64,000 nt of DNA from Hellea sp. Lineage in GTDB: Bacteria > Pseudomonadota > Alphaproteobacteria > Caulobacterales > Maricaulaceae. The notes under the pieces are model-generated. The model saw nothing but the letters and a program-made list of their open reading frames with translations. It had not been told where the DNA came from and searched no databases. The position numbers and the translations under genes are program-made. Below are positions 1 to 64,000 of the stretch, piece by piece; position 1 is the stretch's first letter; every line of letters begins with the position of its first letter. The DNA is taken from assembly GCA_013002305.1 (NCBI GenBank), contig JABDKG010000064.1:1-64000 (forward strand). Direction: 5' to 3'.

Positions 1-249
1 TTTGCGCGCGGCAGTCTCGATGATCTGCGCGGCGGCGAACCGGCGGTGAATGCAGAGCGCCTGCGCAAACTTCTGATCGGGCAAGTCGATTCCTACCGCG
101 ATATTGTGCTGTTAAACGCCGGCGCGGCATTGATGATAGCAGGCGTGACTGAAACATTTGAGGATGGCATTCAGCAAGCCATATGGTCACTCGAAGATCA
201 TAAAGCTTTGGCGGCCCTTGAGCGGCTGGTAGAGGTTTCGAATGCGTAA
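1..249 (+). CDS. trpD: Anthranilate phosphoribosyltransferase, C-terminal fragment
   Basis: This is the 3' end of a gene that begins before the window; the frame is open from base 1 to a TAA at 247-249. The 82 visible residues (LRGGEPAVNAERL, then YRDIVLLNAGAALMIAG) match the C-terminal region of TrpD, which transfers phosphoribose to anthranilate in tryptophan biosynthesis. trpC follows on the same strand after a 144 bp gap holding a palindromic repeat, so this is a trpDC arrangement. The catalytic N-terminal part is not visible. Family assignment is firm because of the C-terminal motif and the trpC neighbour. Confidence 0.9.
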   Translation, partial: FARGSLDDLRGGEPAVNAERLRKLLIGQVDSYRDIVLLNAGAALMIAGVTETFEDGIQQAIWSLEDHKALAALERLVEVSNA

Positions 250-264
250 ATCACCACACTCTTT

Positions 265-363
265 CCGCTCATCCCGGCGAAAGCCGGGAGCCAGTCTGGG
301 AAACAAGCGCGGCTGGATCCGCGTCAGGAAAACTGGATCCCAAATCAAGTTTGGGATGAGCGG
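265..363. repeat. Imperfect palindromic intergenic repeat
   Basis: Between trpD and trpC lies a roughly 100 bp inverted repeat. The outer arms are CCGCTCATCCC (265-275) and GGGATGAGCGG (353-363), an exact 11 bp match. Each arm joins an inner hairpin: CCCGGC-GAAA-GCCGGG (273-288) and CCCAAA-TCAAG-TTTGGG (339-355). Further partial complementarity (GCCAGT near 290, ACTGGATCC near 332) lets the whole element fold on itself. It resembles the dispersed REP/MITE-like intergenic palindromes common in alphaproteobacteria. There is only one copy in this window, so its repetitive nature is inferred. It could end or dampen transcription from trpD into trpC. Confidence 0.65.
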
Positions 364-393
364 AGTTTTAGGGCTAAGCTGGGACAAAGCTTC

Positions 394-1197
394 ATGACCA
401 ATATCCCCAACATACTCGCCAAAATCGCTGCCTATAAAGCCTATGAAGTCAAAACGTTAAAGGAAACTATTAGCGCAGACGCCCTCAAAGCCAAAGCGCT
501 CGCGACGCCCATACCACGGGGCTTCAAAGCTGCCCTTGACCGCGTATCTAAAGCCGGCCCGGCCCTGATCGCCGAAGTAAAAAAAGCCTCGCCATCCAAG
601 GGCATTATCCGAGACGATTTTGACCCAGTCGCTATTGCCAAAGCCTATACAGAGGGCGGCGCTGCCTGCCTCTCTGTCCTGACCGATAATCCCAGCTTTC
701 AAGGCTCGCTCGAGATATTCCGGCAAGTCCGCGCCGCCACCGACCTGCCCCTGCTGCGCAAAGATTTCATGCTCGATCCGATCCAGGTTTACGAAGCCCG
801 CGAAGCCGGCGCTGACGCTATACTGATCATTTTAGCCATGACGGATGACACGGCTAATATACGCCTTATCGCGGCGGCCAAAGAGATGGAGCTCGATGTT
901 TTGGTAGAAACCCACGACGCCGAAGAACTCGCCCGCGCCGTCGCCCTCGGTGCCGACCTGATCGGGATCAATAATCGCGACCTCCGGACGTTTGAAACCA
1001 CGCTTGACACATTCACCAATATAGCCCCGCTCGCGCCGACCGGCGCAACATTGGTGGCCGAAAGCGGGATATTCACACCGGACCAAATTCTAAGATTAGC
1101 GGGAGACGGCGCTCAGGCCTATCTCGTCGGTGAGAGCCTGATGCGGCAAGATGATGTGAAATTGGCGACTAAAGCCCTTCTCGGAATTGCACCTTGA
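394..1197 (+). CDS. trpC: Indole-3-glycerol phosphate synthase
   Basis: TrpC closes CdRP to indole-3-glycerol phosphate in cytoplasmic tryptophan biosynthesis. The 267-residue protein has the family length and TIM-barrel motifs: PALIAEVKKASPSKG near residues 56-70 (catalytic Glu/Lys), LLRKDFM near 120-126, GINNRDL, and VAESGI late in the chain. It is a stand-alone enzyme, not fused to TrpF. It follows trpD. In many relatives moaC and moeA lie between trpC and lexA, but here lexA starts only 60 bp downstream. Confidence 0.96.
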   Translation: MTNIPNILAKIAAYKAYEVKTLKETISADALKAKALATPIPRGFKAALDRVSKAGPALIAEVKKASPSKGIIRDDFDPVAIAKAYTEGGAACLSVLTDNPSFQGSLEIFRQVRAATDLPLLRKDFMLDPIQVYEAREAGADAILIILAMTDDTANIRLIAAAKEMELDVLVETHDAEELARAVALGADLIGINNRDLRTFETTLDTFTNIAPLAPTGATLVAESGIFTPDQILRLAGDGAQAYLVGESLMRQDDVKLATKALLGIAP

Positions 1198-1206
1198 CTT
1201 CATAAA

Positions 1207-1221
1207 GAACAATGGTAGAAC
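1207..1221. promoter_or_regulatory. LexA (SOS) box of lexA
   Basis: GAAC (1207-1210), seven bases, GAAC (1218-1221): the exact complement of the alphaproteobacterial LexA direct repeat GTTC-N7-GTTC. It lies 36 bp upstream of the lexA ATG, where a repressor would block the promoter, so lexA is very probably autoregulated. An identical pattern occurs at 28319-28333. Confidence 0.88.
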
Positions 1222-1257
1222 AAAGTTGAATGTTGCCTATTTGTTCGGAGATCGACC

Positions 1258-1896
1258 ATGCTGACGGAAAAACAACGGGACTTGCTCCTACTGATTGATA
1301 AACGTGTTAAAGCGGACGGCGTGCCGCCTTCCTATGACGAAATGAAAGATCATCTGGGCCTTGCGTCAAAATCCGGCATCCACCGATTGATCACGGCTTT
1401 GGAAGAGCGCGGCTTTATCCGGCGCCTCCCCAATAAGGCGCGAGCGCTGGAGGTTCTTAAAATGCCTACGGACGGCGCAAATGTTGAGCAATTACCCGTG
1501 GCGGCAAATGACAGCGTGCAAGTGCCTTTGGTTGGCAAGATCGCGGCCGGTGTTCCGATTTCCGCAATTCAGCAAGATGGTAATATGTTCGCAGTCCCGG
1601 ACGGAATGATCGGACGGGGCGAGCATTTTGCACTCGAAGTCGAAGGCGAATCCATGATTGAGGCCGGAATTCTCGATGGTGATGTCGTGATTATCCGCAA
1701 AGCGAATACGGCGCGCAATAATGAGATTGTGGTTGCGCTCGTCGACCGCGAAGAAGCGACGCTTAAGCGGCTTCATAAGTCCGGCAATGAGATCGAACTA
1801 ATCGCGGAAAATAAGGATTTTCCAGTGCGAAAGTTCGGGCCCGATCGCGTCGAAGTGCAGGGTGTTCTCGTCGGGCTGGTCCGCCGTTATCACTAG
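1258..1896 (+). CDS. lexA: LexA SOS repressor / self-cleaving peptidase
   Basis: LexA represses DNA-damage genes until RecA filaments trigger its self-cleavage. The 212-residue protein has an N-terminal winged helix-turn-helix ([20 protein letters not shown], residues 25-44), the scissile Ala97-Gly98 in GKIAAGVP, and the S24 peptidase pair Ser132 ([13 protein letters not shown]) and Lys170 (EEATLKRL). An SOS box lies directly upstream. The stop codon overlaps the convergent DUF2459 gene by 4 bp. Confidence 0.97.
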
Positions 1897-2552
1897 TTCT
1901 GCCGCTTGGCGTGATAAATCACGCCCTGGGCAAAGGGTGACCATATCGGTGCTTTGAGCCCGGCGGCCTTCAAGCCTCGATTGGCCCAATTATTACAGCT
2001 ATTGAACAATGTGTAGGTGCCGGTTGCTTCGTAAAACCGATCATGGCCCGTATAACTTAGACCCTCAAGCACTATGACTTTACCGGCGTCAGTGCGGCGA
2101 AAACTATTCATTACAAATTTTTCGAGCTCGGCGCGCTGGCTCTCACAAAGTTCAAGTTTAATCCAGTCGCCGGATTCTCTAAAAGCGGGCTCAACATGCA
2201 AAGCGCGGCTACTGGGGACAAATAATGCTTTAAGCGCATAACGCGCCTTTAAATCGCCCCAGGTCGGCGTATTGATATAAATGTCCCGATCTCCGAGCCC
2301 GAATACCAAATAATCGGGATCACTCGGCAGCGACACTTGTTCTTTGGTTTCTTGGGATAATGTATCGACCGGAAAAACAAAATCGACATGGACAGCGCTA
2401 TGCTGCAAGTAAACTGGCGTCCGAGCCTCACAGGCCACTGGTTTAGCGGGCACGGTTATCGCCGATAACACAAATGCTATTAGCCCATAGGACGCCGCAA
2501 AGGCTAAAATCAAAGCCAGCGCGTTTCTAATCCATTTTAAGAATCGGCGCAT
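1893..2552 (-). CDS. DUF2459 / TIGR02117-family protein of unknown function
   Basis: This 219-residue protein has one N-terminal membrane segment or uncleaved signal (about residues 9-32), then a predicted periplasmic domain. Blocks such as [29 protein letters not shown] and [17 protein letters not shown] match what I know as DUF2459 (TIGR02117), once called urease-associated and still without an established activity. The His and the Cys-Asn stretch may form an active site, but that is inference. It converges on lexA, with only 4 shared bases and no room for a terminator. Confidence 0.8.
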
Positions 2553-2583
2553 AAAACAACCAAAGGAGAGACGTTAAATCAGC

Positions 2584-2913
2584 TTAGATCTCACAATGGT
2601 CAACAAGTTCGCCCAATTTATCCAGACGTTCTTCCGAAAATCTCTCTTCCATTTTTTCGTTCATTTCGTCGGGATCGGTTGCTTGTGCAAATATATCCGC
2701 AACAGCATTAAGATCTTGTTTGCTTACGTTCTCTTCAAGCGCCGTAAAAGCACAGCTGCACGACTTGATCATTTTGGCTTCTGACATATCCATGAAATCA
2801 TCCAGTTTCATCAACCGCGCACAATCATCTGTAAATTTGTCGCCCATTTTCGCTCCGCAGGCGCTGAACGCGACTACCGCTAGACCGATCGTCAGATAAT
2901 ATTGAATACGCAT
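2584..2913 (-). CDS. Small Cys-containing lipoprotein, function unknown
   Basis: I chose the ATG at 2913 because GGGAGA sits just upstream and the product then begins with a lipoprotein signal (MRIQYYLTIGLAVVAFSACG; lipobox FSAC, lipidated Cys19). An upstream in-frame start would hide this signal. The mature part is about 90 residues, acidic and helical, with a CSC pair in its middle and a Cys near the C-terminus that could form disulfides. I do not recognise a family. It lies between the DUF2459 and TraB/GumN genes on the same strand, with about 100 bp to the latter. Confidence 0.75.
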   Translation of the reverse strand: MRIQYYLTIGLAVVAFSACGAKMGDKFTDDCARLMKLDDFMDMSEAKMIKSCSCAFTALEENVSKQDLNAVADIFAQATDPDEMNEKMEERFSEERLDKLGELVDHCEI

Positions 2914-3015
2914 GTCAGTCTCCCAATTGCCTGCCGCTATGACGACCAACAACACAAAAAGCAACCCTCATTGAGGATCGCTCATTTTTACGGGCCTAAC
3001 CGAAGAAACTTAGTT

Positions 3016-3990
3016 CTATTGAACGACTTCGACAATATGCCCTTTGCCTTCGAGCATTAATATAACGCTATCGGGTCCCGCAAGATGACCCGCGCCGACG
3101 GCAACAAACTTCACGCCGGGTGCGTCTAAGATAGATTCAATTTCCGGGATCCAATTGCGGTTTCGATTGGTTAGAAGCGCATTATAAGCTTCCTCAGTCC
3201 CGAACATGGCTGGATCACCCATCATGGCACCCAAGCCAGCGACATCTCCGTCAGCCCACTCCTGCATGACCAGGTCCGTCATCTCGGCAATCCGTTTGGA
3301 GCTCTCCAGGCTAAACAAAAGAGACGCGACTTGTTCTTCCATCGTGCCGCCAGACAAGGCCTCGATTTGGTCCTCAACTGTTTCCAGAGATCCAATTTTC
3401 TTGCCGTCAGATTCAACAGATTCCATGATGACCATTTCAACCCCTTTGGTCGGATCATACCCGGCCTTCATTACGGCCATAATTTGCGCCTGAAGCCCAA
3501 CAAACCAAGGTTTCATGGAAGACATGGATTGAGCGGGAAGTCCTAACTCGCTCGCCAGTGTCGTGAATTTCTCATATTGCGCCGAGGTCATAACGTCCTC
3601 GAGCGACTTTCCATCCGAGAACATGGCTTCGGCCATCAATTTTTGTGACATGGCGATCTGGTTTTCGTCGCTCATATCAATCTCAAAATAAACAGTATCC
3701 GCGCTATCCAAAGCCGCTTTAAACTCCGCTGTCTGCCATTTGGCTGTTTCCGGCAGCAAATGAAAAGTTCCGTATATGTATATGGTCGTGTCTTCGTCAG
3801 CCATTTTCCACATTGCCGGATCACCATCGCCTTGGGTTGATGCGGCTTTGGCAAATGCCTGATCGATACGTTCCATATCAAATAATTCGAGCGAACTTGT
3901 CTCAACGATTCCCGACTTTTTACAGGCTGCCGTCATAGCAAGGGTCGCAATAAGCACGGTCGTAAAGGCGGTTTTTAAAGCCAGGCGCAT
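3016..3990 (-). CDS. TraB/GumN-family lipoprotein
   Basis: The ATG at 3990 has a GGAG site 9 bases upstream; the in-frame TTG at 4002 overlaps that site and is unlikely to be the start. The 324-residue product opens with a lipoprotein signal ending MTAACKK. It carries the two hallmarks of the TraB/GumN family (PF01963): IYGTFHLLPE near the N-terminus and VAVGAGHLAGPDSV near the C-terminus, each with Gly and His proposed to form a metalloprotease-like site. The substrate is unknown. A palindromic operator-like site lies 20 bp upstream of the start. Confidence 0.85.
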   Translation of the reverse strand: MRLALKTAFTTVLIATLAMTAACKKSGIVETSSLELFDMERIDQAFAKAASTQGDGDPAMWKMADEDTTIYIYGTFHLLPETAKWQTAEFKAALDSADTVYFEIDMSDENQIAMSQKLMAEAMFSDGKSLEDVMTSAQYEKFTTLASELGLPAQSMSSMKPWFVGLQAQIMAVMKAGYDPTKGVEMVIMESVESDGKKIGSLETVEDQIEALSGGTMEEQVASLLFSLESSKRIAEMTDLVMQEWADGDVAGLGAMMGDPAMFGTEEAYNALLTNRNRNWIPEIESILDAPGVKFVAVGAGHLAGPDSVILMLEGKGHIVEVVQ

Positions 3991-4010
3991 AGTAATCTCC
4001 AATAGAATTT

Positions 4011-4028
4011 TGTAAAGCTACCTTTACA
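4011..4028. promoter_or_regulatory. Perfect palindrome, candidate operator
   Basis: TGTAAAG (4011-4017), CTAC, CTTTACA (4022-4028) is an exact 7 bp inverted repeat in the 69 bp gap between comEC and the TraB/GumN gene. It ends about 20 bp before the TraB/GumN ATG, a typical repressor position. I cannot name the regulator. Neither arm is followed by a T-run, so it does not look like a terminator for comEC. Confidence 0.4.
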
Positions 4029-4059
4029 TAAGCATTGAAAAACACATGTCAAGCGTCCT

Positions 4060-6108
4060 TTACTTATTATTGTATCCGAGCTGCCACGGCCTTCGGGCCC
4101 ATTCTCGCCGGGAAGTCTCAAAAACTATTGACCCATTTTTATTAAAGTAAATGCTGTAGGAACCATATTTCCGGAGTGATCGCGCATCAATTTTGGGTGC
4201 TTTGCAGAGACGAGCCGCCCGCGCTCCGAGGTCTCGCTTCGGAATAATAATGAGATCGGCATTTTCGCAATCCTCGTAAATCTCACTGGGATCCTCGATG
4301 ATTTTTATAGTGTGTTCACCGGTTTGGATGACACATCCAATAGCGTCACAAAGTCCAATATTACCGCGCATTTTTTCAGTTTTGACATCGTTCATTCCCA
4401 TGGCTTCGATGAATTCCTGTCGCCCGTAACGATCCGAGTTTTTACGATCGACATATAAGGTCGGATTTTCGCCGCTTCGCCAAATTGCGATCGCGCCACT
4501 TTCACCGATCCGCATGTCAGGCTGACGGCCCATCAAGAGAACTCCAAAACTTAATATCAGAACGGCAGTTGACGCAATTCTCGCGCGCCAATTGCCGAGG
4601 CATAATAAAGTGAAAGCCAAACCGAATAGTCCAATCAACCACATCGGACCGGAGGCCAAATATTTTACCGCGCCGGGCAAATCGGTGACCCAAACAGAAA
4701 TCGCTAAAATAATGTTGATCCCTTGGGCCATCAGCCATAGTGGCCACGCCTCAAGCCCGAGCGGAATGGCCAGATATATCACCAGCGCGAGCGGCATCAC
4801 CCAGAACGTAAAAAACGGCATCGCCAGAATATTGCCGATCAAGCCGTAGCTCGCGATCCGGTTAAAATGCAAGACTGCAAATCCAGACGTCGCGCCGCCG
4901 GCCACAAAACTTGTCACCGTTAATGCTTTGAAGTTTTCGAACCAGCGCCCTACGAGCGTGTGCCGTCGGCGAAAGTCGCGATACTTGTCCCATTCGCGGT
5001 AAACCACAACCAAGGCAGCGACTGCCGAAAATGACATTTGAAATCCCGGTGAGGTCAACGCCTCCGGATGCAGCATCAAAGTAATGAACGCGGCGACTGC
5101 GACAGATCGTATCGAGACAGCCTGCCGGTCTAATATGATTGCCAGAAAGATGATCATTGCCATAATAAATGCGCGCTGTGTTGCGACGCTGCCACCCGAA
5201 ATGACCAGGTAAACCGACGCCGCTATCATACCGGCGATCGCAGCAAATTTACGAACATCATGTCGACGCGCCAACTTATTGATGCGGACAAGCAAGTAAA
5301 GCGCTACGCCGAAGACGCCCCCAGAAAACAACCCCATATGCAGACCGGAGATCGCTAATATATGGGCAAGCCCTGCGCCGCGTAGGGCATCAGTTTGAGC
5401 CTCAGGAACCCAGGTCCTGATCCCTGTTAGAAGCGCGGTTTGCAGTCCAGCGGTTTTTTCGGGAGATGCTGCCATGATCCGCCCGGCTAATTTGTGCCGA
5501 AAGCGTGAGATTTTTCTTTGGATTGAGGCGGCAGCATTTTGCTTAGACGGGCTTGTCGCTTTGGGCCGTGATAACATGAATCCAGTCCCGCCGATCTGTC
5601 GATAAAAAGCTCTCTTACCGGGATCATATCCGCCCGGAATTACGGGCCCAGGCGGCGCCGAAAGTTCTGCCAGAAAAGACACATCGTCGCCAGCAATGAA
5701 AGTCCGGTCAAATGTGGTCACGCGAACATATTTTGGCCATTTGTCTTTCTCAAGCTTTGAGATATCGGTAACGGCTACCACCCATCTTTGCCGGGGTCCT
5801 GATTTCTCGACCGCTCTTATCCAGCCCTCGACTTCATAAGTTTTCTCAAACATTGGCATTATGGGTGACGCGACGGACTGCGTGTGCCAAGCCGCTCGCG
5901 CAAGTCCCAATAGCACGATCAGAATGAGCGTAAGAATAGTTGCGAACAAATAGTTTCTACGCCTGACTATATATATACAGACCCCAAGAAGACCGACGAT
6001 AAAGGCCACAATTGTCACGCGGGGCTCGAAAGGCAGGGCAAAATAAATCCCGATGCCAATCGCCAGAGCAATGACGAAGGCTTCAAAGCGCATTTCCAGC
6101 AAATTCAT
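4060..6108 (-). CDS. comEC: ComEC/Rec2-family DNA uptake channel protein
   Basis: ComEC forms the inner-membrane channel for single-stranded DNA uptake. The ATG at 6108 (682 residues) is preceded by AGGG; a longer reading to 6291 would cross the gltX start and add a charged, non-membrane leader. The protein has N-terminal membrane helices with the DUF4131 region, then the Competence domain with its signature HILAISGLHMGL followed by many membrane segments. The last 130 residues are soluble and lack an HxHxDH motif, so no active metallo-beta-lactamase domain is present. It is divergent from gltX. Confidence 0.9.
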   Translation of the reverse strand: MNLLEMRFEAFVIALAIGIGIYFALPFEPRVTIVAFIVGLLGVCIYIVRRRNYLFATILTLILIVLLGLARAAWHTQSVASPIMPMFEKTYEVEGWIRAVEKSGPRQRWVVAVTDISKLEKDKWPKYVRVTTFDRTFIAGDDVSFLAELSAPPGPVIPGGYDPGKRAFYRQIGGTGFMLSRPKATSPSKQNAAASIQRKISRFRHKLAGRIMAASPEKTAGLQTALLTGIRTWVPEAQTDALRGAGLAHILAISGLHMGLFSGGVFGVALYLLVRINKLARRHDVRKFAAIAGMIAASVYLVISGGSVATQRAFIMAMIIFLAIILDRQAVSIRSVAVAAFITLMLHPEALTSPGFQMSFSAVAALVVVYREWDKYRDFRRRHTLVGRWFENFKALTVTSFVAGGATSGFAVLHFNRIASYGLIGNILAMPFFTFWVMPLALVIYLAIPLGLEAWPLWLMAQGINIILAISVWVTDLPGAVKYLASGPMWLIGLFGLAFTLLCLGNWRARIASTAVLILSFGVLLMGRQPDMRIGESGAIAIWRSGENPTLYVDRKNSDRYGRQEFIEAMGMNDVKTEKMRGNIGLCDAIGCVIQTGEHTIKIIEDPSEIYEDCENADLIIIPKRDLGARAARLCKAPKIDARSLRKYGSYSIYFNKNGSIVFETSRREWARRPWQLGYNNK

Positions 6109-6234
6109 GAAATTGCCCTGAAAATTTGACTGTCCCCCACCGCGATTGCCTTGAAATTGCGTTCGAAATTTCTTGTTTTTTAACAGCGCTCCCCTTAGGA
6201 ATTGCCCAGGATACCTTATAGGCCATTTTCCGTT
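6109..6234. promoter_or_regulatory. Divergent promoter region comEC / gltX
   Basis: This 126 bp gap between the comEC and gltX starts must hold both promoters. It includes GTTCGAAATTTCTTG (from 6161), which resembles an SOS box but has CTTG for the second GTTC. I see no clear -35/-10 pair or palindrome. Confidence 0.35.
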
Positions 6235-7641
6235 ATGACCACGACTAAAGTCGTTACACGTTTTGCCCCATCTCCGACGGGCTATTTGCACATTGGCGGC
6301 GCGCGTACGGCTTTGTTTTGTTGGCTTTTCGCGCGAAAAATGGGCGGCGAGTTTCGTTTAAGAATTGAAGACACAGACAGAGAACGATCCACACCGGAAG
6401 CGACCCAAGCAATTCTCGACGGCATGGAATGGCTGGGCCTGTCTCACGATGGCGCGATTATATATCAAAGCCGCAATGTGAATGACCATGTCGCGGCGGC
6501 GCAAAAGCTGCTGGATTCAGGACATGCCTATCGTTGTTATTGCACGGCCGAGGAGCTCGATGAAATCCGAGCGGCTTCACGTATTGCAGGTCATGCTCTT
6601 CGATCCCCATGGCGTGATGGCGATCAAGCGGAGCCTGCCGGCGCGTCTTACACAATCCGATTTCGCGTACCAGACGGAGAAACAACGATTACTGATCAGG
6701 TACAAGGCGACATTACCTGGCAAAATGATCAGTTTGACGATCTCGTTCTATTGCGCGCCGATGGTACGCCAACATATATGCTGGCTGTTGTGGTTGATGA
6801 TCACAATATGGACGTTACCCATGTTATCCGCGGCGATGACCACTTAATCAATGCCGGTCGGCAGACCCAGATTTATCAGGGTCTTGGGTGGGATGTGCCG
6901 GTCTGGGCACATGTACCATTGATCCACGGGCCAGATGGCAAGAAACTTTCAAAACGCCACGGCGCACAAGCGGTTACAGATTTTCGAGATATGGGTTACG
7001 CGCCGCAAGGGCTGAGAAATTACCTCTTGAAACTTGGCTGGTCAAAAGACGATCAGGAAATCTACTCGGATGACGAGGCCGTTGCCGCCTTTACGTTGGA
7101 AGATATAAACAGCGCTCCTGCTCGTCTCGACTTTGACAAAATGGACCATATTAATGGCGAACATTTCAAAGTCATGGATGATGACTTGCTACTGGAAGGT
7201 CTCTTACCGTTTCTGCGAGATAATCACGATGACATCAAACGCGCTCGGCTCAAACACGCAATGTTTAGCCTGAAAGCGCGATCTAAAAATTATAAAGACA
7301 TGGCCACTAAAGCGGCATATCTGTTGCTCGACAGACCGCTCGAAATTTCCGGCAAAGCTGCTAAACCGTTAAGTCGAGACGGCGCAAAAGACCACATCAA
7401 AGCGGTACTTCCCAATTTTGAAGCGATTGACGATTGGACAAGCGCCCCTATCCATCAGATTTTAGCGGATTACGCAGAAGAAAATGAAATCGGATTTGGA
7501 AAGATCGGTCAACCCCTAAGGGCCGCCCTGACTGCCGGCAATCCATCACCCGACCTGTCGGATGTAATAGCCTTTTTGGGCAAAGAAGAAACTATCGGCC
7601 GCTTGCAAGATGCTCTTGCCGCGTCCTACAATGACATTTAA
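6235..7641 (+). CDS. gltX: Glutamyl-tRNA synthetase
   Basis: GltX charges tRNA-Glu. The ATG at 6235 starts the conserved N-terminus (residues 1-10, then PSPTGYLHIGGARTALF); an upstream in-frame TTG at 6202 would add unconserved residues. The 468-residue class I synthetase shows the HIGH-type motif YLHIGG and the KMSKS-type motif KLSKRHG. Alphaproteobacteria often have two GltX copies, one acting mainly on tRNA-Gln; which type this is cannot be decided here. gltA follows 26 bp later on the same strand. Confidence 0.96.
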   Translation: MTTTKVVTRFAPSPTGYLHIGGARTALFCWLFARKMGGEFRLRIEDTDRERSTPEATQAILDGMEWLGLSHDGAIIYQSRNVNDHVAAAQKLLDSGHAYRCYCTAEELDEIRAASRIAGHALRSPWRDGDQAEPAGASYTIRFRVPDGETTITDQVQGDITWQNDQFDDLVLLRADGTPTYMLAVVVDDHNMDVTHVIRGDDHLINAGRQTQIYQGLGWDVPVWAHVPLIHGPDGKKLSKRHGAQAVTDFRDMGYAPQGLRNYLLKLGWSKDDQEIYSDDEAVAAFTLEDINSAPARLDFDKMDHINGEHFKVMDDDLLLEGLLPFLRDNHDDIKRARLKHAMFSLKARSKNYKDMATKAAYLLLDRPLEISGKAAKPLSRDGAKDHIKAVLPNFEAIDDWTSAPIHQILADYAEENEIGFGKIGQPLRAALTAGNPSPDLSDVIAFLGKEETIGRLQDALAASYNDI

Positions 7642-7667
7642 GTAAATGATAAGAATGGAGATCACGG

Positions 7668-8969
7668 ATGGAAAATAAAATAAAACAAACCGGCACCGCC
7701 ACCGTTTCGATTGGCAAAGATAATTTCGATCTTCCGATCTATGAAGGCTCGATGGGTGCGCCGGGAATCGATGTCCGCTCACTTTACAAACAGTCCGGTC
7801 ACTTCACCTTCGACCCCGGTTATACTTCAACTTGTTCCACCGAGTCGCAAATTACTTTCATTGATGGTGCCAAGGGTCAGTTGCTATATCGCGGCTATCC
7901 AATCGAACAGCTCGCTGAAAAGTCCACGTTTCTAGAAGTCGCCTATCTATTGATCAATGGCGAACTTCCGACGCGAGATGATTATCAGGGCTTTAGCGAA
8001 ACTATCACAAAGCACACAATGCTGCATGATTCCGTTGAAAGTTTTTTCCATGGATTTCGCCGGGATGCCCATCCTATGGCGATGGTTTGCGGAACGGTTG
8101 GCGCTTTGTCCGGTTTCTATCACGACGATGCCCATACAACTGAAGACGAGGCGCGTGATATTGCGATCCACCGTTTAATCGCGAAAATGCCGACAATCGC
8201 AGCCCGAGCTTATAAATATTCAATCGGCCAGCCCCATGTTTTTCCGACCAATTCGATGTCATATGCGGAAAATTTCCTGAATATGTGTTTCTCGGTTCCG
8301 GCTGAGAAATATAAAGTCAGCCCGACTATAATCCGGGCGATGGATAAGATTTTTATCCTCCATGCTGACCATGAGCAAAATGCGTCAACCTCCACAGTGC
8401 GTCTGGCTGGATCTTCCGGGGCCAATCCATATGCATGTATCGCAGCCGGCGTTGCCTGTCTCTGGGGGCCGTCGCATGGCGGTGCCAACGAAGCCTGCCT
8501 GAATATGCTGCGCGAAATCGGGACTGTCGATCGAATTCCGGAATATATCGCGCGCGCAAAGGACAAGTCTGATCCGTTTCGTCTGATGGGCTTCGGACAC
8601 CGCGTTTACAAAAACTTTGATCCGCGTTCACGCGTTATGCAGAAAGTCGCGCATGAGGTTCTTGAAGAACTGGACTTAAATGATCCAATATTGGACGTCG
8701 CTAAAGAACTTGAAAAGATTGCGCTTGAGGACGAGTATTTCGTCTCAAAGAAGCTTTACCCCAATGTCGATTTCTACTCCGGTATCGTCTTAAACGCTCT
8801 GGGATTCCCGACATCAATGTTCACAGTGCTATTTGCGCTGGCGCGTACCGTTGGCTGGATTTCCCAGTGGAACGAAATGTTGGAAGATCCAACACAAAGG
8901 ATCGGGCGCCCTCGCCAGCTCTATTCGGGATCTGAGCCGCGTGACTATAAGGATGTAGACGCACGCTAG
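7668..8969 (+). CDS. gltA: Citrate synthase (type II)
   Basis: Citrate synthase condenses acetyl-CoA and oxaloacetate to start the TCA cycle. The ATG follows a GGAG site. The 433-residue length fits the hexameric gram-negative type. Catalytic motifs are visible: [11 protein letters not shown] with the substrate-binding His, [13 protein letters not shown] with the second His, and VDFYSG with the catalytic Asp. The TAG stop overlaps the end of convergent lpxB by 4 bp. Confidence 0.97.
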
Positions 8970-10123
8970 GCGTCATCAATAATTTGTAATATTGCCGAGG
9001 CGGCTCTGTTAGATGCAGGGCCGCCTTTTCCTTGCATAATGGCTGCCTGGTTCATCAGGTCGGTTGCTGTTTTCTCTCGCAACACATCGTTGTCAATGAA
9101 GGTGCGCAGAGCCGCGATGAGATTTGTGGATTTACACTTATGCTGCACAAATTCTGGCATCAACTCACGCTCTGCGGAAATATTTATAAGAGAAATATAG
9201 TCGGGCTTGAACAACAACCACGCAGCAAGCGCCGTCACCGGGCTCAATTTATAACATATAATGGCTGGTACGCCCATGATCGCTAGCTGCGTTGAAACAG
9301 TTCCGCTGCAGGCAAGGGCTAAATCCGCTTCGCCAAAGAGATCATATTTATGGTCTTCCGGCAAAATAGTCAGATTTTCACAGCGAGTGTCATTATCCAA
9401 TTTCTCGCGCAGTAAATGGGCGACACTGTCCGGCACGGGTGAATACATTTTCAAGCCCGGATAGCGCCGTCCGATTTCAGCAATTGTATTTGCAAACGGA
9501 TCATATAATTTCTCAATCTCAGCCGGTCGACTTCCAAACAATACCGCCATAATTCGGTCCGTTTTGCAGTCATTCCTCGCGCGAAAATCGCTTTTGCTAT
9601 CCGGATCAAATTTATCGTCAAACATTGGATTGCCAACGAATGTTACCGGAAGCCCGTGCTTTTCAAAATAAGGCGCATCGAAACTGTGAATCGATAATAG
9701 ATGATCGACGGCATTAGCCAGTACTTTGGCGCGGCCCTCCCGCATGGCCCAGACTTGCGGTGCAACATATTTGATGATTTGTCCTTTGTAGCCTGCTTTT
9801 CTGAGAGCATGGGCAACCCGGATCATAAAGCCCCAACTGTCAATGAGGACAACTGCCGAAGGGCTTTCGCCCATGATCAGCTGAACAGCTTGGCGGACCT
9901 TTTTCCGTACGACAGTATATGCTTTTAGAGCTTCCGTAAAACCGACGATAGCCAAGGGCGTTATATCAAAATCATCACCAACATTTTGCGCCGCCATCGC
10001 GTCGCCGCCAATTCCGCGAATAGTCAGATTTGGGCTTTGAGTTCGCAGTTCTTTCACTAATGCCGCGCCAAGCTGGTCGCCAGACGGTTCGGCCGCAACC
10101 AGGAAGATAGACCGGCTTTGCAT
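8966..10123 (-). CDS. lpxB: Lipid-A-disaccharide synthase
   Basis: LpxB (glycosyltransferase family 19) joins UDP-diacylglucosamine and lipid X into the lipid A disaccharide at the inner membrane. The 385-residue protein starts [17 protein letters not shown] and carries [14 protein letters not shown] and [14 protein letters not shown], both typical. It is the last gene of the bamA-skp-lpxD-fabZ-lpxA-lpxI-lpxB run, 2 bp after lpxI. Confidence 0.96.
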
Positions 10124-10125
10124 GT

Positions 10126-10962
10126 TCAGCTCTCAAGCGGCGGCAAGCCAACGACGAAAATATTGGCCTCATTAGCGCGCTCAATCAGCTCTTCTCTACC
10201 GAGCACCAACGCTCCCTCAGCTTCGACAATTATTCCCGCCAAACCAGCTTCTGCCGCAAGCTCAACGGTACGCGGCCCGATAGTTGGTAAATCGACCCGC
10301 TTATCCTGATCTGGCTTTACCATTTTTGCCAAGACGCCAACTCGTTTTGATCCATTGCCGCGCAGATTTTCTGGCAGCGTTGCAACCCTCTGAAGCATAG
10401 CGTCCGTACCTTCCTGCGCCTCTACAGCTAACACGACACCCCGGCAAACGACCGCGGCCTGCCCTATGTCCATGGCTCCGATTTCGCGGGCAGTTTTCAT
10501 AGCTTTTTCGGCGTCAGCACGATCGCCATCTTCAATCCGGTGGGCGCCCAAATGTCCGGCTGGCATTAAAAGGGACGCACTGAGTTCCTGGGGTGACAAT
10601 ATTTTAAATCCCTCTTGCTCAAAGGCCTCTATTACATATCTCAGCAGAGCGTCATCGCCTTTCTTGGCTGCCAGCAATGCACCCGGGAGCTTCGTCAACG
10701 TCTTGAAATCCGGTTTCAAATCCGAAAAATCCGGACGATCAACATAACCGGCGAGGCAAATATGGGTCACACCGACTTTTTTAAAAACCTTTGAGATTTT
10801 ACCAAACTCTCCGAGTGAAAATTGCTTCTGCCCGAGCGAAGTGTCGCTCTCGAAATTTTCATCCGTCAATTTACCCAGAAATATTTCGTGGCCGGCTCGG
10901 TTTGCCCCATCAAGCACCGCTCTAGGTAAATCACCGCCCCCTGCAAGCAGTCCAATCTTCAT
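10126..10962 (-). CDS. lpxI: UDP-2,3-diacylglucosamine diphosphatase LpxI
   Basis: LpxI hydrolyses UDP-2,3-diacylglucosamine to lipid X and UMP, the step between LpxD and LpxB; it replaces the unrelated LpxH of enterobacteria. The start is the ATG at 10962 (MKIGLLAGGGDLP); longer readings run into lpxA. The 278-residue protein matches the family once known as DUF1009, with PTIGPRTVELAAEAGLAG and EGALVLGREE near the end. It sits 4 bp after lpxA and 2 bp before lpxB. Confidence 0.94.
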   Translation of the reverse strand: MKIGLLAGGGDLPRAVLDGANRAGHEIFLGKLTDENFESDTSLGQKQFSLGEFGKISKVFKKVGVTHICLAGYVDRPDFSDLKPDFKTLTKLPGALLAAKKGDDALLRYVIEAFEQEGFKILSPQELSASLLMPAGHLGAHRIEDGDRADAEKAMKTAREIGAMDIGQAAVVCRGVVLAVEAQEGTDAMLQRVATLPENLRGNGSKRVGVLAKMVKPDQDKRVDLPTIGPRTVELAAEAGLAGIIVEAEGALVLGREELIERANEANIFVVGLPPLES

Positions 10963-10966
10963 TGCC

Positions 10967-11764
10967 TCAGGCCCCCGTGTGGGGCATGCATATATTCCGG
11001 CGATCTTTGGCCTTAATAAATTCGACGATCTCCATAACCAACTCGTGATCATGATAGAGCCGGGCCGTATCAACCAATCGCTCTGCGAAAGTTCCCTCTT
11101 CCGCAAATAATAAGCGATATGCAGACCTTAAATCTTGAATTTTTTTCTTGTCAAAACCGCGCCGTTTTAACCCGATGACATTTAGTCCCGCCAAATGCGC
11201 GGCATTCCCGATTACAGAACCATAAGGAATGACATCGGTCGTAACTGTCGCCATTCCGCCGATAAAAGCGTGCGATCCAATCCGGGTAAATTGATGCACG
11301 GCTGAAAGCCCTCCCAAAATCGCGTGATCTCCAATAGTCACGCTGCCACCAATTTGTACGCCGTTCGAGACAATAACGTGATTGCCCATAATACCTTCAT
11401 GGGCAAGGTGGCTGCCAACCATCATATAACAATCATCGCCTATGGTCGTTTCGCGGCGACCTGCATCAGAACCCGGGTGAATATTGACGAGCTCACGAAA
11501 AATACTTCGCTCCCCAATGCGGATTTGAACCTCGCCGCCCTTATGTTTAAAATCCTGCGGCGGGTGTCCCATAGACACAAAGGGGTATAGCTCGCAATCC
11601 CGGCCGATTTCAGTATCACCGTTCAGGCTAACTTGACTAACAAGTTTGACATTCTCGTGGAGCTTTACGTTCGGCCCAACCACACAAAGCGGTCCGATAT
11701 GAACGCCATCAGCCAGTTCCGCATTCGGATCCACATAGGAGCTAGGATGTATAAATGCACTCAT
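10967..11764 (-). CDS. lpxA: UDP-N-acetylglucosamine acyltransferase
   Basis: LpxA performs the first lipid A step, 3-O-acylation of UDP-GlcNAc from acyl-ACP. The 265-residue protein is a left-handed beta-helix of hexapeptide repeats (ADGVHIGPLCVVGPNVKL and so on), with the likely catalytic His122 in SHLAHEGIMGNHV and the usual C-terminal helical domain. It lies between fabZ (7 bp upstream) and lpxI (4 bp downstream). Confidence 0.96.
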   Translation of the reverse strand: MSAFIHPSSYVDPNAELADGVHIGPLCVVGPNVKLHENVKLVSQVSLNGDTEIGRDCELYPFVSMGHPPQDFKHKGGEVQIRIGERSIFRELVNIHPGSDAGRRETTIGDDCYMMVGSHLAHEGIMGNHVIVSNGVQIGGSVTIGDHAILGGLSAVHQFTRIGSHAFIGGMATVTTDVIPYGSVIGNAAHLAGLNVIGLKRRGFDKKKIQDLRSAYRLLFAEEGTFAERLVDTARLYHDHELVMEIVEFIKAKDRRNICMPHTGA

Positions 11765-11771
11765 AATTCAC

Positions 11772-12218
11772 CTATTCAAAGGTCATTTCGGCAGCCGTAA
11801 AATCGACTGTCGCGACGAGTTTGTCTTTGACGCTTACCCTGCCGGAAAACTTATAGAAAGGAAGGCGCTTACGCACAATTTCCACGTCTACAATCAATGT
11901 TTCTCCTGGATATACAGGTTTTTTAAATTTTGCACTATCAACTGCGGAAAAGCCCATAAACATGCCGTCTGACAAATCGTGGGACAGTTTTACCAGTAAG
12001 GCACCTGCCTGCGCTACAGTTTCTATTATCAGGACGCCAGGCTGTATCGGCATATGCGGGAAATGGCCTTTGAAGTAACGCGCTTCAGGGTCAAGATTAG
12101 ACTCTATCTGGATTTGATTGTCCGATAGTTTCGTAACACGATCGACAAACAACATCGGGTCCCTATGCGGCAGATATTGCTGGATCTGGTCTTGGCCCAT
12201 CGGCAATTTGTAGGTCAT
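11772..12218 (-). CDS. fabZ: 3-hydroxyacyl-ACP dehydratase FabZ
   Basis: FabZ dehydrates 3-hydroxyacyl-ACP in fatty-acid elongation, using the same substrate pool as LpxA and LpxD. I chose the ATG at 12218, which overlaps the lpxD stop by 4 bp (ATGA); the longer reading to 12302 adds an out-of-family leader inside lpxD. The 148 residues contain the hot-dog active-site stretch GHFPHMPIQPGVLIIE with catalytic His52 and Glu66. Confidence 0.95.
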   Translation of the reverse strand: MTYKLPMGQDQIQQYLPHRDPMLFVDRVTKLSDNQIQIESNLDPEARYFKGHFPHMPIQPGVLIIETVAQAGALLVKLSHDLSDGMFMGFSAVDSAKFKKPVYPGETLIVDVEIVRKRLPFYKFSGRVSVKDKLVATVDFTAAEMTFE

Positions 12219-13219
12219 GGCGTCTTTTTGGCGATCAATTTTCGAGTCGCTGCAATGATCCGCAACTGTTCTCTTGCCGGCAATGCTGGCGTTCCGCCCC
12301 AAAATTCACCTGCCGGTATATCATTCATGACGCCCGAGGAAGCAGCCAGCTGAGCACCGTCACCAATCGTTAGGTGGTCAGCTATGCCAACCGCCCCGCC
12401 CATTTTTACGTTTTTCCCGATTGTGCAACTTCCGGAAATCCCCACATGCCCGGCAAGCATTGTCCCGTCGCCTATCCTACAATTATGCGCAATCTGCACA
12501 AAATTATCGATCTTTACATCATTGCCGATTTCCGTGTCACCCATAAATCCACGATCGACACAGCTGTTCGAACCCATTCGAACCCGGTCTCCCAATGTTG
12601 CGCGGCCGATATGAGGAAGATTGACGATGCCTTTTTCGTCCCCGTCAATGCCAAACCCTTCTCCGCCAATATGCGACGCGGATTTGATGACGCAATCCGA
12701 CCCTATATCGGCACATTCAACGCTTATATGGGTTGCCAAGACCGTCCGAGCTCCGATTGTAACGCCGCCGCCAATGACGCAATAAGGCCCGATAACGGCA
12801 TCTGCACCGACCTTAACCTTATCACCCAATATAGCCGTAGCGTGTATTTGCGCCGACGTATGAATATCGCCATCTTTCGCATTACCGGATTTGGCCCTAG
12901 ACACCATTTTCTCGATAATACGCGCAAAATGAGCACGAGGTGTTTTCGATATAATTGGAATAATATCATTTTTGGCTAGTGCCGGTGCCAGCCGCGCTGT
13001 TGTAATGCAGGCTGTCGCCTTCGAGCTTTCAGCACTGTCCGCAAACTTCTTGTGAGACAAAAAACTAATCTGCCCGGGCTGCGCAGACGCCAAATCAGCT
13101 GGCGCAGATATCATCTCATCATACAGGCGTTCATTTAGAAGCGGGTCGACATCGAGGTCTTCCAGTAACGCGCCCAAAGAAAAAGGCCCGGCTAATTCGT
13201 AAAATCGGCTATCAATCAT
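12215..13219 (-). CDS. lpxD: UDP-3-O-acylglucosamine N-acyltransferase
   Basis: LpxD adds the N-linked hydroxyacyl chain in lipid A synthesis. The 334-residue protein has an N-terminal uridine-binding region (ISFLSHKKF), a beta-helix of hexapeptide repeats and likely catalytic His245 in FVQIAHNCRIGDG. It overlaps fabZ by 4 bp and follows skp after 45 bp. Confidence 0.96.
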   Translation of the reverse strand: MIDSRFYELAGPFSLGALLEDLDVDPLLNERLYDEMISAPADLASAQPGQISFLSHKKFADSAESSKATACITTARLAPALAKNDIIPIISKTPRAHFARIIEKMVSRAKSGNAKDGDIHTSAQIHATAILGDKVKVGADAVIGPYCVIGGGVTIGARTVLATHISVECADIGSDCVIKSASHIGGEGFGIDGDEKGIVNLPHIGRATLGDRVRMGSNSCVDRGFMGDTEIGNDVKIDNFVQIAHNCRIGDGTMLAGHVGISGSCTIGKNVKMGGAVGIADHLTIGDGAQLAASSGVMNDIPAGEFWGGTPALPAREQLRIIAATRKLIAKKTP

Positions 13220-13264
13220 AGCACGCTCTTACGACAGGCCGAGCCTTATTAAAAGGGTTATACT

Positions 13265-13852
13265 CTACTGCGCTTGGCGCGGAAGGTGCTCCCGGGTAAC
13301 TTGTACTGAAGTCATCTGACTATTGAGACGCGACAAGACAACATCAGTTATGTCGGCAGGCTTACCATAAATGATGGCAGAACGGTCTATAACAACATCA
13401 GCGTTCCGCTCCAAAACAACTTGTTGGAGTATACCGCGAAGCTGTTCCCGTACCTTCTGGTAGGCAACATATTCGGTTTTTGCGAGTTCACGCTCTTTCA
13501 TGGCCGCTTCATATTGCTGCTTTTGCGACTTCCCAGCTAAAGTGGTTAGTCTGGACTGCAAATCAGGACGGGTTGAAAAGTCAACTGTACCGGCGGCAGA
13601 CAAAGCTTCCATCTCAGATTTTAGCGTATTAGCTTCCGACTGAAGGGTTGAGCTCGAAGATTTCAGTTCAGCCGCCATTGTTTGTGCAATCGTATCAAGT
13701 TGAGATTCGATATGTTGTCCAACAGTGGACTCTTTGATCACACGCTTTTGGTCCAAAACCAAAATTGTGCTTTGAGCGTAGGCGCCCACACTAATTACCA
13801 GTGTGGCGATTGCCGCGATAGTTCCGCGGTAAAATTTAGACATCAGTTTCAT
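13265..13852 (-). CDS. skp: OmpH/Skp periplasmic chaperone
   Basis: Skp-type chaperones hold unfolded outer-membrane proteins in the periplasm for BamA. The start near 13852 has AAGG upstream and gives a clear signal peptide (IAAIATLVISVGAYAQ); the longer reading from 13906 would overlap bamA. The 195-residue product has an OmpH domain with a long coiled-coil (about residues 50-140) and the conserved VLERNADVVIDRSAIIYG block. It starts 1 bp after the bamA stop. Sequence around the start may be off by a base in my count. Confidence 0.9.
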   Translation of the reverse strand: MKLMSKFYRGTIAAIATLVISVGAYAQSTILVLDQKRVIKESTVGQHIESQLDTIAQTMAAELKSSSSTLQSEANTLKSEMEALSAAGTVDFSTRPDLQSRLTTLAGKSQKQQYEAAMKERELAKTEYVAYQKVREQLRGILQQVVLERNADVVIDRSAIIYGKPADITDVVLSRLNSQMTSVQVTREHLPRQAQ

Positions 13853-13853
13853 T

Positions 13854-16331
13854 TTAGAACCTTGTGCGTGTTGTAAATTGGAACGATTTTCGTTCGTCGT
13901 AATCATATTGTTTCAGCGGCTTCGAGAAGTCGAAACGGATAGGACCAAACGGCGATTCCCAGAAGATACTGGCTCCCACCATTGCCCGGATCGACAAATC
14001 ATCCACAATGAAAGAACCAAGTTGGTCATTGTCAATATTTGCCACCGTCGTTGGTATAAATTCGTCATCGAGCAGACCCACTCCGCCAGCTTCCGCCCAC
14101 AAACTACCCAAAAGACTGTCAATGCCAAGCGGGAAACTCACCTCAGTTGCAGCGATACCATAGGCATTACCACCCAAAGAGCGTCCGCGCACCAATGCTG
14201 TACTTGTAATGACGTCAGGATCAAATCCGACTTCCCCGCCAGTATAACGTATGCCGTTCTCGTCGAAGCCAACCCGCGTCATGATTCTAGGTCCAATCCC
14301 GGCATTATCATAACCGCGAAAATCGAAATTCCCTTTGAAGAAGCGATCATTAATTTGAATGGGTTCGCCGCCCCAGCCCGTCACATAACCGCCAGAGACC
14401 CGTGCACTTGCGATAATATCTTTGGTAAGGCCGCGATAAGCATTCGCTGTCATATCCGTCCTTAAATATTGAACGTCCCCGCCGAGGCCCGCAAAATCCT
14501 GAGATAAGCGCATATCAAAGCCTTTGGTCGGCGTAATAGGATCATTCCGGCGATCCCAACCGAATGTGAATCCTACGATTGATGACAGACGGTCTCCAAT
14601 AGGTTGATTGGTTGTCGGGTCACAGAGACTGCTTGAAAATAGCTGCTGATCGGCACCGAAACACGTCCCAAACGGCACTTCGACACTTTCGTTGCGCAGT
14701 GAATATCTTGAAACCAGACTGGTATTCTCGGTAACCGGGAACGCCAGTGTAAATTGTCCACCTTGCCGACTTTGACGAAACCCAGCTTCATCCAGGAAAT
14801 CAAGTGTTATATCGAATAGTTCGACACCGGCTGCCAAGTTTCGACCCAGGAAGCGTGGTTCCGTAAAGCGCAAATCGATCTCGCGTCGGTTGGCGGATGT
14901 TCGGACGACAAACCGCATTAACTGCCCGCGCCCGCGCAGGTTTCGCTGCGTTATAGATAAGTCCACAAGAAAACGGTCAGCGGACGAGAAACCCGCACTA
15001 AATGACAATTCACCTGTTGGCTGCTCTTTGACACTAACTTTAACGACAGCGCGATCCGGTGCCGTGCCTTGTGCTTCTTCAATTTCAACTTCCTCGAAGA
15101 AGCGAAGCGCGCGGATCCTGTTTTTAGAGCGATCCAGCAAGATCCGGTTGAAAGCATCGCCTTCAACCAATTCCATTTCGCGTCGAATAACATAGTCTAG
15201 AGTCGTCGTATTGCCCACAATATCAATGCGCTCAATATAAACCCGCGGGCCTTCAACGATATTAAATACGAGATCGACAGTTTTCGTATCGCGATCTCTG
15301 CGAATTTCCGGCTGGATGTCAACGAATGCATACCCGGCTGAACCCGCTGCAAAGGTCAAATTCTCAATCGCATCTTCAACTTCACTGGCTTTGTAAATGT
15401 CACCGGACTTGATCCGGATAATACGTTTTAAAAATTCATCGTCGAGTTCGTCGAGCTCAGTCTCGACCTGAACTTCGCCCCAGCGATATTCTTCGCCTTC
15501 ATCCAATGTAAATGTGATGTAGAAATCTTCTTGGTCCGGAGTCAGCTCTGCCACAGCAGATACAACGCGAAAATCGGCGAAACCACGATCCGTATAGAAT
15601 TTGCGAAGCTGCTCGCGATCATATTCGAGGCGGCCCGGATCATAATTATCGTTGCTGGAGAAGAATTTCCACCAGAGGCTTTCCGAAGTTGCAATCTGAC
15701 CCCGAAGTCTCTTGTCGGCAAATTCATTATTACCAATGAAGTTAATCCGTTTTACGCCAGTTACAGGGCCCTCAGTAATTTCAAATATGAGATCGACGCG
15801 ATTTTGTGGTTGCTGAACGACCTTCGGTTCCACCGTCGCAGCAAAACGGCCGGACTGACGATATAGTTCGATGATGCGCTGTACATCGCTCTGGACGCTG
15901 GCGCGGGTGAAAATAGCTCTGGGTTCGGCTTCAACTTCATCAGTTATCTTATCTGTTTTGAGGGATTTATTGCCCTCGAAAATCACACGGTTGATGATCG
16001 GATTTTCAACGACGCGAATCAATATATTGCCGTCGCGCGGCTCGATCATCACATCGGCAAAAAGGCCTGTTGAATATAGCGTTTTAACCGATAAATCGAT
16101 GCGGTTTTCGGTGTATGGATCACCGGGCGCAAAAAGAAGGTAGGAAGCGACGGTATTGGCCTCAACACGCTGATTTCCTTGAACCTGAATAGACTTAATA
16201 ATGGTTGGAGCCTGCGGAGGAGGCGCATCGGTTTGTGCCGCAACCGGTTGAATGAGAAACAGGCAGGCCCAACCAAGTATTGTTAGTGCGAGCATCCGTA
16301 TGAAATTCGGTTTAATCACATTAATTCCCAT
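13854..16331 (-). CDS. bamA: Outer-membrane protein assembly factor BamA
   Basis: BamA inserts beta-barrel proteins into the outer membrane. The 825-residue protein has a signal peptide (to about residue 32, PVAAQ), five POTRA domains through about residue 430 and a C-terminal barrel of the bacterial surface antigen family. It ends in Phe, the usual final residue of barrel proteins. It follows rseP by 10 bp and precedes skp and the lpx genes, the standard proteobacterial order. The ribosome site before 16331 is weak; Met13 is an alternative start. Confidence 0.96.
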   Translation of the reverse strand: MGINVIKPNFIRMLALTILGWACLFLIQPVAAQTDAPPPQAPTIIKSIQVQGNQRVEANTVASYLLFAPGDPYTENRIDLSVKTLYSTGLFADVMIEPRDGNILIRVVENPIINRVIFEGNKSLKTDKITDEVEAEPRAIFTRASVQSDVQRIIELYRQSGRFAATVEPKVVQQPQNRVDLIFEITEGPVTGVKRINFIGNNEFADKRLRGQIATSESLWWKFFSSNDNYDPGRLEYDREQLRKFYTDRGFADFRVVSAVAELTPDQEDFYITFTLDEGEEYRWGEVQVETELDELDDEFLKRIIRIKSGDIYKASEVEDAIENLTFAAGSAGYAFVDIQPEIRRDRDTKTVDLVFNIVEGPRVYIERIDIVGNTTTLDYVIRREMELVEGDAFNRILLDRSKNRIRALRFFEEVEIEEAQGTAPDRAVVKVSVKEQPTGELSFSAGFSSADRFLVDLSITQRNLRGRGQLMRFVVRTSANRREIDLRFTEPRFLGRNLAAGVELFDITLDFLDEAGFRQSRQGGQFTLAFPVTENTSLVSRYSLRNESVEVPFGTCFGADQQLFSSSLCDPTTNQPIGDRLSSIVGFTFGWDRRNDPITPTKGFDMRLSQDFAGLGGDVQYLRTDMTANAYRGLTKDIIASARVSGGYVTGWGGEPIQINDRFFKGNFDFRGYDNAGIGPRIMTRVGFDENGIRYTGGEVGFDPDVITSTALVRGRSLGGNAYGIAATEVSFPLGIDSLLGSLWAEAGGVGLLDDEFIPTTVANIDNDQLGSFIVDDLSIRAMVGASIFWESPFGPIRFDFSKPLKQYDYDERKSFQFTTRTRF

Positions 16332-16341
16332 TATGTAGATA

Positions 16342-17538
16342 TTAGGACGTCATACTTCGGACGTAGCCGAAGTCGTTGATAGTAAAATAAATCAGCAGAG
16401 TCACAAGAATCGCAAACCCTATCCTAAATCCAATCTCCTGTTTATTTTCACTTAACGGACGACCCGCGATTGCTTCATAACCGTAGTAGAGCAAATGTCC
16501 ACCATCGAGTGCGGGAATTGGCATTAAATTTGCGACACCTAAACCTATCGAAATAGCGGCTGACAGGCTCAAAAGGGTTGCAAACACGTTCCGGAGCTTT
16601 TGACCGAGCGTTAATTCATCATTTACGATATCGACGACCGATTTTCCGGTTATGGTTGCTATTTTAACCGGGCCGCCAAATGCCTTCCCATCCTCTTTAC
16701 CTTGGAAGATCCGCCCCACATAAGATCCAGTGGTCGCAATCATACCGGTAAATTGATCATACCCGAAATTCAGGGCACTAATAGGTCCATGATCAATATA
16801 ACGTACAAATTCCCGGCCGCCTACATTGACACCGATTGTCCCAATATTATTGACGCCGCCAATATCGTCCCGCCTGGCTTTTCGTTCCGGAGTTAATGTG
16901 AGATTGATCTCCTGGCCGTCTCTTAGGATAATGGCGTCCAATTCAGCTCCGCTTCGGATCGCAACATAGGGAATCAAATCATTCGTCAACGATACGTCTT
17001 TGCCATTGAGCGTCAAAATATGGTCGCCGATTTCCATCCCCGCTTTTTCAGCGGCGCCGCCCGGCGTTAATTCCGTGACAACAGATTCGTTTTCGGCCGT
17101 CCCAAAACTCAGCGCCAATATCGCAAATAAAATAATTGCGAGAATGAAGTTTGCAATTGGCCCGGCCAACACAATCAGAGTCCGCTGCCACACAGGTTTA
17201 AAGTGGAAAACATCGCTAATTTTTTCGCTTTGTCCTTGATCAGAAAGTTCTGATTTGATTTCAGCGAGGCGCTGCGCGTCGGGGTTACTGGCCGCGCCGG
17301 CATCGCCTAAAAACTTCACATATCCACCCAAAGGATACCGTCCGATAACCCAGTCTGTTCCGGATTTAGCTTTGCGGCGAAAAATCGGTTTGCCAAATCC
17401 AATGGAAAAACGCTCAACCGCGACCCCGAAAAACCGGCCAACCGAATAGTGGCCAAGTTCGTGGAAAAACACGAGAAAAGAGATCACCAGCACGAAACTG
17501 ATCACAAATATTAGAGCTGTTAAAATTAAAGACAGCAT
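16342..17538 (-). CDS. rseP: RseP site-2 intramembrane zinc metalloprotease
   Basis: This family cuts membrane-embedded anti-sigma factors and leftover signal peptides. The 398-residue protein has the zinc motif HELGH at residues 26-30 in its first membrane segment, a PDZ domain (GGAAEKAGMEIGDHILTLNG), and the second active-site motif NLMPIPALDGGH in a late membrane segment. It lies between dxr and bamA. Its anti-sigma substrate is not evident in the window. Confidence 0.95.
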   Translation of the reverse strand: MLSLILTALIFVISFVLVISFLVFFHELGHYSVGRFFGVAVERFSIGFGKPIFRRKAKSGTDWVIGRYPLGGYVKFLGDAGAASNPDAQRLAEIKSELSDQGQSEKISDVFHFKPVWQRTLIVLAGPIANFILAIILFAILALSFGTAENESVVTELTPGGAAEKAGMEIGDHILTLNGKDVSLTNDLIPYVAIRSGAELDAIILRDGQEINLTLTPERKARRDDIGGVNNIGTIGVNVGGREFVRYIDHGPISALNFGYDQFTGMIATTGSYVGRIFQGKEDGKAFGGPVKIATITGKSVVDIVNDELTLGQKLRNVFATLLSLSAAISIGLGVANLMPIPALDGGHLLYYGYEAIAGRPLSENKQEIGFRIGFAILVTLLIYFTINDFGYVRSMTS

Positions 17539-17583
17539 TTAATCGGGACTCACCTGTTTATCGGGCTGCTTTGTGGAAGATTT

Positions 17584-18759
17584 TTAAGACCGACTCAAGC
17601 CTTGGATCGATTCGGTTGCAGTTATCCGTGCTTGCTCATCTATCGCAAGAACGCTCGCCAGATCGGACTGTGCCAAATTTGCCCGGCCTAATTTATCAAG
17701 TGTTTTCTCCGCAATCGACGCAATATCCAAGAACCCGATTTTTTTATCAAGAAATGCAGCAACTGCGACTTCGTTAGCTGCGTTTAAGATATTTGTCGCT
17801 GCGCCGCCCGTATTTAATGCTTCCCGAGCAAGTTTTAGTGCCGGAAACTGCTCTAAATCCGGCTCGAAAAAAGTCAGACCCCCCGTCTGTGTTAAATCCA
17901 GTTTGGGAACTGGCGCTGACATTCTCGCCGGATAGGCCAATGCATATGCAATTGGTGTTCGCATATCCGGAGATCCCAATTGAGCCAAATAAGATCCATC
18001 GACATATTCAACCATCGAATGGATAATTGACTGCGGATGGATGATGACATCTATCTCGCCGCTTTTTCGGCCAAACAGATGACTGGCTTCAATCAGTTCG
18101 AGGCCTTTATTCATCATAGAAGCAGAATCGATTGTGATTTTGGCTCCCATTGACCAAATCGGATGATTTAACGCATCAGACACAGTGATATTATACATCT
18201 CTGCCGGCGTACGATCTAAAAACGGCCCGCCGCTCGCTGTTAATATCAAACGCTTCACCGATTCTGGTTGTTTTTGATCTAACACCTGAAAAATGGCGTT
18301 ATGCTCGGAATCAATTGGCAATAAAGTTGAACCTGACTGTGCGACCGCCGTCATGACAAGTTCGCCAGCACAAACTAGGCATTCTTTGTTCGCGAGACCA
18401 ACATGAATGCCCTGCTCGATTGCGGCCAAAGTGGGCTCCAGCCCTGCGGATCCAATTATTGACGCCATCACAAAATCAGCGGAGCGCTTTCCGGCTTCTA
18501 CCAAGGCGTCTGGGCCAACGCCGATTTCGACATTTGAGTCGCGCAAGAGCGTCTTTAAAATACCGGCGTTTTCTTCAGACGCCAGCGCGACAAATTTTGC
18601 CCCAAACTCCAGAGCCTGTTCTGCCAATTGATTGGCATTTGAATGTGCCGTTAGCGCAACAATATCAAAAGCGCCCTCACCAGCCCGGCGAACAAGGTCC
18701 AGCGTGTTCTGTCCAATGGAACCTGTCGATCCCAAAATCGTAAGCCGTTTCGCAGCCAT
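17584..18759 (-). CDS. dxr: 1-deoxy-D-xylulose 5-phosphate reductoisomerase
   Basis: Dxr makes MEP from DXP in the non-mevalonate isoprenoid pathway, feeding undecaprenyl phosphate synthesis by the nearby uppS. The 391-residue protein has the NADPH-binding start [17 protein letters not shown] and the conserved [13 protein letters not shown] and [11 protein letters not shown] blocks; a metal-binding Glu lies in [14 protein letters not shown]. It is 2 bp after cdsA. Confidence 0.96.
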
Positions 18760-18761
18760 CG

Positions 18762-19598
18762 CTAGACAAGGCCCATTATTGGATAGAATAAATTTAAAAT
18801 GTGCGCCGCTATCATCACCATCAAAAGCGAATCGAGACGGTCAAGCATGCCGCCATGCCCCGGAATAAGATCACTGGCATCCTTTACATTCATTCGGCGT
18901 TTCACGGCACTTTCAAAAAAATCGCCTATGACGGAAAAAAGGACAATCGGGACAGCAATGATAGCAGAATTGACCGGACCGAGCTTCCAAACTAGCCCAA
19001 ATAGCCCGCCGAAAAACGCCCCGAAAAGGATTCCGCACAGCAGTCCAGACCACGTTTTCTTAGGACTGAGCTTGGGAACAAGTTTTGGCCCTTTGAAGTA
19101 GCTACCTCCAAAATAAGCTCCGACATCTGCCGCAATAACAACCAGCATAATATAGAAGACGAGTTGAAACCCAGTATCGGAAATGCCCGTCCCCGACCCG
19201 CGCAAACCGATCACTGTCAGGCAGGGTATTAGAAGATATACAACGCCGATTGGCGCCCAAAACTTATCGCCTTTAGGTCGCCGGAATCTCTCGATTAAAG
19301 CTAACATTGTCGCAATCGCGGTGGCCGGGTAAATCCAATCATGACGGTCAAAATAATAAAACCAAATCACTAACCCCAGCGCGGCGACGGGAATTAAAAA
19401 TGCCATGGGACCTGGCTTTACATCGGTCATCTCGACCCACTCCCAGATTCCGCGAAGCCCTAACAGCAAAACGGTGAGGCCCCAAAATATTCCGCCAAAA
19501 TAAAATGGAAGGAATAATATGCCCGCCAACAACAATGCCGAGACAAAACGCGTTCCGAGATTTTTCCAAATTGGTTGTCGGGGAGCGGCCTCAGTCAT
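18762..19598 (-). CDS. cdsA: Phosphatidate cytidylyltransferase
   Basis: CdsA makes CDP-diacylglycerol from phosphatidate and CTP, the branch point for phospholipids. The 278-residue membrane protein has about eight hydrophobic segments and the family signature near its C-terminus ([15 protein letters not shown], then [12 protein letters not shown]). I prefer the ATG at 19598, coupled to the uppS stop as TGATG; an adjacent GTG at 19601 would add one residue. Confidence 0.93.
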
Positions 19599-20326
19599 CA
19601 CGCGACTTCAGCTTCAGCTAGATTACCGAATCTGCGGTCGCGCTTTTGAAAGTCTTCGATCGCATCTAATAAATGATCCCGCGTAAAATCCGGCCAGAGA
19701 ACATCGGAGAAGCAATATTCGGCATAAGCGCTTTGCCACATCAGAAAATTACTGGTTCTATGCTCTCCGCTCGTTCGGATAATCAGGTCAGGCTCAGGTA
19801 TTCCAGCCGTATCCAAATAATTGGCGATGATGTCGTTGGTCAAAGCTGTAACGTCTTCACCAGCCCTGGCTGCTTTTGCAACTGCTCTTATAATTTCATC
19901 TCGCCCGCCATAATTGAAAGCAATATTCAGCGCAAAAGAACTATTATCTTTGGTGCGAGCCTCAACCCGTTCAATGATCGACGAGATATCTGAGGGCAAT
20001 CCCGCACGCGATCCCAAAATCCGAATTTTAACATCATGGCTATGCAAATGTTCTAAATCGGTTTCAACATATTGTTTTAACAGACCGAATAGTGCCGAAA
20101 CCTCAGCTTTTGGCCGGCTCCAATTTTCGGTCGAAAAACTATATAAGGTCAGACATTTAATGCCGATCTCCGAAGCATCTTCTACAATTCGTTTAACGGT
20201 TTTTACGCCTGCCTGATGACCAAAAATCCGTGGTCTATGACGCGCTTTGGCCCAACGTCCATTTCCGTCCATAATAATCCCGACATGTTGTGGGAGATTG
20301 GGGTGATATTTTGGACGGGCGATCAA
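19598..20326 (-). CDS. uppS: Undecaprenyl (polyprenyl) diphosphate synthase
   Basis: UppS builds the C55 lipid carrier for peptidoglycan and O-antigen. The 242-residue cis-prenyltransferase shows GIIMDGNGRWAKAR with catalytic Asp20, and the C-terminal RTSGEHRTSNFLMWQSAYAE. The start is a TTG at 20326, 2 bp after the frr stop; no ATG lies upstream of the conserved N-terminus, so the rare start appears real. Confidence 0.94.
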   Translation of the reverse strand: MIARPKYHPNLPQHVGIIMDGNGRWAKARHRPRIFGHQAGVKTVKRIVEDASEIGIKCLTLYSFSTENWSRPKAEVSALFGLLKQYVETDLEHLHSHDVKIRILGSRAGLPSDISSIIERVEARTKDNSSFALNIAFNYGGRDEIIRAVAKAARAGEDVTALTNDIIANYLDTAGIPEPDLIIRTSGEHRTSNFLMWQSAYAEYCFSDVLWPDFTRDHLLDAIEDFQKRDRRFGNLAEAEVA

Positions 20327-20328
20327 AG

Positions 20329-20886
20329 CTAAACCTGCATGATCTCCGCGGACTTTTCCTCAAGCGCGCTGTCAATATTTGTGATCACAGTATCCGTCGC
20401 TTTTTGAACATCATTGGCATGAGCTTTTTGCTCATCCTCGCTCATACCGTCTTTTTCGGCCTGTTTGAGAGTTTCCATCGCGTCTCGGCGAACGTTGCGA
20501 ACCGCTACTTTGGCAGATTCAGAATATTGACCGGCAATTTTGACAAGTTCCTTGCGCCGCTCTTCCGTCAGAGGCGGCAACGGAATGCGAAGTGTCGTTC
20601 CGTCGACAACCGGGTTTAATCCCAGCCGAGATTCGCGCAATGCACGCTCCACGGCTGCGACCTGGGTCTTGTCCCATACGCTGACAGACAGCATGCGAGG
20701 CTCTGGTACGCTTATGCCGCCAACCTGATTAAGCGGCATATCCGATCCGTAGGCGGAAACCGTAATGCCATCGAGTAATGCTGGATTTGCGCGGCCCGTT
20801 CTCAGACCCGCAAATTCTGCCTTTAACGATGCAAGAGCACCGTCCATACGACGTCTATATTCCGATAAATTAAATCCGTCAGACAT
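20329..20886 (-). CDS. frr: Ribosome recycling factor
   Basis: Frr splits post-termination ribosomes together with EF-G. The 185-residue length and the helical pattern ([20 protein letters not shown], then [13 protein letters not shown]) are typical. The ATG has an excellent AGGAGGT ribosome site. It lies between pyrH (42 bp upstream) and uppS. Confidence 0.97.
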
Positions 20887-20928
20887 GTGACCTCCTAGTA
20901 ATTGCCAAACCCGAAAATTATGGCGTGA

Positions 20929-21648
20929 TTAAGTCCCAATAATGGTACAGTCGCCTTTTCCGCGTAATACTGCATCAAATCCACCTTTTTCGTGGATCGA
21001 GAATACAATTATGGGGATTGTATTGTCCCGCATCAAGGTGACAGCGGCAGCATCCATGACCCTAAGATCATCGGCAAGGACTTTTTGATAACTCAAGTCC
21101 GTGTAGCGTTTAGCGTTTTCATTTTCGCGCGGATCGGAATCATAAACGCCGTCTACTTGCGTACCCTTAAGCAGCGCATCACACTGCATTTCAGCAGCGC
21201 GAAGCGCCGCAGCTGTATCAGTTGTAAAATATGGGTTGCCCGTTCCGGCAGCAAATATAACAACGCGACCCTTTTCCATATGCCGATCAGCCTTGCGACG
21301 TATATAAGGCTCGCACACTGTTTGCATCGGAATGGCTGACATCACTCGCGTGTGTACTCCGAGATTTTCAAGCGCGCTTTGCATCGCTAAAGCATTCATG
21401 ACCGTGGCCAGCATGCCCATATAATCGGCGGTTGAACGTTCAATACCGGCTTGCGACGCCGATAGGCCGCGGAAAATATTGCCACCGCCAATCACAAGGG
21501 CAATTTCAATATCCTTATCGTGAACGGCTTTGACCTCTTTGGCAATTCGTTGGGTCACGGAAACATCAATGCCGTAACTTTGGTCGCCCATTAGAGCTTC
21601 CCCAGACACTTTTAGCAAAACACGTTTATATTTATAACTGCTCGCCAT
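20929..21648 (-). CDS. pyrH: UMP kinase
   Basis: PyrH phosphorylates UMP to UDP. I chose the ATG at 21648 with AAGGGAG upstream; a longer reading to 21699 runs through the tsf terminator region. The 239-residue amino-acid-kinase-fold protein has [12 protein letters not shown] and GGGNIFRG near the N-terminus. It follows tsf after a terminator-like hairpin, so it probably starts its own transcript for pyrH-frr-uppS-cdsA-dxr and beyond. Confidence 0.96.
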
Positions 21649-21700
21649 TGTTCTCCCTTTTCCCAATTCGGGCGACTCGTCACCCCTTATAACGTACAAA

Positions 21701-21732
21701 GCCCCGCCCGCCAGTACAATGGCGAACGGGGC
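21701..21732 (-). terminator. Terminator-like hairpin after tsf
   Basis: GCCCCG and CGCCA (21701-21706, 21709-21713) pair with TGGCG and CGGGGC (21720-21724, 21727-21732), leaving a 2x2 internal loop and a 6-base apical loop. Read on the minus strand it begins 24 bases after the tsf stop and is followed by TTTG. The GC-rich stem fits an intrinsic terminator, although the T-run is short, so read-through into pyrH is possible. Confidence 0.6.
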
Positions 21733-21756
21733 TCTTAATTCTAAGAATTTTTTTGC

Positions 21757-22680
21757 TTAAGCGCCAGCAACAGCCGCTGCCACTTCTGCGGCAAAATCTT
21801 CTTCTTTTTTCTCAATTCCGGCACCTAGCTCCATGCGGGAGTACCCGGCTAAAGTGATATCGGTTCCAAGAGATTCGGCTTCGTTGGCAACGACTTGTGC
21901 GATTGAACGCTCGCCGTCCATGACAAAGATTTGAGTCGTCAGAACTGATTCCTTGAAGAACTTGGTCATTCGGCCTTCGACCATTTTTTCAATGATATTT
22001 TCAGGCTTGCCAGATTCACGTGCTTCAGCCGCTAGCATGTCGCGTTCTTTTGCGACCACTGCCGAATCCAGATCATTAACATTAAGAGCCAATGGGTTGG
22101 TCGCGGCAATGTGCATGGCAATTTTTTTACCAAGCTCATTTAGTTTATCCGCATCTCCGTCTGATTCCAGCGCAACCAGAACACCAATTTTACCCATGCC
22201 GTCTGTGACAGAATTATGGATATAACCAGCGACGACGCCATTACCAACCGATTGAGCAGAAACGCGGCGAAGTGACATATTCTCACCGATCTTCCCGACG
22301 AGATTTGTCAAATGATCTCCTACTGATACACCAGCAGCAGTTTGAGCACCCTTAAGGCTATCAAAATCTGAATTGTCGACGGCTAAAGCAGCAATCTCCG
22401 CGACCGCGCCTTGAAATTCTTCATTTCGTGCGACAAAATCTGTCTCAGAATTGACTTCAACCAGAGCACCTTTCGTGCCGGCAAGGCTCATCGCAACCAA
22501 ACCTTCAGCCGCAATACGGCCTGCTTTCTTGTCAGCTTTCGCGATACCCTTCTTGCGAAGCCAATCAATCGCGGCTTCGAGGTCACCATCACACTCGGTT
22601 AAAGCTTTTTTACAATCCATCATTCCTGCGGAAGTTTTGTCACGCAGTTCTTTTACCAGGGCAGCTGTAATTGTTGCCAT
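21757..22680 (-). CDS. tsf: Elongation factor Ts
   Basis: EF-Ts recycles EF-Tu from GDP to GTP. The ATG at 22680 is spaced 6-7 bases from AGGAG; the in-frame ATG at 22686 abuts that site and is unlikely. The 307-residue protein has the N-terminal UBA-like domain (LVKELRDKTSAGMMDCKKAL) and the core motif SETDFVARNEEF. It is downstream of rpsB, the usual pair. Confidence 0.97.
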   Translation of the reverse strand: MATITAALVKELRDKTSAGMMDCKKALTECDGDLEAAIDWLRKKGIAKADKKAGRIAAEGLVAMSLAGTKGALVEVNSETDFVARNEEFQGAVAEIAALAVDNSDFDSLKGAQTAAGVSVGDHLTNLVGKIGENMSLRRVSAQSVGNGVVAGYIHNSVTDGMGKIGVLVALESDGDADKLNELGKKIAMHIAATNPLALNVNDLDSAVVAKERDMLAAEARESGKPENIIEKMVEGRMTKFFKESVLTTQIFVMDGERSIAQVVANEAESLGTDITLAGYSRMELGAGIEKKEEDFAAEVAAAVAGA

Positions 22681-22706
22681 TTTCATCTCCTAAATCAAAG
22701 GGTTTA

Positions 22707-22723
22707 GCGCCCCATATGGGCGC
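22707..22723. other. Hairpin between rpsB and tsf
   Basis: GCGCCC (22707-22712), a 5-base loop, GGGCGC (22718-22723) forms a perfect 6 bp stem in the 74 bp rpsB-tsf gap. No T-run follows on either strand, so it is more likely an attenuating or mRNA-stabilising stem than a full terminator. Confidence 0.5.
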
Positions 22724-22754
22724 CATTCTTCAGAATTCAACTCGGCTGCAGTGC

Positions 22755-23918
22755 CTAGGCTTTTGCAGCAGCTTTTTGATCGGCCTTCGCGCGTGGCGGT
22801 TTACCTGCAAGCATCTCTTTGGCTTGCTCAACCCATTCGCCGGAAACAATCTTGCCTTTTAGCTCAAGTTCTTCGTCCAGCTTAGTGATCCGTGCCTCGT
22901 CCAACTCAGCGATTTGTTTCAGCGATGTGATCCCTGCGCCCTCAAGCTTTTTCTTGTAAGTTGGCCCAACACCATCAATTAGCGACACGTCATCTACGAT
23001 TTCCGTAGCAGGCGAAGAAGCCTGTGCTTCGGCAGTTTTCTCTTCTGGGGCTGGGGCTGGTTTCTCTTCCGGGGCTGCAGCCGGGGCTGCTTTTGCCTCT
23101 TCTTTCGCCGCAGCCGGGGCTGCTTTAGACTCTTCTTTCGCCGGAGCTGGAGCTGTTTCTACAGCCGGAGCTTCCATGGCAAGTTCAACCGGATTGGCTG
23201 ATGCGCCAATATCCACGCCGTCAGCAACTTGAGCTTCGGTCATGCCGTCGAGAACGGCATCAGCAATCAGATCGCAGTAAAGCGAGATTGCGCGTGCAGC
23301 ATCATCATTACCCGGGATAGGGAAGTCAGCTGAATCTGGATCACAATTCGTATCCAAAATAGCGATAACAGGAATGCCCAATCGGCGGGCTTCTTTGATG
23401 GCAATGCCTTCTTTATTCGTGTCGATCACGAACATCAGGTCAGGCTTGCCGCCCATATCCTTAATCCCGCCCAAAGCTTTTTCAAGTTTATCGCGTTCAC
23501 GCGTCAGCTGCAGACCTTCTTTTTTAGTCATACCGGCTGCGCCTTCAGCAAGAATGCTTTCAAGCTCACGCAGACGTTTGATTGACCCGGAAATGGTTGA
23601 CCAGTTCGTTAGCATACCGCCAAGCCAGCGGTGATTGACATAATATTGCGCGCATCGCTTGGCGGCGGTAGCGATAGGCTCAGATGCTGCGCGCTTGGTA
23701 CCGACAAACAAAATTCGTCCACCTTTGGCGGCGACTTCGCGTGTTTGAACCAATGCTTGGTGCAAAAGCGGAACAGTTTGAGACAGATCCATGATATGAA
23801 TGTGCGAACGGGCACCAAAAATATAAGGTTCCATTTTTGGATTCCAGCGGTGGGTCTGATGACCAAAGTGGACACCTGCCTCAAGTAATTGACGCATAGA
23901 AAATTCAGGTAAAGCCAT
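22755..23918 (-). CDS. rpsB: Ribosomal protein S2 with C-terminal helix-hairpin-helix-like extension
   Basis: Residues 1 to about 245 are a normal S2 protein of the small subunit ([20 protein letters not shown], then [11 protein letters not shown] and [12 protein letters not shown]). After that comes an Ala/Pro/Glu/Lys-rich linker (about 250-305) and a compact tail (about 311-371) with [18 protein letters not shown] and [13 protein letters not shown], which resembles a helix-hairpin-helix nucleic-acid-binding or H3TH-type fold. At 387 residues it is about 140 longer than E. coli S2. The same tail type ends NuoE in this window. The leader upstream can form a pseudoknot next to the AGGAG site. 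Confidence 0.96.
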
Positions 23919-23932
23919 TGGATATCTCCTCT

Positions 23933-23990
23933 TTCCGGTTGGCCATACACGGGCTGTGAAGACATTTGTCTCACCGGAATCGATATGGCC
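23933..23990 (-). ncRNA. rpsB 5' leader pseudoknot (candidate S2 autoregulatory element)
   Basis: Two 7 bp helices interleave: TTCCGGT (23933-23939) with ACCGGAA (23973-23979), and GGCCATA (23941-23947) with TATGGCC (23984-23990). The order x-y-x'-y' is an H-type pseudoknot. A further local hairpin (GTGAAGAC with GTCTCAC, 23956-23974) lies inside. On the mRNA the 3' helix abuts the AGGAG ribosome site of rpsB. S2 is known to repress its own rpsB-tsf operon in E. coli through the leader; that this element does the same is inference. Confidence 0.6.
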
Positions 23991-24032
23991 CTATATGGAC
24001 CAAACCGTCACCCATGTGCGATTTATTGCGCG

Positions 24033-24060
24033 CCTTTAGCAGGTTTCAGGCGTGATGCAA
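24033..24060 (-). promoter_or_regulatory. Possible rpsB promoter
   Basis: On the minus strand TTGCAT (24060-24055) and TAAAGG (24038-24033) are separated by 16 bp, a plausible sigma-70-type pair. It would give a leader of about 110 bases containing the pseudoknot. The -10 match is poor, so this is tentative. The rest of the 223 bp gap to nnrU must also hold the nnrU promoter, which I cannot place. Confidence 0.3.
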
Positions 24061-24141
24061 GGAATATTCTGTCATATTTGAAGGTCTATATTCGTATTGC
24101 ACTCATATAACATTCCTCTAAACCTAGTTACGGGAGACAAC

Positions 24142-24711
24142 ATGACATTATTCATCATCGGCCTAACCCTATTCTTCATCCCACATTTTTACTCGGCAGT
24201 GCGAAGCCGGGCTGAGGGAAAAGACAAGCGTGTCTCCATTGGCGAAGCCAAATATATGGGAACTTACTCCGTCATTACACTGATTGGATTTGTTTTGATG
24301 ATTTGGGGTTATACCCCAATCCCTGATGGCCCGTCACTGTATGAGGGGCCGCACGAGCTACATCATTATTCTTGGGTGTTTATGCTGCCCGCATTCATAC
24401 TATTGGCAGCCGCCTATACACCTTTGGGATATATAAAGCGATCCGTCCAGCACCCGATGATGCACGGTACGCTTATTTGGGCGATTTTTCATCTCGCGCT
24501 TGGAGGAGATCTGAAACGCATAATTCTCTTTGGCGCGTTTGCGGCCTACGCAATTATATCGCTTGCTGGAGGATATAAGCGCGGCACCGACTTTAAGGGG
24601 GTTAAACCTAATTTCATGGGCGATATTTTGGCCATCATCGTTGGCTTGGTTATTACCGGAGCATTTATGCATGGCGGACATCAGGTCTTATTTGGAACAT
24701 CGCCGTTTTAA
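24142..24711 (+). CDS. NnrU-family integral membrane protein
   Basis: The ATG at 24142 follows GGGAG; an upstream in-frame start at 24097 adds a non-hydrophobic leader. The 189-residue protein has about five to six membrane segments and the NnrU (PF07298) block HPMMHGTLIWAIFHLALGGDLKRIILFG. NnrU was linked to nitrite/nitric oxide reduction in Rhodobacter, but members also occur without denitrification genes, as here. Its biochemical role is not known. It faces rpsB divergently and converges on dnaE with 4 bp between stops. Confidence 0.82.
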   Translation: MTLFIIGLTLFFIPHFYSAVRSRAEGKDKRVSIGEAKYMGTYSVITLIGFVLMIWGYTPIPDGPSLYEGPHELHHYSWVFMLPAFILLAAAYTPLGYIKRSVQHPMMHGTLIWAIFHLALGGDLKRIILFGAFAAYAIISLAGGYKRGTDFKGVKPNFMGDILAIIVGLVITGAFMHGGHQVLFGTSPF

Positions 24712-24715
24712 AATT

Positions 24716-27700
24716 TTATGCCGCAATCTCGGTGATTTTTTCGATAATTTTGGTTGCCTTAAGGGCTTTTTGGATGGATCTTTCCAGCCCTATAGTGTCT
24801 TTGAGACGCCAATGCGCTTCACGGCCCGGGCCGAGCGGCGCAATAACTTCGACAAACCCCATAGACTTGGACGGCACATTTTTGATTTGCTCAAAACATT
24901 GCTCCAAAGCATCGAGAGCTTCCGGCGTCGCGGTTCTTAGGCGGAGTTCAAGCCCTTTAATCTCTGTTTGACGCTCGACAACATTAAGCGAGTTAACAGA
25001 ATTGGTGAAAAGCTTAATCTCGCCGTCGCGGCGGTCCGCTTTCACAGATACCTCGATCAGCATGCCAGCCTGCAATATATCACGCTGGGTCGCGAGAATG
25101 TCTTCTCCCATGAAGACTTCATAGTCGCCTGTCATGTCAGACAGACTAACATAAGCAAAACGCTTATTGCGCTTTGACATTCTTTCCTGACGCTTCCGCA
25201 CGACGCCTGCTAACATCATGGATGTCTTACCGCGATCATAGCTTGTTTCGATATCTTCGGCTCGCACGGCGCCGCGTGCCGCGAGCGCACTATCGTAACT
25301 TTCGAGCGGGTGTCCGGAGAGGTAAAATCCAACTGCAGCGAGTTCATGATCTAGTGTCTCGATATTATTCCACGGCGCAATATCAGGCAGGTCCGGTTCG
25401 GCCATGGCTTCGGCGACATCGCCAAATAGGCTGTTTTGCGCCGATTGCCGTTCTTGGGCCGCGCGAGACCCGATAGATTGCAAGACGTTAGCCGACGCGA
25501 AGGCCTTTGCGCGATTAGCCTCGAGACAATCAAACGCCCCACTTCGCGCAAGGTTTTCAAAGGCTCTTTTATTGACAATGCGCGTATCAACTCGACGAGC
25601 AAAGTCAAACAAGTCTTTGAAAGGGCCGTCTTTTTCCCTAATTTCAACCAAATGCGCCATCGCCTCTAGACCAACATTCTTAATGGCGCCGAGCGCATAA
25701 AGAACCTTACCTCCTTCAACGTCAAAATCAGCCGTCGTCGCATTGACGCAAGGCGGCGCGATTTCAATGCCCATGCGCTTGGCTTCTTGATGAAACTGCG
25801 CCAATTTTTCGACATTATTGATGTCGAGGCTCATGATAGCGGCGATAAATTCAGTTGGGTAAAATGCTTTAAGCCATGCCGTCTGGAAAGAAATCATCGC
25901 GTAAGCGGCTGCGTGCGATTTGTTAAAACCGTAGCCGGCAAATTCATTGACGAGTTCAAAAATGTCGGACGCCGTGCCATTATCGACACCGTTTGCGACT
26001 GCACCTTCGACAAAGCGGGATTTTTGCTGATCCATTACCGCCTGGTCTTTTTTACCCATGGCGCGGCGCAGAATATCGGCCTCGCCGAGAGAGTAACCAG
26101 ACAAGACCTGGGCGATCTGCATGACCTGTTCTTGGTAAATAATGATACCGTAAGTCTCTTTCAGGATATCTTCGATCATCGGGTGGGGATATTCGATCTC
26201 AACGCGACCAAATTTTCGGTCGATATAAGTATCAATATTCTTCATCGGCCCTGGGCGATAAAGCGAGATCAACGCGGTCAGTTCTTCAATAGAATCCGGC
26301 GCCATTTTTCGAAGTGTATCGCGCATGCCTGAGCTTTCTAGCTGGAATACGCCGGCTGACAGACCCTCTGCTAAATTGACATAGGCTTCAGGCGTTGAAG
26401 TCGGGACATTTGCCAAATCAACCGTGGCGCCGCTTTTCTCGGCATATTTGATCGCGCGATAGATGACTGTCAGTGTTTTCAGGCCCAAAAAGTCAAATTT
26501 TACGAGCCCGGCCTTCTCCGCCCATTTCATTGTGAACTGGGTCGCCGGTATATCGGACCGAGGGTCTCGGTAAAGCGGAATAAGCTCAGTCAATGGCCGA
26601 TCCCCGATCACAACGCCAGCGGCGTGGGTCGAAGCGTTTCGATATAAACCTTCAAGCTGCAAGGCTATTTCAAGAAGCTGCCGGATGACCGGTTCGCTGT
26701 CTCGCATATCGCGTAAACCACGTTCCATTTTTATAGCTTCTTCAAGCGTTACCGGATTGGCCGGATTCGAAGGGATCAACTTGGCGAGCCGGTCTACCTG
26801 CCCGAGCGGGACTTGCAGAACTCGCCCGACATCGCGCACAACCGCGCGCGCCTGCAATGTCCCAAAAGTAATAATATGGGCGACCTGTTCTTCGCCATAT
26901 TTCTCCTGCACATAGCGTATAACCTCGCCCCGGCGCTCCTGACAAAAATCGACGTCAAAGTCAGGCATGGATATGCGCTCAGGATTGAGGAAGCGCTCAA
27001 ATAGAAGCCCATATCGGAGCGGATCAAGATCTGTGATTAAGAGCGCCCATGCGACAACTGAACCAGCTCCGGAACCCCGGCCCGGCCCAACCGGTATATC
27101 CTGCTCCTTCGCCCATTTGATAAAATCCGAAACAATTAGAAAATAGCCGGGAAACCCCATTTTTTCGATAACGCCAAGTTCTAGCTCCAGACGGTCAAAA
27201 TAGTCTTTTTCCGATGCCGCCAGCTCGATGGATCTAAGGCGGGCCTTAAGGCCCTCTTCCGCTTCCTGGCGTAGAATATCACCTTCACTTAGGGTTCCAT
27301 CGCCAAAATTCGGCAGGATCGGATCACGTTTTTCAGATTTAAAGGCACAACGCTTGGCGATTTCGATTGTGTTCTCCAGAGCCTCGGGAATGTCTTTAAA
27401 TAATTCGACCATCTGCTCTTCGGATTTGAAGTAATGTTGGTCAGACACTTTGCGGCGATTTTTCTCGAGTACATAACTGCCTTCGGAAATTGCCAGCAGA
27501 GCGTCATGAGCCCGGTGCATCTCCGGATCGAGAAAATAGGGTTCATTGGTAGCAACAATAGGAAGCTTTTTAGTATAGGCCCAGTCAATCAGTATTTTCT
27601 CGGCTTCAATCTCATGCTGAAGTCCGTGACGTTGTAGCTCTACATAAAGACGATTTGGATAGAGCGCCGAAAGTTCATTGAGCCAATTCTCTGCTTCGGC

Positions 27701-28171
27701 AATTCGGCCTTGACAGATTAATCGATTGAGTGCGCTTTCCGGACCGCCTGTTAAAGCAATAACCCCGTCTGTTCGTCCGTTGAGCTTAGAGCGTTTAATG
27801 TGAGGCATGTCAGTTGCTTCAACATCCAGATAGGCGGAACTGGAGAGTTCCATTAAATGCCCATATCCATTTTCGTTTTGCGCAAGAAGCGCAATCGTCC
27901 CTTCAGCTTCATGGCGGATTTGACCGGGCTGCATATCCAGTTCCAGATCAACAGATAAAGTTACCCCGATGATCGGCTGGATGCCTTTGGAGATCATACT
28001 TTCAGAAAATTCCAATGCCCCGCACATATTGTGCGTATCCGTCAGTGCGAGGGCTGGCATTTTCCACCGCGCGCAACGCTCGGCGGTCTGCCCGATCTTA
28101 AGGGCCCCTTCTAAAATAGAATAAGGTGAACGGCTCCGTAGATGGATAAATTTGGGCTGGAACCCGGCCAT
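24716..28171 (-). CDS. dnaE: DNA polymerase III alpha subunit
   Basis: DnaE is the replicative polymerase. The ATG at 28171 has GAGGGTG upstream and starts MAGFQPKFIHLRSRSPYSIL, the PHP-domain beginning. A reading from 28261 would overlap the small ORF at 28192-28284 and add unconserved residues. The 1151-residue protein carries catalytic acids in MPDFDVDFCQERRGEVIRY, the thumb/fingers block FAGYGFNKSHAAAYA, and C-terminal HhH and OB regions. It begins 20 bp after the SOS-linked small ORF, so some dnaE transcription may be LexA-responsive. Confidence 0.96.
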   Translation of the reverse strand: MAGFQPKFIHLRSRSPYSILEGALKIGQTAERCARWKMPALALTDTHNMCGALEFSESMISKGIQPIIGVTLSVDLELDMQPGQIRHEAEGTIALLAQNENGYGHLMELSSSAYLDVEATDMPHIKRSKLNGRTDGVIALTGGPESALNRLICQGRIAEAENWLNELSALYPNRLYVELQRHGLQHEIEAEKILIDWAYTKKLPIVATNEPYFLDPEMHRAHDALLAISEGSYVLEKNRRKVSDQHYFKSEEQMVELFKDIPEALENTIEIAKRCAFKSEKRDPILPNFGDGTLSEGDILRQEAEEGLKARLRSIELAASEKDYFDRLELELGVIEKMGFPGYFLIVSDFIKWAKEQDIPVGPGRGSGAGSVVAWALLITDLDPLRYGLLFERFLNPERISMPDFDVDFCQERRGEVIRYVQEKYGEEQVAHIITFGTLQARAVVRDVGRVLQVPLGQVDRLAKLIPSNPANPVTLEEAIKMERGLRDMRDSEPVIRQLLEIALQLEGLYRNASTHAAGVVIGDRPLTELIPLYRDPRSDIPATQFTMKWAEKAGLVKFDFLGLKTLTVIYRAIKYAEKSGATVDLANVPTSTPEAYVNLAEGLSAGVFQLESSGMRDTLRKMAPDSIEELTALISLYRPGPMKNIDTYIDRKFGRVEIEYPHPMIEDILKETYGIIIYQEQVMQIAQVLSGYSLGEADILRRAMGKKDQAVMDQQKSRFVEGAVANGVDNGTASDIFELVNEFAGYGFNKSHAAAYAMISFQTAWLKAFYPTEFIAAIMSLDINNVEKLAQFHQEAKRMGIEIAPPCVNATTADFDVEGGKVLYALGAIKNVGLEAMAHLVEIREKDGPFKDLFDFARRVDTRIVNKRAFENLARSGAFDCLEANRAKAFASANVLQSIGSRAAQERQSAQNSLFGDVAEAMAEPDLPDIAPWNNIETLDHELAAVGFYLSGHPLESYDSALAARGAVRAEDIETSYDRGKTSMMLAGVVRKRQERMSKRNKRFAYVSLSDMTGDYEVFMGEDILATQRDILQAGMLIEVSVKADRRDGEIKLFTNSVNSLNVVERQTEIKGLELRLRTATPEALDALEQCFEQIKNVPSKSMGFVEVIAPLGPGREAHWRLKDTIGLERSIQKALKATKIIEKITEIAA

Positions 28172-28191
28172 TTCACCCTCATATTTGGTTG

Positions 28192-28284
28192 TTATCCGCT
28201 GAGGACCATCATCCAAACTGTCATCATGGAGACGAATCCTGCGAGCACCATACCTGAGCACACATCCATTACAACTTGCCGCAT
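28192..28284 (-). CDS. 30-residue membrane protein, probable SidA-type SOS cell-division inhibitor
   Basis: This short ORF has ATG at 28284, TAA at 28194-28192 and an AGGGG ribosome site 7 bases upstream. The product has a short polar start (MRQVVMDVCSG), then one hydrophobic helix (MVLAGFVSMMTVWMMVL). A perfect LexA box lies 35 bp before the start, and dnaE begins 20 bp after the stop. In Caulobacter, SidA is a 29-residue SOS-induced inner-membrane peptide that blocks division through FtsW/FtsN. Size, hydrophobicity, SOS control and the dnaE neighbour all agree; I have not compared the sequences, so the identity is inferred. Confidence 0.7.
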   Translation of the reverse strand: MRQVVMDVCSGMVLAGFVSMMTVWMMVLSG

Positions 28285-28318
28285 TTGAAAACCCCTGAAT
28301 AAGTGTTTAATTTTATTT

Positions 28319-28333
28319 GTTCTTGTTTTGTTC
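28319..28333. promoter_or_regulatory. LexA (SOS) box upstream of the small ORF and dnaE
   Basis: GTTC (28319-28322), seven bases, GTTC (28330-28333): an exact alphaproteobacterial LexA site. It is 35 bp from the start of the minus-strand 30-codon ORF, 148 bp from dnaE and 69 bp from the plus-strand permease start. The short spacing to the small ORF makes that its most likely target. Confidence 0.85.
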
Positions 28334-28401
28334 TATCGTCTAGATCGAGCTAAGTCAAGTCGTCACTGGACTTTTTTTTAAAAACCCCGTCAAACAGCGC
28401 A

Positions 28402-29736
28402 ATGAACTACTATTCACCGCGCACCGCTACCTATCTTATAATAGCCAATATGGTCGGCGTCGGCGTTTTTACCGGCCTAGGACTTCAGCTTATAAACATA
28501 CAGGACGGGTTTCTTATTCTATTGATGTGGTTTCTCGGCGGGGTCGCAGCGCTGACCGGTGCCATGTGCTACGCAGAGCTTGGTGGCGCCCTACCGCGCT
28601 CCGGAGGTGAATATAATTTCCTCGGCCGAATATACCACCCATCGGCCGGGTTTGTTTCGGGATGGATATCGGCCACCCTGGGATTTGCCGCCCCGATTGC
28701 CGCAATCGCTATCGCTTTTGGCGCAAATCTTACGCAGGTCTTTCCAATTTCATCTGACCTCAAAAAACCTTTGGCAATCGCCCTTGTCGTGATTTGTACT
28801 TTTTTCCATACGCGCAGCCACGGTCAGAGTAGCCGTTTTCAAGACATTTTAACGATCATCAAAATTCTGCTGATATTATTCTTCGTCATTGCCGCATTGG
28901 CATTTGCTCAGAATCCTCAAACCGTGAATTTCTCACCGGCCAATGCACCTCTCGACCAAATACTAACAGCGCCATTTGCAATCGGTCTGGTCTATGTCGC
29001 TTTTGCTTATACAGGCTGGAATGCAGCCACCTATATTTTGGATGAAATGGAAAACCCGCAAAAAGACTTACCCAAAGTCCTGATCTTCGGAACTATATTC
29101 GTGACCATATTATACGTGCTATTAAATTTTGTATTTCTCAAGGTTGCGCCGATTACCGAGATGGTCGGCCTCGAAGACAAAGGCGCCGTTGCGGGCGTTG
29201 CTGCCGTTTCAGCATTTGGCCCGAAAGGCGGCGCCGCCATGACGGTAATGCTGGCTATTTTGTTCATATCGTCCGTGGGCGCCATGACACTGGCAGGCCC
29301 GCGCGCAATTCAGGAAATCGGCAAAGATCACAAATTATTCAAACCGCTTGGCAAAACCAACGCCGCTGGCCTCCCGATGCGCGCTATTGTTCTTCAGTCG
29401 GCTATTGCAATCGGATTTATCATGACTTCAACATTTGAATTTATTATGACGTTTGCAGGCGCCATGTTGGCGCTAAACAGCGCCGTAGCCGTCTTGGGCG
29501 TCATTGTCCTCAGGTTTAAAGAACCGAACCTGGAAAGACCCTATAAAAGCTGGGCATTCCCGCTTGCGCCGATTATATTTCTGACAATTACCGGCTTCTT
29601 CTTATATTTTACAGTTTTCGAGAAACCGGGACCAACGAAGATCGGACTTGCCGTAATCGCTTCGGGGTTTGTACTTTATATTATTAGTATGATTTACGAA
29701 AAATCGATCGGATCTACGCCCGATACGGGACAATAA
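28402..29736 (+). CDS. APC-superfamily amino-acid permease
   Basis: This 444-residue inner-membrane protein has about 12 hydrophobic segments. The first contains the substrate-binding IANMVGVGVFTGLG typical of APC amino-acid/polyamine transporters; AELGGALPRSGGEYNFLGRIY follows in the next loop. The substrate cannot be read from the sequence. No clear ribosome site precedes the ATG. It breaks the usual lolC-lolD-dnaE run by lying in the opposite direction between lolD and dnaE, and its last 23 bp overlap the end of lolD convergently. Confidence 0.85.
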   Translation: MNYYSPRTATYLIIANMVGVGVFTGLGLQLINIQDGFLILLMWFLGGVAALTGAMCYAELGGALPRSGGEYNFLGRIYHPSAGFVSGWISATLGFAAPIAAIAIAFGANLTQVFPISSDLKKPLAIALVVICTFFHTRSHGQSSRFQDILTIIKILLILFFVIAALAFAQNPQTVNFSPANAPLDQILTAPFAIGLVYVAFAYTGWNAATYILDEMENPQKDLPKVLIFGTIFVTILYVLLNFVFLKVAPITEMVGLEDKGAVAGVAAVSAFGPKGGAAMTVMLAILFISSVGAMTLAGPRAIQEIGKDHKLFKPLGKTNAAGLPMRAIVLQSAIAIGFIMTSTFEFIMTFAGAMLALNSAVAVLGVIVLRFKEPNLERPYKSWAFPLAPIIFLTITGFFLYFTVFEKPGPTKIGLAVIASGFVLYIISMIYEKSIGSTPDTGQ

Positions 29737-30406
29737 GACCATCTTGAACGGTCAATACTCGGTCCATATAGCTGATCAGGCCCATATTGTGTGTGGCGAT
29801 AAGAGCCGCCACTTTTTCCTGCCGGACCAAATTCATCAGCGCCTGAAACACCGATGCCGATGTTGCAGGGTCAAGGTTGCCTGTTGGCTCATCGCCTAGA
29901 AGGACTTGCGGATTGTTGGCGATAGCGCGAGCGATGGCGACCCGCTGCTGCTCACCGCCGGACATTTGGGATGGCCTATGTGTCATACGTTCCGCAAGCC
30001 CCATTTCGGTGAGCAGGCGCGCGGCTTCGCGTTCCGCATAGGCTTTGGAACGGCCGGCAATTAATTGCGGAATTACGACATTGTCCAGCGCTGTAAATTC
30101 CTTAAGCAAGTGATGAAATTGATAAACCATTCCGATTGAACGGCGCCGTATCGCGGTTCGCCTGTCATCCGACAGCCTCAGGCTCTCCTTGCCGTTAATG
30201 AAGACTTCGCCGGCATTGGGTTTTTCGAGCAGACCGGCAGCATGTAAAAGCGTCGATTTGCCAGATCCTGACGGTCCAACCAAACCAACCATTTCGCCCG
30301 GATAGACGTCAATATCAGCGCCCTTTAGGACATGTAGAACGCCGCCGCCGGATTTATAATTTCGGTGCAGATTGCGGACAGAGAGTATCGGACGTCGACT
30401 ATTCAT
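29714..30406 (-). CDS. lolD: Lipoprotein-releasing ABC transporter ATPase LolD
   Basis: LolD powers release of outer-membrane lipoproteins to LolA. The ATG at 30406 overlaps lolC by 8 bp; longer readings reach far into lolC. The 230-residue ABC protein has Walker [10 protein letters not shown], signature [14 protein letters not shown], Walker [13 protein letters not shown] and the LolD/MacB-type start. It works with the adjacent lolC product. Confidence 0.95.
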
Positions 30407-31709
30407 AGCGCAGCGCATCCACAGGATCGGTTTTGGAGGCTCCCCATGACGGAAAGAAGGTCGCAATCGCCGATATGATAAATCCGCAAAGCGCAACGGC
30501 GATCACTTCGGTCCAGACTATTTTAGTCGGTATTCCACCCGTGATTTGATAAATATCAGGCGGAAACAAAGGCCCGGTGAAAACCTCGATAAATTTTTGA
30601 ACGGCCGGCATATTGAGGCACAGTAAAACTCCCAAAACCAAGCCGACTATGGTCCCAAGAAATCCAATCATCGTCCCGGCAATAAAGAAAATCCGCAAGA
30701 TTGATCCGCGCGTTGAACCGATAGTTCGTAAAATCGCGATGTCTTTAGCCTTATTTTTGACCAACATCAGCATTGCCGCGAGGATTGGAAAGACCGAAAT
30801 TATCACGACAATAACGAAAATAAGTCGCATTGCGATCTGCTCGGTTTTAAGTGCCGCATATTGGGTTTTATTACGATCATGCCAGGTTTCGATCGAAGCT
30901 GGCAATGCAACAGCTTCGGCAACAGGTTCTTTGAAGCTCTCGACTCTATCTGGATCGTCTAATCGCATCTGAATTTTGATGGTTTCGCCGCGCGTGCCAA
31001 ACAGGAGTTTTGCCTGTTCAATTTCCATAAATACGGTCGTTGTATCGGTCGCATATAGACCGGTTCGAAATATGCCGCCCACCGTATATATTTTCGATAT
31101 AGGCGTTGGAGGCCCAAAGGCCGACGCGCGGGTCTTGGGTGTTAAAATACGAACCCGATCATTGACGTTCAGTCCCATTCCAGCTGCTAGGAAGCCGCCC
31201 ATCAATATCTGATGATCAGAGCCCCCTCCCAGTCCAAATCCATCGGCATTGCCATACTCAATATTTTCCGAGACAATTTTGAAATCCGCCAGCCCCTGGT
31301 TGGAAATACCCATCACTTGACCCGCAAATAATTGCTCATTGGCCATGAAACCCACAGGGCTCGTTGTGATCTCCATCGCGGTTTTCACACCTGGCATTGC
31401 GGCAAGACGCTGCTCAATGGCTTTGATGTCATCCGGCGGCATATTAGCGTGTAATATCTCAACAAAAACATGGCCTTGAGTACCCAAAGTTAATTCTAGG
31501 ACTTTGGCGCGAAACCCGTTCATGATCGACATAATCGTGATCATCGCGGTGATGGCAAGCATGATACATATGAATGAAATCCAAGCGATTATGGCGACCC
31601 CGCCCTCGCTTTTCTTAGCACCGAGATAGCGCCGCGCAATCTTTCGCTCTACAGCTCCAAATGGCCGGTTTTGGCCACCGTTAGAATCTGGCGTATAAAG
31701 CTCGTTCAT
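30399..31709 (-). CDS. lolC: Lipoprotein-releasing ABC transporter permease LolC/E
   Basis: This 436-residue membrane protein is the permease partner of LolD. It has one N-terminal membrane helix (about residues 35-60), a large periplasmic MacB-like domain, and three C-terminal helices (including MLMLVKNKAKDIAILRTIGS with the FtsX-type coupling loop). The start is coupled to proS as TAATG. A single LolC/E-type gene is usual in alphaproteobacteria, probably acting as a homodimer. Confidence 0.94.
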   Translation of the reverse strand: MNELYTPDSNGGQNRPFGAVERKIARRYLGAKKSEGGVAIIAWISFICIMLAITAMITIMSIMNGFRAKVLELTLGTQGHVFVEILHANMPPDDIKAIEQRLAAMPGVKTAMEITTSPVGFMANEQLFAGQVMGISNQGLADFKIVSENIEYGNADGFGLGGGSDHQILMGGFLAAGMGLNVNDRVRILTPKTRASAFGPPTPISKIYTVGGIFRTGLYATDTTTVFMEIEQAKLLFGTRGETIKIQMRLDDPDRVESFKEPVAEAVALPASIETWHDRNKTQYAALKTEQIAMRLIFVIVVIISVFPILAAMLMLVKNKAKDIAILRTIGSTRGSILRIFFIAGTMIGFLGTIVGLVLGVLLCLNMPAVQKFIEVFTGPLFPPDIYQITGGIPTKIVWTEVIAVALCGFIISAIATFFPSWGASKTDPVDALRYE

Positions 31710-33034
31710 TAGGCGGCAAACTCGGAAATAATAAAGTCAGCGGCCGCATCCGGCGTCAGGCTTAAGCGATCGCCTGTTGCTCGGTTCTTAATCTCGACAA
31801 CTCCTTCCTTTAGACCGCGAGGTCCAACTGTGATAGCATAGGGCAATCCAATCAAATCCATGCGTGAAAACTTCACGCCGCCGCGATCTGGTTTATCATC
31901 ATAAAGCGGATCAATACCCGCTGCTGACAATTTGCTATAAAGCTCTTCAGACACGCGATCCGCTTCGTCATCCCCGACTTTAAGATTGATTATTCCCGCC
32001 CCAAATGGCGCAACTGATTTGGGCCAAATTATACCGTTTTCGTCATGGCTGGCCTCGATTATACCTCCGACCAAACGCGAAACTCCGACGCCATATGAGC
32101 CCATATGAACAATCACTTCTTTGCCTTCACTTGTCATGACTTTGGCATTCATAGGCGCCGAATATTTTTCACCAAAGTAGAAAATATGGCCGACTTCAAT
32201 ACCGCGTGCGGATAATTGTTTATCTTTTGGCAATTTGGAAAACGCCTCGGCGTCATGCATTTCGTCCGTCGCGGCATAAAGCGAGATGCGTTCATCAACG
32301 AGCGGCTGAAGATCGCTGTCAAAATCAATATTCCCCGGCGCGGGCATATTGACCAGATCGGCGTGGCAAAATACTTCACTCTCGCCGGTTTCGGCCAAAA
32401 TGATGAATTCATGCGACAGATCCCCTCCAATCGGCCCCGTATCGGCTTTCATGGCAACAGCTTTGAGCCCCATACGTGCATAGGTGTTGAGATAGGTGAT
32501 GAACATTTTATTATAGGAAATACGAGCGGCTTCGGCGGACAAATCAAAAGAGTAAGCATCCTTCATCAGGAACTCCCGGCCCCGCATTACACCAAAACGT
32601 GGACGGACTTCGTCGCGAAATTTCCACTGAATATGATAGAGGTTTTTCGGTAAATCCTTATAGGATCGCACCGACGAACGGAATATGTCCGTGATCATGT
32701 CCTCATTAGTGGGACCGTAAAGCATATCGCGATCATGGCGGTCGGTAATTCGCAGCATTTCAGGGCCATACGCATCATAACGGCCAGTTTCACGCCATAG
32801 ATCCGCCGATTGGATCGTCGGCATAAGCATTTCGATAGCACCGGCCTTATTTTGCTCTTCACGAACAATTTGTTCAATTTTTTTGAGAACTTTAAACCCA
32901 AGCGGCAGCCAGCTGTAAATCCCGGCGCTGTTTTGTTTCATCATGCCGGCGCGCAGCATATATTTATGTGATGCGATCGTGGCGTCTGCAGGCGTTTCTT
33001 TTAGGAGCGGCAAAAAATATTGAGACAGGCGCAT
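31709..33034 (-). CDS. proS: Prolyl-tRNA synthetase, short form without insertion domain
   Basis: ProS charges tRNA-Pro. The 441-residue class II enzyme has motif 2 [17 protein letters not shown], motif 3 [16 protein letters not shown] and a C-terminal anticodon-binding domain. It is about 130 residues shorter than E. coli ProS because the INS editing domain between motifs 2 and 3 is missing; this is the known alphaproteobacterial form. Editing of Ala-tRNA-Pro would need a separate YbaK/ProXp-type protein, not seen here. Confidence 0.96.
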
Positions 33035-33101
33035 CTAGCCGGGTCCTTATCTGAGGTTTCTATGGCAAATCAGTCAGGCGTTGCTACGCCAAGTCGGTAG
33101 C

Positions 33102-33368
33102 TTATTCAATAGTACCAAGCGGTGATAATTTGGTAATGTCTATGAGGTCGAAATAATCGATCACCAAAAATATTGCGCATAAGATGGCGGAGACGATCGT
33201 GGTGACCACGACCTTTTTTTTCATATTGGCAGATACCGGAGCGCCGGGCTCCGATCCTGGAACGACATTATCTTCTTCAGCCTGCCCTCTCACGCCCCAA
33301 GGCAGGATCGCGAAAAGGGTTACCCACCAGAATAATATGTAAATCAAAAGGACATTAACCCAGCTCAT
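33102..33368 (-). CDS. DUF1467 family small membrane protein
   Basis: The ATG at 33368 follows the mce stop by 1 bp. The 88-residue product has two membrane helices (VLLIYILFWWVTLFAILPWG and VVTTIVSAILCAIFLVIDYF) with a GVRGQAEEDNVVPGSEPGAP loop between them. This matches the short DUF1467 family, found almost only in alphaproteobacteria next to proS and mce. Function unknown. Confidence 0.85.
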   Translation of the reverse strand: MSWVNVLLIYILFWWVTLFAILPWGVRGQAEEDNVVPGSEPGAPVSANMKKKVVVTTIVSAILCAIFLVIDYFDLIDITKLSPLGTIE

Positions 33369-33369
33369 T

Positions 33370-33786
33370 TTAGTGATCCTCTTTCGGGCTTTCCATAAGC
33401 TCAATCAGAACACCACCTGAATCTCCCGGGTGAAGAAATACAACCAAAGTTCCGTGGGCACCTATGCGCGGCTCGTTGAGGACGCGCATGCCGCGTTCCG
33501 CCATAAATATCGAGGCTTCATGAATGTCCTTAACTTCAAAACAAATATGGTGTTGACCGCCCTTAGGGTTGCGTTTCAAAAATTTTGAAATTGGCGACTT
33601 TTCGCCGTAAGGCTGGATCAGTTCAACCTGGCCGGACGGTAAATTTACAAAGGCATAAGTCACGCCTTGAGGCGGCAAATCCTTGGGTTCGGTGATGTCA
33701 TTAACGCCCATAATATCGCGGTAAAATGCGATCGCTTTTTCGATGTTAGGAACGGCGACGCCTACATGATTTAACGGACCTATCAT
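33370..33786 (-). CDS. mce: Methylmalonyl-CoA epimerase
   Basis: Mce interconverts (R)- and (S)-methylmalonyl-CoA in propionate degradation. The 138-residue VOC-fold protein starts LNHVGVAVPNIEKAIAFY and shows likely metal ligands His7, His79/80 in GGQHHICFEV and Glu129 in GVLIELMESP, with further acidic residues in QVELIQP. The mutase genes are not in the window. It lies between rnj and the DUF1467 gene. Confidence 0.93.
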   Translation of the reverse strand: MIGPLNHVGVAVPNIEKAIAFYRDIMGVNDITEPKDLPPQGVTYAFVNLPSGQVELIQPYGEKSPISKFLKRNPKGGQHHICFEVKDIHEASIFMAERGMRVLNEPRIGAHGTLVVFLHPGDSGGVLIELMESPKEDH

Positions 33787-33796
33787 ATTGTTTTTC

Positions 33797-35476
33797 CTAC
33801 ATAAGGTGAGCGGTGATCTCGACCACGGCTCGCTTGTCGGTTTTGCTATTTACAGCCCTTTTTACCTTTGAACGAATGCGTTCTTCTACCAAATCCTCAT
33901 TGGTGCGGGCCTTCGATGGAATCTTATAAAAAGTCTCCTCGGCAACTTCCGCTACGAGGTCCAAGAGATCATCCATATACTCGCCGTTTACGCCCTCCGG
34001 AAAGCCGCTAATCCGCGGCTCAGGGCCGGAAAGAATCTTGCCTTTTTTATTGTAAACAAGGCTGACGCTAATATGTCCGGCATAGGCCATTTTTCGGCGA
34101 AGTTTGATCCCCGGATCACCCGCGCTGACAATGATTCCGCTATCCTCATAAAGACGACCACTCGGGACAATGTCGACGATCTCAATGCCCGCTTCCGAGA
34201 GGCTGAACATTTCACCATTTTTGGGATCAACAGAATGTTTTACGCCCCATTTTTTAGCTAGCTCTGCATGCTTCATCAAGTGCCGGCGCTCGCCGTGAAC
34301 CGGTATCGATAAATGCGGTTTGACCCATTCATACATTTGCTTGAGTTCATCTTGGTAAGGATGGCCCGACACATGAATGGGCCGCATTTTCTCAGTGATA
34401 ATTTCGACTCCATCTTCCGCCAGTGCATTTTGCAGTTTAAAAATTGACTTTTCGTTTCCTGGAATGATTTTGGATGAGAAAATAACGACATCGCCTTTGT
34501 GGAATTTAACATTTCGGCGTTCGCCATTGGCGATTTTCGACAAGGCGGCACGGCTCTCCCCTTGCGACCCTGTACAGAGGTACAAAACATTGCCCGATGG
34601 CATGCGGCTCGCGCGTTCTTCTTCAACAAATGCGCCAACCTCGGTCAATAGCCCGACGGATTTGGCCGCGCCGACCATCCGGCGCATTGACCGCCCGACC
34701 AGACAAACAGACCGATCATGGGCCTTGGCCGCAAGCATGATACTCTCCAGCCGTGCGACATTTGAAGCGAAAGAAGCGACGGCGACGCCCCGCCCTTCAT
34801 ATTCGCCGACCAGTTTGAATAGCTCTTTGCGTACGTCGCCTTCTGATCCCGCTCTGCCGGGTGACAATGCGTTGGTCGAGTCGCATATCATCGCGAGGAC
34901 ATTTTCCTCTTTTAGCCGCGTAATAGCCTCAACATCTATTTGTTCGCCGATTTGAGGATCTTCATCAATTTTCCAATCCCCGGTGTGAAACACGGTTCCC
35001 TTGGAAGTTCTCACGGCGAGTCCATTGGGCTCCGGGATCGAGTGCGTGATGGTGACATATTCGAGATAAAATGGCCCCAGTTTAAACCGGCTCTTAAGAG
35101 GCATTTCATGGAGCGGGACTTCTTTAAGCAGCCCGGCTTCGGCCAAACGATCTTTAACCAAATACATCGTAAATGGCGTGGCGTAGACAGGGCATCTCAA
35201 GCGCGGCCAAAGACGTGCTAATGCGCCCATATGGTCTTCATGAGCGTGGGTCAAAACGATCCCGAGAAGATTATCTTTCCGCTCTTCAATAAAGAGCGTG
35301 TCAGGCATGATAATCTCAACGCCCGGAGTAGATAGATCGCCAAATGTGACGCCAATATCGACGATTATCCACTTGCGGTCATGTTCTGGACCAAACCCGA
35401 AAAGGTTCAAATTCATCCCAATTTCGCCGCTTCCGCCAAGCGGAAGAAATATTAGTTCATTTTTAGATTTTGCCAT
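33797..35476 (-). CDS. rnj: Ribonuclease J
   Basis: RNase J is a beta-CASP metallo-beta-lactamase nuclease with endo- and 5'-exonuclease activity in rRNA and mRNA processing. The 559-residue protein has LGGSGEIGMNLNLFG, the zinc motif HAHEDH at residues 77-82, beta-CASP blocks (CTGSQGESRAAL, SGHPYQDELKQMY) and a C-terminal domain. Its stop is separated by 10 bp from mce. Its start codon overlaps the coaX stop by 1 bp (TAATG), so coaX is upstream. Confidence 0.95.
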   Translation of the reverse strand: MAKSKNELIFLPLGGSGEIGMNLNLFGFGPEHDRKWIIVDIGVTFGDLSTPGVEIIMPDTLFIEERKDNLLGIVLTHAHEDHMGALARLWPRLRCPVYATPFTMYLVKDRLAEAGLLKEVPLHEMPLKSRFKLGPFYLEYVTITHSIPEPNGLAVRTSKGTVFHTGDWKIDEDPQIGEQIDVEAITRLKEENVLAMICDSTNALSPGRAGSEGDVRKELFKLVGEYEGRGVAVASFASNVARLESIMLAAKAHDRSVCLVGRSMRRMVGAAKSVGLLTEVGAFVEEERASRMPSGNVLYLCTGSQGESRAALSKIANGERRNVKFHKGDVVIFSSKIIPGNEKSIFKLQNALAEDGVEIITEKMRPIHVSGHPYQDELKQMYEWVKPHLSIPVHGERRHLMKHAELAKKWGVKHSVDPKNGEMFSLSEAGIEIVDIVPSGRLYEDSGIIVSAGDPGIKLRRKMAYAGHISVSLVYNKKGKILSGPEPRISGFPEGVNGEYMDDLLDLVAEVAEETFYKIPSKARTNEDLVEERIRSKVKRAVNSKTDKRAVVEITAHLM

Positions 35477-36249
35477 TATGCGTTTCTATTGATTTTCCAA
35501 ATTTGGTGAAGGCCATTGATAGTCAGATTGTGATCATAATGGTCAATCATCTTCGAGGATCCCTCGAAAAGAGAGGCTACGCCGCCGGTTCCAATAACCG
35601 TAAAGTCTCGACTGTCTTCCGCGCGGATCATTTCAATCAACCCGTCAATCAATCCAATATAGCCCCAAAACACACCGGATTGCATGGCTTCAACCGTACT
35701 CTTTCCGACAATATGATCCGGTTTCTTTATGGCGATGCGCGGTAATTTTGCCGCGGCTTCGTGTAGTGCTCGGACCGAGAGATTGATACCCGGCGCAATA
35801 ATCCCGCCCTCGAAATGATTATCCGCTGATAATACATCAAATGTTGTTGCCGTGCCGCTATCAACAATGATCAGCGGCCCTTCGTAAGCGCAGCGAGCGC
35901 CGACGCAATTCACCAAACGGTCAGCACCCACCTCCTTGGGGTTGTCAATCCGGACACCGATCCCGATATCAATGCCGTTTTCTCCTATAATCATAGGTTC
36001 CAGATTGAGATGCCGCCGTACCAAATTTCGCATATTGAACAGGGATTGAGGCACGACAGTGGAAATTACGCAATCCGTGATATCCTTAAATCCAAGCCCC
36101 TGCATATTGAGGAGCTGATAAAACCAAACGGCGTACTCATCCGCCGTCCGGGTTGCCTCAGTCGCGATCCGCCACTCGACCACCCATTCCTTGCCGTCAT
36201 GTATGGCAAAGAGCGTGTTGGTATTTCCACTATCAATCGCGAGAAGCAT
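35476..36249 (-). CDS. coaX: Type III pantothenate kinase
   Basis: CoaX phosphorylates pantothenate in coenzyme A biosynthesis. The 257-residue ASKHA-fold protein begins [19 protein letters not shown] with the catalytic Asp near residue 6, and shows [11 protein letters not shown] and [14 protein letters not shown]. It is the ATP-tolerant, feedback-insensitive type common in alphaproteobacteria. It lies between birA (8 bp upstream) and rnj. Confidence 0.95.
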
Positions 36250-36257
36250 AGCCGTTC

Positions 36258-36971
36258 CTAATAAAACACATCGCCCGCATGGACATTTCTAATGCTGCCA
36301 CTTGCTTGGCGAACCTGCAAGGCTCCGTTCTGATCAAGTCCCAGGGCCTCACCTTCGAATTCTTCTGCAGGTAGGCGGACTTTGACGGGTCCAGGAATAT
36401 TTTGTGCGCGGGACATCCATGCTTCGCGAATATAACTAAATCCCAACTCGATATAGCGGTCATTCCAATAATTAAACTTATCAGCCAACAAACGCACTAT
36501 GTCTTCAATCGCCGGCATATCGCCGCAATGAACAACCAACGAGCTAGCCGGATAGGCCGTGTCTTTCGGGTGGCTAATCAGGTTTACACCTATGCCCAAA
36601 ATAACATATTGCTGCTTTTGGGATTTTCCAGTTTCTAAAAGCAATCCTGAAACTTTTTTCCCGCTCAGTAAAATGTCATTGGGCCATTTAATTCCAAATT
36701 CCCCATCCGGGTAGATAGCGACGAGGCAATCAAACACGGCGAGCGCCGCGACAAAACTATATTGCCCGAGCTCTTCCGGGTGCTTTTGGGTAGGAAAAAG
36801 ATGGCTGATATAAAGATTTCCGGGCGGCGACACCCAATCACGGCCGCGTCGCCCACGGCCATCAAGCTGCTCATCGGCAAGCACCCAAAGCGGACCAAAA
36901 TCCGCCTTATCGGCAAGGAGCTTGGCCTCGCGATTGGTTGAACCCGTGCTTTTAAGGTGTATTAGCCGCAA
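36258..36971 (-). CDS. birA: Biotin-[acetyl-CoA carboxylase] ligase, without DNA-binding domain
   Basis: BirA attaches biotin to the carboxyl carrier protein. The 237-residue protein has the catalytic [18 protein letters not shown] and the [17 protein letters not shown] block. It has no N-terminal helix-turn-helix, so it is ligase only and not a bio repressor. The start is a TTG at 36971, overlapping nuoN by 20 bp, because no ATG precedes the conserved STGSTN; the exact start is uncertain. Confidence 0.92.
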
Positions 36972-38406
36972 AAGCTGTCAAACTTTCCGCCGCATCGCCA
37001 ATCCAGGCTTGGCCTGTTCCAGCAACGACCGGAATAATCACAATAGCGATCAACAATATTGCGGCAATCATTGAGGTCCAACGCAATGCCGGTACGGGTT
37101 CAATGAATTCGAGATCGGCTTCATCAAACCACATGATCTTAATGATACGCAGATAATAGAAGGCGCCGATAACACTGGCGACGAGAGCCAGTACGACCAA
37201 CCAGATCAGATTTGCATCGACCGCAGGTAAAAAGGCATAGAGCTTACCAAAGAACCCAAGTAGCGGCGGAATGCCCATGAGCGAGAGCATGAAAACAGTC
37301 AGCGCGATCGTTAGTCCACGATTGGTTTTCGCAAGGCCTGACAGATCACTAATTCGCTCAACCATACCATCTCGAATACGCATTTGCAGAATACAGGCAA
37401 AAACACCGATGACCGTAATAATATAGATCGTCATGAAAATCAGCATGCCTTTAACGCCGGCAATTGTCCCTGCCGCCAGCGGGACCAACGCATAGCCCAT
37501 ATTGGCAATGGACGAATAAGCCATAAGGCGTTTTATATTGGTTTGGCGAAGGGCACCGATCGCGCCGATAAACATCGACATGACGGCAAAGACGATAATG
37601 ACTTGCTGCCATTGGTCGGTGATCTCGCCGAACGGGCCCATCACAAGGCGCGTTATGAGTGCCATTGCTGCGAATTTGGGTGCCGCGGCGAAAAACCCGG
37701 TGACGGGCGTCGGGGCTCCCTCATAGACATCCGGCGTCCACATATGAAACGGGGCGGCGGAAATTTTAAATCCGAGTCCACACAAAAGGAAGACAAGTCC
37801 GGTCACAATACCCCGTGTTAGCCCATTAGCTTTTACAGCCGCTCCAATTTCAGTAAAGTTAAGCGATCCGGTAAATCCGTAGATTAGGGAAATACCGTAA
37901 AGAAGCAGTCCTGAAGAAAGAGCACCCAAAACGAAATATTTAAGACCAGCTTCGGACGCTCGCAGACTATCTCGATTGAAGGCCGCCATTACATAGAGCG
38001 CCAATGCCTGCATTTCGACGCCTATGTATAGCGCCAACAGATTGTTTGCCGAGACCATGATACTCATACCCAGAACGGCATAAAGCGTTAGAACCGAGAA
38101 TTCATATTGATCAAGTTTCTCTCGTTCTAGGTAGTTCCCAGCCAATAAAAGCCCAAAAGCCGCGGCAATCCCGATGAAGAATTTAACATATCTTCCAAAG
38201 GCGTCACCGACTAAAGCGCCGTTAAAGGCTGTGTCGTCAATTGATCCGAGAACATAGCTCAGGACTGAATAGATCAGCAAAATCGCGATAGCGATAATCC
38301 GAACAATCGGCGCGCGATTAGTGGTTTTTGAGACACCAAACCCCAAGAGTAGCGATGCAGAAACCGCCAGTAAAATCTCAGGCGCGATGAGTTGTGGGTT
38401 AATCAT
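36952..38406 (-). CDS. nuoN: NADH-quinone oxidoreductase subunit N
   Basis: NuoN is an antiporter-like proton-pumping subunit of complex I. The ATG at 38406 has AGGGG upstream and follows the nuoM stop by 1 bp. The 484-residue protein has about 14 membrane helices and the antiporter core block GLGFKISAAPFHMWTPDVYEG with its buried Lys/His. It is the last nuo gene, coupled to birA by a 20 bp overlap. Confidence 0.96.
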   Translation of the reverse strand: MINPQLIAPEILLAVSASLLLGFGVSKTTNRAPIVRIIAIAILLIYSVLSYVLGSIDDTAFNGALVGDAFGRYVKFFIGIAAAFGLLLAGNYLEREKLDQYEFSVLTLYAVLGMSIMVSANNLLALYIGVEMQALALYVMAAFNRDSLRASEAGLKYFVLGALSSGLLLYGISLIYGFTGSLNFTEIGAAVKANGLTRGIVTGLVFLLCGLGFKISAAPFHMWTPDVYEGAPTPVTGFFAAAPKFAAMALITRLVMGPFGEITDQWQQVIIVFAVMSMFIGAIGALRQTNIKRLMAYSSIANMGYALVPLAAGTIAGVKGMLIFMTIYIITVIGVFACILQMRIRDGMVERISDLSGLAKTNRGLTIALTVFMLSLMGIPPLLGFFGKLYAFLPAVDANLIWLVVLALVASVIGAFYYLRIIKIMWFDEADLEFIEPVPALRWTSMIAAILLIAIVIIPVVAGTGQAWIGDAAESLTAFAANTP

Positions 38407-38407
38407 G

Positions 38408-39916
38408 TTACGACCCCTGCCCGATACGGAGGTTGAAATTTTGAATAAGGTTCTCAACCGACACTTCGGTGATATCGGTCACCAATGATGGATAGATACC
38501 TAGTAAGATCACAAAGAACGCAAGCGGCGCCAGAACAATAAATTCTGTCCGGTTTAAATCTTGAATATCATTGAGTTTCTCATTGGTTTGCTCACCAAAA
38601 ATAACAGCCCGGTAAAGATATAGCGCGTAAACAGCTGACAAGATCATGCCAAGTGCTGCGCCTGCCGCCACCCACGGGTTGACCTTATAAGCACCGACCA
38701 TAGTCAGTATCTCACCGACAAAGCCTGACGTGCCCGGAAGGCCAACATTGGCCATAGTGAATAACATCAGGAAGAACGCATAGACCGGCATGGATTTGAC
38801 GAGCCCACCATAAAACTCGATGTCGCGCGTATGCATACGGTCATAGATGACACCAACGCAGAAAAACAACGCGCCTGACACGAGTCCGTGACTGATCATC
38901 TGAAAAATCGAGCCTTGCAAGCCTTGCATATTGATGGCGAAAATACCCATCGTGACAAACCCCATATGGGCGACGGAAGAATAGGCGATGAGTTTCTTCA
39001 TGTCCTTTTGACGATAAGCGACAAGCGACGTGTAAATAATGGCAATGACGCTTAAGGCAAATATAAGGGGTGTGAACTTAACGCTGGCGTCCGGGAACAT
39101 GGGAAGCGAAAAGCGTAGAAATCCATACCCGCCCATTTTAAGCAGGATACCAGCCAGAATAACAGAACCGGCGGTTGGTGCTTGAACGTGCGCATCGGGT
39201 AGCCAGGTATGCACAGGCCACATCGGCATCTTCACGGCGAAAGAAGCAAAGAAGGCAAGCCAGAGCCAGGTCTGAGCGCCAGCCGGTATTTCAAGCTTAT
39301 GCAGCGCGCGAATATCTGTGGTGCCGCCTAAATTATAAATCCAAAGTACGGCCGCGAGCATCAACACAGAGCCAAGCAGCGTGTAGAGGAAGAATTTATA
39401 GGAGGCGTAAACCCGGTCTTTTCCGCCCCAGACACCAATAATTATGAACATCGGGATCAGAACCGCTTCAAAGAACAGATAAAATAAGATGAGATCGAGC
39501 GCGCAGAACACACCAATCATAATGGTTTCGAGTACTAGGAACGCGACCATATAGTCGACCATATTCTTTTTGATCGAATTTCGGCTGGCCAAAATACAAA
39601 GCGGAGTCAGGAAGGCCGTCAAAACCACAAACAGAACCGAGATGCCATCAACGCCCATCCGGTACTTGATGTTTCCACCAAGCCAAGCGGTCTCTTCGAC
39701 AAAATCGAATTCCGCGGACGTGGCGTCAAATTGCCAAACCATCAAGAGCGAGAGAATGAGGACTGCAACTGAGACCAATAGCGCCACCATCGGCGCATTT
39801 TTATCGAGCTGAGTTCTGGCTTCGCCCTTTGAAATCCGCGCGAAGAACATCAAAGCAATCGCGCCGACGAGCGGCAGAAAAGTAATTAGACTGAGGATAG
39901 GGAGATTATTAAACAT
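38408..39916 (-). CDS. nuoM: NADH-quinone oxidoreductase subunit M
   Basis: NuoM is the second antiporter-like subunit of complex I. Its 502 residues include about 14 helices, the essential Glu region in [19 protein letters not shown] and the core block [20 protein letters not shown]. It lies between nuoL and nuoN with 1 bp gaps on both sides. Confidence 0.96.
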
Positions 39917-39917
39917 G

Positions 39918-41936
39918 TTAACCTCCTATCGAACGCAGCACGAGGCCAATGATTGCGGCCACGCCAATAAGCATGATGAAGGCATAGTGATACAAATAGC
40001 CGCTTTGAATTTTTGAAAGGCGCTTGGCACCTGCCATGGCCGCAGCTGCTACGCCGTTTGGACCAAACCGATCGATAATTTTGATATCGCCGATTTTCCA
40101 GAATACATCGCCCAGCCATTTGGTTCCGCGAACGATCGTGGCATTATAAAGCTCATCAATGTACCATTTGTTGAGTAGGAATTTATATATCGGGCCGCCT
40201 TCGGATGCGATCCGTTTTTCGGTTCCATTATTATAGATGTAAGTAAACCAGGCCATGACAAAGCCGAGGGCTGAAACAATAAAGGGCGCCCAGAGAACCC
40301 AGAGCGGATAGTCATGGTGACCGCCGCTGTCCTTAGCAACGTCGCCGCCCGCTGCAGCATATAGATTTCCGTCTCCATATTCGGCATGGCCCATCGGTAG
40401 AGCGTGCCCCCAGAAATCATGGGCGTTGTAGGCAAAGCTTTTGTAGAAGAAGAACCCGGCAAAAGCAGCGCCAATGGCCAAAAGGATAAGCGGGATTGTC
40501 ATAACCAGCGGGCTTTCATGCGCTTGATCGAGATATTTCTTTGGTCCCCGGTGCTTGCCGTGAAAGGTCATAAATATCAAACGCCAGCTATAGAAAGAGG
40601 TCATGAGCGCGGCAACGATGCCTGCCCAGAAGGCAAAAGCGCCTGCCGTAACACCGGCGTGGCCGGCATCATAGGCGCTTTCAATGATAAGGTCTTTGGA
40701 AGCAAATCCGGCAAAGCCGAAATTACCGGTCCCTGGAATGCCGACGCCCGTAATTGCCAACGTTCCGATGATCATGACAATATAGGTGACCGGAATTACT
40801 TTCCAGATACCGCCCATTTTCCGCATATCTTGCTGGTGGTGCAGCGCGTGGATAACCGATCCCGCGCCTAAGAATAATAACGCCTTGAAGAACGCATGTG
40901 TGAAGAGATGGAACATTGCAGCGTTATAGGCACCCAGACCAGCGGCAAAGAACATATAGCCAAGCTGAGAACATGTCGAATAGGCGATCACGCGTTTAAT
41001 ATCGTTTTGAACTAGTCCCACAGTCGCTGCGAAGAAGGCAGTAAAACCGCCGAGCACAGCGACAAAGGCCGCCGTTGTCGGCGCAAATTCATAAATTGGA
41101 TAGGCGCGGCAAACAAGGAACACACCAGCCGTCACCATAGTGGCCGCGTGGATAAGCGCGGATACGGGTGTTGGGCCTTCCATCGCGTCGGGCAACCAAA
41201 CATGTAAGATAAACTGAGCTGACTTACCCATGGCGCCTACAAACAATAAGAAGGCTATTAATTCGATAGCATTAAATTCCATCCCGAGAAATGGTAGCAC
41301 CAGATCCCGCACACCATCCTGGTTGGTTTTAATGGCTGTAAAGACTGTCTCAAAATTTACCGATCCGAAGACGAGAAAAATCGTCATAACACCCAGCGCG
41401 AGACCAACATCCCCGACGCGATTTGTTATAAAGGCCTTTATCGCGGCATCATTCGCAGAGGGCTTCTTATACCAAAATCCGATCAAAAGATAAGACGCTA
41501 GGCCGACCCCTTCCCATCCGAAGAACATCTGAATGAAGTTATCGGCGGTTACCAGCATCAGCATGGCAAAGGTAAATAGAGATAGATAGGCAAAGAAACG
41601 CGGTTTTGACGGATCTTCCTCCATATAACCCCAGCTATATAGGTGGACGAGCGCCGATACTGTATTGACGACAACCAGCATGACGGCTGTCAAAGAATCT
41701 ATTTTTAGGGACCAGTTGGCCTTAAAGCCGCCGACATCCATCCAACGGAACAATTCCACGGTTGTTCCGCCATCTCCGCCGGTAACGCTAAAAAAGGCGA
41801 TCCAAGACAAAACTGCAGACAGCATTAACAGCACTGTGGTGATCACCATGGAAGGCTTTTCGCCGATACGGGGGGCGCCAAGGCCTGCAATCAAAGCACC
41901 AATCAGCGGTGCGAAGACGATAATCTGGTAGAGCAT
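39918..41936 (-). CDS. nuoL: NADH-quinone oxidoreductase subunit L
   Basis: NuoL is the distal antiporter-like subunit of complex I, with the long lateral helix at its C-terminus. The 672-residue protein shows [40 protein letters not shown], and a C-terminal extension with a loop before the last helix. It follows nuoK by 5 bp. Confidence 0.96.
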
Positions 41937-41941
41937 CCGGC

Positions 41942-42250
41942 CTACCCTTTCATCAAATCAATGTCTTCCACGGCGATGTTGCCGCGGTTGCGAAAATAAA
42001 CGACCAGGATGGCCAGACCGACCGCGGCCTCAGCAGCCGCAACGGTTAAAACGAATAAAGCAAAAATCTGTCCGCCCATGTCGCCTAAATGCGTAGAAAA
42101 AGCGACGAAGTTGATATTGACCGCGAGGAGGATCAACTCAATGCACATCAAAATAATGATAACATTTTTCCGGTTCACAAAAATTCCAAAGACGCCGATC
42201 ACAAATAAGATCGCGGCGACGATTAGGTAATGGGACAATCCGATAGTCAT
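41942..42250 (-). CDS. nuoK: NADH-quinone oxidoreductase subunit K
   Basis: This 102-residue subunit of the complex I membrane arm has three helices and the conserved buried glutamates in [19 protein letters not shown] and [12 protein letters not shown]. Its ATG overlaps the nuoJ stop by 4 bp (ATGA). Confidence 0.96.
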
Positions 42251-42849
42251 GAGCCAACACCTTTGCCGCTTTCAAGATCGACCATCTCAATGGCGGTCTC
42301 TGGGGTCCGCGCGATCTGTTTGGAGACATCCTGCTTCTTCACACCTTCTCGTTCGCGCAAGGTCAGGACAATTGCACCAATCATAGCAACCAAAAGCACG
42401 AGACCTGCAGCCTCAAAGAAGAATGCGTATTCCGTATAAAGGACCTCGCCAAAGCGCTCGAGATTGGATTTCTCGGAATCGAACTTGACCATTTTTTTGC
42501 TTTCACCTGAAAAATAGGCAGCGCCGACCATGATCATTTCCGCCAGCAAAATCAGCGCGAGTACAAATCCAAAGGGAAGATATTGCAAGAAACCCTGTTT
42601 GAGCTCTACAAAATCGACGTCCAACATCATGACAACGAACAGGAACAGAACCGCGACAGCGCCGACATAGACCATCACCAGGAGAAGTGCGATAAATTCA
42701 GCGCCCATGAGAATGAATAGTCCGGCAGCCGAAATAAATGTCACAATCAGAAACATGACCGAGTGCACCGGATTACGGGACACCACCACCATCATCGCCG
42801 AAGCGATGGCGACAAATGCCAATAAATAAAATGATATGGTGACAAGCAC
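42247..42849 (-). CDS. nuoJ: NADH-quinone oxidoreductase subunit J
   Basis: NuoJ forms part of the complex I membrane arm near the quinone-linked E-channel. The 200-residue protein has five helices ([18 protein letters not shown] is the conserved third). It starts with GTG at 42849, with AGGGG upstream; there is no better ATG before the first helix. Confidence 0.95.
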
Positions 42850-42871
42850 TTAAATATCCCCTGCAATAGCG

Positions 42872-43360
42872 CTACCGGTACGGCGCGTCGGTTTCCAAAT
42901 TTTTGGCAATTTCCCGTTCCCAGCGATCGCCATTCGCCAATAACTTGTCCTTGTCATAATAAAGTTCTTCGCGAGTCTCGGTCGCAAACTCAAAGTTCGG
43001 GCCTTCGACAATGGCATCCACCGGGCAAGCTTCCTGGCAAAAACCGCAATAAATACATTTGACCATGTCGATATCGTAACGGGTTGTCCGGCGAGAGCCG
43101 TCTTCCCGAGGCTCGGCCTCAATTGTAATGGCCTGCGCAGGACAGATCGCTTCGCACAGCTTGCAGGCAATGCAGCGCTCTTCGCCCGAAGGATATCGGC
43201 GCAAAGCGTGCTCACCGCGAAAACGGGGCGACAAAGGGCCTTTTTCGAACGGATAATTGACCGTGACTTTCGGCCGGAAAAAATATTTCAGCGCCAGCCA
43301 GAAAGCACTCAGGAAATCCAGGAAAAGCGCGCCGCGAATAAGTTGTTTGAGGCGGGTCAT
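42872..43360 (-). CDS. nuoI: NADH-quinone oxidoreductase subunit I
   Basis: NuoI carries clusters N6a and N6b leading electrons to N2. The 162-residue protein has two four-cysteine motifs: Cys63/66/69/73 ([12 protein letters not shown]) and Cys102/105/108/112 ([12 protein letters not shown]). I chose the ATG at 43360 with GGGAG upstream and a 1 bp gap to nuoH; an upstream in-frame start would overlap nuoH. Confidence 0.96.
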
Positions 43361-43361
43361 A

Positions 43362-44432
43362 TCAAGCTGCTCCCGTTCCAAAGAAAGTCACCACGGTCGC
43401 AACAATCATGATCGCGATCAGGGCTGTCGGCAGGAATACCTTCCAGCCCAAACGCATTAATTGGTCATAACGGTATCGCGGTACAATCGCTTTCACCATG
43501 GCAAAGAGGAAAAACAGGAAGGCACATTTTGCGAAAAACCAGAAAAATGGCGGAATAAATTGCACGCCAATATCTATCGGTGCGTACCAGCCACCCAAGA
43601 ACAATATCGTCATCATTCCAGAGAGCAGCATGATGTTCACATATTCGCCAAAGAAATACATCAGAAACGGAGTTGAAGAATATTCGACCTGATAGCCCGC
43701 CACCAATTCAGATTCCGCTTCCGGAAGATCAAAAGGCGGTCTGTTCGTTTCCGCGAGCGCTGAAATGAAGAACAAAACGCCCATATAAAACATCACCGGA
43801 AACAGCACCAGATGGGCGGGGTTTTCAAAATTCAAATAAAACATATGCCAGTTCCAGAACCCCCCTTCTTGCGCGGCGACAATCTCTGTCAGGTTCATCG
43901 ATCCTGTCAGAAATATCACGGTAAGAATGATGAAACCGATCGAGACTTCATAGGAAATCATCTGGGCAGCCGAGCGTAGCGCGCCCATAAATGGATACTT
44001 AGAATTAGATGCCCAGCCGCCAATAATAATGCCGTAAACGCCCAATGATGAGATCGCGAGAACGTATAAAACGCCGATATTTATGTCAGATATCACCCAT
44101 CCTGGCGCAACCGGCACGACGGCCCAGGCCAGAAAGGCCATAACAAGGGCTATGATGGGAGCTGCAATGAATAAAATTTTGTCAGTGCCAGCCGGTATAA
44201 CCAGTTCTTTAAAGAAAAATTTCAGCGCATCGGCAATCGTTTGCAAAAGGCCAAACGCGCCAACGACATTGGGACCTCGGCGCATATGAACAGCGGCCCA
44301 AATCTTACGGTCCGCCAGTACAAGCGCAGCGACTAAAATCGATAAAACGCCGACGAAAAGGCCAACCTGAGCAAACTTGATCAAAAACCACATAAGCGGC
44401 GAAAATTCGGAAGAGAGGATCAGATTGGCCAT
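43362..44432 (-). CDS. nuoH: NADH-quinone oxidoreductase subunit H
   Basis: NuoH forms much of the quinone chamber and links the membrane and peripheral arms. The 356-residue protein has about eight helices and the conserved loop [19 protein letters not shown]. The start is coupled to the nuoG stop as TAATG. Confidence 0.97.
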
Positions 44433-46516
44433 TATTCTGCCGCCTCTTTAATCTGCGCGGCGCTTGCCACTTCTGAACATTCAGCCATAACACTCGATGC
44501 CCGGGCAATCGGGTTTGTCATGTAAAAATCTTCGACCGGCGACACAAGCGGCGCTTTGTCAACATTACCGGCTTGACCGAAGGTAGATGGATCAAACAAA
44601 AATCCTTCTGTCGGCTCCGCAATGTAAGCAATCCCCGCAAAAACCGGGCAGTCTTGTATTAGCTTGGTCCGAAGCTCTGCAAGATTATTGTAAGGAAGCT
44701 CACGATTCATATGTCCGGACAGCGCCCGAATAATAGCCCAATCCGGCTTGGCTTCGCCCTTTGGCGCGACTGCCGCAAAGCCCATCTGAACCCGGCCTTC
44801 CATATTTGTGTAGAGCCCGTCTTTTTCAGTATAGGCTGAGCCCGGAAGTATAAGATCGGCTATATGCGCGCCGCGATCGCCATGACTACCTTGATAGATG
44901 ACGAAAGAGTTTTTCAGATTAGATGTATCAAGCTCATCAGTACCTAAAAGATAAACCGTTTCAAAACCCCCCGACAGGATCGCGTTGGTATCGCTACCGC
45001 CTTCACCCGGAACAAATTTCATGTCGAGCCCGGCAACGCGTGAGGCTGCGCCGTGCAGGATATTCCAGCCCTCGCGTCCAATCTTAAACTTTTTAGCTAG
45101 CTCACCGCAGGCCCGCAAAATTTGCCCGCCGTCAGCGCGAGCAAGTACACCTGCGCCAATTACGATGGCCGGCTTATTGGCTGACTTCAAAATTTTAGCA
45201 AAGCCCTTGGTCGACTTGGCAACTTTCGCAATATCTTCGGCTGTCGTCCCAATATGATCATAATCATACGTCAAATTCGCGGCTTGGCCGATCAAACCGA
45301 TCGCCATTTCGCCGTTTAGCCAACCTTTGCGTATACGTGTATTGACCAATGGCGCCTCCAGACGAGGATTGGTCCCGATCAACAGTACTGCATCGGCATC
45401 TTCCAAGCCGGCAATAGTCGTATTAAATAGATAAGATGCGCGGTTTTCCGCGTTAATCTGAGCGCCGTCTTGACGGCAATCGATACTCTTTACACCAAGG
45501 CCATCCATCAAATCTTTCAGAGCCTTCATACTTTCAGCATCACACAAATCGCCGGCGATTGCCGCGATTTTCTCAGGATCGCCTGACAGTTTTTCTGCTG
45601 CCAAAGCCAGCGCTTCGTCCCAACCTACCGGCACAAGTTTACCGTTCTTTCTGATGTATGGCTTGTCCAGTCGTTGACGAGCCAGTCCATCCCAGACAAA
45701 GCGGGTTTTGTCGGAAATCCATTCTTCGTTGACGTCATCATTAATGACAGGGAGAATGCGAAGAACACGACCCGTTCGAGCATCGACACGGATGTTGCAG
45801 CCCACGGCATCCATGACATCAATGCTTTCCACACCTTCGAGTTCCCAAGGACGCGCATTAAACGCGTATGGCTTGGAGGTCAGCGCGCCGACCGGACAAA
45901 GATCGATAACATTTCCGGAAAGTTCGGATGTTAGAGACTGCTCGAGATAAGTCGTAATTTCAGCGTCTTCGCCGCGCGAAGCCAGCCCAATTTCCTGCAC
46001 GCCAGCGACTTCGGTGACGAAACGCACGCAGCGCGTACACTGTATGCAGCGGGTCATGACCGTACTAACCAGCGGGCCCATAAATTTGTCGTCGACAGCT
46101 CGTTTGTTTTCCTCGAAGCGAGAAAAATCCCTGCCATAAGCCATAGCCTGATCTTGTAGATCGCATTCACCGCCTTGATCACAAATCGGACAATCCAGCG
46201 GGTGATTAATTAAAAGGAATTCCATCACGCCTTCACGCGCTTCTCTGACGGTTGCGGAATTGGTTCTAATATTTGCAGGCGTGCCGTCACGGTTGGGACG
46301 CATGTCTTTAACTTGCAGCGCGCAAGAGGCTTGCGGCTTTGGCGCGCCAACCCATTCCACGAGGCACATGCGGCAATTTCCGGCAACCGACAGGCGCTCA
46401 TGATAACAAAAACGCGGAATTTCCGCTCCGGCTTCTTCGCAAGCCTGCATCAAAGTATATTCGCCCGGCATCTCATACTCGGTGCCGTCTATATTGATTT
46501 TCCGAAGGTCAGACAT
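44432..46516 (-). CDS. nuoG: NADH-quinone oxidoreductase subunit G
   Basis: NuoG holds iron-sulfur clusters N1b, N4 and N5. The 694-residue protein has a [2Fe-2S] ferredoxin domain (Cys37, 48, 51, 65), the His-ligated N5 site [18 protein letters not shown], the N4 site [10 protein letters not shown], and a C-terminal molybdopterin-oxidoreductase-like domain that is expected to be catalytically inert. The extra N7 cysteines of E. coli are not evident. Confidence 0.96.
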
Positions 46517-46519
46517 ATT

Positions 46520-47836
46520 CTATTCCGCTGCTTCCATGCGAGGGACAAACACAGGCTTACCAGCCCGGTAATTATTGATGCGATCTTCAATTTCGTGACG
46601 GAAGTGACGGATCAGGCCTTGGATCGGCCAAGCCGCCGCGTCGCCAAGCGCGCAGATAGTATGGCCTTCAACCTGCTTGGTCACGCCAAGCAGCATATCG
46701 ATCTCAGATGTTTCAGCTTCGCCGCGAACCATGCGCTCCATGACCCGCCACATCCAGCCTGTGCCTTCACGGCATGGCGTACATTGCCCGCAGCTTTCAT
46801 GTTTGTAGAAATAGGCTAAACGAGCAATTGCTTTAACCACATCAGTGGATTGGTCCATAACGATGACTGCCGCCGTCCCAAGACCGGATTGATGTTCGCG
46901 CAGCGCGTCAAAATCCATCAAAACCGTATCGCAAATTTCTTTTGGCAAGAGCGGAACGGATGATCCGCCGGGAATTACAGCTTTGAGATTGCTCCAACCG
47001 CCGCGGACGCCGCCCGCATATTCCTCGATTAGCGTCTTCATCGGGATCGATAGGGCCTCTTCAACATTGCAGGGCTTATTTACATGGCCAGAAATTGAGT
47101 AGACCTTCGTGCCTTTATTATTTTCGCGTCCAAATGAAGTGAACCATTCTGCACCGCGGCGCAAAATCGTTGGCACAACAGCAATGGACTCAACATTATT
47201 TACCGTCGTCGGACAGCCATAAAGACCGGCATTAGCTGGGAATGGCGGTTTTAAGCGGGGTTGGCCTTTTTTCCCTTCAAGACTTTCCAGCAGCGCCGTT
47301 TCTTCGCCGCAAATATAGGCGCCCGCTCCGTGATGGACATAAATATCAAAATCCCAGCCAGATCCGCAGGCATTCTTGCCGACAAGACCTGCGGCATATG
47401 CTTCGTCAATCGCGGCCTGCAAGCGATGGCGTTCGAGAATATATTCGCCGCGCAGATAAATGTAGCAGGCATGGGCGCGCATAGCGAAGGACGCGACGAG
47501 ACATCCCTCGATCAGCAAATGCGGATCATGACGCATCATTTCTCGGTCTTTACAGGTTCCGGGTTCAGACTCATCAGCATTGACGACCAAGAAATGAGGA
47601 CGCGCGCCAACTTCCTTGGGCATGAATGACCATTTAAGACCGGTCGGGAAGCCTGCTCCGCCCCGGCCGCGAAGGCCAGAGGCTTTTATCTGATCAATTA
47701 TCCAGTCGTGACCTTGGCCGATCATCGCCTTTGTACCAAGCCATGCTCCGCGCTTTTTGGCACCGTCGAGACCCCAGTCTTGCAAACCATAAAGATTTGT
47801 AAAAATTCTGTCTTTATCTTGAAGAAGCTGAGCCAT
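46520..47836 (-). CDS. nuoF: NADH-quinone oxidoreductase subunit F
   Basis: NuoF binds NADH and FMN and holds cluster N3. The ATG at 47836 gives 438 residues; a reading from 47881 runs into nuoE. Motifs: [13 protein letters not shown] (nucleotide site), [19 protein letters not shown] and [16 protein letters not shown] with a distal Cys for N3. It is 2 bp after nuoE. Confidence 0.97.
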
Positions 47837-47838
47837 TC

Positions 47839-48966
47839 TTATGCTTTCACTTTCGCAAGTTTCTTGGCCTGCTTGACCCATTCATCGCGTTTGATCCGCC
47901 CCGGACTTGACCCGATTAAGGCTTCGACCATCCTTATATCCGCGGCTTTCCAAGCGCCGATTTGGCGGAAATAATAGATCCCCTTACGGTTTAAATCACT
48001 TTCAAATTTAGGACCTATCCCGTTGATTTTTTTCAAATCATCCGGCGTCCCATCTGTTGGTCCGTCTGTGTAAATGACTTTTGGCTTAAAGGAAGGCTGC
48101 GCCGAAGTTTTTAGCTTATTATTTTTCGCGGGTGCGCGTTTAGGACGGCCTTTATTTGGATCGTCGTCGACCAATCCTTTGGTCAAATCGCGGCCTAGAT
48201 TACTTCCGCGCTTTGTAGGATCTGCGCTGGCTTTGCGATCGGGATCAACCCAGCCGCCGCGTGTCGCGCGGCTGTCTTTTGGGTCCGGCATGTAATAATT
48301 TAGCTTGGTTTTTTTATCTGTATTCGGAAGGTTTATAAGCTTGGTTTTGTGATACGGACCGGTCCCGGTTAAGGTGGTATTTCCGCCTTCCGGCTCGGAG
48401 GTATAACGGGTATTTTGCGGACCTGGTTCAACTTTTCTACCGGCTACCAAATTATCGAGCAGGTTTTCAAAATTTTCGGCTGTTAAATCTTCATAATAAT
48501 GATCATTTTTGGCGTTGGATATTTGAGCCATCGGCGCATTTGCGCATGCCCCAAGACACTCGACCTCAACCCAAGACAATTTACCATCGTCAGAAACGGA
48601 GCCTCTTGGACCGATCCGGCGCTCCAGTACCGCAATCAGATCATCCGATCCTCGCAGCCAGCACGGCGTTGTCCCGCATAGCTGGATATGATGTTCACCA
48701 ACAGGTGCCATATTGAACATAGTGTAAAATGTGACGACCTCGTAAACACGAATGTAAGCCATGCCCAAAATATCGCCAATTTCGCGCAAAGCCGCTTCAG
48801 GTATCCACCCGCCCGCATCTTTCTGAGCTATCCAGAGCGCTGGGATAAGCGCCGAACGCTGTCTGTCCTTAGGATATTTTTTAACCCAAGCAGAAATCTT
48901 TTTTTTCGCAGAAGCGCTGAGCTTGAAATCCTCAGGCTGAATTATGGCCAGGCGGCGTGCGCTCAT
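47839..48966 (-). CDS. nuoE: NADH-quinone oxidoreductase subunit E with long C-terminal extension
   Basis: Residues 1 to about 180 are a normal thioredoxin-like NuoE with [2Fe-2S] ligands Cys97, Cys102, Cys137 and Cys141. The next 130 residues are Lys/Asp/Gly/Pro-rich and probably disordered. Residues 309-375 form a compact tail ([20 protein letters not shown], then [15 protein letters not shown]) very like the end of RpsB here. At 375 residues it is about twice the usual bacterial NuoE length. Its ATG overlaps the stop of a lipoprotein gene by 4 bp. Confidence 0.95.
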
Positions 48967-49421
48967 GAAGGCTCTCCGAATTGGGTAGTGAGTTCATTTT
49001 TGATAATTTTGAGCTTTTTATCTGATCTGACTTGGCACCATGATTGCGCAAGTTCAAAAACTTCTGCGGCCGATTTGATGCTGCGCTCCGGACTGGCAAA
49101 TGATTTGTCAGCCAATTCTCCTGACGACAAGTTGCGCCACCCTTTTTCGCCTTCAGCTCTTAATTCATGCTTCCAATGCGCCGCATAAGCCAGCGCCCCT
49201 TTTTCGCCGTCATCATGGACGGTTACATCACAGGCCTGACACATCATCACATCGTCAACCGGGTCTTCGCATCCCATAAAGACATAGGCCGCTGCTACCG
49301 GCACCTCCGTCGGCGTCAATTCCATGATCATTGCATTACGAGGATCTTCCACCTCGGAAGACCCACAAGCCGTAATCAAACCCGTCAAAAACACTGTCAA
49401 TATGGGGGAAACGAACTTCAT
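48963..49421 (-). CDS. Lipoprotein of unknown function inside the nuo operon
   Basis: The 152-residue product starts with a lipoprotein signal ([20 protein letters not shown]; lipidated Cys19). The mature part is acidic and has Cys51, a CQAC pair (Cys61/64) and a later Cys, which could form disulfides or bind metal. I do not recognise a family. It sits between nuoD and nuoE with ATGA-type 4 bp overlaps on both sides, so it is translated as part of the operon. Periplasmic or outer-membrane location is inferred; a role in complex I assembly is possible but unproven. Confidence 0.8.
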
Positions 49422-50617
49422 CGATCAATTTCTCCGAATACAATATCCAGAGATCCGAGAATGGCTGATACATCGGCAAGCATATGGCCCTTATTAAGGT
49501 AATCCATTGCGGCCAAATGCGGAAATCCAGGAGCCCGTATCTTACACCGATAAGGCTTGTTGGATCCGTCAGAAATCAAATAAACACCGAACTCGCCCTT
49601 TGGCGCTTCGACGCACGTATAGACTTCACCGGCAGGCACATGGAAGCCTTCCGTGTAGAGCTTGAAGTGATGAATTAAAGCTTCCATAGATGTTTTCATC
49701 TCACTGCGGCGCGGCGGCGTGATTTTATTGTCATCGGACATCACCGGACCTTCCGGCATCATGGCGATACATTGTTTGATGATACGCGCACTTTCATGCA
49801 TTTCCTCGACTCGGCATAAATAACGATCATAACAATCGCCATTTTTCCCAAGCGGGATTTTAAACTCAAGCTCGTTGTAAACTTCGTAGGGCTGAGAGCG
49901 GCGTAGGTCCCAAGGAATGCCAGAGCCGCGAACGAGAACGCCTGAGAAACCCCAATCATAAGCGTCCTGTTTAGACACGACGCCAATATCGACATTACGC
50001 TGTTTGAAAATTCGATTTCCGGTTAGAAGCGTTTCGATATCGTTGAGCTTTTCATGGAATTGATCGCACCAGACATCAATACCCGCTATCAGCTGCGGCG
50101 GCAGATCCTGATGAACCCCGCCCGGACGGAAATAAGCAGCGTGCATACGGGAGCCAGAGGCCCGCTCGTAAAACACCATGAGCTTTTCGCGCTCCTCAAA
50201 TCCCCAAACAGGCGGTGTCAGCGCGCCAACATCCATGGCCTGAGTGGTGACATTGAGCATATGGGATAAAATACGGCCAATCTCCGAAAAAATGACGCGG
50301 ATGAACTGGGCGCGGCGCGGCACGTCAATATCCGCCAACTTCTCAATCGCCATGCAATAAGCATGCTCTTGGTTCATAGGCGCGACGTAATCAAGACGAT
50401 CAAAATATGGTAAAGCCTGTAAATAGGTTTTGTGCTCGATTAGTTTTTCTGTGCCGCGGTGCAACAGACCAATATGCGGATCAACCCGCTCAACGATCTC
50501 ACCATCAAGCTCCAGCACGAGGCGCAACACGCCGTGTGCCGCCGGATGCTGCGGGCCGAAATTGATCGTGAAGTTACGATCTTCGCCCTCGAGGACGGCT
50601 TGCTTTCTTTCAGCCAT
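49418..50617 (-). CDS. nuoD: NADH-quinone oxidoreductase subunit D
   Basis: NuoD forms the quinone site together with NuoB. The 399-residue protein is a relative of hydrogenase large subunits and shows [20 protein letters not shown] with the quinone-site His, and [18 protein letters not shown]. It is separate from NuoC, as in most alphaproteobacteria. The start is coupled to the nuoC stop as TAATG. Confidence 0.97.
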
Positions 50618-51210
50618 TACGCGCCCTCTCCTTTTTCATCTCCGGGAAGGACATATTTTACGCCCTCCCAAGGAGACATAAAATCAAAGCTGCGATACTC
50701 TTGCGGCAGATTGACGGGTTCGTAGACGACCGCTTTGCGCTCTTCGTCATATCGGACCTCGACGTAGCCAGAGAGCGGGAAATCTTTGCGAAGCGGATAT
50801 CCTTCAAAACCGTAATCCGTCAGAAGTCGCCGCAAATCAGGATGCTGATCAAAGATGATACCGTACATGTCAAAAGCTTCGCGCTCATACCAATCGGCAT
50901 TGGGAAAAATTTCAGCAATTGACCGGACAGGCTCTGTCTCATCGGTCATGATCCTAACGCGGATGCGATGATTATGCGCCATGGAAAGCAAATGATAGAC
51001 CACGTCAAAGCGGCGCTCGCGAGCCGGATAATCGACACCGGCAATATCAATCAGACTGTCAAACTTACACTGTCCATCACTTTTCAAAAAAGTGATAACT
51101 TGTTTAAGCGACGCGCGGCGCGCATTCACGGTCATTTCGCCAAATTCCCAGTCTATGGAATTCACCGCATCGCCAAGTTCGGCCTCGATATGATCTTTAA
51201 GGTCAATCAC
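50617..51210 (-). CDS. nuoC: NADH-quinone oxidoreductase subunit C
   Basis: NuoC is a structural subunit of the complex I peripheral arm. The 197-residue protein has the signature ERESFDM-type stretch as [20 protein letters not shown] followed by [19 protein letters not shown]. It starts with GTG at 51210, 5 bp after nuoB. Confidence 0.96.
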
Positions 51211-51215
51211 GCTTA

Positions 51216-51782
51216 CTATCTCTCAATATTGCCTTCCCGGCGAATTTTCTTTTGCAGCTGCAGGATGCCGTAAACCAGAGCTTCGGCTGTTGGAGGACAT
51301 CCGGGAACATATATATCGACAGGCACGATCCGGTCACAGCCGCGCACCACCGCATAAGAGTAGTGATAGTAGCCACCGCCATTGGCGCAGGATCCCATAG
51401 AGATCACATAACGCGGCGCTGGCATTTGGTCGTAAACCTTGCGAAGGGCCGGAGCCATTTTATTCGTCAGCGTCCCGGCAACAATCATCACGTCACTTTG
51501 ACGCGGGGAAGCCCGGGGCGCGAACCCGAAACGCTCTAGATCATAGCGCGGCATTGACGCTTGCATCATCTCAACAGCGCAGCATGCCAGGCCGAATGTC
51601 ATCCACATTAGCGAGCCGGTACGGGCCCAGGTAATGAGATCATCGGCGGAAGCGACAAGAAAGCCTTTATCGGCGAGCTGATCGGATAGCCCGTCAAAAA
51701 AAGGATCATGCGTTTTCGGGTCATAGGCTGGAATACCATGGGCCCGCGCGCCTTGACCTGCTTTAAGCATTTCATCTGACAT
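51216..51782 (-). CDS. nuoB: NADH-quinone oxidoreductase subunit B
   Basis: NuoB carries cluster N2, the last electron carrier before quinone. The 188-residue protein has the tandem cysteines Cys67-Cys68 plus Cys132 ([16 protein letters not shown]) and Cys162 ([11 protein letters not shown]). It is preceded by nuoA (9 bp gap). Confidence 0.97.
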
Positions 51783-51791
51783 GAAGGCCTC

Positions 51792-52157
51792 CTAATTCCA
51801 GTCGAGCGCGCCTTTTTTCCAGGCATAGACAAGCCCCATCGTCAATTCGACGAGGAAGATCATCACGACGGCCCAAGCATAAGTGCCAAGGTGACCGGCC
51901 GAAACGGCATATGGAAAAAGGAAAGCGACTTCGAGATCGAAAATAATAAACAGAATGGCGACCAAATAAAACTGCACGTCAAATTTCATACGAGAATCGT
52001 CAAAAGCATTGAAACCGCACTCATAGGTCGACAGCTTTTCATTGTCGGGTTCTTTTGGCGCAATGACGAGCGGAACCAGAAGGAACAACAGACTAAGCGC
52101 CATCGCGACAACGAAGAGAATGATTACGGGTAGATAGCCGAGCAAGAATTCAGACAT
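51792..52157 (-). CDS. nuoA: NADH-quinone oxidoreductase subunit A
   Basis: NuoA, the first gene of the operon, has 121 residues, three membrane helices and the conserved loop [20 protein letters not shown] whose Cys lies near the quinone cavity. All 14 complex I genes follow in the order A-B-C-D-(lipoprotein)-E-F-G-H-I-J-K-L-M-N. Confidence 0.96.
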
Positions 52158-52439
52158 TTAATTGCTTTTCTAGGGTTCAAACCAAGACTCACGCCCAAGT
52201 GAGGGCGCGGTTTGCGCGGAACCTATAAAGACTGCCCTTAGAATGCAACGCCAAAATGGCCCGAAATTGCGACAAATGCGCGTAAATTTTACGGCGGCAT
52301 CAGTGAAAATTGGAACGAACTGATTTTACTCATAGGGCTTAACAATCCCCAATTTTTTAGCTTGGTTGGGAATGGTTCCGTTTTTCAGATAATTTCGGGC
52401 GAGACCATTACAAAACTATCAGCCTTGCCATACAACTGT
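52158..52439 (-). promoter_or_regulatory. nuo operon promoter/leader region
   Basis: This 282 bp gap between nuoA and the metalloprotease gene must hold the nuo promoter. A possible -10-like TTATAG lies near 52226-52231 on the minus strand, but no strong -35 is spaced correctly. Within the leader, CTCAC (52188-52192) pairs with GTGAG (52199-52203), and an alternative stem CGCCC (52192-52196)/GGGCG (52203-52207) competes with it. I find no credible small ORF here. Confidence 0.35.
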
Positions 52440-54878
52440 TTACTCGCAAAACCAGCAAGTTTCATACTGGGTCGTAGCGCTGCCAATTGGGCTGCCCGGG
52501 GGTAAGCGGGATTCGCTTTGGACAGCATCAACACTTTTGGCTGGACGCGCCAGAAACCGTTCGATCTCGCGGCGCATAAACATGGCGTTCGCGCTGCTGC
52601 GCCGGCCGAAATCACCCAGAAGGTCCTGTAAGACTTTCTGAGCTTGCGCTTTAACAACAGGCGTAGAGTCATCTGATGAAATTAACGCCATCAACCCATA
52701 AGCAAATCGTCGCTGCACCGCTTCGGCCAGTTCGGCCTGACGACCGGAATGCCGAGCGGTCATGACGCGGCGGCGCACCGTCTGGAGCATCTCGCCAAAT
52801 CCCAACGAGTCAGAATTGCGGCGCTCAAATTCGCTCATGCGCGCGGCGCGCTGCGGGCTCAACAGAACATCAAATGTCAGGCCTGCCGATGTCCCGGCCG
52901 CGGCGGTCAAATCAAATGCCGGATAGGCCGTCCCTTTAAATAGCTCTCGATCACTGTCGATAAAAGTCCAGCTCCTTAGAGATGGCGTCAATAGCGCAAG
53001 CACTTCATTGGATAAATCCAGCGCTTCCGGGTCCAGCGTTGCAAGAATTGCCTCTAAGGCTTCTCTCTGCCGAGCCGCCTCAACGATCTGAACGTCCGCC
53101 GCGCCCTCGCCTTTAACGGCATAGGAAAAGCTCATGCCGCCGAGAAGTTTCCCCGCAGCGGCTGTCTGATAACGATGATAAAGATAGATCGGGACTATGA
53201 CTTTGTTGAGGTCCGACTGCGGCTGGCCATCATGAATGCGGTCGATGCCAAAATTATCGAGCGCTATTTTACGGACCTGCATGACCTCGTTAAGCGTAGC
53301 CACAGAGTCGCTGCCATTATCCCAAATCGCGCCCTGTGGATGGCCGGTTCCAATTCCCCGGCCTTCACTATCGGCAACATATAATAGACCGCGTTCAGCC
53401 GCGTCTTTATAGGCCGCTTTGCGTTCATCATCGGTCAGATCACCATATATCATTTTTGCCGAAAACCTGTCCCATTCGGCAATGCCGGTGCCGTATGCAT
53501 TGGAGAAATCAAGCTCACCGTCAACAATTCTCACATCCGGCGCGGGATAGTCCATCACGGAACCCTTGCCATAAGAACTTGCGGCAAAATTATGGGCAAA
53601 GCCGAGTGAGTGCCCAATCTCATGGGCCGAGAGCTGACGAATGCGGTCAAGCGCGAGCTCGACCGGGTCATCATCGGCTCCGGTGTTGGTTTTAGCGGTC
53701 CCCGCCAGGCCTTCGAAAATCATTCGGTCTTGCCGCACACGCAATGAGCCAAGATTTACATGGCCTTTGATAAATTCGCCTGTCCGCGGGTCGGTAACAC
53801 CGCCGCCATAGGACCAACCTCTGGTCTGGCGATGGACCCACTGCACAACATTATATCGAACATCAAGCGGATGAACGTCTTCGGGCAATAAGCGTACTTC
53901 ATAGCCATCCGGATAACCGGCAGCAGCAAACGCATCTTTCCACCATAGGGCCCCGTCCATCAAAGCGCCGCGAACTGGCTCGGGCGCGCCGCTATCAATA
54001 TAAAATACGATCGGATCAATAGTTTTTCCGTTCTCATCTTTTTGCAGGCGGTGCCGTAGCGCCAACCGTCTTTCAATCGGCGCTGACAATTGCGCGCTGT
54101 AATCAATATAAACGCTCTCCATGGCGCCCATCCGCGGATCGGCGAAAAGCGGTTGGTAATTGTCATCTGGTAAACGCACAAATGAGTGATGTTGAACCAG
54201 AGTCGCATCCGAACCATTAGCCGCAGTCGTCGCGACTTCGCGGCCCGGTTCGCCAGAGCTCACCGTCAGAAACGTGTCTATTTCAATATTGTCGGGAAAA
54301 GCGAAGCTGTTCGCTGTATCTACAAATGACCTATCAGTCGAAACACTAAAACTGCCTTGCCCGCGATCTTTCAGATGTTGCGTAATTCTTAGGCCATCAC
54401 GAGTCAAAAAATCAGTTAAATCGACCAGCACCGCGCCGCGTGAGCCCTGTGCGATCACATCAAGGCTCGCCAGAAAACTATCGGCAAAACTTTCATCGAC
54501 AGCCCGCGCTTCTAGCGGATTATCGGGATTGGCGCGGTAGGTCAGATTTTCCTGATTGATTATGACTTTTTCGCCAAAACGCTCAAAGGAAATAATCACC
54601 CCGTCCATCGCCATCCCGCCGCGGTCTAACCCCACAGGATTTGACCCCAGACCTGAACTTAGGCGCATCGTATAAATTGCTTGAAATAAAACCCGTCCAT
54701 CTGGATCATCATCCGGCAATAAGGCCATAATTTTATTGGTTTTTTCATCAACAAATATGTCGAAAAATCCGGCGCGTCTTTCGGTGGATTTGACGGCTTC
54801 TGACAGTGACTGGGCAAAAGTGTCGGTAGCAAATCCAAATAGCGCCACTGCGGCTATAAACCTAAAAACCCAACGCAT
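52440..54878 (-). CDS. Secreted zinc-dependent metalloprotease (DUF5117/DUF4953 type)
   Basis: This 812-residue protein has a cleaved signal peptide (to about residue 22, TDTFAQ), then an all-beta N-terminal region (DUF5117-like), and the gluzincin/metzincin motif HEIGHSLGFAHN with His419, Glu420, His423 and His429. The segment SVMDYPAP about 20 residues later fits the Met-turn region. Such proteins are common in Bacteroidota and some Proteobacteria; substrates are unknown. It appears to be transcribed alone or with moaA 28 bp upstream. Confidence 0.85.
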   Translation of the reverse strand: MRWVFRFIAAVALFGFATDTFAQSLSEAVKSTERRAGFFDIFVDEKTNKIMALLPDDDPDGRVLFQAIYTMRLSSGLGSNPVGLDRGGMAMDGVIISFERFGEKVIINQENLTYRANPDNPLEARAVDESFADSFLASLDVIAQGSRGAVLVDLTDFLTRDGLRITQHLKDRGQGSFSVSTDRSFVDTANSFAFPDNIEIDTFLTVSSGEPGREVATTAANGSDATLVQHHSFVRLPDDNYQPLFADPRMGAMESVYIDYSAQLSAPIERRLALRHRLQKDENGKTIDPIVFYIDSGAPEPVRGALMDGALWWKDAFAAAGYPDGYEVRLLPEDVHPLDVRYNVVQWVHRQTRGWSYGGGVTDPRTGEFIKGHVNLGSLRVRQDRMIFEGLAGTAKTNTGADDDPVELALDRIRQLSAHEIGHSLGFAHNFAASSYGKGSVMDYPAPDVRIVDGELDFSNAYGTGIAEWDRFSAKMIYGDLTDDERKAAYKDAAERGLLYVADSEGRGIGTGHPQGAIWDNGSDSVATLNEVMQVRKIALDNFGIDRIHDGQPQSDLNKVIVPIYLYHRYQTAAAGKLLGGMSFSYAVKGEGAADVQIVEAARQREALEAILATLDPEALDLSNEVLALLTPSLRSWTFIDSDRELFKGTAYPAFDLTAAAGTSAGLTFDVLLSPQRAARMSEFERRNSDSLGFGEMLQTVRRRVMTARHSGRQAELAEAVQRRFAYGLMALISSDDSTPVVKAQAQKVLQDLLGDFGRRSSANAMFMRREIERFLARPAKSVDAVQSESRLPPGSPIGSATTQYETCWFCE

Positions 54879-54906
54879 TTGCGCCTCCCTTAATTCCTTG
54901 TATTTT

Positions 54907-55908
54907 CTAACCGCCGGTCAATGACATATGTCGTGCCACAGCAGGAATAACTCCGCTTTTGTCGATCCTGAAATTATGCTTTTCAGGCTTGTTGATCATG
55001 GCTTTATCCATCGCCATCGCCAGTGCATCATGCGGGTTTTCACTGCGAATTGCCGCGCGAAGATCGACGCTGTCATCCTGCCCCAAGCACATATAAATTT
55101 GCCCCGTACAGGTAACCCGCACCCGGTTGCAGCCGGCGCAAAAATTATTCGTCAGCGGCGTAATAAATCCCAATATTCCACCAGTTTCACGGACCTTTAC
55201 ATAGCGTGCGGGACCCCCGGATCGGAGCGGCGTATCCATCAAAGTAAATTGCTTTTCCAAGAGTTCACGGGTTTCAGATAGCGGAAGATATTGGTCAAAT
55301 CGGTCTTCGACGATATCCCCAATCGGCATGACTTCGATCAGAGTCATATCCATGCCTTTGCCATGTGCCCATTGCATTAGGGAAGGGATTTCATGAGCGT
55401 TGCCGTTTTTAAGCGCAACCGTGTTGATTTTGATTTTTAGTCCGGCTTCAAGCCCGGCATCTATACCTGCCAAAACCTTGTCCAGAGAGTCGCTCCGCGT
55501 GAGCGCTTTGAACGTTTCGCGATTAAGACTATCGAGGGACACATTGACCCGCTTAACGCCGGCCGTTTTTAAATCTCTGGCATATCGGGATAATTGCGTT
55601 GCATTGGTTGTAATCGTGATTTCATCAAGGTCGCCGCTTTCTAAGTGGCGCGATAAGCCGGAAATAAACGGCATGATGCCCTTTCGCACCAATGGCTCAC
55701 CGCCCGTCAATCTGATCTTCCGAACGCCTCGGGCTACAAAGGCCGATGCCAAAAAATCCGTTTCTTCCCAGCTTAAAAGATCTTTGCGCGGCAAAAATGT
55801 CATATTTTCAGCCATGCAATAAGTACAGCGCAGATCACATCGATCGGTCACAGACAAGCGCAAATAGGTTATATTTCGCCCAAATTGATCTGTGAGATGT
55901 CTACTCAT
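54907..55908 (-). CDS. moaA: GTP 3',8-cyclase
   Basis: MoaA is the radical-SAM enzyme that, with MoaC, starts molybdenum cofactor synthesis. The 333-residue protein has the N-terminal CxxxCxxC (Cys24, 28, 31 in [11 protein letters not shown]), the C-terminal cluster [13 protein letters not shown] plus a later Cys, and the terminal Gly-Gly (SLTGG) needed for activity. No moaC or other moa gene lies beside it. Confidence 0.96.
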
Positions 55909-55971
55909 AGATGCAGTTTTATAGGAGACCGGAATAAGCGCAAGGAAATAGGACTGCGCTTTGCCTATATT

Positions 55972-56565
55972 CTAAAATCTTTTGCCAATCCGAACGCCGA
56001 CGGAATCAAGGCCTTCATTACTACCATTTGAAAGGATTTTGCCGTGGCTCAAATGTTCATAAACAAGCTCGGCGCTCCAATCATCGCTCAGCCGGAAACC
56101 GGCTGCAAATTGTGTCCGGAAAAGCGCTCGGGACCCAAATTCAATATTCTCCCGGTTAAGCCGGTCAAACTCCAAAGCCTGTTCAGGGGTCGTTGCATCG
56201 CCGGGTGATGGAAGCTCCAACTCGCCGTCGTGAATAACCAGTCCGAAGGCTAGCTCGCCGTAGAACTTTCCATTTTCACTGGTCCGCCATAACATGCCAG
56301 CGCCGCCATAAGACGTGTCGCCGGAGAGGTTGATTGTGCCCCCGGCATAGGGTTTTGGCTTGAGCGCCCATTCCAGAAATTCCGGCGAATCGGCAACATA
56401 TTCCAAGGTGAGTGCAATGCCTTCTTCCTTGCCTTTGACGCCGCCAATTCCGCTGATTTTGATGTCTTGCGCCATTAGGCCGACTCTCACTTCATCTGCT
56501 TGCGCGGGCATGGCAAGTGCCAAGACTGGAACAAGGAAAAGTGGATAGATTGTTTTTCTGAACAT
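55972..56565 (-). CDS. PagL-like acyloxyacyl hydrolase (lipid A 3-O-deacylase family)
   Basis: This 197-residue protein has a signal peptide (ending PAQA, about residue 23) and alternating hydrophobic strands ending in Phe, as in an 8-stranded outer-membrane barrel. Near the C-terminus LVYEHLSHGKILS places His171, Ser173 and Glu184 with PagL-like spacing, and VGVRIGKRF closes the barrel. PagL removes the 3-O acyl chain of lipid A in the outer membrane. A His replaces the Asn that usually follows the Ser in PagL. Enzyme activity is inferred. Confidence 0.75.
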   Translation of the reverse strand: MFRKTIYPLFLVPVLALAMPAQADEVRVGLMAQDIKISGIGGVKGKEEGIALTLEYVADSPEFLEWALKPKPYAGGTINLSGDTSYGGAGMLWRTSENGKFYGELAFGLVIHDGELELPSPGDATTPEQALEFDRLNRENIEFGSRALFRTQFAAGFRLSDDWSAELVYEHLSHGKILSNGSNEGLDSVGVRIGKRF

Positions 56566-56662
56566 GACTGGCCCCTTAGCGATTCATTTTGAATTTCGTA
56601 GCTTAATTATAGTCGAAATCAAGCGTTGATTTTGTAACAAAGGTTACGAATGGTCTGGAAGC

Positions 56663-56750
56663 TGGTGCGGGCGGCCGGAATCGAACCGGCACTCCGAATC
56701 TCGGAACAAGATTTTAAGTCTTGCGTGTCTACCAATTCCACCACGCCCGC
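56663..56750 (-). tRNA. tRNA-Leu (anticodon UAA)
   Basis: On the minus strand the gene starts GCGGGCGTGGTGGAATTGG and ends in an encoded CCA. The acceptor arms GCGGGCG and CGCCCGC pair completely. The anticodon stem CAAGA/TCTTG encloses the loop CTTAAAA, giving anticodon TAA. The long variable arm (about 88 bases with CCA) marks a class II tRNA, and the T-arm GGTTCGATTCC is standard. It decodes UUA/UUG leucine codons. Confidence 0.97.
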
Positions 56751-56824
56751 GATAGAATTTGAAAAGGCGGTTTAGCCAAGGTTGCGAGCGACAACAAGAG
56801 AAAATTACCTCTACTCCGTAAAAG

Positions 56825-58078
56825 TTAGATATTTGTTTTTACCAGCAGTTTTGTGATATGCCGCGCATTGTAATGGGCCGGGTCGCGGGTCGGCGGTTCG
56901 GCCAGCTCGGCGTTTGGAAAGCGCTTGCCAAATTCTTCGAGCATGAGCCGGGCCTGTATCCGTGCCAGAAACAATCCAGCGCAAACATGGGCGCCGACGC
57001 CAAAGACGATATTTCCATTCAGGTTACGCTCAATATCCAGCTCGAGCGGTCGGTCCCACTGCGCCGGATCAAGGCCGCCAGCTTGCGCGGCAATGATGAT
57101 CTGCTCACCCTTTTTGACGGTTATGCCTTCAAATTCGACGTCCTCGAGCGCGAAGCGATGCAGCCCGGTTTTGCCAAAGGCCTCATAGCGGAGAATTTCA
57201 GTGATAGCGTTGTTGGCGAGGTCTGGATTGGCTTTGAGTTTATCAAACTGTTCAGGGTTGGAGAGCAGCGCATAAAGTAGCGTTGGATGCATGTCGCCGG
57301 CCGTATCGCTCCCGGCTGCAATCATGGCGGCGACTATGCCGAGGATTTCCCAATCATTGAGACGATCATCCCCTTCCTGAGCCGTCAGTAATAGGCCGAT
57401 AAAATCATCGCCTTTGTCGGGCATATCGCGGCGGCGCTGAATAACGTCCTGCAACATCGCTACGCCTTCGAGCGCCGCGCGCAGCAATTCTTCGCGGTCT
57501 TCGCCAGTTGTCGCGATACCGTTATAGCGGACCATCGCCCAGCCAAGCTTGTGAAATATCGCTTCTTTTTCCGGCGGTATACCTACTAGCCGAGACATGG
57601 ATCCGCGCGGAATATCGACTGACAAAGTGTCCGCAACATTGAAAAATTCTTTATCCGCCAGCTTATCGAAAGCGTTCACAACAACGTCTTTAATCTGGCT
57701 TTCGATCTGTTCGGTCATGCGCATCGAGAAGGCTTTGGAGGCGAGTTTGCGAACCCGCCGATGGGCTTCTTTATCCAATCGAAAAAGCGCATTGTCGAGC
57801 ATGCGCTCAAAGTCATTTTTATCGGCCTCAGCCTGCTCGGGCGGCGCGAATTTCCATTTCATGAAATCCGGTGTCAGGCGCGTGTCGGCCAGGATAGTTT
57901 TACAAAGATCATGAGAGGTTACGATCCACGCCATCCACGGCTCATACCACCCCATTCGCTCATCGGTCTTGGTAAAAAGGCGATCCACGACCGTCCGAAA
58001 ATCTTCCAGATACTCCTCGGATTGCGGTTTATAATAGGTTTGAAACGCTGTTTGTTCACCGGTCTCGGACAAGCTCAT
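56825..58078 (-). CDS. Cytochrome P450
   Basis: This 417-residue soluble bacterial P450 shows the I-helix AGSDT (255-259), ExxR at Glu294-Arg297 (EILR), and the heme-binding FGVGAHVCAG with axial Cys366. It would need ferredoxin and reductase partners, not seen nearby. fghA and adhC lie just upstream on the same strand, so a demethylation that releases formaldehyde is one possibility; a substrate cannot be assigned. Confidence 0.9.
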   Translation of the reverse strand: MSLSETGEQTAFQTYYKPQSEEYLEDFRTVVDRLFTKTDERMGWYEPWMAWIVTSHDLCKTILADTRLTPDFMKWKFAPPEQAEADKNDFERMLDNALFRLDKEAHRRVRKLASKAFSMRMTEQIESQIKDVVVNAFDKLADKEFFNVADTLSVDIPRGSMSRLVGIPPEKEAIFHKLGWAMVRYNGIATTGEDREELLRAALEGVAMLQDVIQRRRDMPDKGDDFIGLLLTAQEGDDRLNDWEILGIVAAMIAAGSDTAGDMHPTLLYALLSNPEQFDKLKANPDLANNAITEILRYEAFGKTGLHRFALEDVEFEGITVKKGEQIIIAAQAGGLDPAQWDRPLELDIERNLNGNIVFGVGAHVCAGLFLARIQARLMLEEFGKRFPNAELAEPPTRDPAHYNARHITKLLVKTNI

Positions 58079-58157
58079 AGGTTAACTCTTAATCATAAGA
58101 GGCCTATCTATGGTCAGACCAGCGATGTGAGTCAAATGGGCTCAGAAAAATCCCGCG

Positions 58158-59000
58158 CTAGGCTTTTAGAAGCTTGGCGTGCCAAGCGATATGATCGCCC
58201 ATAAAACTTGAGATGAAATAATAGGAATGGTCGTAGCCCTCCTGCATTCGAATCTTGGCGTTCATTCCGGCCTTGTCACAGGCCGTAACTAGCCGCTCAG
58301 TCTTGAGCTCTTTTTCCAGAAAATTATCCGCCGTGCCCTGATCAACCAGAATATGGTCATGGCGCGCGCCGTCTTCGATTAACGCACAAGCGTCATATTC
58401 GCGCCAGGAGGCTTTGTCCTCGCCGAGATATCCCGTCAGAGCCTTTTTGCCCCAAGGGCAGTTCATCGGGCTCACAATCGGCGAAAAGGCAGAAATTGAT
58501 TTGTACCGATCAGTATTACGCAGACCAATCGTGAGCGCCCCATGCCCGCCCATGGAATGGCCGGTGATTGATTGGCGGGACATGTCGGTCATCGGGAATT
58601 CTTTGGCGATCAGTGCTGGCAGCTCTTCTTCGATATAGGAACGCATCTGATAATGCTCCGCCCAAGGCGCCTCAGTCGCGTTGACATAATGCCCGGCGCC
58701 GAGCCCGAAATCATAAGCCCCGTTCGGATCATCCGGCACGCCTTCTCCGCGCGGTGATGTATCCGGCGCGATAAAGATAATGCCGTGCTCAGCACAAGCG
58801 CGGCGGAACTCGCCCTTTTCGGTCACGTTGGCATGGGTACAAGTTAGGCCTGAGAGGTACCATAGGACAGGTAATTTCGCGCCCTTGTCACGCGGCGGCA
58901 CAAAAACCGAGAATGTCATCTCGGTTCCGGTGGCCTTGCTGTCATGCGCATAGACGCCTTGAACGCCGCCGAAGGTTTTAACTGTGGATTTTATTTCCAT
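58158..59000 (-). CDS. fghA: S-formylglutathione hydrolase
   Basis: FghA releases formate and glutathione from S-formylglutathione, the second step of glutathione-dependent formaldehyde oxidation. The 280-residue alpha/beta hydrolase has the nucleophile Ser149 in TGHSMGGHGA, the Asp in ILVDQGTADNF and the His in EGYDHSYYF. It is coupled to adhC by TAATG. Confidence 0.95.
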   Translation of the reverse strand: MEIKSTVKTFGGVQGVYAHDSKATGTEMTFSVFVPPRDKGAKLPVLWYLSGLTCTHANVTEKGEFRRACAEHGIIFIAPDTSPRGEGVPDDPNGAYDFGLGAGHYVNATEAPWAEHYQMRSYIEEELPALIAKEFPMTDMSRQSITGHSMGGHGALTIGLRNTDRYKSISAFSPIVSPMNCPWGKKALTGYLGEDKASWREYDACALIEDGARHDHILVDQGTADNFLEKELKTERLVTACDKAGMNAKIRMQEGYDHSYYFISSFMGDHIAWHAKLLKA

Positions 59001-60109
59001 TAAAAAACAACCACGCTCCGAATGCTCTCACCCGCATGCATTAAATCGAACGCCTTGTTGATATGTTCGAGATCAAATGTGTGGGTAATCATCGGATCGA
59101 TGGCGATTTTGCCGTTCATGTACCAGTCGACGATTTTCGGGACGTCTGTCCGGCCCTTGGCGCCGCCAAAGGCTGTGCCTTTCCAGACACGGCCGGTGAC
59201 GAGCTGGAAAGGACGGGTTGAAATTTCCTTGCCCGCTTCGGCCACGCCGATAATGGTCGAAACACCCCAGCCGCGGTGACAGGCTTCCAGCGCTTGGCGC
59301 ATCACCTGAACATTGCCGGTCGCATCAAAAGTATGATCCGCGCCGCCATCCGTGAGCTCGACCAAATGCTGGACAACATCGCCTTTAATCTTCTGAGGAT
59401 TGACAAAGTGGGTCATGCCGAACTGCTTGCCCCAATCGGCTTTGTCGTCATTGATATCAACGCCGACAATCATATTCGCGCCGACCATTTTCGCGCCTTG
59501 AATGACGTTGAGCCCGATCCCGCCGAGCCCAAAGACAATGACATTATCACCGGCCTGAACTTTGGCGGTATTGGTCACCGCGCCAATGCCGGTGGTTACG
59601 CCGCAGCCGACATAGCAGCACTTATCAAACGGCGCGTCGTCCCGAATTTTCGCGACCGCAATTTCCGGCAGAACCGTAAAATTAGAGAAAGTCGAGCAGC
59701 CCATATAGTGATAGATCAGCTTGCCTTTGTATGAAAACCGGCTTGTTCCGTCGGGCATCAGCCCTTTGCCCTGAGTGGCGCGAATGGCGGTACAGAGATT
59801 GGTTTTGCCTGACAGGCAGGACTTACACTGGCGGCATTCCGGCGTATAGAGCGGAATGACATGATCGCCCGGCTTAACCGAAGTCACGCCCTTACCAACA
59901 TCGCGCACAATACCCGCGCCTTCATGGCCGAGAATGCTCGGGAAAATCCCTTCACTGTCAAACCCGTCCAGCGTGTAGCTATCCGTATGGCAAATACCTG
60001 TGGCCATTATTTCGACCAGAACTTCTTCGGCCTTCGGGCCTTCAAGATCGACCTCAACAATTTCCAGAGGTTTCTTGGCTTCAAACGCCACAGCTGCGCG
60101 TGTTTTCAT
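59000..60109 (-). CDS. adhC: S-(hydroxymethyl)glutathione dehydrogenase (class III alcohol dehydrogenase)
   Basis: AdhC oxidises S-(hydroxymethyl)glutathione, formed from formaldehyde, using NAD. The 369-residue zinc alcohol dehydrogenase has catalytic Cys40, His62 and Glu63 (GHEGAGIV), structural Cys92/95/98/106, and the nucleotide-binding [13 protein letters not shown]. An AGGGAGC site precedes the ATG. A palindrome-rich 80 bp gap separates it from the upstream CinA-type gene. Confidence 0.96.
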
Positions 60110-60189
60110 ATCGGTGCTCCCTTTGCCTTATGCATAGGCCAAACAGGGCGCGATGAAAAGTAGCGTAATCCTAATAATTAAGATTATTA

Positions 60190-60909
60190 TCAATAACCTA
60201 GCAGAGCTATAAGCGCGGCTTCTGCCGCACCTAATCGCGTTTCATCCGTCCCTCGAATGACGATCCGAAGGCCGTAACCGCCATCATTAAAAAATGGGTA
60301 GCTTCCAAACGAAAGGTCGGGGAATTTTGCTGCAAGCACGCCGAGCGGGCCGGCGACATCGCCCTCGCCCATGCCTTTAACCGGAATGGTTCGCTGCAGC
60401 ACAGCTTTGCCGCCTTTTATCCTGTGGCCGATATCATCGAGCATTGCGCGCATAATTTGCGGCACGCCCGCCAGCGTAAAAACATTGTTGGTTTGAAACC
60501 CCGGCGCAAGCGAAACCGGGTTTTTGATCAGGCTCGCGCCGTCTGGAATGCGCGCCATTCGGCGGCGCGCTGGATTGAGGTCTTCAGGTTTGTAACGGAC
60601 CAACAGCTCATCAATGGCATCTTGCCGCTCGGAAATTTTCAGATCAAATGCGGCGGCGATACAATCCGCCGTAATGTCGTCATGGGTCGGGCCGATACCG
60701 CCTGTTGTAAAGACGTAATCAAACCGATTGGAGAACTCCCGAACATTTGCAATGATGATTTCAGTGTCATCCGGCAGCATCCGCACCTCGCCGACCTGTA
60801 CGCCGAGTGGCCCTAGAAACCGAGCTATATCGCCGGAATTCGTGTCCTGAGTCCGGCCCGATAAAAGCTCATCGCCAATAAGAAGTATGCCCGCTGTAAC
60901 TGTATTCAT
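60190..60909 (-). CDS. CinA-type molybdopterin-binding-domain protein
   Basis: The 239-residue protein is a single MoCF-biosynthesis domain (AGILLIGDELLSGRTQDTNS, then FTTGGIGPTHDDIT and SLAPGFQTNNVFTLAGVPQ), as in the N-terminal half of CinA, but without the C-terminal deamidase domain. The family name competence/damage-inducible protein A is historical. The role in molybdenum metabolism or nucleotide repair is not settled. It is divergent from the plus-strand ydcH-like gene. Confidence 0.88.
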   Translation of the reverse strand: MNTVTAGILLIGDELLSGRTQDTNSGDIARFLGPLGVQVGEVRMLPDDTEIIIANVREFSNRFDYVFTTGGIGPTHDDITADCIAAAFDLKISERQDAIDELLVRYKPEDLNPARRRMARIPDGASLIKNPVSLAPGFQTNNVFTLAGVPQIMRAMLDDIGHRIKGGKAVLQRTIPVKGMGEGDVAGPLGVLAAKFPDLSFGSYPFFNDGGYGLRIVIRGTDETRLGAAEAALIALLGY

Positions 60910-61031
60910 ATTTTATTGTCTCAAATCAAATTTCATCTGTTCAAATGACCGATTGTCTAAGGACGGCCTTGGTCATTCGTGCAGATATTCAGTGTGTTTA
61001 GATCAATCCGGTGCAATTGAAAGGACAATAA

Positions 61032-61277
61032 ATGAGCGCCCATACCCCGCATGAACTCAGAGACGAGTTTCCACAACATACGGACAAAATTCATGAGCTA
61101 AAAATGAACGATGCGCATTTCGCGAAGCTGATGAAAAAATATCATAAAAACAATCGCAAAATTCACCAATATGAGAGCGGCGTCAAAGCCACATCGGACT
61201 TTCATCTTGAAGATCTTAAGAAAAAACGTCTCTATTTGTTGGACATAATACAACACATAATTTTGCATTCCGATTGA
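61032..61277 (+). CDS. YdcH/DUF465-family small helical protein
   Basis: The ATG follows AAGGACAATAA. The 81-residue charged, coiled-coil-prone protein has the DUF465 pattern HELRDEFPQHTDKIHELK, then KKYHKNNRKIHQYESG and KKKRLYLLDII. Its function is unknown. It is followed 29 bp later by a DksA/TraR-type gene. Confidence 0.85.
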   Translation: MSAHTPHELRDEFPQHTDKIHELKMNDAHFAKLMKKYHKNNRKIHQYESGVKATSDFHLEDLKKKRLYLLDIIQHIILHSD

Positions 61278-61306
61278 TATTAACAGCCCAGGAAAAGGAG
61301 AAATCC

Positions 61307-61621
61307 ATGGACATCAAAAAATACGAAAAAGTTCTGAAGGATCGGCTCGCCTATCTCAATAAACATATGCACGAAATAGAAGATCAGCTGGATGACCCGC
61401 CTAATCCGGACTGGGATGACAATGCCGCCGAACATGAAAGTGATGAAGTTTTAGAAGATTTGGGTAATATGGAGCTGCACGAGGCCAGAGCCATTATGGC
61501 CGCCATGAGCCGGATTAAAGACGGCACGTTCGGAACCTGTATGAAATGCGAAATCCCAATTTCTGAAGAACGGCTTGATCTTGTACCGCATACGCCATTT
61601 TGCCGGGACTGCGCCAATTAG
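61307..61621 (+). CDS. DksA/TraR-family zinc-finger protein
   Basis: The ATG at 61307 follows AAGGAG; an upstream ATG at 61274 overlaps the preceding gene. The 104-residue protein has an N-terminal coiled-coil region and a C4 zinc finger (Cys78, Cys81, Cys99, Cys102 in TCMKCEIPIS and FCRDCAN). It is shorter than DksA and lacks the full tip, so it may bind RNA polymerase like TraR or act otherwise. Confidence 0.88.
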   Translation: MDIKKYEKVLKDRLAYLNKHMHEIEDQLDDPPNPDWDDNAAEHESDEVLEDLGNMELHEARAIMAAMSRIKDGTFGTCMKCEIPISEERLDLVPHTPFCRDCAN

Positions 61622-61663
61622 AAAATTGAATCGGGGTTGCGTCTGCTAAACCCCTTATGTTTA

Positions 61664-62095
61664 ATGTTTTCAGCAATGAACAAGGTTTTCGAAATTCAAA
61701 CGCGCGGATCAGGACTGCACGAATTTACCGAGCAGGTCAGCGACTATGTTTCAAGCGCCGGTAAGGATTCTGGACTGCTGACTTTGTTCGTTCGCCATAC
61801 GTCTTGTTCTCTTCTCATATCTGAAAACGCGGACCCGGATGTGCGCGCCGATATGAACGAGTTTTTCCGGCGGCTGGTTCCAGATACTGATCAAAATTCA
61901 ATGAGCTGGGTGCGCCATACGTGCGAAGGCCCGGACGATATGCCGGCTCATATTAAAGCCGCTATGACTCCTGTATCAATCTCAATCCCGATCGTAAATG
62001 GCCGCTTGGCGCTTGGTACTTGGCAGGGCATATTTCTGTTCGAACATCGCGATCGACCGCACCGACGAACGGTAGCCGGGCATATTTCGGCCTGA
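61664..62095 (+). CDS. YjbQ (UPF0047) family protein
   Basis: The family includes enzymes with thiamine-phosphate synthase side activity, but its physiological role is not settled. The 143-residue protein has the signature FVRHTSCSLLISENADPDVR and a conserved His in FLFEHRDRPHRR. No ribosome site is clear; ATG at 61664 or 61676 and TTG at 61637 are all possible starts. It ends 2 bp before the nnr start. Confidence 0.88.
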   Translation: MFSAMNKVFEIQTRGSGLHEFTEQVSDYVSSAGKDSGLLTLFVRHTSCSLLISENADPDVRADMNEFFRRLVPDTDQNSMSWVRHTCEGPDDMPAHIKAAMTPVSISIPIVNGRLALGTWQGIFLFEHRDRPHRRTVAGHISA

Positions 62096-62097
62096 TC

Positions 62098-63582
62098 ATG
62101 CACGAATTATTGACGACAGAACAAATGATCGCCGCCGAGCAGTGGGCTATCAAAACAGGCGTTCCGGATTATGACCTAATGGAGCATGCCGGACGCGGCG
62201 CGGCCGAACTTATTATGGCCTGCCATGAGCCGCAGACAACCGCCATTTTGTGCGGCCCCGGCAATAATGGCGGCGACGGATATGTGATCGCGCGCCTCCT
62301 TCAAAAGGCCGGTTGGCCGGTCAATATATACATGCTGGCCCACTCCAAAAAAGGCTCTTCAGCCGAGCGGGCTCAGGGTCTTTGGCGAAATCCAGTGAAG
62401 AAGATTACCTCGTTTAATCCTGATCAATATTCGCTGATTATTGATGCCGTTTTTGGGACCGGTCTAGAGCGGCCGGTTGAACGGGCATTGGCCGGGACAT
62501 TTAAGACCATCAATGAAAGCGATGTTCATATTATTGCGATCGATCTCCCTAGCGGCATTGAAGGGACGACCGGTGCCAAGCTCGGAGCCGCGATCAAAGC
62601 CGATCAAACCATCACTTTTTTTAGAGCCAAAACCGGGCATGCTCTGATGCCGGGCCTTGACCATTGCGGCAAAACGGTCTGTGTCGATATTGGCATTGAA
62701 GATGGCGCGCTTGCGGATCTTTCGGACGCAATAGCCCTGCACAATGATCCGGATATATGGTTGGATATAGTCCCGCTAAAAACCCGCGCCGGGCATAAAT
62801 ATGACTATGGTCATGTCGGCGTGATTGCCGGTGATGTCACCCATATTGGCGCCAGCCGCCTGTCCGGAAAAGCCGCCTTTCGCATCGGCGCGGGAGCTGT
62901 CACTCTGGCCGTCCCGCCGGACGCGATACCAGCCCACGCCGGCCACGCTCACGAATGTATGCTCAAATCGGTCGAGACCGAAAAGGACTTAGAGCCCCTG
63001 CTCGAAGATGCTCGAATAAACACAATGGTCGTCGGGCCTGGCAACGGCATTTGTGATCGCACGCGAACTTTACTAAAAGCGGCGCTAACATCGGATAAGC
63101 AGCTCGTGCTGGACGCAGATGCCATAACGGTCTGCGCCGAAGATCCTGAGGGTTCTTTCGACCTGATCAAAAAGCGCGAAAACGCAACCATCCTGACGCC
63201 GCATGGCGGTGAATTTTCCCGGCTATTTCCGAACATTGGCAAGGGCGATTTGTACAAGCTCGAACAGGCCCGGGCCGCGGCAAAGCTCAGCGGGGCGATT
63301 ATCGTCTATAAAGGCGCCGATACAATCATCGCTGCGCCGGACGGGAATTCCATCATAAATACAACAGGTTACCCTTGGCTGGCAACGGCAGGCTCCGGTG
63401 ATGTGCTCGCCGGAATGATTGGCGGTCTTTTGGCTCAAGGCAAAGACCCGATTAAAGCTGCAGCCTGCGCGGTCTGGATGCACGCTCTAAGCGCGCGCCT
63501 GTTCGGCCCCGGATTAATGGCTACCGACATTATCGCCAACATACCTTATGTGTTGCAGGACCTATTGGAATATGCCGAGTGA
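62098..63582 (+). CDS. nnr: Bifunctional NAD(P)H-hydrate epimerase / ADP-dependent dehydratase
   Basis: Nnr repairs hydrated NADH and NADPH. The 494-residue protein has an N-terminal YjeF_N epimerase domain (GPGNNGGDGYVIARLL, then DAVFGTGLERP) and a C-terminal YjeF_C dehydratase (VVGPGNGICD, then ATAGSGDVLAGMIGGLLAQ). The ATG at 62098 starts the conserved region; a longer reading overlaps the YjbQ gene. The stop overlaps sfsA by 4 bp. Confidence 0.95.
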   Translation: MHELLTTEQMIAAEQWAIKTGVPDYDLMEHAGRGAAELIMACHEPQTTAILCGPGNNGGDGYVIARLLQKAGWPVNIYMLAHSKKGSSAERAQGLWRNPVKKITSFNPDQYSLIIDAVFGTGLERPVERALAGTFKTINESDVHIIAIDLPSGIEGTTGAKLGAAIKADQTITFFRAKTGHALMPGLDHCGKTVCVDIGIEDGALADLSDAIALHNDPDIWLDIVPLKTRAGHKYDYGHVGVIAGDVTHIGASRLSGKAAFRIGAGAVTLAVPPDAIPAHAGHAHECMLKSVETEKDLEPLLEDARINTMVVGPGNGICDRTRTLLKAALTSDKQLVLDADAITVCAEDPEGSFDLIKKRENATILTPHGGEFSRLFPNIGKGDLYKLEQARAAAKLSGAIIVYKGADTIIAAPDGNSIINTTGYPWLATAGSGDVLAGMIGGLLAQGKDPIKAAACAVWMHALSARLFGPGLMATDIIANIPYVLQDLLEYAE

Positions 63583-64000
63583 TATTCCCGGCCCCGATCC
63601 AAGAAGGTGTTTTAATTCAAAGGTATAAACGCTTTCTCGCCGACATTGATCTGAACGGCGAAATGATTACCGCGCACTGCGCCAATCCCGGTTCGATGAT
63701 GGGCGTTCAGGACAAAGGCGCAGCGGTTTGGGTCAGCAAGGCGCAGAATAAAAGCCGAAAACTGAAATGGGACTGGCAGGTGATTGAGGTCGACGGCGCG
63801 CGGGTTTGCATCAATACGGCGACGGCGAATCCCATCGTCGAAGAGGCTATTCTGGCTGGTAAAATCCCAGAGCTCTCCGGCTATGAGAGCTTCAGGCGCG
63901 AAGTGAAATATGGCCAGAACAGCCGGATCGATTTCCGGCTCGAAGACCCGGCCCGGCCGCTCTGTTATCTCGAGATTAAAAACGTCACATTGTCCCGCAC
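63579..64000 (+). CDS. sfsA: SfsA-family protein, N-terminal part (runs off the window)
   Basis: A GTG at 63579 overlapping the nnr stop (GTGA) starts a frame that stays open to the end of the window (140 codons). The visible residues include LNGEMITAHCANPGSMMG and VKYGQNSRIDFRLED, then LEIKNVTL, which match the SfsA family (sugar fermentation stimulation protein, a restriction-endonuclease-like fold with a Glu-x-Lys pair). The C-terminal third is outside the window, and the physiological role of SfsA is unsettled. Confidence 0.92.
   Translation, partial: MIFPAPIQEGVLIQRYKRFLADIDLNGEMITAHCANPGSMMGVQDKGAAVWVSKAQNKSRKLKWDWQVIEVDGARVCINTATANPIVEEAILAGKIPELSGYESFRREVKYGQNSRIDFRLEDPARPLCYLEIKNVTLSR

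Follow-up and report, generated by a model that had tools for sequence, protein, structure and literature searches.

SidA of Caulobacter is a 29-residue inner-membrane protein that is induced through RecA and LexA and interacts with FtsW and FtsN. It blocks division without disassembling the divisome, and a lexA deletion mutant forms filaments because of sidA (PMC4211646; PMC12700426). DidA of Caulobacter crescentus is likewise a small, damage-induced membrane inhibitor of division that acts on the FtsW/I/N complex, but it has 71 residues, lies at another locus and is SOS-independent, being controlled by DriD (PMC4211646). In Gram-positive bacteria, late division is inhibited by the SOS-induced membrane proteins YneA, SosA and ChiZ, which are different proteins from SidA; YneA interacts with FtsW, and low-confidence models place SidA on the opposite side of FtsW TM7 (PMC13396833). 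Finally, TisB and DinQ of Escherichia coli are short, single-helix membrane peptides under SOS control, but they are toxins and not inhibitors of the divisome.

In the literature searched, SidA is reported from Caulobacter only, and an earlier statement on its distribution may exist. Text matches to "SidA" in papers on rhizoviticin and RcGTA proved to be the Sidak statistical test. Here we describe a 30-codon ORF located directly upstream of dnaE in the window, by which we mean the whole 64,000-nucleotide stretch of Hellea sp. DNA that was analyzed. Sequence, gene order and regulatory signals together indicate that this ORF is very probably a divergent ortholog of sidA, encoding an SOS-induced inhibitor of cell division.

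The sidA-like gene and its expression signals

The ORF occupies positions 28192..28284 of the minus strand and translates as MRQVVMDVCSGMVLAGFVSMMTVWMMVLSG, followed by a stop codon. A ribosome binding site, AGGGG (28292..28296, minus strand), is present in the sequence 7 nt 5' of the ATG. On the same strand, dnaE (24716..28171), which encodes the α subunit of DNA polymerase III and shares up to 74% identity with its relatives, begins with an ATG at 28171; exactly 20 nt separate this ATG from the stop codon of the small ORF. These features agree in coordinates and sequence with the original prediction, which had proposed a 30-codon ORF preceded by AGGGG and a perfect GTTC-N7-GTTC LexA box and followed 20 nt later by dnaE. 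The divergent gene at 28402 encodes an amino-acid permease.

We read a putative promoter, not named in the original prediction, at 28330..28358 of the minus strand, composed of TTGACT (28358-28353), a 17-nt spacer and TAGAAC (28335-28330). This element is absent from the list produced by a generic, stricter sigma-70 promoter scan. Close relatives of the locus also carry TTGAC at like spacing and a -10 element that overlaps the box, and TTG[AC]C is found 24-28 nt 5' of the LexA box in 35 of 93 loci. Since the LexA box of the window starts within the -10 hexamer TAGAAC, bound LexA would block this promoter. The small ORF and dnaE are probably co-transcribed, and a dnaE promoter of its own could hardly fit upstream of dnaE except inside the small ORF. 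Because dnaE is essential and the intervening gap (28172-28191) spans only 20 nt, basal dnaE expression would have to come from leakage of the LexA-controlled promoter or from a promoter within the small ORF.

Homology to Caulobacter SidA

The peptide has the size and predicted shape of a SidA-family member, which is about 29-30 residues long with one hydrophobic helix. AlphaFold models a single helix over residues 2-29 with a mean pLDDT of 94.8, though for a short hydrophobic peptide this is weak evidence when taken alone. DidA can be ruled out as the identity of the ORF, given its 30 residues and LexA box versus about 71 residues and DriD control.

On six Caulobacteraceae ORFs lying directly before dnaE, the curated NCBIfam model NF033228 (div_inhib_SidA, cut-off 35 bits) gives scores of 54-72 bits; it gives 60 bits on Caulobacter sp. 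S45 and 20-34 bits on Brevundimonas-like ORFs in the equivalent position. Caulobacter vibrioides is the match in the set of named control genomes, where one genome lies above the cut-off. Because NF033228-positive sidA genes directly precede dnaE, the statement in the original prediction that sidA lies beside dnaE was right for the Caulobacteraceae loci examined. At E 10, NF033228 returns no match to the window protein or to the whole genome from which it comes, so that the ORF is not an equivalog by this model; nor does Pfam match the 30-residue peptide at E 10. Given the lack of a match to the curated SidA model, homology rests on intermediates, position and regulation.

Intermediates were collected by an iterative, position-blind profile search of 37,185 six-frame segments, seeded solely with NF033228-positive Caulobacteraceae sequences. 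At an inclusion threshold of 0.05, the window ORF is recruited by round 10 with an E-value of 3.3e-5; 171 matches lie before dnaE, seven are in stretches that have no dnaE match, and none is found elsewhere. With thresholds of 0.3 and 1.0 the window ORF reaches about 1e-7, and off-locus matches number at most two in any round. At the strict threshold of 0.001 the search stops short of the window ORF, with 35 pre-dnaE members. Comparison of the window clade with Caulobacteraceae SidA by hhalign gives an E-value of 2.2e-4 and a probability of 45%. The correlation between distances in SidA and distances in DnaE is only weak (Spearman 0.21; permutation maximum 0.06), a result that is no surprise with a protein of just 30 residues.

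The window ORF shares with SidA of Caulobacter crescentus its length (30 versus 29 residues), a predicted single hydrophobic helix, an upstream LexA-type box, a position directly before dnaE, an acidic residue 7, F17 and homology through intermediates. It differs in having a W24-M-M motif where the Caulobacteraceae proteins have F-V-W; the latter are without the W24 that is typical of other members. The alignment with SidA relatives that the original prediction had called for points to homology by iterative and profile comparison, though identity to Caulobacteraceae members is only 21-24% and the ORF falls outside the curated model. In a wider definition of the family, the ORF combines homology to NF033228-positive proteins with placement before dnaE and a LexA box in the putative promoter. 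These comparisons support placing it with Caulobacter SidA in one homologous family, and we take homology as established from sequence, gene order and regulation combined.

Size class, hydrophobicity and LexA control would also suit a membrane-active toxin like TisB or DinQ, a small hydrophobic peptide that depolarizes the membrane and brings on dormancy instead of inhibiting the divisome. DinQ is documented as an SOS-regulated, single-transmembrane toxic peptide (PMC3567139). We consider such a toxin improbable here, for the homology points to SidA, TisB and DinQ show no detectable homology to the window ORF, and the Pfam search at E 10 places the peptide in no toxin family. Moreover, many families keep the ORF upstream of dnaE, a constancy that is not typical of toxin loci. 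We know of no linkage of TisB or DinQ to dnaE.

Conservation and distribution in Alphaproteobacteria

Comparison with 15 close relatives reveals purifying selection at the codon level: pN/pS is 0.33 in the small ORF, where synonymous change is close to saturated; differences at codon positions 1:2:3 number 987:482:1793. Across 192 members of the family, residue 7 is acidic (Asp or Glu) in 189, F17 is present in 149 and W24 in 145.

The original prediction named conservation in relatives as one of its tests, and the ORF, box, orientation and position are indeed kept across orders. When 150 genomes of the same order were searched with a profile, 118 had a match at E ≤ 1, many of the weakest being due to chance. 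When loci of the order were examined, 84 of 90 have the match just before dnaE and 70 of 90 have an exact box. We also picked 30 genomes of the order because the profile had missed or only weakly matched them; nine carry a diverged small hydrophobic ORF, and all nine have the box. In one family of the order (f2), hardly any locus has either the small ORF or a canonical LexA box before dnaE, which is consistent with joint loss; the loci concerned are L247, L249, L251-L257, L259, L260 and L263.

Beyond the order, a profile trained only on it finds its best match in the pre-dnaE ORF at 45 of 80 named dnaE loci, including those of Bradyrhizobium, Ancylobacter and Kaistia, all of the Rhizobiales, and of Parvibaculum and Tepidicaulis, but not those of Rhodospirillales. 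No convincing ORF is seen at the Rhodospirillales dnaE loci, nor at two Rhizobium-labelled and the Devosia-labelled loci, which are few and include one with little upstream sequence. Of 199 genomes from the order to which a Bradyrhizobium-like genome belongs, 57 give a match at 0.01; the match precedes dnaE at 47 of 49 loci examined, 38 of them with an exact box. A sample of the whole class yields 33 matches in 385 genomes, partly before dnaE. We note that the translated sORF25 in the dnaE1 5'-UTR of Sinorhizobium meliloti (PMC10117765) is a possible SidA relative, yet the two Rhizobium-labelled loci showed none.

The same Sinorhizobium meliloti Ribo-seq study suggests that such translated sORFs are possible uORFs (PMC10117765), and the window ORF lies only 20 nt upstream of dnaE. 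In principle, it could act in cis alone, as a leader peptide or uORF controlling dnaE translation, and have no role in trans. Conservation of a hydrophobic helix at the level of single residues, above all the acidic residue 7 and F17, argues against this explanation, as does the variable distance to dnaE, which ranges from about 0 to 300 nt across loci. Furthermore, the Caulobacter homolog works in trans from plasmids (PMC4211646). A purely cis-acting leader is less probable still than a toxin.

The LexA box and the SOS regulon

The LexA box lies at 28319..28333 and is an exact GTTC-N7-GTTC on the plus strand; on the minus strand, which is the coding strand, it reads GAACAAAACAAGAAC (28333..28319). 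The number of such boxes is by itself no significant evidence: the window has three where 1.7 are expected, and the genome has 56, compared with 72 occurrences of a reversed control pattern. It is conservation of the box that is decisive for its more-than-chance status. An exact box in the same orientation is present at 159 of the 192 loci where a related ORF precedes dnaE, though these loci are partly redundant between collections and the counts are not independent. Scored in an 85-nt slot located 25-110 nt upstream of the ORF match, box density is 0.0112 per nt, compared with 0.000028 per nt over the rest of that strand in these loci, an enrichment of roughly 400-fold. All 11 inspected loci that have no exact box carry a box with one mismatch, often two in tandem. 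Although 30-codon ORFs are frequent and the genome has no excess of the box pattern over its reversed control, a chance ORF next to a chance LexA box has a negligible likelihood, already refuted by the purifying selection on the ORF and by the persistence of both ORF and box, in the same orientation and place, across orders.

Some loci have more than one box before the small ORF. The Bradyrhizobium-type loci feature two LexA boxes, 18 nt apart and in opposite orientation, and the Brevundimonas-type loci feature two in the same orientation (L095, L096, L097, L106, L108 and L201 represent these double arrangements).

The SOS repressor itself is encoded in the window, a point that the original prediction had not raised. 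The lexA gene (1258..1896, plus strand) matches TIGR00498 with 188 bits (cut-off 111) and has an exact LexA box upstream (1207..1221), 37 nt before its ATG. It is located about 27 kb from the sidA-like gene; lexA (CC1902) and dnaE (CC1926) of C. crescentus are likewise near one another in gene numbering (PMC1839093). Elsewhere in the genome, recA (C38:33376-34335) has a LexA box at C38:34499-34513, and ruvC also carries one. The LexA control that had been proposed for the ORF is supported by the conservation of its box together with these boxes at lexA, recA and ruvC; lexA and the sidA-like gene would belong to the same regulon.

Proposed mechanism and implications

As a sidA ortholog, the gene would be kept off by LexA occupying its box, which overlaps the -10 element. 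Following DNA damage, RecA-stimulated cleavage of LexA would release the promoter, and the 30-residue, single-helix peptide would be made and inserted in the inner membrane. There, as in Caulobacter, it may target FtsW and FtsN and hold the assembled septal synthesis complex (FtsW/FtsI/FtsN) inactive, arresting division until repair is complete. The genome contains two FtsW/RodA-type genes. The dnaE gene is probably transcribed from the same message as the small ORF.

The literature searched describes SidA in Caulobacter only, and NF033228 matched Caulobacteraceae only in this analysis. The presence of a gene with a LexA box before dnaE in many families provides a concrete candidate for an SOS division inhibitor outside this group, including in Bradyrhizobium; for that genus and others, the literature searched names no such inhibitor. 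We tentatively extend this to a broader proposal, for which we hold somewhat less than even confidence: that the LexA-controlled sidA-dnaE operon is an old and general SOS division checkpoint in much of Alphaproteobacteria, comprising the Caulobacter order, Rhizobiales such as Bradyrhizobium and Parvibaculum-like lineages. In that case the link between sidA and dnaE would be functional, with a single damage-induced message that arrests septation and raises the level of the replicative polymerase.

Simple expression and deletion experiments make this checkpoint testable. The locus also raises the question of why a peptide that arrests division is tied to the gene of the replicative polymerase. 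The most interesting point is perhaps the possibility that dnaE rises jointly with sidA, so that cells responding to DNA damage may halt septation and increase their replicative polymerase at the same time.
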